DNA of 37,491 bases, from NCBI GenBank assembly GCA_913061165.1, contig CAJXTJ010000007.1, positions 1-37,491 on the forward strand. The letters are read 5' to 3'. Positions 1 through 37,491 of this stretch are shown piece after piece (positions within the stretch are counted from its first letter, which is position 1; each line of letters starts with the position of its first letter). This stretch comes from an uncultured Polaribacter sp. Lineage in GTDB: Bacteria; Bacteroidota; Bacteroidia; Flavobacteriales; Flavobacteriaceae. The position numbers and the translations under genes are program-made. The notes under the pieces are model-generated. The model was not told the origin of the DNA. It was given only the letters and a program-made list of their open reading frames with translations, and did no database searches.

Positions 1-22
1 GTCAGATGTGTATAAGAGACAG
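1..22. other. Nextera/Tn5 transposase adapter remnant (sequencing artefact at contig edge)
   Basis: gtcAGATGTGTATAAGAGACAG is the 19-bp Tn5 mosaic end plus the GTC that precedes it in the Nextera read-1 adapter. Confidence 0.96.
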
Positions 23-776
23 TTCCTTTTTCGGTTCTAATACCGCAAGAAACAACCATGTTAATTTCTGCACCAAAAGGTAATTTTAATAGTTTTTGAA
101 TACGTAAGGTATCTGTTCCTTCCATTGGGCAGGTGTCATAGCCTTGTGCCGCCATAGAGATCATAAAATTTTGTGCAGCCAAACCACAGGTTTTATGCGC
201 TACAATTCGCATATCGCTGCTTCGAACTTCTCTATAAATAGGTTTAAAAACACCTATTACAAACATCAAGAGGTATTTAAAGAAACCAAAAATACCTAGG
301 AAATCTGCATATGCAAAAGGAATAATCTTACTATAATATTTTCTAGCAACTTTTTCTCTATTAGATTGCTCCGTTTTCGGATTGTTTGCACCAAAATTAG
401 CATCTATAAAACTTAAATTAGCTTTTGCTCGCTTTTTCCATAAATCTTTACGCGTTACAAAAACAACCAATTGTTGCGCTGTTTTTGCTGCATTTTGATT
501 GAAACAAAATGGCGAAATTTCAGTAATAAGATCTTTAGAGGTAATGTGGTAAAATTCCCACAGTTGCATGTTACTGCTGTTAGGGGCTAAAGTAGCTTGT
601 TGAATGCATTTTTTTACAATATTTTTATCTATTGATTTATCTGCATCGTAAATTCTTACAGAACGTCTATACTGTATTGCTTCAGAAACTGTTTTTTCTT
701 GATTTATCATATATTGAAGAATTTTTTTTTGTAAAGATATTGATTTTAGATTTTTTTGATTCCCTTTAAAAGTCAT
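23..776 (-). CDS. Nitroreductase family protein, 3' end truncated by the contig edge
   Basis: ATG at 776 (rc) opens MTFKGNQKNLKS...SEAIQYRRSVRIYDADKSIDKNIVKKCIQQATLAPNSSNMQLWEFY...MVVSCGIRTEKG; RRSVR and APNSSNMQLWEF are nitroreductase-like. No stop before the edge, so it is absent from the ORF track. Confidence 0.85.
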
Positions 777-857
777 TATTTTTAATTTACACCAATATAA
801 ATTAGCAGGCTGATTTAAAAATGTACTTTTGTCAATATTGAACCAAAATAGAGAATA

Positions 858-1457
858 ATGAGTTTACAACAAGATTTAGAAAGTAGAAGTGGAAACCAAT
901 GCGAATTATGTACCGGAACAGATAATTTGTCAATTTACGAAGTAAAACCAACGTCAACTGTTGGAGGTAGTGGAGTAGATGGTAGTTTATTGGCTTGTGA
1001 CACTTGTATTACGCAGATAGAGGATGCAGATGAAATGGATTCAAACCATTGGCGTTGTTTAAACGATTCTATGTGGAGCGAGTATAGAGCGGTAAAAGTG
1101 GTTGCTTGGAGAATGTTGTCTCGTTTAAGAAATGAAGGATGGCCAAAAGATTTACTAGATATGATGTATTTAGAAGATGACGATTTACGATTTGCAAAAG
1201 AGTCTGGAGATCATTTAGATGATAGTGAAAAAATAATTCATAGAGATGCAAATGGCGCAATTTTAGAAGCAGGAGATTCTGTAGTTCTAATTAAAGACTT
1301 AAAAGTAAAAGGATCTAGCTTGGTTGCAAAACAAGGAACTGCGGTAAGAAGAATTTCTTTAGATCATGAAAACGCTAAATTTATAGAAGGTAAAGTAGGA
1401 CCTACACAAATTGTAATTATTACAGATTACGTTAAGAAAATGGCAGATAAAGAGTAA
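858..1457 (+). CDS. PhnA/YjdM-like zinc-ribbon domain protein
   Basis: N-terminal CELC...CDTC zinc ribbon and C-terminal DANGAILEAGDSVVLIKDLKVKGSS...KQGTAVRRI typical of the PhnA domain. Confidence 0.85.
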   Translation: MSLQQDLESRSGNQCELCTGTDNLSIYEVKPTSTVGGSGVDGSLLACDTCITQIEDADEMDSNHWRCLNDSMWSEYRAVKVVAWRMLSRLRNEGWPKDLLDMMYLEDDDLRFAKESGDHLDDSEKIIHRDANGAILEAGDSVVLIKDLKVKGSSLVAKQGTAVRRISLDHENAKFIEGKVGPTQIVIITDYVKKMADKE

Positions 1458-1503
1458 TATACTTTTTAAAAATCTGCTAATTTTTAGAAGAATTGATTAA
1501 AAC

Positions 1504-1540
1504 AAAAAAAAATCCATCTTTAAAAAGATGGATTTTTTTA
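1504..1540. terminator. Bidirectional intrinsic terminator between convergent genes
   Basis: AAAAAATCCATCTT...AAGATGGATTTTTT perfect stem with A/T tracts. Confidence 0.85.
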
Positions 1541-1555
1541 ATTTATATATAGCTT

Positions 1556-2743
1556 TTAACTCAAAGCTTTTCCTATTCTCTTTATTGCTTCGCGCAATTG
1601 TAACTCAGAGGCAGCATAAGACATTCTAATACAATTTGGCGCACCGAAAGCATCTCCTGTTACCGTGGCCACATTTGCTTTCTCTAGAATAAATAAAGAA
1701 AAGTCGTTTGCGTTTTCGATAGTTATGCCATCAATTGTTTTTCCGAAGAATGCAGAAATATCTGGAAATACATAAAAGGCACCTTCTGGTACATTTACTT
1801 TAAATCCGTCTATTTCTCTTAACAAACCAACTACAATATCTCTGCGTGTTTTAAATTCATCTACCATGTATTTAATTTTAGAAATAGGCGCTAAAACTGC
1901 AGTAATAGCTGCTCTTTGTGCAATACAATTTGCACCAGAAGTAATCTGACCCTGCATTTTTGTACACGCTTTGGCAATCCATTGCGGAGCGCCAATATAT
2001 CCAATTCTCCAACCTGTCATGGCAAAAGCTTTTGCCAAACCGTTTACAGTAATGGTTCTGTCATACATGTTTTCTATAGCAGCAAAACTAAAGTTTTTTG
2101 CACCATAGTTTATGTGTTCGTAAATTTCATCTGATAAGATATAAATCTGCGGATAATTTTCTAAAATAGCAGCCAATGCTCTGTATTCTGCTTCACTATA
2201 CATAGAACCACTAGGGTTGTTTGGTGAGTTAAAAAACACCATTTTAGTTTTTGGCGTAATTGCCGCTTCTAATTGTGCAGGTGTAATTTTAAAATCGTTG
2301 TCTATAGAAGAAGGAATTTCTACAAATTTTGCTTCACTTAAAATAGCAATTGCAGAATAACTTACCCAATATGGTGCTGGTAATAAAACCTCATCTCCTG
2401 GGTTTAATAATACCTGTGCAATGTTTGCAATAGATTGCTTTGCACCTGTAGAAACTACAATTTGGTCTGGTTGGTATGTTAAACCATTATCTCGCTGAAA
2501 TTTTGTACAAATTGCTTCTTTTAATTCTGCATAACCGTCTACGGGAGAGTAGGAGTTATAGTTTTGATTTACAGCTTCTATTGCTGCGTCTTTAATAAAA
2601 TCTGGTGTGTTAAAGTCTGGTTCTCCTAAACTTAAACTAATAATGTCTTTTCCTGCCGCTTTTAATTCTCTTGCTTTTGCTGCCATTGCTAAAGTTTGAG
2701 ATACAGGCAAACTGTTAATTCTGTCCGATAATGGATGTTTCAT
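1556..2743 (-). CDS. Pyridoxal-phosphate aspartate aminotransferase (class I)
   Basis: SLGEPDFNTP, PNNPSG, SDEIYEH, and NGLAKAFAMTGWRIGY (PLP lysine) motifs. Confidence 0.92.
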   Translation of the reverse strand: MKHPLSDRINSLPVSQTLAMAAKARELKAAGKDIISLSLGEPDFNTPDFIKDAAIEAVNQNYNSYSPVDGYAELKEAICTKFQRDNGLTYQPDQIVVSTGAKQSIANIAQVLLNPGDEVLLPAPYWVSYSAIAILSEAKFVEIPSSIDNDFKITPAQLEAAITPKTKMVFFNSPNNPSGSMYSEAEYRALAAILENYPQIYILSDEIYEHINYGAKNFSFAAIENMYDRTITVNGLAKAFAMTGWRIGYIGAPQWIAKACTKMQGQITSGANCIAQRAAITAVLAPISKIKYMVDEFKTRRDIVVGLLREIDGFKVNVPEGAFYVFPDISAFFGKTIDGITIENANDFSLFILEKANVATVTGDAFGAPNCIRMSYAASELQLREAIKRIGKALS

Positions 2744-2770
2744 TTTACTGTTAATTATGTGTTGCTGTTG

Positions 2771-3862
2771 TTATGCTAATTCTGGTTTTTGTCCTAAAAC
2801 ACCTAAATGTCTAAAATGTGCTACAAGTGCTTTTCGCATTGTTCTGTACTCATTGTAAGGTAAATTAAATTCTTTAGCTGTTTCTTTCACAATTTTAGCC
2901 AATTTACTATAATGTACATGAGAAATATGTGGAAAAATATGATGTTCAACCTGATGATTTAAACCACCCGTATAAAAATTCACCAACCAATTACTAGGGG
3001 CAAAGTTAGAAGTGGTGTATAATTGGTGGACTGCCCAAGTGTGTTCTAAATTACCGTCTTTATCTGGAATAGGCATTGCTGTATTTGGAACAATATGTGC
3101 CAACTGAAAAACAATGCTTAAAATCATACCAGCAGTATAGTGCATTATGAAAAAACCAACCAAAACTTTCCACCAAGCAACGTCTAAAACTAACAATGGT
3201 AAAACAATCCAAAGTGCATAATACGCAACTTTAGAAATTACCAACTTTGTCCATTCTGCAGTAGGATTTGGAAATTTACCATATGATAATTTACGTTTTA
3301 AATAGCGGTGCATTTGTTTTATATCGGTGGTAATTGCCCAATTAATGGTTAATAAACCATATAGGAAAACAGAATAATATTTTTGAATTTTATGAATCTT
3401 TAACCATTTAGAATGCAAAGAGAAACGAATAATTCTACCGGCATCTATATCTTCGTCATGATCTTTCACATTGGTAAACGTGTGGTGCAGTACATTGTGC
3501 TGTACCTTCCAATTATATACATTTCCTGCAAGGATATATATGCTGCTTCCCATTAATTTATTTACCCATTTTTTTTGAGAAAAAGATTCATGATTGGCAT
3601 CATGCATTACATTCATACCAACACCAGCCATACCTATACCTGTAAGAATCATTAATAAAACCATCGTCCATTGTGGCATAGTAACTGTTAAAACTACTAT
3701 AAACGGCACTAAAAATACAGAAAACATAATAATTGCTTTTAAATATAGCTTCCAGTTTCCGGTTCTATTAATTTCGTTTTCTTTGAAATAACTATTTACT
3801 CTTTTGTTGAGCGTTCTAAAGAATTTTGCTTTATCTACTCTTGAGAAATTTATTGTTTTCAT
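2771..3862 (-). CDS. Membrane fatty acid desaturase (acyl-CoA/front-end desaturase type)
   Basis: Three His boxes: HDANHE, HNVLHH, HQVEHH; several TM segments. Confidence 0.9.
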   Translation of the reverse strand: MKTINFSRVDKAKFFRTLNKRVNSYFKENEINRTGNWKLYLKAIIMFSVFLVPFIVVLTVTMPQWTMVLLMILTGIGMAGVGMNVMHDANHESFSQKKWVNKLMGSSIYILAGNVYNWKVQHNVLHHTFTNVKDHDEDIDAGRIIRFSLHSKWLKIHKIQKYYSVFLYGLLTINWAITTDIKQMHRYLKRKLSYGKFPNPTAEWTKLVISKVAYYALWIVLPLLVLDVAWWKVLVGFFIMHYTAGMILSIVFQLAHIVPNTAMPIPDKDGNLEHTWAVHQLYTTSNFAPSNWLVNFYTGGLNHQVEHHIFPHISHVHYSKLAKIVKETAKEFNLPYNEYRTMRKALVAHFRHLGVLGQKPELA

Positions 3863-3885
3863 TTAGGTATATTAATATCGTTTTA

Positions 3886-3918
3886 CAAAAATAATGCTTT
3901 TGAAACTGCTTTTTACAA
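3886..3918 (-). promoter_or_regulatory. Predicted Bacteroidota promoter for the desaturase gene
   Basis: CAAAAATA (rc TATTTTTG, TAnnTTTG) at 3886-3893 with CAA (rc TTG) at 3916-3918. Confidence 0.5.
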
Positions 3919-3934
3919 TAAACGACAGATTTTG

Positions 3935-3967
3935 TTGTGAATTGTTTAGTAAGTATAGCTATTTTTG
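3935..3967 (+). promoter_or_regulatory. Predicted promoter for rsmG
   Basis: TTG at 3935-3937 and TATTTTTG (TAnnTTTG) at 3960-3967; 22-nt spacing. Confidence 0.55.
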
Positions 3968-3985
3968 CAGCTCAAACCTTATCAG

Positions 3986-4615
3986 ATGGATATTATTCGC
4001 AAATATTTTAAAAATTTATCAGCAACTCAAATTCAACAATTCGAAAAATTACAGGAATTATACGAAGACTGGAATTTGAAAATAAATGTTGTTTCTAGAA
4101 AAGATATTGATGAGTTGTATCTGCGCCACGTATTGCACTCTTTAGGAATAGCGAAAGTAGTGCAATTTAAACCAGGCGCTAAGGTATTGGATGTTGGAAC
4201 TGGCGGCGGTTTTCCTGGTATACCATTGGCAATATTGTTTCCAGAAACCCAATTTCATTTGGTAGATTCTATTGGTAAAAAGATAAAAGTAGTAGATGAA
4301 GTAGTAGCAGGTTTGGGCTTAGAAAATGTAAAAACTACGAATGGTAGGGTCGAAGAAATTAAAGATACGTATGATTTTATTGTAAGCAGAGCGGTTGCAC
4401 AAATGGAAACTTTTGTAGGTTGGACAAAAGGTAGAATTAATAAAAAGCAAAATCACGATCTTAAAAATGGTATTCTATATCTTAAAGGAGGCGATTTATC
4501 TGAAGAATTAAAATTATATACCTCTGCAACTATTTATGATTTGCCGGCTTACTTTGAAGAAGATTTTTATGAAACTAAAAAGGTGGTACATTTAGGTATG
4601 AAGTTTAAAGGGTAA
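3986..4615 (+). CDS. rsmG: 16S rRNA (guanine527-N7)-methyltransferase RsmG
   Basis: VLDVGTGGGFPGIPLAI, HLVDSIGKKIKVV, and ISRAVA-like VSRAVA motifs. ATG 3986 preferred over TTG 3965, which overlaps the predicted -7 element. Confidence 0.93.
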   Translation: MDIIRKYFKNLSATQIQQFEKLQELYEDWNLKINVVSRKDIDELYLRHVLHSLGIAKVVQFKPGAKVLDVGTGGGFPGIPLAILFPETQFHLVDSIGKKIKVVDEVVAGLGLENVKTTNGRVEEIKDTYDFIVSRAVAQMETFVGWTKGRINKKQNHDLKNGILYLKGGDLSEELKLYTSATIYDLPAYFEEDFYETKKVVHLGMKFKG

Positions 4616-4973
4616 ATTATATTTTTTTATTATTTATATTTTGAATGCATTACGCATTGACTTTAAAATAGTTATGTAACTTTTAATTTTTTAGGTAAAG
4701 AGAATTTCTCTGTGTCTTTATAAAAACGAATCAGGGATTTCGTCTTTAAATAGTTCCTATTAATAAAATTTTAGGGCAGCAATCAAATAACTTATTACTT
4801 TACCGTTTTTTACTGGCGCGTGCAGAATACATTATTTTTTATGGATAAAAGTTCTTCTTAAAAATACTTATTTTAAATAGTATTCTAAATTCAAATTAGA
4901 TTTCTTCTTTTTTTAAAGGTATCCTAAAATTCCTTATCTTCGATACATAACAAATTACATAACATATTAAAAG

Positions 4974-5144
4974 ATGAAAAGTTTTATTTTAAAGTGGTAT
5001 CCAATTATTTTAGCTTTCATGTGTTTGTTGTATTCTGTAGGTTACGGAATATTAGGGATGACAGATGAAGCACAATATTCAGCGCATTGGCCAGGAACAA
5101 TATTATTGTTTGCAATAGCAATTAGACAAAGAAGGACAACATGA
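4974..5144 (+). CDS. Small hypothetical membrane protein (56 aa)
   Basis: MKSFILKWYPIILAFMCLLYSVGYGILGMTDEAQYSAHWPGTILLFAIAIRQRRTT; two hydrophobic segments; below ORF-track length cutoff; coupled by ATGA overlap to the next ORF. Confidence 0.6.
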   Translation: MKSFILKWYPIILAFMCLLYSVGYGILGMTDEAQYSAHWPGTILLFAIAIRQRRTT

Positions 5145-5263
5145 ACATAGGATTTTTTATAGTAGGTGGTATTATATTCGCAGTTTACATGGGTTTAACG
5201 CTATGGAATATATATGATTCTAGCAGAAAAAATAAGCAAGAAAACTACCCTGATCAACATTAA
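5141..5263 (+). CDS. Small hypothetical membrane protein (40 aa)
   Basis: MNIGFFIVGGIIFAVYMGLTLWNIYDSSRKNKQENYPDQH; single TM; start overlaps the upstream stop (ATGA). Confidence 0.55.
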   Translation: MNIGFFIVGGIIFAVYMGLTLWNIYDSSRKNKQENYPDQH

Positions 5264-5341
5264 AAACTGTTTGTTTTATAAAGACATTTTTCCAAGTATT
5301 TAAAAATAAATAAATGCTTGGATGGTGCTAATAATGGTACT

Positions 5342-6259
5342 TTAAAAAATAGAAGAGGTAGTTCTTGTAGTAAACTTCTCTAAAAATAACATTCCTTTAT
5401 AAGAGTTGCTTTGTTCGTTTAGTTTAGGACTCCAAACTGCAATACAATACTTATCTGGGTGAATGGCTATAATACCTCCACCAACTCCACTTTTTCCGGG
5501 CAAACCTACTCTAAATGCAAACTCTCCAGATTCGTCATAAAAACCACACGTAAGCATAATGGCGTTAATCCTTTTTGCTTGGCTCATGCTTAGTATCTTG
5601 TTTCCTTTAGAGGTGCTAAATTCATCATTTGCTAAAAACATAAATATTTCAGATAATTCTTTACAACTCATTTCTAAAGAACAAATATGAAAGTAGAAAT
5701 CGATTACTGGAGCTACATCATTATTAATGTTTCCGAAAGATTTTATAAAATTACAAATTGCATTATTTCGAAAGCCAGAATCTTTTTCAGATTGGGTTAC
5801 TTTTTTACTGTAATTTAAAGTAGCATTGTTAGAAATTTCTCTACAAAATTCTAAAAAATCTTCTTTAGGGTTTTTTAAATGACTTAGTAAAACATCGCAC
5901 ACCACAATGGCACCTGAATTTATAAAAGGATTTCTAGGTTTCCCTAAATCTGTTTCTAGTTGCAAAAAAGAGTTAAACGGATTCCCAGAAGGTTCTACAT
6001 CTACTCGATCCCATAATTTTTCTCCTTCTAATTTGTACGCCAATGTTAAAGACAAGAGCTTAGAGATACTTTGTATTGAGAATTTTTTATTAAAATTACC
6101 AACTCCAAAAGAAGCGTTGTTTGTGTTTGTTATATGAATACCAAAATTGCTTGCATCTACAAATGCTAATTCGGGAATATAATTGGCAACGGTACCAATA
6201 TCTTCTATATTTTTAACTTCAGCATAAATATCTTCAATTATTTTTTTATAGTTTTCCAT
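5342..6259 (-). CDS. glsA: Glutaminase (serine-dependent beta-lactamase-like fold)
   Basis: FSIQSISKLLSLTLA, WDRVDVEPSGNPFNS, PRNPFINSGAI, and GLPGKSGVGGGI motifs. Confidence 0.93.
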   Translation of the reverse strand: MENYKKIIEDIYAEVKNIEDIGTVANYIPELAFVDASNFGIHITNTNNASFGVGNFNKKFSIQSISKLLSLTLAYKLEGEKLWDRVDVEPSGNPFNSFLQLETDLGKPRNPFINSGAIVVCDVLLSHLKNPKEDFLEFCREISNNATLNYSKKVTQSEKDSGFRNNAICNFIKSFGNINNDVAPVIDFYFHICSLEMSCKELSEIFMFLANDEFSTSKGNKILSMSQAKRINAIMLTCGFYDESGEFAFRVGLPGKSGVGGGIIAIHPDKYCIAVWSPKLNEQSNSYKGMLFLEKFTTRTTSSIF

Positions 6260-6330
6260 TGCGTATTTTTAGTCTTATTGGCTACAAACGTATTCCAAAA
6301 TTTCATGATAAGCAACATAAAAAAGAATTC

Positions 6331-6370
6331 AAAAAAAAAAGGAACTACATTGCTGTAATTCCTTTTTAAA
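6331..6370. terminator. Intrinsic terminator (lysS side)
   Basis: AAAAAAGGAACTACA ttg TGTAATTCCTTTTT-type stem with flanking A/T tracts. Confidence 0.7.
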
Positions 6371-6414
6371 ATTTTATAAATAAGATTCTGAAACAAGTTC
6401 AGCATTAGAAACTA

Positions 6415-8109
6415 TTAAACAACTTCTACAAACAAACCTTCATCTGTTTTAGAAACTTTAGCTACTTCTTTTTTGGTTAACCCTTTAATGGTTTTGTCCC
6501 ATTTTTTGTTAGACAAGCCAGACTGTGTTTTTAAATCTCTTAAATCTATTTTCCCTGCTTTTTCTATAAGATTTAAAACTGATTTTTCCTCATCGTTTAG
6601 TTCTATAGAAGGCGCTTTCTTTTCTGGTCTCATTTGTGGAAAGAATAATACCTCTTGTATCGATTGGTTGTTTGTTAAAAACATAATTAACCTGTCCATA
6701 CCAATACCCATACCAGATGTTGGCGGCATACCATATTCTAAAGCACGTAAGAAATCTTCATCTATAAATTCAGTTGCTTCATCATCACCTTTTTGTGCTA
6801 ATTTTAATTGATGCTCAAAACGTTCACGTTGGTCAATAGGATCATTCAATTCAGAATATGCATTTGCAATTTCTTTACCACAAACCATCAACTCAAAACG
6901 TTCTGTCAATTCTGGATTGTCTCTGTGTTCTTTACAAAGCGGAGACATTTCTTTCGGATAATCTGTAATAAAAGTTGGTTGAATGTAGTTTCCTTCACAT
7001 TTCTCTCCAAAAATTTCATCAATTAACTTTCCTTTACCCATGGTTGCATTTACCTCGATGTGCATCGATTTTGCTGCTTCTCTAATTTCATCTTCTGTTT
7101 TTCCAGTAATGTCAAAACCAGTAAAATGTTTAATAGAATCTGCCATGGTAACTCTGGCATATGGTGCTTTGAAATCTATTTTATGTTCACCAAACGTAGC
7201 TTCAGAAGTTCCGTTTACGGCAATTGCACAATGCTCTAATAACTGCTCTGCAAAATCCATCATCCAATTGTAATCTTTGTAAGAAACATAGATTTCCATG
7301 GCTGTAAATTCCGGGTTGTGTGTTCTATCCATTCCTTCATTTCTGAAGTTTTTCGAGAATTCATACACACCATCAAAACCACCAACAATTAATCTTTTTA
7401 GATATAATTCATTCGCAATTCTCATATACAAAGGGATGTCTAAAGAATTGTGATGTGTTATAAAAGGCCTTGCTGCTGCACCTCCAGGAATTGGTTGCAA
7501 AACCGGAGTTTCAACTTCAAAATAGCCAGCATCATTAAAGAAAGAACGCATTGCATTAAATAATTTTGTTCTTTTAATAAATACCTCTTTTACATGCGGG
7601 TTTACCACTAAATCTGCATACCGTTGTCTGTAACGCATTTCTGGATCTGTAAAAGCATCATAGGTAACACCATCTTTAACTTTCGGCATTGGTAATGGTT
7701 TTAAAGCTTTTGCAAGCAATTTAAACTCCTTCACCATAATCGTTTTCTCACCAACTTGTGTTGTGAAAAGGGTTCCTGTAATTCCTACAAAATCGCCTAA
7801 ATCTAATAATTTCTTAAAGACATTATTGTATAAAGATTTATCTTCTCCGGCACAAATTTCATCTCTATTAAAATACAGTTGAATTCTACCTTCACCATCT
7901 TGTAATTGACCAAAAGAAGCTTTTCCTTGAATATTTATAACCATTAAACGGCCAGCAACAACTACCTGTTTACCTTCTACAAAATCCTCTTTAATTCCCT
8001 TAGAATTAGCATCTACTGGAAATAAATCTGCAGGATATGGATTGATACCCAAATCTCTTAATTTTGTTAGTTTGTCTCTTCGTACAACTTCTTGTTCTGA
8101 TAATTGCAT
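6415..8109 (-). CDS. lysS: Lysine--tRNA ligase (class II)
   Basis: Class II motifs FRNEGMDRTHNPEFTAMEIY and GMGIGMDRLIMFLT; OB-fold VAGRLMVINIQGKASF; extra C-terminal basic region. Confidence 0.96.
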   Translation of the reverse strand: MQLSEQEVVRRDKLTKLRDLGINPYPADLFPVDANSKGIKEDFVEGKQVVVAGRLMVINIQGKASFGQLQDGEGRIQLYFNRDEICAGEDKSLYNNVFKKLLDLGDFVGITGTLFTTQVGEKTIMVKEFKLLAKALKPLPMPKVKDGVTYDAFTDPEMRYRQRYADLVVNPHVKEVFIKRTKLFNAMRSFFNDAGYFEVETPVLQPIPGGAAARPFITHHNSLDIPLYMRIANELYLKRLIVGGFDGVYEFSKNFRNEGMDRTHNPEFTAMEIYVSYKDYNWMMDFAEQLLEHCAIAVNGTSEATFGEHKIDFKAPYARVTMADSIKHFTGFDITGKTEDEIREAAKSMHIEVNATMGKGKLIDEIFGEKCEGNYIQPTFITDYPKEMSPLCKEHRDNPELTERFELMVCGKEIANAYSELNDPIDQRERFEHQLKLAQKGDDEATEFIDEDFLRALEYGMPPTSGMGIGMDRLIMFLTNNQSIQEVLFFPQMRPEKKAPSIELNDEEKSVLNLIEKAGKIDLRDLKTQSGLSNKKWDKTIKGLTKKEVAKVSKTDEGLFVEVV

Positions 8110-8141
8110 TTCTTATGTATTAGTGTGATATTTTAAGATTG

Positions 8142-8171
8142 CAAAGATACACTCTTTCAATAATTTGGCAA
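8142..8171 (-). promoter_or_regulatory. Predicted lysS promoter
   Basis: CAAAGATA (rc TATCTTTG) 8142-8149 and CAA 8169-8171; 19-nt spacing. Confidence 0.55.
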
Positions 8172-8199
8172 TTGCAGAATTCGATAAAATATCAATAAA

Positions 8200-8232
8200 T
8201 TGGTGTAGAAATCATAAAACGTTGTATATTTG
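8200..8232 (+). promoter_or_regulatory. Predicted promoter of a structured RNA
   Basis: TTGG 8200-8203, 21-nt spacer, TATATTTG 8225-8232 (TAnnTTTG consensus). Confidence 0.6.
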
Positions 8233-8233
8233 C

Positions 8234-8346
8234 ATGCTACTTTTTGTTGAAGTAGCATTTAGTTGTGTTGTTTGGCACTTTATAAAAAGTGTCGTGGTTT
8301 TGTTAACCAATGGAAAGCTTCCCTTAAATGGGACGCTTTTTTTTTG
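8234..8346 (+). ncRNA. Candidate structured small RNA with four hairpins and a Rho-independent terminator
   Basis: Perfect 9-bp stem ATGCTACTT/AAGTAGCAT (8234-8242/8250-8258); GGCACTTT/AAAGTGTC (8274-8281/8286-8293); TGGTT/AACCA (8295-8299/8305-8309); terminator AAAGC-TTCCC/GGGAC-GCTTT followed by a T-run. Confidence 0.65.
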
Positions 8347-8621
8347 TTTTAAACTTTTATAAAGAGTTGTTTCTGAAGCTGTTTCCTGTTTTTTATGATG
8401 CCTTGGTATAAAGAGCAAAAAGAATACCGTTTTAATAAGGACTATATTTGTTGATGTGTTTTTAGAAGAATAAATACTATTTTCAAAAGCTATGTTTTCT
8501 GTGTTCTTCTGCGTAAAATAAAATAACTTTTATAAAATCTATATTGTTTACGGAATATATCTTTATAGCAGTCAATAGTTTGATTTGAAAATAAAAGATA
8601 ATAAGAGAAAAGAGGACTTAT

Positions 8622-9122
8622 TTAAAAGAACTCACCATTATATTCCCAAACCTTCACAAAAAATAAAACAGCATACACTAAAGCTACAGTAAACTTTATA
8701 ATTGTAGAAGTTATAAGGCCCAATAAAGAACCAATAGAAGCCTTAAAAGCCCTTTTCGTATTTGTTTTATCATGAAGTATTTCTCCAATAAAAGCGCCTA
8801 AAAAAGCACCAATTAATATTCCAAGCGGAATGGGAGAGAACAAGCCAATAAGCAATCCAATGGTGGTTCCGTAGACACCATATTTACTGCCACCAAAACG
8901 TTTTGTTCCGATTGCAGGAATGATGTAATCTAAAATCCATATAAGTATTGCAATAGCAAGCGTAATTCCTAGAAATGTATAATTCATAGGGACTATAGAA
9001 GTATAATACAAAATAAATAAGCCCAACCAACTAGTTAAAGGTCCTGGTAAAACCGGCAAAAAAGAGCCAATAAGACCAAGCATTACAAATAAAAAACCAA
9101 TTGTGAGTAAGAATATATCCAT
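8622..9122 (-). CDS. DUF456-type small multi-TM membrane protein
   Basis: LLGFVM..LGLIGSFLPVLPGPLTSWLGL and glycine-rich GAFLGAFIGEIL segments; ATG 9122 preferred to the ORF-track start. Confidence 0.82.
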   Translation of the reverse strand: MDIFLLTIGFLFVMLGLIGSFLPVLPGPLTSWLGLFILYYTSIVPMNYTFLGITLAIAILIWILDYIIPAIGTKRFGGSKYGVYGTTIGLLIGLFSPIPLGILIGAFLGAFIGEILHDKTNTKRAFKASIGSLLGLITSTIIKFTVALVYAVLFFVKVWEYNGEFF

Positions 9123-9259
9123 AGTAAATTTTATAATAAGACAAAAATACAAAACCTTTGTTAGAATATTTTTATAACTAAAACTAACTAATTTATTGCA
9201 ATGAAAGCTCCCGTGATATATTCATTAAATTTTAGTAATTTCACGCTACAAATAGAATT

Positions 9260-9736
9260 ATGTTTTTGCGTGTTTTTACTTTTTTAATAATCGTTATCTT
9301 TTGCACTTCGTGTGATAAATTTTCATATTCTAAAAATAAGAATTTACAAGTGGTAGATACAATAGTAGATTTTACTTCAGTTGATTTTTCACCCTCTTTT
9401 AAAGTGTGTGATTCTCTAATAGACAAACATCAAAAATCTGATTGCTTTAGAACTAATATTCATCAAAAGATAGGAGCAGAGTTGCAGAATCACCAATTTA
9501 TTATTAGAGATTCAATATCAGAAATTGTGTATGTAGATTTATTAATCACTTCTAAAGGAAAAATTGTTTTAGAAGCAATGGAATCATCCGAAGAGATTAA
9601 AAATCAATTACCAAAACTAGACAGTGTTTTAAGAATTTCTGTAGATAAAATTCCGAATGTTTATGCAGCAATAAAAAGAGGTATTCCGGTAACAACAAAA
9701 TACCGTTTGCCAATTAAGATTCAAATAAAACAATAA
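9260..9736 (+). CDS. Hypothetical lipoprotein
   Basis: Signal peptide and lipobox MFLRVFTFLIIVIFCTSC; no recognised domain. Confidence 0.7.
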   Translation: MFLRVFTFLIIVIFCTSCDKFSYSKNKNLQVVDTIVDFTSVDFSPSFKVCDSLIDKHQKSDCFRTNIHQKIGAELQNHQFIIRDSISEIVYVDLLITSKGKIVLEAMESSEEIKNQLPKLDSVLRISVDKIPNVYAAIKRGIPVTTKYRLPIKIQIKQ

Positions 9737-9824
9737 ATTTGCTATTCTTTGCCCAATACTTAGGAACAATGAATAACAAATTTTATAAGTATTGTACTTA
9801 GAAACTGGTAATTTAAAATATATT

Positions 9825-10814
9825 TTAATTCAACATTTCCCAAAGCTTATCTTTCAATTCTTGCAAACCACTTTCTTCAATAGAAGAAATAAACAATGTT
9901 GCTACACCTTTAGGAAGATCAGCCTTAATTTCTTCTTTCAACTCGTCGTCTAACATATCTGTCTTAGAAATCGCTAATAAACGCGTTTTATCTAACAATT
10001 CAGGATTGTGCTGTTTTAGCTCATTGAGCAGAATCGCGTACTCTTTGTTAATATCGTCACTATCTGCAGGAATTAAGAATAAAAGCGTAGAATTACGCTC
10101 TATATGACGTAAAAAACGGTGTCCTAATCCTTTTCCTTCTGCAGCACCTTCAATAATTCCAGGAATGTCTGCAATTACAAAAGTTTGCTGATTTCTATGT
10201 TCTACAATTCCTAAGTTGGGTTTTAGTGTTGTAAAGGCATAATCTGCAATTTTTGGTTTTGCAGATGTTAATACAGATAACAAAGTAGATTTTCCTGCAT
10301 TTGGAAAACCAACTAAACCTACATCTGCCAATAACTTTAATTCGATTCTAAACCAACCGTCTTGACCGTCTATACCAGGTTGGGCATATCGAGGTGTTTG
10401 GTTCGTAGAAGATTTAAAATTCCAGTTTCCGAGACCACCTTTTCCACCAGGTAATAATACTACTTCTTTACCATTTTCTGTAATTTCATGTAATATTTCA
10501 TCGGTATCTGCATCTCTTATAATGGTACCTAAAGGCACATCTACAAAAACATCTGCAGCATCACGACCAGTACTTCTACTTTTACTACCGGCACCACCTC
10601 CTTCAGCTCTAAAGTGTCGTTTAAATTTTAAGTGAAACAGGGTCCACATATTTTTGTCGCCACGTAAAATAATGTGACCTCCACGTCCGCCGTCACCACC
10701 GTCGGGGCCACCTTTGGTAATGTATTTTTCTCTGTGTAAATGAACAGATCCTTGTCCTCCTTTTCCAGAGGTTGCGTACACTTTTATGTAATCAACGAAG
10801 TTACCTTCTGTCAT
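9825..10814 (-). CDS. obgE: Obg family GTPase (ObgE/CgtA)
   Basis: Gly-rich Obg domain [18 protein letters not shown]1 [39 protein letters not shown]. Confidence 0.97.
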
Positions 10815-10906
10815 AATTGTTGTTTGTTGTCTAATAGTTTAAATGGGTACTTATTAGTGCACGCTTTTAAATGTTATACTTAAAAAAGGTACAACTTAAG
10901 CGAGCA

Positions 10907-10934
10907 CAAAGTTACGCATTTTAAAGGGTATCAA
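10907..10934 (-). promoter_or_regulatory. Predicted obgE promoter
   Basis: CAAAGTTA (rc TAACTTTG) 10907-10914 and CAA 10932-10934; 17-nt spacing. Confidence 0.45.
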
Positions 10935-12039
10935 ATACGGTTGTAATTCTTTGTGTAATTTCTTCGATAGAACCAACGCCATTAATTCCGTAGTATTTAT
11001 CCTGAGCTTGAAAATAATCTTTTAAAATAGCAGTTTTTGTATTGTATTCGTTAAAACGATTTCTAATTTTAGCTTCATCTGTATCATCTGCTCTTCCGCT
11101 TGTTTTTCCTCTTTCTAATAAACGGGTTACCAAAATATCTTCAGATACTTCTAGAGCAACCATACCGTTAATTTGTTCTCCTTTTTCAGCTAAAAAAGTA
11201 TCTAAAGCTGCTGCCTGAGATTCTGTTCTTGGAAAGCCATCGAAGATAAATCCGTTGGAATCTGCATTTTTTTCTACTTCAGCTTTTAACATGTTAATAG
11301 TAACTTCATCAGGTACTAAATTACCTTCATCCATGTACTTTTTAGCCAATATACCTAAAGCAGTTTTATTTTTAATATTAAAACGAAACACATCTCCTGT
11401 AGAGATATGCACTAAATTATACATTTCTTTTAAAAAGGCTGCTTGCGTTCCTTTTCCTGCACCTGGAGGGCCAAATAATACAATGTTCTTCATCTTTGGT
11501 GTTGTTGATAGTTGATATATTTCTGGATAATTTCTACCCAAACCATTATAATCTAAACCGTAACCAACTATAAATTTATCTTCTATACTTTGTCCGATAT
11601 AATCTATTGGTAGTTCTTTTTTAAATACATCTGGTTTAAAAAATAAAGTAGCGACTCTTAATTGCTTTACATTTTTATCTTTAAAGATGTTGTAGATTTC
11701 TTGTAAGGTGGCACCTGTATCTATAATGTCTTCTAAAATAATGACAGTTCTACCGGTTAAATCTTCATTTATACCCACCAAATGTTTTACATTTTCTGAA
11801 GATGAGGTACCTTCATAAGAAGCTAATTTTACAAATGAAACTTCACAATCGCCATTAAATTCTCTTATGAAATCTGCTGCAAACAAGAAGCAACCATTTA
11901 AAATGCCAACAAAAATTGGAATTTCACCTTTTGGTAAATCTGCTTTTACGCTTTTTGCTAAATATTTTACAATCGTCGTAATTTTCTCCTTATTGATATA
12001 AGGTTTAAAATATAAATCTTGAAGTTTTATAATGTTCAT
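10921..12039 (-). CDS. adk: Hypoxanthine phosphoribosyltransferase - adenylate kinase fusion
   Basis: N-terminal PRTase motif VIILEDIIDTGATL; C-terminal NIVLFGPPGAGKGTQA, DGFPRT, and GRADDTDEAKIRNRF adenylate kinase motifs in one frame. ATG 12039 lies just downstream of CAAATATA (12047-12054). Confidence 0.93.
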   Translation of the reverse strand: MNIIKLQDLYFKPYINKEKITTIVKYLAKSVKADLPKGEIPIFVGILNGCFLFAADFIREFNGDCEVSFVKLASYEGTSSSENVKHLVGINEDLTGRTVIILEDIIDTGATLQEIYNIFKDKNVKQLRVATLFFKPDVFKKELPIDYIGQSIEDKFIVGYGLDYNGLGRNYPEIYQLSTTPKMKNIVLFGPPGAGKGTQAAFLKEMYNLVHISTGDVFRFNIKNKTALGILAKKYMDEGNLVPDEVTINMLKAEVEKNADSNGFIFDGFPRTESQAAALDTFLAEKGEQINGMVALEVSEDILVTRLLERGKTSGRADDTDEAKIRNRFNEYNTKTAILKDYFQAQDKYYGINGVGSIEEITQRITTVFDTL

Positions 12040-12074
12040 CAGATTGCAAATATAACTGCTATTGTTCAAATGAA

Positions 12075-12130
12075 AAAACCGTTTTCCTTGTGCTGAAGAT
12101 ATTTCAGTATCTCAAAAGGAAAACGGTTTT
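12075..12130. terminator. Intrinsic terminator downstream of secDF with nested hairpin
   Basis: Perfect 15-bp inverted repeat AAAACCGTTTTCCTT/AAGGAAAACGGTTTT (12075-12089/12116-12130) with internal CTGAA...TTCAG. Confidence 0.8.
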
Positions 12131-12147
12131 AAAATATTTTATTAGAA

Positions 12148-15100
12148 CTAGTTGTTCTTTTCTTCTTTTTTAGAAGTATCATACATAATTGGTGTTGCCA
12201 CAAATAATGATGAATACGTACCCACTGCTACACCGATAATTAGTGCAAACATAAATCCTTTAATAGAATCTCCACCAAACATGAAGATCGCTAACATTAC
12301 TAATAATGTTGTTAAAGATGTATTTATAGTTCTACCTAAGGTAGAGCTTAAAGCTTTGTCTACTACTTCGCTATATTTCCAGTTTTTATGAATTCCTGCG
12401 AATTCTCTAATTCTATCAAATATAACCACGGTATCATTTAAGGAATACCCAACAACTGTTAATATGGCGGCTATAAAAGATTGCCCGATTTCCATATCAA
12501 ATGGCATAAAGCTATACGTAATAGAGAATACACTTAATACAATTAGTACATCATGAAAAACTGCAATTACAGCTCCGATAGAAAAAGATATTTTTCTAAA
12601 ACGTAATAAAATGTATAAGAAAACTACTAGTAAAGATCCAAATACTGCATATAATGCTGATGTTTTAATATCATCGGCAATGGTTGGTTCTACTTTAATA
12701 TAACTCATTACACCAGCACCTTCTTTTTCGAAACCTGGTTTAAAGTTAGTATAAGTAGTCTCTCCTAAATATGATTTTAAACCTGTAAATAAAGCACTTT
12801 GAACTTCTTCATCTACTTGTGTTCCTTCATCATCAATTCTATAAACTGTTGTTATTTTTAACTGATTATCTGTTCCATAAGTCTTTACTTCTGGTGCAGT
12901 AACAAAAACATCTTTTAAAGATTCTGCTACTTTTGTAGGATTCATTGCTTGATCAAAACGAACGACAAATGAACGCCCTCCTTTAAAATCTACTCCTTGT
13001 TTTAATCCAATAGAGAAAATAGAAATAAGACCACCAATAATAATTGCTCCAGAAATTATGTAAGCAATTTTACGTTTCTTTAAGAATTCTACATTAATAT
13101 TCTGAAACCATCCTTTAGAGACAGCCGTGTTAAAGGTTAATTTAGTATTTTTATTTACAGCATCATCAATTAATAAACGTGTAATAAATACCGCGGTAAA
13201 TAATGAAGTTGCAATACCAATCATTAATGTTAATGCAAAACCTTTAATTGGTCCAGATCCAAAAACATATAAGATAATACCTGTTAAAAGTGTTGTAATG
13301 TTTGCATCAATAATAGCAGATAAAGCTCCTTTAACAGAAAACCCTTCTTCTACAGATTGTTTTAAACCTTTCTTTCTAAATAAGCTTTCTTTAATTCTTT
13401 CAAAAATAATTACGTTTGCATCTACAGACATACCTATGGTTAAGATAATACCGGCAATTCCAGGCAACGTTAATACTGCGTTGAAAGAGGCTAGTATACC
13501 AAATATGAATAGAATGTTTACTATTAATGCAATATCTGCAAATATACCCGCTTTACCGTAGTATAAAATCATCCAGATTAAAACTAATAAAATAGCTAAT
13601 CCAAATGAATTAATAGATGCGTCTATAGACTCTTGTCCTAAAGAGGGTCCTACAACTTCTATTTGAATAATTCTTGCAGCAGCAGGTAGTTTACCAGCTT
13701 TTAAAACGGTAGCAATATCTTCTGCTTCTGTTATTGTCATGCTACCCCCAGAGATAGATGTGCTACCACCTGTAATTGCATTGTTTACTGTTGGTGCAGT
13801 ATAGACATTGTCATCTAATACAACAGCAATAAATTTATTTTTTTGAGCAGCCAAGTCAGTAGTTAATTTTGCCCAAGCCTTTGATGCACCACTATTCATA
13901 GTCATGCTTACTTCAGGTTTGTTTAACTGGCTAAATACTTGGGATGCATCTAAAATAACATCACCTTCTAAAGGAGCTATGTCATTTCTGTTCGATTTTA
14001 TTGCATATAATGCTACTAAATCATTTGCTTCGAAATCTTCATCAGTATTTTCAGTTTCTGACTGTGTCGAAAACGATTTATAATCCCATAAGAATTTTAC
14101 ATAACGCAATTCATTAGGAAGTAGGTCTCTAATTTCTTTGCTGTTTAGTAAGCTATTTACATTGGCAGTGTCTAAAACTTTTGCATATCCAATTGTAGAA
14201 CTTAATTGCGCTTGCATTGGACTTAAATAAGAGAATAACATTTTTTGATCTACTTGCGTAGAATCAGCAGATGTTCCTAATAAATCGTCAATATCATCTT
14301 TTTCAACAACTGTTTCAACTTTTTCTGTTACAGACGTGTCTTTTAATAATTCTATAGATTTTGCATTTGCAACAGATAAGTATTGAATTACTTCTGCATT
14401 AGAATATACTTCCCAAAATTGTAATTCTGCTTTACTAGTTATCAATGTTGTTACACGCTCGATATCTTTAGCTCCTGGTAATTCAATTTGAATTCTACCA
14501 GAGTTTCCAATTCTTTGAATGTTAGGAGAAGCTACTCCAAATTTGTCTATTCTACTTCTTAGTACTTCAAAAGCAGTACCAATAGAGCTGTTAATTTCTT
14601 GTTGTAAAGTTTCTTTAACTGAAATATTATCTTCATTAAAAGAAATTTTATCACTTAAAGCTTTGGTTCCAAAAATAGCAGGATCGCTTAATTTTGTATC
14701 ACCAGCAATCAATTCAAATTCTTGAAAGAATAAATCTAAATAATTAGAGTTACTACTTTTTTGTTTTGCTTCTGCAGTTACTAAGGCTTGGTTAAAAGCT
14801 TCGTTTTTAGAATCGTTAGATAAATTCTTTAAAACTTCTTTTACAGAAACTTGTAAGATAGCATTTACACCACCTTTTAAATCAAGACCAAGATTTATTT
14901 CTTTTTCTCTAATATCATTATACGTGTATTGTGCAACACCTACATTGATAATTTCTTTGTTTGCAATACTGTCTAAGTATTTTTTCTCAGCAACAGCTTT
15001 CTTTCTTGCATCATTATCTGTTACCGTTCTTTCTGCATATACTTTAGCATCATCTTCTACTTTATTGGCAAAAAATGTGAATGATAATTGATATAAACTC

Positions 15101-15150
15101 ACTAATCCGAAAAGGATTGCGAATACTTTAATAAGTCCTTTGTTTTGCAT
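12148..15150 (-). CDS. secDF: Protein translocase subunit SecDF (fusion)
   Basis: GLDLKGGVNAILQV, GMSVDANVIIFERIKE (SecD) and GLKQGVDFKGGRSFVVRF, VVGYSLNDTVVIFDRIRE (SecF) in one 1000-aa ORF. Confidence 0.97.
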   Translation of the reverse strand: MQNKGLIKVFAILFGLVSLYQLSFTFFANKVEDDAKVYAERTVTDNDARKKAVAEKKYLDSIANKEIINVGVAQYTYNDIREKEINLGLDLKGGVNAILQVSVKEVLKNLSNDSKNEAFNQALVTAEAKQKSSNSNYLDLFFQEFELIAGDTKLSDPAIFGTKALSDKISFNEDNISVKETLQQEINSSIGTAFEVLRSRIDKFGVASPNIQRIGNSGRIQIELPGAKDIERVTTLITSKAELQFWEVYSNAEVIQYLSVANAKSIELLKDTSVTEKVETVVEKDDIDDLLGTSADSTQVDQKMLFSYLSPMQAQLSSTIGYAKVLDTANVNSLLNSKEIRDLLPNELRYVKFLWDYKSFSTQSETENTDEDFEANDLVALYAIKSNRNDIAPLEGDVILDASQVFSQLNKPEVSMTMNSGASKAWAKLTTDLAAQKNKFIAVVLDDNVYTAPTVNNAITGGSTSISGGSMTITEAEDIATVLKAGKLPAAARIIQIEVVGPSLGQESIDASINSFGLAILLVLIWMILYYGKAGIFADIALIVNILFIFGILASFNAVLTLPGIAGIILTIGMSVDANVIIFERIKESLFRKKGLKQSVEEGFSVKGALSAIIDANITTLLTGIILYVFGSGPIKGFALTLMIGIATSLFTAVFITRLLIDDAVNKNTKLTFNTAVSKGWFQNINVEFLKKRKIAYIISGAIIIGGLISIFSIGLKQGVDFKGGRSFVVRFDQAMNPTKVAESLKDVFVTAPEVKTYGTDNQLKITTVYRIDDEGTQVDEEVQSALFTGLKSYLGETTYTNFKPGFEKEGAGVMSYIKVEPTIADDIKTSALYAVFGSLLVVFLYILLRFRKISFSIGAVIAVFHDVLIVLSVFSITYSFMPFDMEIGQSFIAAILTVVGYSLNDTVVIFDRIREFAGIHKNWKYSEVVDKALSSTLGRTINTSLTTLLVMLAIFMFGGDSIKGFMFALIIGVAVGTYSSLFVATPIMYDTSKKEEKNN

Positions 15151-15190
15151 CTTCTATTTTTTTGGTCGACTTTCTTTTTTTTAAAACGAG

Positions 15191-15221
15191 CAAATATAGT
15201 ATTTCAATGTAGTCTAAACAA
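15191..15221 (-). promoter_or_regulatory. Predicted secDF promoter
   Basis: CAAATATA (rc TATATTTG) 15191-15198 and CAA 15219-15221; 20-nt spacing. Confidence 0.55.
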
Positions 15222-15403
15222 TTATTTAACCATATTTGTGTAGGTGTTTCCGACTATTTTTTAGTATAATTTGATTATTGTTATTTTTAAGTATTGAAAA
15301 TGTGATTGTTAAATACCGTAAACTTACTTTTTTATATTGTATTTTCTTTATAAATTCCAATTAAATCTTGCAATAGTTAAGCTTTATTTTAAAAATATAG
15401 GAC

Positions 15404-15435
15404 AAAAAAAATCCAGCATTCACCGGATTTTTAAT
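15404..15435 (-). terminator. Intrinsic terminator downstream of mdh
   Basis: AAAAATCC...GGATTTTT hairpin with flanking A/T tracts. Confidence 0.65.
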
Positions 15436-15457
15436 ATTTATAATTAGAAATAATAGA

Positions 15458-16384
15458 CTATAATTCTAACAATGCGTTTGTTTTAGAAACTCCAATTGCA
15501 GATTCTTGCAAGTGTGCTTTTTCGGCATCGCTTAAATTAATTTCAACAATACTTTCAATTCCGTTTTTACCTAAAACAACAGGAACTCCAATACACAAAT
15601 CATTTAAACCATATTCACCTTCCAATAAAGAAGAGCAAGGGAAAATCTTTTTAGTATTACAAGCAATTGCTTGCACCATTCCGCTAACTGCAGCACCGGG
15701 AGCATACCAAGCAGATGTACCTAGCAAACCGGTTAAGGTTGCGCCACCAACTTTAGTATCTTGTAATACTTGTTCTAATCTTTCTTCAGAAATAAATTCT
15801 GAAACGGGAATAGAGTTTCTTGTAGCTAATCTTGTTAAAGGCACCATTCCTTTATCAGAATGCCCACCAATTACCATTCCATCAACATCAGAAATAGGTG
15901 CACCTAAAGCTTCTGCTAATCTGTATTTAAAACGTGCAGAATCTAAAGCTCCACCCATTCCAATAATTTTATTTTTGGGAAGACCTGTAGTTTTATGCAC
16001 TAAATAAGTCATTGTATCCATCGGATTAGAAACAACAATAATAATTGTTTCTGGAGAATGCTCAATTAAACTAGCAGAAACCATTTTTACAATACCGGCA
16101 TTAATACCAATTAATTCCTCTCTCGTCATTCCAGGTTTTCTAGGAATACCAGATGTAATTACACAAATATCAGAATTTGATGTTTTAGAATAGTCGTTTG
16201 TACTTCCTGTAATTTTGGTATCAAAATTATTTAAAGAAGCTGTTTGCATTAAATCCATTGCTTTGCCCTCTGCAAAACCTTCTTTAATGTCTAAGATTAC
16301 AACTTCAGAAGCGAAATCTTTAATAGCAATGTATTCTGCACAACTAGCACCTACGGCACCAGCACCAACAACTGTAACTTTCAT
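15458..16384 (-). CDS. mdh: Malate dehydrogenase (LDH-like NAD-dependent type)
   Basis: MKVTVVGAGAVGASCAEYIA, VSNPMDTMTYL, IGMGGALDSARF, and IGGHSDKGMVPL. ATG 16384 is the natural start; ORF-track extension lacks homology features. Confidence 0.95.
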   Translation of the reverse strand: MKVTVVGAGAVGASCAEYIAIKDFASEVVILDIKEGFAEGKAMDLMQTASLNNFDTKITGSTNDYSKTSNSDICVITSGIPRKPGMTREELIGINAGIVKMVSASLIEHSPETIIIVVSNPMDTMTYLVHKTTGLPKNKIIGMGGALDSARFKYRLAEALGAPISDVDGMVIGGHSDKGMVPLTRLATRNSIPVSEFISEERLEQVLQDTKVGGATLTGLLGTSAWYAPGAAVSGMVQAIACNTKKIFPCSSLLEGEYGLNDLCIGVPVVLGKNGIESIVEINLSDAEKAHLQESAIGVSKTNALLEL

Positions 16385-16556
16385 ATAAATAATATTTAAT
16401 TGTGTTAAATTATAATGCAAAAATAAGGTAAATATTTCAAAATTATTGTTAATAGAAACTAAAAAAAAGAGAATATTAGATACTATATTTTTCAACTGAA
16501 AAAACATTCTATATATTTGTATTTGATAAATTTAATAATTGAAAAACAAAAAAATT

Positions 16557-17054
16557 ATGAAAAATTTTAAATTAGTAAAAACAGTAATTTTACTTTTTGC
16601 AGTGCTTGCTTTTAGTAATTGTGAAGAGAACGGAGCGATACAATTTGTTGTTAAAGATAGTTTTCCAACTCCTATAGCCGTTTTAGGCTTAAAGGGTCAG
16701 TCATTTTATTCTAAAGAGGGTACAGCTGATATCTCAGGATTATTAGATAATAGAACTGCATTTGTTGAAGCAAACATTGAGTCTGTTCTATTAAAATTAG
16801 AAAATTATGATGGTACCTCTATTATAGGTAGCATAAAATTAACAGCAAATGAAATTGTTTTGTTAGATGAAGATGTAATATTAACTTCACTTGATTCAGA
16901 TCCTATCGCAATTCCTGAAAATTTAGGGGGTATTCTAGATGCTATAAATTCAGGTACATTAACAATTTCTTTAGAAGGCAGCACAGAGCAACCAATTGAA
17001 GATGACGATTTTATTATAGTAATTACTCCTATGGTAACTGGTACCGTTGAGTAA
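16557..17054 (+). CDS. Hypothetical lipoprotein
   Basis: MKNFKLVKTVILLFAVLAFSNC lipoprotein signal; TATATTTG at 16512-16519 upstream. Confidence 0.7.
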   Translation: MKNFKLVKTVILLFAVLAFSNCEENGAIQFVVKDSFPTPIAVLGLKGQSFYSKEGTADISGLLDNRTAFVEANIESVLLKLENYDGTSIIGSIKLTANEIVLLDEDVILTSLDSDPIAIPENLGGILDAINSGTLTISLEGSTEQPIEDDDFIIVITPMVTGTVE

Positions 17055-17098
17055 TAAGATTTTTTTGAATAAATTTCATTAACTTAAATTTTTTGAAT

Positions 17099-18097
17099 AT
17101 GAAAAAAATAACAATATTAGTATTCGTGCTATTTAGCATGGTTTCATACGCGCAAATAGATTTAGAATCAATTTTAGAGGGTGGTGTAGCAGATGCACAA
17201 ACTTTTTTAAAAGGATATATAGAACCAGCACCAACTGGATTTGGATACGGTGTAAATGGTGGTTGGTATACTACTGCTAAAACCCATAAATTATTTGGTT
17301 TCGATATCGCAGTGATCGCAAATCTATCTATGGTCCCTAGTAGTTCAGAGACTTTTACATTTGACAATGCAGATTATCAAAACATACAATTAGATGATAA
17401 TAGCATATCTTCTGCTGAATTGCCAACATTATTTGGTTCTCAAAAATTAGCAGATAGACCTTTATTAGAGTTTTCGGATGATGATGGGAATACAATTTCA
17501 TCATCAACATTGCCCGGTTCAGGATTAGAACAGGCTATCGGTTTTAATGCCGTACCTTCTGCAATGGTTCAGTTAGGAATTGGTCTTTGGAAAAATACAG
17601 ATCTAAAGGTTCGATTCGTTCCTAAACAATCTGCACCAGAATATGAGTTCTCAACATTTGGTGTCGGAATTCAACATGATTTAAAACAATGGATTCCTTT
17701 TGTAAGAAGATTGCCATTTGATGTTTCTGCCTTAGTTGCTTGGAATGATGTAAAGTCCAAGGCTTTTTTAGATGTTAAAAATGAACCAACTCAAGCATTA
17801 GAATTCAATACCAAGACATTTTTATTTCAAATTTTAGCGTCCAAAAAATTGTCTATCTTAACTTTATACGGGGGTATTGGTTCTTCTTCTTTTGATTCTG
17901 ATGTAAATGTTATAGGAACATATATAACGAGTCAAGACTCAGAGTTTATAGATCCAATAAGTTTAAATTATACAGGTAGTTCTTTTAGGGCTAATGCAGG
18001 TTTTTCCATAAAGGTTATTGGTATAAATTTAAGTGCAGATTATACAGTGCAAGAGTTTAATACTTTGAGTGTAACTGCAGGATTTAGTATTAGGTAA
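17099..18097 (+). CDS. Secreted/outer-membrane beta-barrel-like protein (DUF6588-like)
   Basis: Signal peptide MKKITILVFVLFSMVSYAQ; alternating beta-rich sequence ending in SVTAGFSIR; TTG start at 17093 replaced by ATG 17099. Confidence 0.65.
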   Translation: MKKITILVFVLFSMVSYAQIDLESILEGGVADAQTFLKGYIEPAPTGFGYGVNGGWYTTAKTHKLFGFDIAVIANLSMVPSSSETFTFDNADYQNIQLDDNSISSAELPTLFGSQKLADRPLLEFSDDDGNTISSSTLPGSGLEQAIGFNAVPSAMVQLGIGLWKNTDLKVRFVPKQSAPEYEFSTFGVGIQHDLKQWIPFVRRLPFDVSALVAWNDVKSKAFLDVKNEPTQALEFNTKTFLFQILASKKLSILTLYGGIGSSSFDSDVNVIGTYITSQDSEFIDPISLNYTGSSFRANAGFSIKVIGINLSADYTVQEFNTLSVTAGFSIR

Positions 18098-18112
18098 GCT
18101 TTATCGTAGTTT

Positions 18113-18152
18113 TAAAAAAAAAGAGAGGAATTAAATTCCTCTCTTTTTTTTT
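18113..18152. terminator. Bidirectional intrinsic terminator between convergent genes
   Basis: AAAAAGAGAGGAATT/AATTCCTCTCTTTTT perfect inverted repeat. Confidence 0.9.
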
Positions 18153-18179
18153 AAAAACTATATTTAAATGAATTATTTA

Positions 18180-20177
<1,998 letters not shown>

Positions 20178-20570
20178 TCAGACTCAAATTTACAATTTTT
20201 AAAATCCATTTAAAAGCTTTTTAGTTATTTTGGTCTAAAACTATTAACATTTGTTAATTTCTTAAAAATGCTTTAAAACGTCTAAAAACATCTTTAAAGT
20301 CAATTTAAATACTTTTTAATTCAATCTAAAATAAGAATTACTTTTTAAGGTCTTAAATCTTTTATTTCTGACATTAAGTTTCATGAAATTGGTTAAAAGA
20401 ATACTAGTTATCTCTTATTGAGTGCATAAATAATTAATAATTCATAATTTTTAGATTCACTTATATTGTTGAATAGATATGATTATGAGTTTATTTTGTT
20501 TTATTACTAATTAATTATCAATATTTTGTAGATAATTCAAAGGTTATATAAAATCATAGAAAAGAGGTTT

Positions 20571-20597
20571 TTGAACCATTTTTTCTATATATATTTG
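20571..20597 (+). promoter_or_regulatory. Predicted promoter of the gat-aspS operon and its leader
   Basis: TTG 20571-20573 and TATATTTG 20590-20597, upstream of the leader ORF. Confidence 0.5.
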
Positions 20598-20614
20598 CTC
20601 GTAATCTATTTATA

Positions 20615-20662
20615 ATGAGAATCAACAATAACAATCGTAATTTTAATAATCCTAATTTATAG
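20615..20662 (+). CDS. Asn-rich leader peptide (MRINNNNRNFNNPNL), 8 of 15 residues Asn
   Basis: atg aga atc aac aat aac aat cgt aat ttt aat aat cct aat tta tag, directly upstream of alternative antiterminator/terminator structures. Confidence 0.8.
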   Translation: MRINNNNRNFNNPNL

Positions 20663-20722
20663 GACGGAAGGTTGTTGTTTAAATATATAAAAAGCCTTCC
20701 AAAATTTGGAAGGCTTTTTTTT
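20624..20722 (+). promoter_or_regulatory. Predicted ribosome-mediated transcription attenuator (Asn codons; alternative helices)
   Basis: Helix 1:2 AACAAUAAC (20624-20632)/GUUGUUGUU (20671-20679), 9 bp with one GU; antiterminator GGAAGGUU (20666-20673)/AAGCCUUCC region (20693-20700); terminator AAAAAGCCTTCC/GGAAGGCTTTTT (20689-20719). Confidence 0.75.
20688..20722 (+). terminator. Attenuator terminator about 20 nt upstream of the first operon gene
   Basis: AAAAAGCCTTCC AAAATTT GGAAGGCTTTTTTTT. Confidence 0.88.
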
Positions 20723-20740
20723 GAATCAAAAATTAAAGAC

Positions 20741-21004
20741 ATGAGTAAAATAATGACGGTAGACATTTTGTCTAGTATTAAAGGAGCGAAGCCATCTGAT
20801 TCGGTAAACCAATTATTTGATGTAATTAAAAACGCAAATAAGAATACTGCTCTAAATACAGTTCTTGCGAATGTTTTGTCTTTAGATGATTTAAGACCAG
20901 ATGAGGTAGTTGAGAGTTCTGCAATTGAAAAGCAAATTATAAAAGAGAACTTTCCAAGAGAGAAAAATGGTTTTTTAGTAGTTGCTAAAGTGATAGAAGA
21001 TTAA
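20741..21004 (+). CDS. Small protein with GatC-like C-terminus (putative divergent GatC)
   Basis: 87 aa from ATG 20741; ...LRPDEVVESSAIEKQIIKENFPREKNGFLVVAKVIED resembles the GatC C-terminal R-x-DEV...NxP...GFxxVxKVIE pattern; 1 nt from gatA. Confidence 0.6.
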   Translation: MSKIMTVDILSSIKGAKPSDSVNQLFDVIKNANKNTALNTVLANVLSLDDLRPDEVVESSAIEKQIIKENFPREKNGFLVVAKVIED

Positions 21005-21005
21005 T

Positions 21006-22400
21006 ATGGAGTCGCAAATACATAAAATTCATCAGCAACTGGTGAACAAAGAAATATCTTGTATGAGTTTGGTGCAAGAAAAATTAAATTTATTAAAACA
21101 AAATACACACAACTCTGTAAATTCTTTATTGGAAGATTCCGCTTTGGCTTCAGCTAAAAAAGTAGATGCTAAAATAGAAAACGGACAAGAAATTGGTTTG
21201 TTAGAAGGAATTCCGTTTGGAATTAAAGATGTGTACATGTTGCAAGGAACGTATACTACTGCTAGTTCAGACTTGTTAAAAAAATATAAAGCAGCGTATA
21301 CCGCAACTGCTATTCAGAAACTATTAGATGCAGGTGCAATTCCTTTGGTAAAAGAAAATTGTGATTCTTTTGGGCACGGTTCTTCATCAGAAAACACCAT
21401 TTTCGGAGCCGTAAAAAATGCTGTAAATCCAGATTTAGTTGCTGGCGGTTCTAGTGGAGGTTCTGCTGTAAATGTTGCAAAAGACAATACGGTTTTTTCA
21501 ATTGGTGGAGATACGGGTGGTTCTATTCGTCAGCCGGCAGGGTATAATAAAATTTACGGATTTAAACCCACCTACGGTAGAATTTCTAGATATGGCTTAA
21601 TGGCGTACGCTTCTTCTACAGATTGCGTTGGGCCTATTGCAAAGTCTCTTGAAGATGTGCGAATTGTCTTAAACGTGATGAGTGGAAAAGATCCAAGAGA
21701 TCAAACGAGTTATGTTTCTGAAGCGGTTTCAGCAGATTTGAAATCCTCTGGAATAAAAACAGTTGGTTATTATAAAAACTTCATCGAAAGTGATGCAATA
21801 AGCACCAAAATAAAAGCAGATTTTTTAGCAACCTTAGAAAAAATAAAAGCGAAAGGAATCGCAGTAAAAGCATTAGACTTTTTTGATGCTGATATTTTAG
21901 TTTCTACCTATTATACGCTGGCAATGGCAGAAACTGCTTCAAATTTATCTCGTTTAGACGGCACAAATTACGGCGCAAGAATAGAAGGAGTTAATTTAAA
22001 AGATACCTATTCAATTACGAGATCAGAAAATTTTTCAGAAGAAACAAAAAGAAGAGTTGTTGGTGGAAATCAAGTTTTATCGCAAGGTTTTTCAGATGAA
22101 ATTTATTTAAAAGCACAGAATTTAAGAAATCAAATATCGGCAAGATTTACAGAAGATTTCAAGGATGTAGATATTGTTTTATCTCCAGTAACTCCAGCGA
22201 TTCCTCCAAAAATAGGAGAGAGTTTGCAAGACCCTTTGGCAATGTACTTGTCAGATGCATATACGGTTGGTTTTAGTTTGGGAGGTTTGCCAGCGTTAAC
22301 AATACCAAAAGGAACTTCTACAGGCTTACAAATTACAGCAGACAAGAAAAAAGATGCGGAAGTTTTACAATTCGCTAACTTTTTAAACGAAATTTTATAA
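21006..22400 (+). CDS. gatA: Aspartyl/glutamyl-tRNA amidotransferase subunit A-like amidase
   Basis: Amidase-signature triad regions GIPFGIKD, VAGGSSGGSAVNVA, and GGDTGGSIRQPA; next to GatB-AspRS. Confidence 0.85.
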   Translation: MESQIHKIHQQLVNKEISCMSLVQEKLNLLKQNTHNSVNSLLEDSALASAKKVDAKIENGQEIGLLEGIPFGIKDVYMLQGTYTTASSDLLKKYKAAYTATAIQKLLDAGAIPLVKENCDSFGHGSSSENTIFGAVKNAVNPDLVAGGSSGGSAVNVAKDNTVFSIGGDTGGSIRQPAGYNKIYGFKPTYGRISRYGLMAYASSTDCVGPIAKSLEDVRIVLNVMSGKDPRDQTSYVSEAVSADLKSSGIKTVGYYKNFIESDAISTKIKADFLATLEKIKAKGIAVKALDFFDADILVSTYYTLAMAETASNLSRLDGTNYGARIEGVNLKDTYSITRSENFSEETKRRVVGGNQVLSQGFSDEIYLKAQNLRNQISARFTEDFKDVDIVLSPVTPAIPPKIGESLQDPLAMYLSDAYTVGFSLGGLPALTIPKGTSTGLQITADKKKDAEVLQFANFLNEIL

Positions 22401-25400
22401 TGGAATTAGCGAAAATACAGGAGGTTTTAAAAGCCCACGATTTAGAATTGATTATTGGGTTAGAAACACACGTTCGTTTAAATACAAAATCTAAACTATT
22501 TTGTTCTTGTCCGAATTTAGAATCAGAAGTTCCGAATGAAAATATCTGTGCTGTTTGTACAGGACAAATGGGCGTTTTACCGGCCATTAATAAAGAAGCA
22601 ATTACAAAAGCGATTTATTTTGGAAAAGCCGTGAATTCTTCTTTTTCAAACGAGATTACTTCTTGGGATCGTAAACATTATGAATATCCAGACAATCCTA
22701 AAAATATACAAATTACACAGTTTCACAATCCTGTAATTCCAGATGGTGAAGTTTGTTGTTATAGAAATGACGGTTCTCAATTTACGGTTTCATTAACGCA
22801 AACACATATTGAAGAAGATGCGGCTAAATTAATACATGAGAAGAAAATTTCTCTAGTAGATTTTAATAAAGCAGGTGTACCTTTAATTGAAATTGTTACA
22901 GATCCTTGTATTCGGAACATAGAGGATGCTGCTACCTATGCCCAGTACATTCAAAGAATTGTTCAGAATTTAGGTATTTCTGAAGCAAATTTAGAAAAAG
23001 GAGAGTTTAAATCTGATGTTTCTGTTTCGTTGAGAAAGATTGGTGAAGTAGTTTTAAATCCAAGAACAGAAATCAAAAATTTAAATTCTTTTAAATTTAT
23101 GGTAGAAGCGCTAATGGAAGAAATTGAGAAGCAATTAAACTACTTTACAACGCACAAAGAATTTAGGCCAGAACAAACTACAGTTTTATGGGATGCAGAC
23201 TTAAAGCAAACTAAAACCATGCGAACAAAAGAGTTTGAAGCAGACTATCGTTTTATCTCTGAGCCAGACTTACCTTTTGTTTCTATAAAAGACATTGTAG
23301 AAAGTATAAATATTGATGCAAGTGCATTGCCTTATGCAGTAGAAACGGTATTAATTAAAGGAGGTGTTTTGCCACAAGATGCAAAGTTTTTTACCGCAGA
23401 TGCCATTCGTTCTAAAATATTTATGGCGATTAATAATGTTATCCAGGATGCCTCTTTTGTTGCAAAAACATTGGTAAATAATATGGATGCAGGTGGATAT
23501 CAAAACATTCATAATGTAGCAGATTTAATTGCTATTTTTCAGTTATTTAAAGCAGATAAAATCACGTCTGTTTTGGTTCAAAATGCAATTACATCGTATT
23601 TAAAAGAACCTACTTTCGATTACAAAAAGTACTTTGATGAAAATACGATTTCTCAGGATAAAATTACAGCTGCAATTGCAACAGTAATCTTTAAAAATGA
23701 AGCAATTTCAAATGATATTAAAAAGGGAAATCAAGGAAAGGCAGGAATTCTTGTTGGTAAAGTTATTGCTATTATTGGAAAAGGAGCGTCAGGGAAAGTA
23801 ATTCGTGAGGGTGTTATAAAAGCGATTAGCGAAAAAGGAGCTATTAGCGATTCGACAATAGTAGTTAGCGAAAAGCTAGTAGCGAATAGCGAACAACTAA
23901 AAGAGAAAAGCCAAGAACCAATTGCTAAAAGTCAGCAGCCAGTTATTATCAAAGAAGAATATAGAACACATAAAATATCTGAATTATCAGAAGCATCCAT
24001 CACAGAAAAAGTAACTTTATCTGGTTGGGTTTCTAGTGTTAGAGATCACGGAGAATTGATGTTTATCGATTTAAGAGATTCAAGTACACAGATTTTTCAA
24101 GTGCGTTTAAGTAGCCAATCATTTCCTAATTTGGACGAGTTAGTAAAGTTAAAGCCAGAATCTGTCATTGCGGTTACAGGAACTGTAGTGCAAAGAAGAG
24201 AAGACGACTATAATGCGGGTTTAAGAACCGGTAAATTAGAATTAGAAACTTCTGACTTAGAGATTTTAAACCTATCTAAAACCTTACCTTTTGAAATTAA
24301 AAGAGCTTTTAAAAGTAATGAGAAAGTCCGTTTTGAATACAAGTTTTTAGACCATAGAAATGATGAGGTTCGGCGCGCAATTGTAAACAGACATAAAGTC
24401 ATAAAACTACTACGTGATATCTTAGATGAAGAGGAATTTTTAGAAATCGAAACGCCTATTTTAACTGCTGGAACAGACGAAGGAGCAAGAGAATTTATTG
24501 TACCAACAAGAAAACAGGCTGGTTCTTTTTATACATTACCACAAGCACCTCAGCAATTTAAGCAGATGTTAATGGTGGGCGGATTTGAAAAATATTTCCA
24601 AATTGCGCGTTGTTTTAGAGATGAAGATTCTCGTGGAGACCGTCAGCCAGAATTTACACAGTTAGATATTGAAATGGCGTACGCGAGTATGCAACAAATC
24701 ATTGATTTAAATACCAAAATGTTTAATGAAGTGGTACGAAAAATCTATGGTAAAAAATGGATTTTATATCCATTCGAAGTAATTACTTATAAAAATGCCA
24801 TGGATAAATACGGTTGTGATAGACCGGATTTACGTTATGGATTGCAAATGCAAGACATTACAGACATTGTTAAGGATACAACTTTTCAAGTTTTTAGCAA
24901 ACCAATCGATGCAGGTGGCATTGTAAAATGTATTAAGGTTTCTGCAAAAGAGCAAGGAAATAAAAGAATGTCTAAAGGGCAAATTGAAAACCTAACAGCA
25001 ATTGCGCAGCAAAACGGATTGGGCGGATTGGCATACATCATCGTGAATGAAAACGATTTACAATCGCCAATTATTAAGTTTTTAGGCGAAGAGATCGCAG
25101 CAAACATTATAAAAGCTACAAATTCCCAGCTTGGAGATATTGTGTTTTTCTCTGCGGCTGATTATGCAACAGCAAATAAGGCATTAGATGCGGTTCGTCA
25201 AGAAATGGGACGTATTTTAAAGTTAATCAACCCCAAAGAGTTAAGACCTGCTTGGGTTGTTGACTTCCCGATGTTTGAAAAAACAGAGGAAGGCAGATGG
25301 ACATTTACGCACAATCCTTTTTCTATGCCAGCAATCTACGACTTAGAAAAGCACATGAAGGGAGAAGAAGAAGCGATCGGAACTATTATAGCCCAGCAAT

Positions 25401-25741
25401 ACGATTTAATCTTAAACGGTTTTGAAATTGGTGGAGGTTCTGTGCGTGCACATAAATCAGAAATTCTAGAAGCAACCTATAAAAATATGGGGTATAATAA
25501 AGAAGAGATGATGAAAAGTGTTGGCACTATGCATAAAGCGTTTCAATATGGTGCACCGCCGCACGGTGGAATTGCATGGGGTGTTGACCGCTTAATGATG
25601 ATTTTAGAAAAGAAAGCATCTATTAGAGAGGTAATGGCGTTTCCGAAAACAGGTTCGTCAGAAGATTTATTATTCAATGCGCCTTCAATTTTGTCGGATA
25701 AAAAGGTAGAAGAAATGAATGTTCGCATTCTTCGAAAATAA
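22400..25741 (+). CDS. aspS: Bifunctional amidotransferase subunit GatB - aspartate--tRNA ligase AspS fusion
   Basis: GatB: GLETHVRLNTKSKLFCSCPN...ICAVCTGQMGVLPAIN, FNKAGVPLIEIVTDP, C-terminal YqeY-like GKAGILVGKVIAIIGKGASGKVI. AspRS: GWVSSVRDHGELMFIDLRD, FRDEDSRGDRQPEFTQLDIEMA, GGIAWGVDRLMMIL. One uninterrupted 1113-aa frame. Confidence 0.95.
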   Translation: MELAKIQEVLKAHDLELIIGLETHVRLNTKSKLFCSCPNLESEVPNENICAVCTGQMGVLPAINKEAITKAIYFGKAVNSSFSNEITSWDRKHYEYPDNPKNIQITQFHNPVIPDGEVCCYRNDGSQFTVSLTQTHIEEDAAKLIHEKKISLVDFNKAGVPLIEIVTDPCIRNIEDAATYAQYIQRIVQNLGISEANLEKGEFKSDVSVSLRKIGEVVLNPRTEIKNLNSFKFMVEALMEEIEKQLNYFTTHKEFRPEQTTVLWDADLKQTKTMRTKEFEADYRFISEPDLPFVSIKDIVESINIDASALPYAVETVLIKGGVLPQDAKFFTADAIRSKIFMAINNVIQDASFVAKTLVNNMDAGGYQNIHNVADLIAIFQLFKADKITSVLVQNAITSYLKEPTFDYKKYFDENTISQDKITAAIATVIFKNEAISNDIKKGNQGKAGILVGKVIAIIGKGASGKVIREGVIKAISEKGAISDSTIVVSEKLVANSEQLKEKSQEPIAKSQQPVIIKEEYRTHKISELSEASITEKVTLSGWVSSVRDHGELMFIDLRDSSTQIFQVRLSSQSFPNLDELVKLKPESVIAVTGTVVQRREDDYNAGLRTGKLELETSDLEILNLSKTLPFEIKRAFKSNEKVRFEYKFLDHRNDEVRRAIVNRHKVIKLLRDILDEEEFLEIETPILTAGTDEGAREFIVPTRKQAGSFYTLPQAPQQFKQMLMVGGFEKYFQIARCFRDEDSRGDRQPEFTQLDIEMAYASMQQIIDLNTKMFNEVVRKIYGKKWILYPFEVITYKNAMDKYGCDRPDLRYGLQMQDITDIVKDTTFQVFSKPIDAGGIVKCIKVSAKEQGNKRMSKGQIENLTAIAQQNGLGGLAYIIVNENDLQSPIIKFLGEEIAANIIKATNSQLGDIVFFSAADYATANKALDAVRQEMGRILKLINPKELRPAWVVDFPMFEKTEEGRWTFTHNPFSMPAIYDLEKHMKGEEEAIGTIIAQQYDLILNGFEIGGGSVRAHKSEILEATYKNMGYNKEEMMKSVGTMHKAFQYGAPPHGGIAWGVDRLMMILEKKASIREVMAFPKTGSSEDLLFNAPSILSDKKVEEMNVRILRK
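23821..23940 (+). repeat. Low-complexity repeat words in the GatB-AspRS interdomain linker
   Basis: TAGCGA at 23827, 23845, 23866, 23880, and 23887 (five copies in about 66 bp), followed by AAAAGCCAAGAAC. Confidence 0.6.
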
Positions 25742-25788
25742 ATTTAAATACCTGAAACAGAAGTATCATAAATAATCTAGTATAAAGG

Positions 25789-25819
25789 TTGTATAATTTA
25801 AAAATCTAACCTATTTTTG
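25789..25819 (+). promoter_or_regulatory. Predicted trp operon promoter
   Basis: TTG 25789-25791, 20-nt spacer, TATTTTTG 25812-25819 (TAnnTTTG), just before the leader ATG at 25827. Confidence 0.6.
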
Positions 25820-25826
25820 TTCCAGT

Positions 25827-25877
25827 ATGAGTATAACAACAAAAAATACATGGTGGTGGAACTCTCTTAATTCATAA
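25827..25877 (+). CDS. trpL: trp operon leader peptide (MSITTKNTWWWNSLNS)
   Basis: Short ORF with three consecutive TGG codons (25851-25859), upstream of a terminator and trpE. Confidence 0.9.
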   Translation: MSITTKNTWWWNSLNS

Positions 25878-25936
25878 GTGAGAACTAATCCTATATTTAA
25901 AATATAAAAAAGGCTTATCTCACGATAAGCCTTTTT
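25862..25936 (+). promoter_or_regulatory. trp attenuator with mutually exclusive helices
   Basis: 1:2 helix CTCTCTT (25862-25868)/AAGTGAG (25876-25882); antiterminator GTGAGAacTAAtCC (25878-25891)/GGcTTATCTCAC (25912-25923); terminator GGCTTATC/GATAAGCC plus T-run (25906-25936). Confidence 0.85.
25906..25936 (+). terminator. trp attenuator terminator
   Basis: AAAAAGGCTTATC TCAC GATAAGCCTTTTT; 12 nt before trpE. Confidence 0.92.
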
Positions 25937-25948
25937 CAATTCTATAAA

Positions 25949-27340
25949 ATGAAGAATATACATTTCAAAACAATTCATAAAACAAAAATTGCAGACACTA
26001 TAACGCCTGTGGGCTTGTATTTGCGGTTTAGAGACCAATATGCTAACACGCTTTTACTAGAAAGTTCAGATTATCACAGTAAAGAAGAGAGCTTTTCTTT
26101 TATTGCTATTGAACCAATAGTGCGTATGAAAGTAGACGATTATCAGTTTACAGTTTCGCATAAAGGAACCCAAATTGATAGCCAACCAATTGATAAAAAC
26201 TTTTATCAATTATTTGATAAATTCACGAATTCTATAGCATTAGATTGCCCAGCAGAATTAAAATCCTTTAATGGTTTGTATGGGTATACAACGTTCGATT
26301 CCGTTCAGTATTTCGAAAACATAAAATTTACAAATAAGAAAGCACCCTCTGCCATTCCAGAAATGCAATATAGTTTCTATAGATTTATTATTGCTATTAA
26401 TCATTTTAATGATGAAATGACATTGATAGAAAACATAGAAGAGGGCACAGAATCTCGTATTAAAGAAGTGCAAACCATTATAGATGCTCAAGCGTTTAAT
26501 ACTCAGAAATTCGAAATCGTAGGAGAGGAGACTTCAAATGTTACAGGAGAAGAATTTAAAGAATATGTACGGAAAGCAAAATCACATTGTAAAAGAGGTG
26601 ATGTTTTTCAATTGGTCTTATCACGCCAATTCCAGCAAGAATTTAAGGGAGACGAGTTTAATGTATATAGAGCGTTGCGTTCTATTAATCCTTCACCTTA
26701 TTTGTTTTATTTTGATTATGGAAGTTTCAAGTTAATGGGGTCTTCACCAGAAGCACAGATTAAAATTTCAGAAGGTAAAGCAACGATTAATCCAATTGCT
26801 GGTACGTTTAGAAGAACGGGTGATATGGCAGAAGATCTAAAATTAGGTAAGAAATTATCTGAAGATAAAAAGGAAACTGCAGAACATGTAATGTTGGTAG
26901 ATTTGGCGCGTAATGATTTAAGCAAGCATGCAGATAATGTGACTGTGGAGGTATTTAAAGAAGTGCAATATTTTAGTCACGTAATTCATTTAGTTTCTAC
27001 TGTTCGAGGAAAAATTAAAGGCAATCCGATTGAAATTGTTGGAGATACGTTTCCGGCAGGAACCTTAAGTGGTGCTCCAAAATATAAGGCAATGGAACTG
27101 ATTAATAAATATGAAAATCAGACACGTGGTTTTTATGGAGGTGCAGTTGGTATTATTGGTTTAGATGGCTCTGTTAATTTGGCAATTGCCATTCGCTCTT
27201 TTGTAAGTAAAAATAATGTATTGTATTCGCAGGCTGGTGCAGGAATAGTGATTCATTCAGACGAAGCAAAAGAATTACAAGAAGTAAATAATAAGCTAGC
27301 AGCATTAAAGAAAGCGTTGTTTTTAGCTGAGGATATTTAA
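25949..27340 (+). CDS. trpE: Anthranilate synthase component I
   Basis: LLESS feedback-type motif; GDVFQLVLSRQF, SPYLFYFDYG, AGTFRRTG, and TFPAGTLSGAPKYKAMELI. Confidence 0.96.
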   Translation: MKNIHFKTIHKTKIADTITPVGLYLRFRDQYANTLLLESSDYHSKEESFSFIAIEPIVRMKVDDYQFTVSHKGTQIDSQPIDKNFYQLFDKFTNSIALDCPAELKSFNGLYGYTTFDSVQYFENIKFTNKKAPSAIPEMQYSFYRFIIAINHFNDEMTLIENIEEGTESRIKEVQTIIDAQAFNTQKFEIVGEETSNVTGEEFKEYVRKAKSHCKRGDVFQLVLSRQFQQEFKGDEFNVYRALRSINPSPYLFYFDYGSFKLMGSSPEAQIKISEGKATINPIAGTFRRTGDMAEDLKLGKKLSEDKKETAEHVMLVDLARNDLSKHADNVTVEVFKEVQYFSHVIHLVSTVRGKIKGNPIEIVGDTFPAGTLSGAPKYKAMELINKYENQTRGFYGGAVGIIGLDGSVNLAIAIRSFVSKNNVLYSQAGAGIVIHSDEAKELQEVNNKLAALKKALFLAEDI

Positions 27341-27346
27341 AAAATA

Positions 27347-27397
27347 GCTTTTTGTTTTTCGCAGTTAGCATTTCGCTAAAAACGAAGAATCAAAAGC
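27347..27397. repeat. Imperfect intercistronic palindrome between trpE and trpG
   Basis: GCTTTTTG...TTTTTCG cag TTAGCatttcGCTAA aaa CGAAGAA...CAAAAGC. Confidence 0.55.
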
Positions 27398-27411
27398 CAA
27401 AAACTTTTAAA

Positions 27412-27990
27412 ATGAAAATATTAATTTTAGACAATTACGATTCCTTTACCTACAATTTAGTCCATATGGTGGAGAAAATTACAGGGAATTTTCCTGTAGT
27501 TTTTAGAAACGATGAAATAAGTATTGAAGCCGTAGGAAATTATGATGTGATTATGCTGTCTCCAGGACCTGGCATACCAGATGAAGCAGGAATCTTAAAG
27601 GACGTAATTAAAAGATATGCAGGTATTAAACCAATTTTCGGAGTGTGTTTGGGTTTGCAAGCAATTACAGAAGTTTTTGGCGGAACCATCATAAACTTAG
27701 AAGATGTGTTTCACGGAGTGGCAACAGAAATGCGTATTACAGATAAAGATGCTGTTATTTTTAAAGATGTTCCAGAAACGTTTTTAGCAGCACGTTACCA
27801 TTCTTGGGCGGCTACAGATGAAGGGTTTCCCGAAGAAATTCAGGTTACAGCGAGAGATGAAGATGGTTTGATTCAAGCAATTCAGCATAAAATATTTCCA
27901 ATTTCGGCAGTTCAGTTTCATCCAGAATCTATTTTAACAGATGTTGGAGAGCAGTTATTGAGAAACTTTATAAATAGTGTTAAAAAGTAA
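27412..27990 (+). CDS. trpG: Anthranilate synthase component II (glutamine amidotransferase)
   Basis: ILDNYDSFTYNLV, PGPGIPDEAG, GVCLGLQAI, and FHPESILT; ATG 27412. Confidence 0.96.
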   Translation: MKILILDNYDSFTYNLVHMVEKITGNFPVVFRNDEISIEAVGNYDVIMLSPGPGIPDEAGILKDVIKRYAGIKPIFGVCLGLQAITEVFGGTIINLEDVFHGVATEMRITDKDAVIFKDVPETFLAARYHSWAATDEGFPEEIQVTARDEDGLIQAIQHKIFPISAVQFHPESILTDVGEQLLRNFINSVKK

Positions 27991-27991
27991 T

Positions 27992-28047
27992 AAAGTAAGG
28001 AGTTTATAAAGTTTAGCAATAACTTTGTATTAGCTCCTCATTACTTT
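27992..28047. repeat. Extended intercistronic stem-loop between trpG and trpD, not a terminator
   Basis: AAAGTAAGGAG...CTCCtcaTTACTTT outer stem and TATAAAGTT/AACTTTGTA inner stem; no T-run. Confidence 0.55.
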
Positions 28048-28070
28048 CAAATTTTTAGAATTTAATTCAA

Positions 28071-29060
28071 ATGAAAGCAATTTTAAATAAATTATATAAG
28101 CACGAGAGATTGTCTAAATCTGAAGCAACACAGGTCTTAAAAGACATTGCATCAGAACAATACAATGCTGCTCATTTGGCTTCATTTATGACGGTCTTTA
28201 TGATGCGTCCTATTACAGCAGACGAACTTTCTGGTTTTAGAAATGCATTGAAAGAATTGTCTATAAAAGTAGATTTATCAGATTACAATACTATTGATAT
28301 TGTTGGGACTGGTGGAGATGGAAAAAATACTTTTAATATCTCAACACTAACTTCTTTTATTGTAGCAGGAACAGGACAAAAAGTAGCAAAACATGGTAAT
28401 TACTCTGTGTCTTCGCAATCTGGTTCTTCAGATATGTTAGAAAGTTTTGGATATAATTTCACAAATAAAGAAAGTGTACTGAGAGAACATTTAGAGAAAG
28501 CAAATATTTGTTTTTTACATGCTCCAAAATTTCATCCAGCAATGAAAGCAGTTGGCCCAACGAGAAAAGCATTGGCTTTAAAAACTTTTTTTAACATGCT
28601 TGGCCCTTTGGTAAACCCGAGTTCTCCTAAGAATCATATGCTTGGAACTTTCAATTTAGAAATTGCACGTTTGTATAATTATATTTTGCAAGAAGAAAGT
28701 GTCAATTACGGTATCGTGCATGCTTTAGATGGTTATGATGAAATCTCGTTAACAAGCGGATTTAAATTTTTTACTAAAAAAGGAGAACAAATTATAAACC
28801 CAGAAGATTTAGGTCAAAAGAGAATTCAGCAATCAGAAATATTTGGTGGAAACTCTATAGCAGACGCCGCTAAGATTTTCAAGTCTATTTTAGAAGGAAA
28901 CGGAACGGAAGCTCAAAATAATGTTGTGCTAACAAATGCCGCTTTCGCTTTAAAAATTGTAGATGAAGCAAAGAGTTTCGAAACTGCTTTTAGTGAAGCT
29001 AAAGATTCACTTTTTGGTCTGAAAGCAAAACAAACATTAGAGAAATTACTGAGTATTTAA
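28071..29060 (+). CDS. trpD: Anthranilate phosphoribosyltransferase
   Basis: VGTGGDGKNTFNIST, KHGNYSVSSQSGSSDMLE, and LGPLVNPSSPKNHMLG. Confidence 0.96.
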   Translation: MKAILNKLYKHERLSKSEATQVLKDIASEQYNAAHLASFMTVFMMRPITADELSGFRNALKELSIKVDLSDYNTIDIVGTGGDGKNTFNISTLTSFIVAGTGQKVAKHGNYSVSSQSGSSDMLESFGYNFTNKESVLREHLEKANICFLHAPKFHPAMKAVGPTRKALALKTFFNMLGPLVNPSSPKNHMLGTFNLEIARLYNYILQEESVNYGIVHALDGYDEISLTSGFKFFTKKGEQIINPEDLGQKRIQQSEIFGGNSIADAAKIFKSILEGNGTEAQNNVVLTNAAFALKIVDEAKSFETAFSEAKDSLFGLKAKQTLEKLLSI

Positions 29061-29061
29061 A

Positions 29062-29241
29062 ATGATAAAAAAGAAAAATAGTTTAATCTCAATTATACCT
29101 GCCTTTTTATTAATGGGAGCCGCAGTTGGTATTCAAACAACGAATGTTTTAAGAGATACGGTAATAGGACTCATTGTAGGACTCATCGTTTACTTTTTTT
29201 TAAAACATAGAAATAAAATAATTAATAATAAAAAGTCATAA
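29062..29241 (+). CDS. Small membrane protein inside the trp operon (59 aa)
   Basis: MIKKKNSLISIIPAFLLMGAAVGIQTTNVLRDTVIGLIVGLIVYFFLKHRNKIINNKKS; two TM segments; 1 nt after trpD and 1 nt before trpC; below ORF-track cutoff. Confidence 0.75.
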   Translation: MIKKKNSLISIIPAFLLMGAAVGIQTTNVLRDTVIGLIVGLIVYFFLKHRNKIINNKKS

Positions 29242-29242
29242 A

Positions 29243-30031
29243 ATGACCATTTTAGATAAAATAATAGCGTTTAAGAAGACAGAAATTGCTAAGATTAAGG
29301 CAGAGGTACACATTAAGAAATTAGTTGAAAGTCCAAATTTTGGAAGAGAAGTTTTCTCATTAAAAAAATCTTTATTAGAAGTTGGTTCAACAGGTATTAT
29401 TGCCGAGTTTAAACGCCAATCTCCTTCTAAAGGAATAATTAATGATACTGCAACGATTGCAGATGTAACTAACGGATATTTAGATGCAAATGTTGCTGCA
29501 CAATCAATTTTAACAGATACTTCCTTTTTTGGAGGATCGATGGCAGATTTGATGGAAGCAAGAGTTATCAATCAACAAAAACCAATCTTAAGAAAAGATT
29601 TCATTGTAGACGGATTTCAAATCGTAGAGGCAAAAGCCATTGGTGCAGATGTGATATTATTAATTGCTGCTTGTTTAACTTCTGAAGAATTAAAAAACTA
29701 TGGAAACTTAGCAACAGATTTAGGATTGGAAGTGCTATATGAAGTGCATACACAAGAAGACTTAGATAAAATTAATGATTTAGATAATAAAATCATTGGA
29801 ATTAACAATCGAAATTTAAATACTTTTGAAGTTGATTTAGAGAATTCTATTAAATTATCAAACCAAATTCCTGACAGTAGTTTAAAGATTTCTGAAAGTG
29901 GAATTTCAGACCCCAAAATTATTATGGGTCTAAAAGAATATGGTTTTCAAGGGTTTTTAATAGGAGAAACCTTTATGAAACAAGAGAACCCTGGTGAGGC
30001 TTGTCTAGAATTTATTAGTCAAATAAGATAG
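29243..30031 (+). CDS. trpC: Indole-3-glycerol phosphate synthase
   Basis: IIAEFKRQSPSKG, PILRKDFIVDGFQI, GINNRNLNTFEVDL, and SESGISDP. Confidence 0.96.
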   Translation: MTILDKIIAFKKTEIAKIKAEVHIKKLVESPNFGREVFSLKKSLLEVGSTGIIAEFKRQSPSKGIINDTATIADVTNGYLDANVAAQSILTDTSFFGGSMADLMEARVINQQKPILRKDFIVDGFQIVEAKAIGADVILLIAACLTSEELKNYGNLATDLGLEVLYEVHTQEDLDKINDLDNKIIGINNRNLNTFEVDLENSIKLSNQIPDSSLKISESGISDPKIIMGLKEYGFQGFLIGETFMKQENPGEACLEFISQIR

Positions 30032-30033
30032 TT

Positions 30034-30729
30034 ATGAAACTAAAGGTTTGCGGAATGAAATACGTAGAAAACATCCAACAAGTTGCAGCATTGCAGCCAG
30101 ATTATTTGGGTTTTATTTTCTACGAAAAATCGAAAAGAAATTTTGAAGGAATCATTCCAGAACTTCCAAAGTCAATTAAAAAGACAGGTGTTTTTGTGAA
30201 TGAAATGCTTGAGATTGTAATCTCTATGGTTGAAGAATATCGCTTAGAAGCGATTCAATTGCATGGCGATGAATCTGCAGCCTATGTGTTAACATTACAA
30301 AATCAATTAGAAGCGCGAAGGGCTTTATTTATCGAAGAGAATAAGCACATAAAAAAGAAAAAAAATCAACATTTTATTTCTGAGAAGAATGTTGAAATTA
30401 TCAAGGTTTTCGGAATTAAAAATGCATTTGATTTTGATGTTTTAAAACCATATATAGACCTTGTGGACTTCTTTTTATTCGATACGAAAGGAGAAGAAAG
30501 AGGAGGGAACGGAACGAAGTTTGATTGGAAAGTATTAGAGAATTATCCGTTTGAAAAGCCTTTCTTTTTAAGTGGAGGAATTGGTCTAGAGGATGTTGAA
30601 GGAATTCATGAAATAATTAATTCAGAATTACCACTGCATGCATTAGATGTAAATAGTAAATTTGAAAGTATACCAGGAAGGAAGAAAACAGAAGAATTAA
30701 AGAAGTTTATACAAGATTTAAAGGTTTAA
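30034..30729 (+). CDS. trpF: Phosphoribosylanthranilate isomerase
   Basis: [34 protein letters not shown], and [11 protein letters not shown]. Confidence 0.94.
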
Positions 30730-30782
30730 TTGTTGAAATATTGCAACGAATTAACAAGCATATGATTACACAAAATAAAGAT

Positions 30783-31967
30783 ATGAAATCAAAATTTCAC
30801 CCAGACAAAAACGGATATTTCGGACAATTTGGAGGTGCATTTATTCCAGAATTGTTGCATCCAAATGTGCAAGAATTAGCAGATAATTATATTCAAATTA
30901 TCGAATCTTCAGAATTTCAAACAGAATATAAAGAGCTCTTAAAAGAATATGTTGGCAGACCTACACCTTTGTATCTGGCAAAAAGATTGTCAGAAAAATA
31001 CGGTGCGCATGTGTATTTAAAACGTGAAGATCTATGTCATACCGGTGCGCATAAAATTAACAATACTGTTGGTCAGATTTTAATTGCAAAGAAGTTAGGT
31101 AAAACTAAAATTATTGCTGAAACAGGTGCTGGGCAGCACGGTGTTGCAACTGCTACAGTTTGTGCATTAATGGGATTAGAATGCACCGTTTTTATGGGCG
31201 AAAAAGACATCGTACGTCAGGCACCAAATGTTACTAGAATGAAAATGTTAGGAGCAAAAGTAGTGCCTGCAACCAGTGGTTCTAAAACACTAAAAGATGC
31301 AACAAACGAAGCAATTCGTTATTGGATTCAGCATCCAGAAACTTTTTATTTAATTGGTTCTGTTGTTGGTCCTGCACCACACCCAGATATGGTAGCGCGT
31401 TTACAAGCTATTATTTCAGAAGAAATGAAATGGCAATTAAAGGAGAAGACAGGAAAAGAAAATCCAGATACAATTATTGCTTGTGTTGGGGGAGGTTCTA
31501 ACGCTGCTGGTGCTTTTTATCACTATTTAGATGATGAAAATGTAGAGTTAATTGCTGTTGAAGCAGCAGGTTTGGGAGTGCATTCTGGTGAGAGTGCTGC
31601 AACTTCTCAATTAGGGCAGGTTGGTATTATTCATGGAAGCAAGACGATATTAATGCAAGATGAATATGGGCAAATTGTAGAGCCTTATTCGATATCTGCA
31701 GGTTTAGATTATCCAGGAGTTGGTCCTTTACATGCTTTTTTATATGAAAGTGGTAGAGCAAAATTTATGAGCGCTACAGATCAAGAAGCGTTAGATGCCG
31801 CTTTTGAATTGACGAAGATAGAAGGAATTATTCCAGCTTTAGAAACAGCGCACGCTTTGGCCGTTTTAGATAAAATTACGTTTAGAAAAGATCAGGTTGT
31901 TGTTGTGAATTTATCAGGTAGAGGAGACAAAGATTTAGAGATTTATACAAAATATTTAGAAGCATAA
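30783..31967 (+). CDS. trpB: Tryptophan synthase beta chain
   Basis: [40 protein letters not shown], and [11 protein letters not shown] 30783 chosen by similarity to typical TrpB N-termini. Confidence 0.96.
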
Positions 31968-31973
31968 AGAAAG

Positions 31974-32762
31974 ATGAATAGTAATATAGTACACATTGAA
32001 AAGGAGTTAACAGACTTAAGAAATCAATTAAAAAATCATTCTCTATATAAGAGACTCAATACTTTAGAAGATGTACAGACATTTATGTCGCTGCATGTTT
32101 TTGCAGTATGGGATTTTATGTCGCTTTTAAAAGCAATACAGATTAATCTAACATGTGTTTCAATCCCTTGGATGCCTGTTAAGAATGCAGAATTAGCACG
32201 TTTTATTAATGAGATTGTGGTAGCTGAAGAAAGTGACCATGATGCACACGGCGTGGTTAAAAGTCATTATGAAATGTATTTAGATGCAATGGCTGAAGTG
32301 CAGGCAGATCCAAGTAAAATGAATAATTTTTTGGAAACTTTACAATCCAATGTCTCTGTAGGAAAAGCATTAGAAAGTTTAGAAGTACCAAATGCAGTAA
32401 AAGAGTTTTTAAGCTTTACGTTTGATACTATAAAAACAGATAAAACACATTTAATTGCTGCTTCCTTTACTTTTGGAAGAGAAGATGTAATACCAGATAT
32501 GTTTATCAATATTATTGACAAAGCTACCCTTGAAAACAATAAATCGTATGATAGTTTTAACTACTATTTAAATAGGCATATTGAGTTGGATGGTGATGAA
32601 CATGGCCCTTTGTCTTTAAGAATGATTGAAGAATTATGTGGTAATGATGCACTAAAATGGGAAGAAGTTTTAGAAACTGGGAAAAGAGCACTGCAATTAA
32701 GAATTAATTTATGGAGTGCAATTGAGCAAGAAATAACAGCACAATTAAAAGTAGCAATATGA
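31974..32762 (+). CDS. DUF3050 (heme-oxygenase-like fold) protein within the trp operon
   Basis: LEDVQTFMSLHVFAVWDFMSLLKAIQ, IVVAEESDHDAHG, and IELDGDEHGPLS; stop/start overlap with trpA. Confidence 0.82.
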   Translation: MNSNIVHIEKELTDLRNQLKNHSLYKRLNTLEDVQTFMSLHVFAVWDFMSLLKAIQINLTCVSIPWMPVKNAELARFINEIVVAEESDHDAHGVVKSHYEMYLDAMAEVQADPSKMNNFLETLQSNVSVGKALESLEVPNAVKEFLSFTFDTIKTDKTHLIAASFTFGREDVIPDMFINIIDKATLENNKSYDSFNYYLNRHIELDGDEHGPLSLRMIEELCGNDALKWEEVLETGKRALQLRINLWSAIEQEITAQLKVAI

Positions 32763-33526
32763 ATTTGATTCAAGAATTATTTCAAAAAAAAGATAAAAAT
32801 GTATTGTCTATTTATTTTACTTGTGGGTATCCTAATTTAGAAGATACCACCAATGTAATTTTAGCATTAGGAGAGAGTGGTGTAGATTTTATAGAAGTTG
32901 GTTTGCCTTACTCAGACCCTTTGGCAGACGGGCCGACTATTCAAGAAAGTAGTCATAAAGCTTTAGAAAATGGGATTAATTTAGATGTTATTTTTGAGCA
33001 ATTAAAAACGATTAAAGAAACAAATAAGACTCCGTTAATAGCAATGGGCTATTTGAATCAGTTATTGAAATATGGTGAAGATAAATTCTGTCAAGCGTGC
33101 GTAGATTGCGGTATAGATACTGTAATTCTTCCAGATTTACCTATGGTAGAGTTTGAAAACCACTATAGACAACTCTTTGATAAATATGGACTTACAAACA
33201 TTTTTTTAATAACACCTCATACATCAGAAGATCGAATTAGAAAGATAGATTCCTATTCTAAGGCATTTATTTATGTAGTTGCATCTGCATCCATTACCGG
33301 TGCAAAAGGAGAAATTTCTAGTAATCAAATTGGTTATTTCGAGAGAATACGTGCAATGAATTTGCAAAGTAAATTAATTATAGGTTTTGGTATCTCTGAT
33401 AAAACTGCTTTTAATACTGCTTGTTCATATGCAAACGGAGCCATTGTAGGCTCTGCTTTTATAAAGCATTTAGGAACTAATGGAATAGGGAAAATAGATG
33501 ATTTTATAAAACCAATTATTTCTTAA
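32759..33526 (+). CDS. trpA: Tryptophan synthase alpha chain
   Basis: FIEVGLPYSDPLADGPTIQESS, AMGYLNQ, LPDLPM, and GFGISDK. Confidence 0.96.
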   Translation: MNLIQELFQKKDKNVLSIYFTCGYPNLEDTTNVILALGESGVDFIEVGLPYSDPLADGPTIQESSHKALENGINLDVIFEQLKTIKETNKTPLIAMGYLNQLLKYGEDKFCQACVDCGIDTVILPDLPMVEFENHYRQLFDKYGLTNIFLITPHTSEDRIRKIDSYSKAFIYVVASASITGAKGEISSNQIGYFERIRAMNLQSKLIIGFGISDKTAFNTACSYANGAIVGSAFIKHLGTNGIGKIDDFIKPIIS

Positions 33527-33529
33527 ATT

Positions 33530-33564
33530 AAAAAAGGCGAAACTTATTAAGTTTCGCCTTTTTT
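33530..33564. terminator. Bidirectional terminator after trpA
   Basis: AAAAAAGGCGAAACTTA/TAAGTTTCGCCTTTTTT. Confidence 0.9.
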
Positions 33565-33581
33565 ATAAATTCTAAAATTGC

Positions 33582-34028
33582 TTAGTTCACGCTAATTAGA
33601 TGTATATCAAAAATCAATACTGCTCCACCTGGAATGCTAGAACGTCCGTTAATTCCATATCCTAAATTATAAGGAATTAATAACATTCCTTCTCCACCTT
33701 CTTTAAAAAGTTGAATTCCTTCTGTCCATCCCGGGATTACCTGGTTTAATCCAAAAGAAATACCAGCATCACCACTTTGGTCAAAAGTATTTCCATCTAG
33801 AAAGTATCCTTTGTAAGCAACTGTAACGTTAGAAGAGCTTGTAGGTCTTGCTCCAGAACCACCATTATCAATTACGTAATATAATCCAGAATTAGTTCTA
33901 GTTGCATCTAAATCATTCGCCTCTATGTACGCAATAATATCTTCTTCTGTCTGAGGTTCAAAGTCATTGTCCTTGCCGCACGAAGTAAAAATAAGAAGCG
34001 AAAGAATAAGGTATGCGTAAGATTTCAT
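33582..34028 (-). CDS. FKBP-type peptidyl-prolyl cis-trans isomerase lipoprotein
   Basis: Lipobox LLIFTSC; NVTVAYKGYFLDGNTFDQS, VIPGWTEGIQLFKEGGEGMLLIPYNLGYG. Confidence 0.92.
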   Translation of the reverse strand: MKSYAYLILSLLIFTSCGKDNDFEPQTEEDIIAYIEANDLDATRTNSGLYYVIDNGGSGARPTSSSNVTVAYKGYFLDGNTFDQSGDAGISFGLNQVIPGWTEGIQLFKEGGEGMLLIPYNLGYGINGRSSIPGGAVLIFDIHLISVN

Positions 34029-34070
34029 TTTGTGTTTTTTAAGATTTTAGGCGAATATACTCTGATTATT

Positions 34071-35684
34071 TTAATAAACCTTTTCTCCGTTTAAATAAGT
34101 TGATATAGCATTCGTTTTAGGAATTTCACTTCCTTCAACTTTCATTATATCTTGATTCAAAAGAACAAAGTCTGCAAATTTACCAACTTCGATGCTTCCT
34201 TTTTCATCTTCTTCAAAATTTGAGTATGCAGCCCAAATAGTCATTCCTTTTAACGTCTCTTCTCTTGTTAATGCATTCTCTATTTGAAACCCATTTTTCG
34301 GGTAATTGTCTGAATCTTTTCTAATAGTTGCCGCGTAAAAAGTTAAAAACGGATTTACCTGTTCTACAGGAAAATCTGTGCCTAGAGCAATTTTTCCATA
34401 GGTGTTTAATAGTTTTTTGAATGCGTAGGCACCCTTCATTCTTTTTGCTCCAACGCGGTCTCCTGCCCAATACATGTCTGAAGTTGCGTGTGTTGGTTGC
34501 ACCGAAGGTAGAATATTATCAAAATGATTAAAATCTTCTTCAGAAATTATTTGCGCATGTTCAATTCTCCAGCGCCTATTCTTACGGTCTTTTAATACTT
34601 CCTTGTAGGTTTTTAACATCCAGCTATTTGTAGAATCTCCGATGGCATGTGTATTCATTTGATAGTCTGAAGCTGCTATTTGTTTTGCAATTTCTTGATA
34701 TCTTTCTGGCGGATAAATTAAGGCTCCAAAATGATTTTCTCTATCTGAATATGAAGTACGCATTGCAGCACCTCTAGAACCTAAAGCTCCATCTCCATAA
34801 ATTTTAAAAGAACGCACATTTAACTTGTCTGTTTTTACAATTCCTTTTTTTATATAGTAATCAATTTGTGCTTGTTTGTCTCCAGAGACCATTGCGTATA
34901 CACGTATTTTTAAACTTTTAGCTTTTTGTAGACTATCTATTAGCTCTATGGTCTTTCTGTCTAATCCTGCATCGTCAACGGTTGTCAATCCGTATGAAAA
35001 AGCTATTTTTTGAGCATCTAATAAACCTTGAATTGCTTCTTTATTTGAGGTCTTTGGAAATTTAATAAAGTCCATAGCTGCATCAATTAAAACACCAGTG
35101 AGTTTGCCATTTTTTAAAATAATTTCTCCACCAGAGACCTTTGTATTTTTTGTAATCCCAGCCATATTAATTGCTACTTGATTTACTAATAAAGCATGTC
35201 CATCAACTCTACCAACAGCTACAGGAATTTTAGGAAATAAAGCATCTAGCTTTTCTTTAGTTGGAAATTCTTTTAGCTCCCAATCGTTTTGATCCCAACC
35301 GCGCCCGGTAATAAAAGTGTTATTTTTTTCTTTTTGAAAAGCGACAAGCTTCTCTAATACATCATCATAACTTTTAGTGCCTTCTAAAGAAACTTTTTGC
35401 TGCTGCAAGCCCATTCTATAAAAATGACAATGTGCATCTATCAATCCAGGAACTATGGTTTTATTTTCTGCATCTACAATTGTATCAGATTGATACCTGC
35501 CTGTAATTTCTTCATTTTTTCCAACAGCTATAAATACTCCATCTTTAATGGCAAAAGCTTCTGCTTTATCAAAACTAGTATTTACCGTATAGGTATTTGA
35601 ATTGATTACAATTAAATCTACTTTTTCTTTACTACATGAAATAAGAGTGAGTATAGTAAGGAGGAGTAAAAGGTTTTTTTTCAT
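34071..35684 (-). CDS. Amidohydrolase family lipoprotein (YtcJ-like)
   Basis: Lipobox LTLISC; VPGLIDAHCHFYRMGL, GRGWDQNDWE, RIEHAQI, and LGTDFPVEQVNPF. Confidence 0.9.
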   Translation of the reverse strand: MKKNLLLLLTILTLISCSKEKVDLIVINSNTYTVNTSFDKAEAFAIKDGVFIAVGKNEEITGRYQSDTIVDAENKTIVPGLIDAHCHFYRMGLQQQKVSLEGTKSYDDVLEKLVAFQKEKNNTFITGRGWDQNDWELKEFPTKEKLDALFPKIPVAVGRVDGHALLVNQVAINMAGITKNTKVSGGEIILKNGKLTGVLIDAAMDFIKFPKTSNKEAIQGLLDAQKIAFSYGLTTVDDAGLDRKTIELIDSLQKAKSLKIRVYAMVSGDKQAQIDYYIKKGIVKTDKLNVRSFKIYGDGALGSRGAAMRTSYSDRENHFGALIYPPERYQEIAKQIAASDYQMNTHAIGDSTNSWMLKTYKEVLKDRKNRRWRIEHAQIISEEDFNHFDNILPSVQPTHATSDMYWAGDRVGAKRMKGAYAFKKLLNTYGKIALGTDFPVEQVNPFLTFYAATIRKDSDNYPKNGFQIENALTREETLKGMTIWAAYSNFEEDEKGSIEVGKFADFVLLNQDIMKVEGSEIPKTNAISTYLNGEKVY

Positions 35685-35701
35685 TTTTTTGAGTCTTTAA
35701 T

Positions 35702-36064
35702 TTAGGAGTTTATATATATAATATAAGTGCAATACATCAATACAAATTGCAACGGAATTCGAATAAAAGCTATTTTTTTAGAACCAATAGCTGGCCTAAC
35801 CTTCGTTGCATCCCAAATATGAATGGGTAGAAAAATAAGCAGTAAAATAAAGATTCCTATTGCTGCAATTTTTAGGGTTGTGTCGAAAAAAACACCCAGA
35901 CCTAAAAGAAATTCTAGTAAACCAAAAAAATAATTTATGGCTAGCTTTGGTAAAAAATCAGGAATAAAATTCTTGAAGAAATTCGGTCTAATGATGTGCA
36001 TAATTCCTGCAAAACAAAAAAGGATTCCAAATAGAATTCTTAAAAAAAGTACAGTGGTTTGCAT
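35702..36064 (-). CDS. DoxX-like small membrane protein
   Basis: Four TM segments; LFCFAGIMHIIRPNFFKNFIPDFLP and LLEFLLGLGVF. Confidence 0.8.
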   Translation of the reverse strand: MQTTVLFLRILFGILFCFAGIMHIIRPNFFKNFIPDFLPKLAINYFFGLLEFLLGLGVFFDTTLKIAAIGIFILLLIFLPIHIWDATKVRPAIGSKKIAFIRIPLQFVLMYCTYIIYINS

Positions 36065-36069
36065 GGTGT

Positions 36070-37491
36070 TTATGGTTTTACTGAAACGTTATTATATAAG
36101 TATTTATCCATTAAATACACAATACTTGCTATAGACGCACTTCCTAATTCTAGCTCACGTTTGTTAACTTTATCGAAAGTATCTCTGCTTGTATGATGGT
36201 AATCAAAATAACGCTGGCTATCTGGTCTGTAGCCAACTAAGGTTACATCTTCTCCTTTTAAAGGAGCGATATCTGCACCAGAACCGCCTGCTTTTAAATC
36301 ATGCAAGCCGTAAGGAGATAAAAGTTTTTTCCAACTTTGTAATAATTTTGTATTCGATGCATTTGCTTGAATAGAAAAGCCTCTTGGTGTATGTCCGCCA
36401 GCGTCAGATTCTAAACCACCAATATGATTTTCTTTATTAAGTTTTGCCAATTCTGCATATTTCTTTGCGCCACGTGTTCCGTTTTCTTCATTCATAAAAA
36501 AGACAATTCGAATGGTGTTTTTTGGTCTAATATTATTTTTTTTAAATAAATAAGCAACTTCTAAAGATTGCACAATACCTGTGCCATCATCATGAGCTCC
36601 TTCCCCTAAATCCCAGGAGTCTAAATGACCACCAACAACAAAAATATTTTCTGGCGTCTCTATTCCTCTAATTTCACCAACAACATTAAAAGAAGGTGCG
36701 TCTTGAAGCGTTTTACAGTCTTGTTTAAAGTAGAATTTTAAAGTTGGATTTTTCTTTAAATCTGCACTTAGTATATTTGCTGCCTTACTGCTAATTGCGG
36801 CAGCAGGAATGTATTGCTTTTTTGGTAAATCATTATACGTCATGGTTCCTGTATGTGGAAAATCATCAACAGAATTAGTCATAGAGCGTACAATTACACC
36901 TTTAGCTCCAAATGCCCCACAAATCGCAGCACCTTGCACTCTTTGATCTACACAACCTCCGTAAGCACTAAATGTATTAATTAAAGTGTTATCAAAAGAC
37001 CTGTTGAAGAATACAATTTTGCCTTTCATTTTTTTACCTAGAGCTTGTGCTTCTTCTAGAGATTTTATTTCTATAACTTCAGCTATAACGCCTGTTTTAG
37101 GTGTTGCTACAGAAAAACCCAAAGCACAAATTGGTACGTTTTTTTGTATTCCGTTTGTAGTATACCTTGCAATTTCTTTTTCTCCCCGCACCCAATGTGG
37201 CACTATTACGGGCTGAAGCCAAACAGAGTCTAAACCAATTGTATTCATTAATTTTTCTCCCCAAACAACAGCTTTAGCCGCCTCTGGTGAACCTGATAAT
37301 CTACCGCCAATATTCTGAGTTAAATCTCTTAACCATTCATAGGATTTACCCTCTTTTAATACGCTGTTAAACAAACTTTTGATATTTGTAGAATCTATTC
37401 TTTCTTCAGAAGAAAAATGCTGAGTTACTTTTTGATTTGATTTGGTGTTGCATGAGCTAACAAAAAAAGAGACAAAAATTAAGATTAGTAT
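36070..37491 (-). CDS. M28 family metallopeptidase lipoprotein, start beyond the window edge
   Basis: VVGGHLDSWDLGEGAHDDGTGI, FFMNEENGTRGAKKYAEL, and DYHHTSRDTFDKV. Frame stays open to 37491 and encodes ILILIFVSFFVSSC (lipobox) upstream of the ORF-track TTG start at 37374. Confidence 0.88.
   Translation of the reverse strand: MLILIFVSFFVSSCNTKSNQKVTQHFSSEERIDSTNIKSLFNSVLKEGKSYEWLRDLTQNIGGRLSGSPEAAKAVVWGEKLMNTIGLDSVWLQPVIVPHWVRGEKEIARYTTNGIQKNVPICALGFSVATPKTGVIAEVIEIKSLEEAQALGKKMKGKIVFFNRSFDNTLINTFSAYGGCVDQRVQGAAICGAFGAKGVIVRSMTNSVDDFPHTGTMTYNDLPKKQYIPAAAISSKAANILSADLKKNPTLKFYFKQDCKTLQDAPSFNVVGEIRGIETPENIFVVGGHLDSWDLGEGAHDDGTGIVQSLEVAYLFKKNNIRPKNTIRIVFFMNEENGTRGAKKYAELAKLNKENHIGGLESDAGGHTPRGFSIQANASNTKLLQSWKKLLSPYGLHDLKAGGSGADIAPLKGEDVTLVGYRPDSQRYFDYHHTSRDTFDKVNKRELELGSASIASIVYLMDKYLYNNVSVKP

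Follow-up and report, generated by a model that had tools for sequence, protein, structure and literature searches.

The operon gatC-gatA-gatB::aspS of an uncultured Polaribacter sp. is very probably controlled by a ribosome-mediated transcription attenuator that senses Asn-tRNA(Asn) and is composed of four RNA regions. In the stretch of 37,491 nucleotides analysed here (the window), an intrinsic terminator is located between a promoter and the first structural gene, gatC, and follows a leader open reading frame (ORF) whose peptide, MRINNNNRNFNNPNL, carries Asn at 8 of its 15 residues. This is the only ORF of leader length with at least 50% Asn in the window, and 60 Markov windows contained none. 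The structural genes encode, as judged by homology, the enzymes that make or charge the sensed amino acid (GatCAB and an AspRS fusion), and AsnB is absent. The conservation of the leader, its alternative pairings, its position, the synonymous change of its codons and the absence of AsnB can all be read from the sequences compared below.

Layout of the leader and its predicted switch

A first-pass annotation of this DNA had placed a promoter-like box at 20590-20597, a 15-codon leader ORF with 8 Asn codons and a strong terminator ahead of the first gene, and our reading bore these out almost letter for letter (Table 1). The TAnnTTTG box was found 5' of the leader ATG in 39 of 39 aligned leaders, with a spacing of 10-19 nt in 37 of them. 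The terminator core spans 20692-20716, with a U8 tract at 20715-20722, and 18 nt separate it from the gatC start. Since gyrB lies upstream in the divergent orientation on the opposite strand, this terminator ends no plus-strand gene upstream; a generic terminator scanner called it on the minus strand only, the T run having been absorbed into the stem. The three competing pairings that had been proposed all exist, although one coordinate had to be corrected, with the terminator 5' arm AAGCCUUCC at 20692-20700 and not 20693-20700, and the Asn-codon helix proved to depend on many interchangeable registers instead of a single 9-bp one. Two elements were absent from that annotation, namely a hairpin at the stop codon and a UUUU:GGAA helix (UUUC in most relatives), which lets region 1 reach over the antiterminator strand too. 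The Asn-codon partner GTTGTTGTT likewise overlaps the antiterminator strand of region 2. Upstream, a conserved stretch precedes the -7 box at about 20560-20597 and at the equivalent site in other leaders (e.g. AAAAATAGTGTNTAGTCTATTTATTC); it carries no obvious -33 TTTG and is possibly a candidate regulator site.

Table 1. Coordinates of the leader elements and operon genes in the window
Feature	Position	Strand	Basis or remark
-7 promoter box, Bacteroidota type, TATATTTG (TAnnTTTG)	20590-20597	+	Read from the sequence
Leader ORF, MRINNNNRNFNNPNL	20615-20662	+	ATG at 20615, stop TAG at 20660-20662; Asn codons are the proposed sensor
Region 1, Asn codons AACAATAAC	20624-20632	+	Partner 20671-20679; folding and alignment
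Region 1 extension	20641-20644	+	Partner GGAA at 20667-20670; RNAalifold, 37 leaders
Stop-codon hairpin, TCCTA/TAGGA	20650-20664	+	Arms 20650-20654/20660-20664; paired in 100% of cells
Region 2, antiterminator strand GGAAGGTT	20666-20673	+	Pairs with 20692-20700 in 96.6% of cells
Region 3, terminator 5' arm AAGCCTTCC	20692-20700	+	Common to terminator and antiterminator
Region 4, 3' arm of the terminator GGAAGGCTT with U tract	20708-20722	+	Paired in 99.1% of cells
gatC-like subunit, 87 aa	20741-21004	+	TIGR00135 E 2.4e-4, under its cut-off
gatA	21006-22400	+	TIGR00132 436.9 bits (cut-off of 481.1 not reached); Pfam Amidase 379 bits
gatB fused to second aspS, 1113 aa	22400-25741	+	GatB joined to a complete bacterial AspRS

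Positions 20603-20726 folded into the terminator and the Asn-codon/GUUGUUGUU helix, with an energy of -29.4 kcal/mol (z = -4.45) that 0 of 200 shuffles matched, while a transcript lacking the terminator 3' arm formed the antiterminator alongside the stop-codon hairpin. RNAalifold on 37 leaders recovered the 1:2 helix (Asn codons plus UUUC:GGAA), the stop-codon hairpin and the terminator. In the folding model, the antiterminator uses the same 5' arm as the terminator, excludes it, and cannot form while a ribosome occupies the stop codon. We simulated the switch by simple ribosome-footprint masking of the nascent transcript. Before the 5' arm was made, region 2 paired with the Asn-codon run, in any register, with a probability of 0.99. 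Once it was made, the probability of the antiterminator was 1.00 with a ribosome on the Asn codons and 0.00 with a ribosome at the stop codon, which points, within the model, to the stop-codon ribosome as the clear terminating signal. With no ribosome the value was 0.99, so that the untranslated state is uncertain and depends on kinetics beyond the footprint-masking model. At equilibrium the terminator always won in the full-length leader RNA, as expected of a kinetic switch.

We infer that the leader is translated, that ribosomes stall on it, that transcription terminates and that charged tRNA is sensed, an attenuation logic that the first-pass annotation had already drawn and that the comparative data strongly support. 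When Asn-tRNA is ample, the ribosome would arrive at the stop codon and mask GGAAGG, located 4-9 nt beyond it, and the terminator would fold. When Asn-tRNA is scarce, the ribosome would stall at the Asn codons, GGAAGGUU would join the terminator 5' arm, and this antiterminator would allow the operon to be transcribed. The fused AspRS and GatCAB would then convert Asp-tRNA(Asn) to Asn-tRNA(Asn), the sensed signal. The proposed feedback loop would be unusually short, as the controlled enzymes produce the same Asn-tRNA that the leader reads.

Conservation of the leader among relatives

The source organisms are marine bacteria, and the leader is conserved in about 40 relatives. We fetched 80 named loci, chiefly from Polaribacter, Flavobacterium, Lutibacter and Algibacter-like genera. 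The pattern M-x-x-N(4-7)...NFNNP-x-x was present upstream of gatC at 39 loci (two of them on the same Hyunsoonleella contig), in agreement with the Asn-rich orthologous ORFs that the first-pass annotation had suggested looking for; 37 leaders were aligned. An independent covariance-model search of 400 family genomes returned strong matches in 37, at 94-124 bits, followed by a next best score of 50.6. All strong matches but one fell in GatA-positive genomes (36/37), the contig of the remaining genome stopping soon past gatC (G125), and gatC was immediately downstream in 30 of the 30 strong-match loci read. In a phylum sample of 396 genomes, the leader model (R1) scored strongly for the Polaribacter window alone and for nothing outside the family. 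The weak matches (50.6 bits or less) that we inspected had no comparable leader, the closest of them (L154) containing short Asn-containing ORFs that fail the pattern. One leader (G273) begins with GTG.

On the GatA tree the leaders fall into two main clades, and their presence and absence require at least 11 state changes, 5 of them forced by well-supported branches. GatA-positive lineages without a leader are many (Flavobacterium, Lutibacter, Tamlana). Nearly all of the 23 leaderless regions that we printed have an ordinary promoter close to gatC, and the missing leaders are therefore mostly not truncated records, with absence undecidable at four loci where the contig ends too near. Sister species with a plain promoter provide natural controls for the attenuator. 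Three leaderless Polaribacter relatives (L071, L088 and L099) have TTTGATTTGAATTTACTGAATTAA in common upstream of gatC, with an ATG right before it in two of the three and, past it, a hairpin ending in a run of T, all 5' of a plain gatC promoter.

Variation within the leader follows its codons and its pairings. The core positions are Asn in 35-37 of the 37 leaders and change almost exclusively between AAT and AAC; Ile or Ser is rare and Lys was found at none of them. The residues F, N, N, P on the C-terminal side are nearly fixed, while the first residues and the last are free to vary, and RNA pairing accounts for the fixation of the Phe and Pro codons. The pairs of the 1:2 helix, hairpin and terminator were kept in 97.5% of cells and those of the hairpin and antiterminator in 97.9%, as compared with at most 67% when the pairs were slid. 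Compensatory changes, which the first-pass annotation had also proposed as a check, were seen in the stop-codon hairpin (C-G to U-A in L021, L047, L051 and L052, which occupy three separate positions on the tree) and in the terminator (G-C to A-U in L059 and L083). Additional leaders carry a U-G intermediate (L117) and a further A-U pair in the terminator (L125). The antiterminator arms are retained and almost invariant, and so yield no covariation evidence. For one conformation, overall pairing and covariation ranked above all but 8 of 500 shuffles, and the counts of doubly changed pairs showed no excess standing out against shuffles.

The operon and asparagine supply

The genes of the gatC-like/gatA/gatB-aspS operon named in the first-pass annotation are present, but GatB and AspRS form one fused protein. 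Wherever the linker lay inside one match, the frame ran through it without interruption (78 of 78 relatives), and all 78 fusions carry the RDHG motif; we found no report of a GatB-AspRS fusion in the literature searched. One AspRS position has a role in tRNA(Asn) discrimination, with His in non-discriminating enzymes. In the fused AspRS this site is taken by the His of RDHG, conserved in all 78 fusions; P. aeruginosa AspRS (4WJ3, a transamidosome structure) has His there too, while Leu is found in the E. coli and T. thermophilus (1EFW) enzymes and Lys in the housekeeping AspRS of the Polaribacter genome. The fused AspRS is predicted to have non-discriminating activity, charging tRNA(Asn) with Asp. 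The tRNA-Asn has a U1-A72 pair, which was considered as a discriminating mark and rejected, as GatA-negative genomes share it.

In two samples of genomes from the family, 15 of 101 and 59 of 400 were GatA-positive. Homology supports the earlier prediction that the operon makes Asn-tRNA by transamidation, with the qualification that the genomes also encode AsnRS, GlnRS and a separate AspRS. Indeed, AsnRS, GlnRS and a second AspRS were detected in 15 of 15 GatA-positive genomes tested, and AsnA was absent from all 15. GatCAB for Gln was rejected because GlnRS occurs in every one of these genomes, and a role of the operon as an AsnRS replacement was rejected because AsnRS does. In the 400 genomes, canonical AsnB was found in 0 of 59 GatA-positive versus 298 of 341 GatA-negative genomes, an exclusion with a random chance of about 10^-42 when shared ancestry is ignored. 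In 10 of the 15, no synthetase of the AsnB family exceeded the cut-off, and 5 had divergent forms only; these divergent proteins have open frames of 572-640 aa (G002, G006, G034, G044 and G062). The operon thus differs from a generic GatCAB route and, given that AsnRS, GlnRS and a separate AspRS are also encoded, looks like an asparagine-biosynthesis operon that would stand in for AsnB as a dedicated Asn-supply route. Control by the attenuator could account for switching between scavenged and self-made asparagine in cells with AsnRS but no AsnB.

Asn-rich leaders before asnB, alternatives and known systems

Prompted by the gatC leader, we scanned 99 regions upstream of canonical asnB. In 7 genomes (L220, L239, L240, L244, L252, L253 and L312) from four GatCAB-less genus groups, an Asn-rich ORF starting with ATG stands ahead of a terminator, a count that is descriptive because the thresholds were fixed after a first look. 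The same combination occurred 0 times on the reverse strand of the 99 regions and in 0 of 495 Markov controls. The encoded peptides (MSLNNNIRINNNSLQT and relatives, MFLNYSNNNNNNYYPRR, MATFNFNNNNNNRMP and MLRSIFNNNLNNNNGNP) cannot be aligned with the gatC leader and have only Asn richness in common with it, which points to repeated origin and suggests that attenuators of this kind arise readily. Within one genus, the 5' arm of the terminator differs by a C-to-T change, and both of its partners have changed to match (L220 vs L240). Asn-codon attenuation has probably arisen several times within one family, on two non-homologous routes (gatC-gatA-gatB::aspS and asnB), with the gatC case sensing a charged tRNA that is the direct product of the controlled enzymes.

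In an AT-rich region where terminators are common, the Asn-rich ORF could be a chance product and the hairpin an ordinary terminator that ends a small RNA or transcription arriving from upstream. We consider this extremely improbable and largely refuted by conservation: the leader is kept in two clades with almost only synonymous change of its Asn codons, it adjoins gatC wherever a strong-match locus was read, the Markov windows held no comparable ORF, and the upstream gene, gyrB, is on the other strand. The near fixation of F, N, N, P might instead indicate that the leader peptide itself is functional and control by stalling secondary. This is very unlikely, as the Phe codon pairs with GGAA, the Pro and stop codons build the hairpin, with Ser tolerated when a compensating change occurs, the terminal residues vary freely and the asnB leaders share nothing beyond Asn richness.

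There is equally little probability that the RNA is a riboswitch or T-box that binds uncharged tRNA or a metabolite directly, with no translated leader. The leader RNA does alternate between exclusive structures, and the aspS/gatCAB genes of Clostridium acetobutylicum are reportedly under T-box control (Saad 2012, JBC, and 2013, PNAS, both cited in PMC4206432); an Asn-tRNA sensor on such an operon, of which the first-pass annotation knew no example, had thus reportedly been described before. That T-box resembles the gatC leader in tying a transcript leader to tRNA-dependent Asn formation by the same enzymes, but binds tRNA directly without translation. In the gatC leader, by contrast, no Rfam family passed the gathering threshold, T-box included, and no T-box match was listed at E up to 5; the best sub-threshold matches were Phe_leader and Thr_leader, an aptamer-sized fold is missing, and the short ORF is intact with synonymously changing codons.

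A translated, Asn-sensing leader would extend a textbook class, the leader-peptide attenuators. Like the trp, his, thr, phe and leu/ilv leaders and Bacteroid-trp (RF01692), it has a short ORF rich in the product codon, and it shares with them the overlapping exclusive helices 1:2, 2:3 and 3:4 and a U-tract terminator just 5' of the first gene; unlike them, its codons are Asn and its target is an operon for tRNA-dependent amidation. In Rfam and the literature searched, we found no leader-peptide attenuator specific for Asn and none that controls a tRNA-dependent pathway to an amino acid. The class is classical; what appears new is its Asn specificity, its target and the fact that it arose repeatedly. 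Two routes to Asn-tRNA coexist, with asparagine synthetase lacking, in Deinococcus radiodurans, Thermus thermophilus and Bdellovibrio bacteriovorus (PMC4206432). These bacteria likewise combine AsnRS, GlnRS, GatCAB and an AspRS able to charge tRNA(Asn), an ability predicted from sequence in our case; in Polaribacter, unlike in them, GatB and AspRS are one polypeptide in an operon with a predicted attenuator. Bdellovibrio also lacks both AsnA and AsnB, and an operon supplying Asn in place of AsnB agrees with what was proposed there (PMC4206432). In Flavobacterium psychrophilum, of the same family, leader-peptide attenuation was likewise inferred, in general terms, from structured 5' regions before amino-acid operons, and the main-text passages name neither an Asn leader nor a gat operon (PMC9723704).

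Bacteroid-trp (RF01692) did not match the gatC leader, and its only match in the window, at 25807-25919, is a second attenuator 5 kb downstream, located ahead of the trp operon, with a terminator and with MSITTKNTWWWNSLNS at 25827.

Follow-up and report, generated by a model that had tools for sequence, protein, structure and literature searches.

The family of leaders closest to the one described here, Bacteroid-trp (Rfam RF01692), was listed as a cis-regulatory candidate of Bacteroidetes by Weinberg et al. in 2010 (PMC2864571). According to excerpts of two later accounts, such an element lies upstream of the Flavobacterium psychrophilum trp operon (2019; PMC6414381), and leader-peptide attenuation was inferred for amino-acid operons of that species from its transcriptome (2021; PMC9723704); these excerpts give neither the spacing of the leader start site nor an antiterminator register. 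In the enterobacterial trpL leader, tandem Trp codons, alternative 1:2, 2:3, and 3:4 pairings, and a leader stop codon beside region 2 make up the switch. Another relevant system is the trpL leader RNA of Sinorhizobium meliloti (rnTrpL), whose 5′ end lies at or beside the trpL ATG (PMC7298713).

Here, we analyzed a leader upstream of trpE in an uncultured Polaribacter sp. Judging from its sequence, conservation, and computed folding, it is very probably a ribosome-mediated transcription attenuator of the trp operon that senses charged tRNA-Trp, and a member of RF01692. It shares with the F. psychrophilum leader the position of a Bacteroid-trp element upstream of trp genes and, as far as excerpts of those accounts tell, attenuation as the inferred mode of control. 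A preceding sequence-only reading of the locus had found such an attenuator notable in a Bacteroidota; with the Rfam family dating from 2010 and F. psychrophilum mentioned in the excerpts, that part of the reading is not supported.

Results

A Bacteroid-trp leader upstream of trpE

An Rfam scan of the window (the whole 37,491-nt stretch of DNA analyzed, whose positions are used throughout) returned a single match, to RF01692, at 25807-25919. The match scored 50.6 bits (gathering cut-off, 49) and covered the complete model (1-131). Like other members of the family, the element lies upstream of trp genes in a Bacteroidota and combines a tandem-Trp ORF with a terminator that follows it; it differs in a score barely above the cut-off and in a weak outer stem. 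The long stem of the model, which includes the Trp codons, was partly formed here, with eight nonstandard alignment positions and a computed energy of -8.2 kcal/mol, and the first ~17 matched positions (from 25807) fall in the predicted promoter, outside the predicted RNA. The element is a clear, ordinary member of a family catalogued since 2010, and not a new one.

By its trpE, the host groups with Polaribacter and Tenacibaculum (named relatives: Polaribacter, Tenacibaculum, and Lutibacter). RF01692 matches were present in 237 of 300 genomes and in 155 of the 187 genera of the host's family, and the element is single copy in the host genome. The Rfam model is of limited sensitivity: a pattern search recovered the element in four of nine same-genus genomes that had no Rfam match, and in Chitinophaga and Fulvivirga, evident WWW leaders ahead of trpE scored below the cut-off. 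We also observed Trp-rich leader ORFs ahead of trpE in Prolixibacteraceae, Saprospiraceae, Fulvivirga, Chitinophaga, and Natronoflexus (loci L216-L221 and L227-L229), several with visible terminators and most under the Rfam cut-off.

The features of the locus are collected in Table 1. The coordinates given in the sequence-only reading for the ORF, Trp codons, stop codon, pairing regions, and terminator were all correct when checked directly on the sequence.

Table 1. Features of the trp leader and operon (window positions)
Feature	Position	Strand	Basis
-33-type promoter element, TTG	25789..25791	+	20 nt before -7 box; spacing 19-20 in 46/48 host-genus relatives
-7 element, TATTTTTG	25812..25819	+	Bacteroidota sigma-A consensus TAnnTTTG (PMC6847099); in 48/49 parsed host-genus relatives
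Predicted transcription start	25824..25825	+	inferred from F. johnsoniae spacing (PMC6847099)
Leader peptide ORF, MSITTKNTWWWNSLNS	25827..25877	+	direct reading; Trp-rich homologues at 126 aligned loci
Sensor, three tandem Trp codons, TGGTGGTGG	25851..25859	+	WWW or GWW (two or three Trp) in 126/126 aligned relatives
Region 1, CTCTCTT (partner AAGTGAG)	25862..25868	+	6/7 positions pair; across 42 relatives, 78% paired cells
Region 2, AAGTGAGAACTAATCC; partner of region 1 or, in the antiterminator, of region 3	25876..25891	+	duplex energy, paired-cell counts
Region 3, GGCTTATCTCAC; terminator 5′ arm and loop, antiterminator partner	25912..25923	+	duplex energy, paired-cell counts
Intrinsic terminator hairpin, 13 bp, TCAC loop, T-run	25907..25936	+	-16.2 kcal/mol; hairpin in every aligned relative
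trpE, first structural gene	25949..27340	+	NCBIfam best match TIGR00564 trpE_most, 414 bits (model cut-off 517.7, not reached)
Operon trpE-trpG-trpD-trpC-trpF-trpB-DUF3050-trpA	25949..33526	+	NCBIfam/Pfam matches

Read directly, the leader ORF comprises 16 codons, with its ATG at 25827-25829 and a TAA stop at 25875-25877; such a sensor gene goes unlisted in ORF lists. The sequence TGGTGGTGG occurs once in the whole window against 0.03 occurrences expected, and the leader fold had a z score of -5.0, with none of 200 shuffles equally stable. The pairing proposed earlier between CTCTCTT and AAGTGAG (25876-25882) is present, though the helix is interrupted by a central U-U mismatch. The alternative pairing of region 2, of which GTGAGAACTAATCC occupies 25878-25891, with region 3 was borne out by a duplex energy of -11.6 kcal/mol. 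For the terminator, the core arms GGCTTATC (25912-25919) and GATAAGCC (25924-25931), the loop, and the T-run reaching 25936 are as had been described, but the stem is longer than thought: it extends over 25907-25919 and 25924-25936, the outermost five pairs (25907-25911 with 25932-25936) all being A-U.

The trpE gene begins 12 nt past the last base of the hairpin, and trpE was found downstream of the element in 139 of the 140 loci searched. The operon has a complete set of trp genes, and within it a DUF3050 protein (31974-32762, + strand; PF11251, 332.9 bits) sits between trpB and trpA. Several relatives (G010, G013, G019, and G023) have a DUF3050 gene at ~6-7 kb downstream from their trp leader, a distance consistent with the same trpB-trpA position.

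An alternative is that the hairpin simply terminates the upstream gatB-aspS gene and that the WWW ORF is incidental, as this gene is on the same strand and ends at 25741, 165 nt ahead of the hairpin. A two-box promoter, however, lies between the two, and relatives whose upstream neighbor differs or is reversed (for example, with gatB-aspS reversed or undetected in the flank) retain the leader, region 2, and the terminator, in an element that spans 155 genera. On account of the intervening promoter and the retention of the element beside changed neighbors we dropped the upstream-gene terminator, which we consider extremely unlikely. The upstream gene, at 22400-25741 (+ strand), encodes an in-frame fusion of GatB with a complete bacterial AspRS (1113 aa, without stops). 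Of 24 same-genus genomes searched, 10 had full-length or near-full-length GatB-AspRS fusions, and the host genome also carries a separate AspRS (G000:C167:1406-3145; 39% identical); a literature search found no report of the fusion.

Proposed switch and its computed energies

In the proposed mechanism, RNA polymerase would start at about 25824, and a ribosome would begin the leader almost at the 5′ end of the RNA. When charged tRNA-Trp is scarce, the ribosome would stall on UGG-UGG-UGG and cover region 1, so that region 2 (GUGAGAACUAAUCC) could pair with the terminator 5′ arm and loop (GGCUUAUCUCAC). With this antiterminator formed, the terminator would not form and trpE onward would be transcribed. 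When Trp is plentiful, the ribosome would reach the UAA and mask region 2, and the hairpin with its U-run would then halt transcription. As in attenuators of this class, antiterminator and terminator are mutually exclusive, and the stop codon is placed to block the antiterminator, as judged from sequence and energies.

For the energy computations, the assumed ribosome footprint reached 12 nt past the A-site codon's first base. With the ribosome at any Trp codon and the transcript extending just past the loop, the antiterminator was computed at -7.7 kcal/mol; moving the ribosome to the stop codon brought the same RNA to -0.3 kcal/mol, leaving the terminator (about -16) free to form. The antiterminator of this leader was computed at -8.9 kcal/mol and at close to zero with the ribosome on the stop codon, and across relatives the 2:3 pairing drops to about -1.7 kcal/mol under the same condition. 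The mean 2:3 energy was -9.1 kcal/mol in the host genus (n = 42) and -12.2 kcal/mol in other genera (n = 84), compared to -4.1 and -7.0 kcal/mol, respectively, when region 2 was shuffled. The computed energies thus fit an attenuator switch. Since the complete terminator exceeds the antiterminator in stability, antitermination would have to be kinetic. The competing 1:2 fold (-8.2 kcal/mol) is the weakest among the 42 host-genus leaders (mean, -13.2), and the antiterminator is the preferred fold (-11.1 kcal/mol) of naked RNA extending as far as the terminator loop; because of these two properties, the default state of the untranslated leader is uncertain. Compared with enterobacterial trpL, whose logic it shares, this leader has a sigma-A type Bacteroidota promoter, a predicted 5′UTR of 2-3 nt, a weak 1:2 hairpin, and an antiterminator partner that takes in the terminator loop.

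Conservation across relatives and two antiterminator registers

We aligned 126 leaders, 42 from the host genus (here the Polaribacter/Tenacibaculum group) and 84 from other genera. Fourteen of 140 loci were omitted, either unparsed (L005, L118, L129, and L136), parsed at the wrong ORF (L033, L127, and L128), or near-duplicates or loci with uncertain starts (L003, L012, L020, L026, L035, L045, and L065). Across the 126 leaders, the relation among the Trp codons, the stop codon, region 2, and the loop of the terminator is kept. The N-terminal part of the peptide is variable. In the host genus, region 2 has its GTG 2-7 nt past the stop codon's first base, and in 51 of the 84 leaders from other genera the stop codon is a TGA inside region 2 (TCGTGA). 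Conservation of the Trp codons, the stop position, the 1:2, 2:3, and 3:4 pairings, and the downstream trpE across the family upholds the main claim of the sequence-only reading, that of ribosome-mediated trp attenuation.

These data also bear on whether another kind of sensor controls the operon, the peptide being irrelevant. T-boxes, Trp-binding RNAs, and TRAP-type proteins can control trp operons in other phyla, as is generally known. Neither the T-box model nor the enterobacterial Trp_leader model matched in the gathering scan or in a scan of 25700-26000 at E ≤ 1, and no other Rfam family reached its gathering score. The T-box was dropped, as it was absent even among sub-threshold matches. 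Moreover, tandem Trp codons are kept in every aligned relative and the stop codon lies within a few nt of region 2, or inside it, in most, a constraint expected of a translating ribosome alone. We consider a different Trp sensor extremely unlikely.

The antiterminator takes one of two registers. In the host genus, GTGAGA/TCTCAC joins region 2 to the end of the 5′ arm and the loop, with 86% of cells paired versus 29-47% for slid controls; in other genera, TCGTGA/TCACGA joins region 2 to the loop and the first bases of the 3′ arm, with 98.6% of cells paired. The alignments point to an antiterminator pairing that has slid between lineages with the principle retained. We found no report of a two-register antiterminator in the literature passages on such leaders. 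A covariation check of trpE upstream regions, suggested in the sequence-only reading, succeeded for the terminator, where 5 of 10 pairs showed compensatory changes among other genera, but not for the antiterminator: no two-sided covariation occurred within either clade, because its pairs hardly vary. Support for the antiterminator is therefore conservation rather than covariation, and consists of in-register conservation, slid controls, and shuffled energies. RNAalifold recovered the terminator alone from the other-genus alignment; the probable reason is that region 1 varies from subgroup to subgroup and lacks a pair-to-pair alignment.

We note two further observations among the relatives. In one leader (L047, 430-537), the loop reads GTGA in place of TCAC, which breaks the core antiterminator pairing, while the remaining leader is conserved. 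Several relatives (L014, L017, L036, and L038) carry a similar insert (cattacgaggag... type) between terminator and trpE, possibly a dispersed repeat.

Promoter and predicted near-leaderless start

The sequence-only reading was silent on the promoter, which lies 7 nt before the ATG. From the G of the -7 box to the leader ATG, the distance was 6-9 nt in 48 of 48 host-genus relatives and, as here, exactly 7 nt in 37 of them. In F. johnsoniae, transcription starts 4-5 nt past this G (PMC6847099), and the same spacing would therefore place the start at 25824-25825, with a 5′UTR of 2-3 nt. Among other genera, 32 loci had a G-to-ATG distance of ≤9 nt (exactly 5 nt in 19) and 51 loci one of ≥10 nt (16-22 nt in most). 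A Kozak-like A at -3 was present in 33 of the 51 long-spacing loci versus 6 of the 32 short-spacing loci; its rarity in the short group would fit a base that is not transcribed, or not used, there. The host's family is thus predicted to split into near-leaderless and leadered forms of the trp leader.

The leaderless trpL of S. meliloti (PMC7298713) offers a precedent, by analogy and from another phylum, for the near-leaderless arrangement predicted here. That RNA likewise starts at its ATG and acts in trans (PMC7298713), and the predicted terminated RNA of the present locus is ~110 nt, so attenuation could be accompanied by a trans action of the terminated RNA or the peptide in the manner of rnTrpL/peTrpL. 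We consider such an additional role unlikely; the peptide differs in its N-terminal part from relative to relative, which makes a conserved peptide target improbable.

Discussion

Leader-peptide attenuation emerges from this analysis as the standard control of the trp operon in the host's family, and not as a curiosity. Two aspects deserve specialist attention: the predicted near-leaderless start and the existence of two registers for the antiterminator. On balance, we lean toward the view that the ORF sensing Trp is translated from an essentially leaderless RNA in the host genus and, depending on lineage, elsewhere in Flavobacteriaceae, such that the attenuator would need initiation at a 5′-terminal AUG, and that sister lineages use a normal 5′UTR and the other antiterminator register.

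Leaderless mRNAs are uncommon in the phylum: they make up 5.5% in F. psychrophilum, and 87% of leaders in F. johnsoniae exceed 10 nt (PMC6847099). If the proposed arrangement is true, the attenuator would rely on 5′-terminal AUG initiation although fewer than 6% of F. psychrophilum mRNAs are leaderless. The promoter-to-ATG spacing yields a directly testable prediction on leaderless initiation in a phylum without Shine-Dalgarno sites, and the near-leaderless and leadered versions of one switch would provide a natural comparison within the family.
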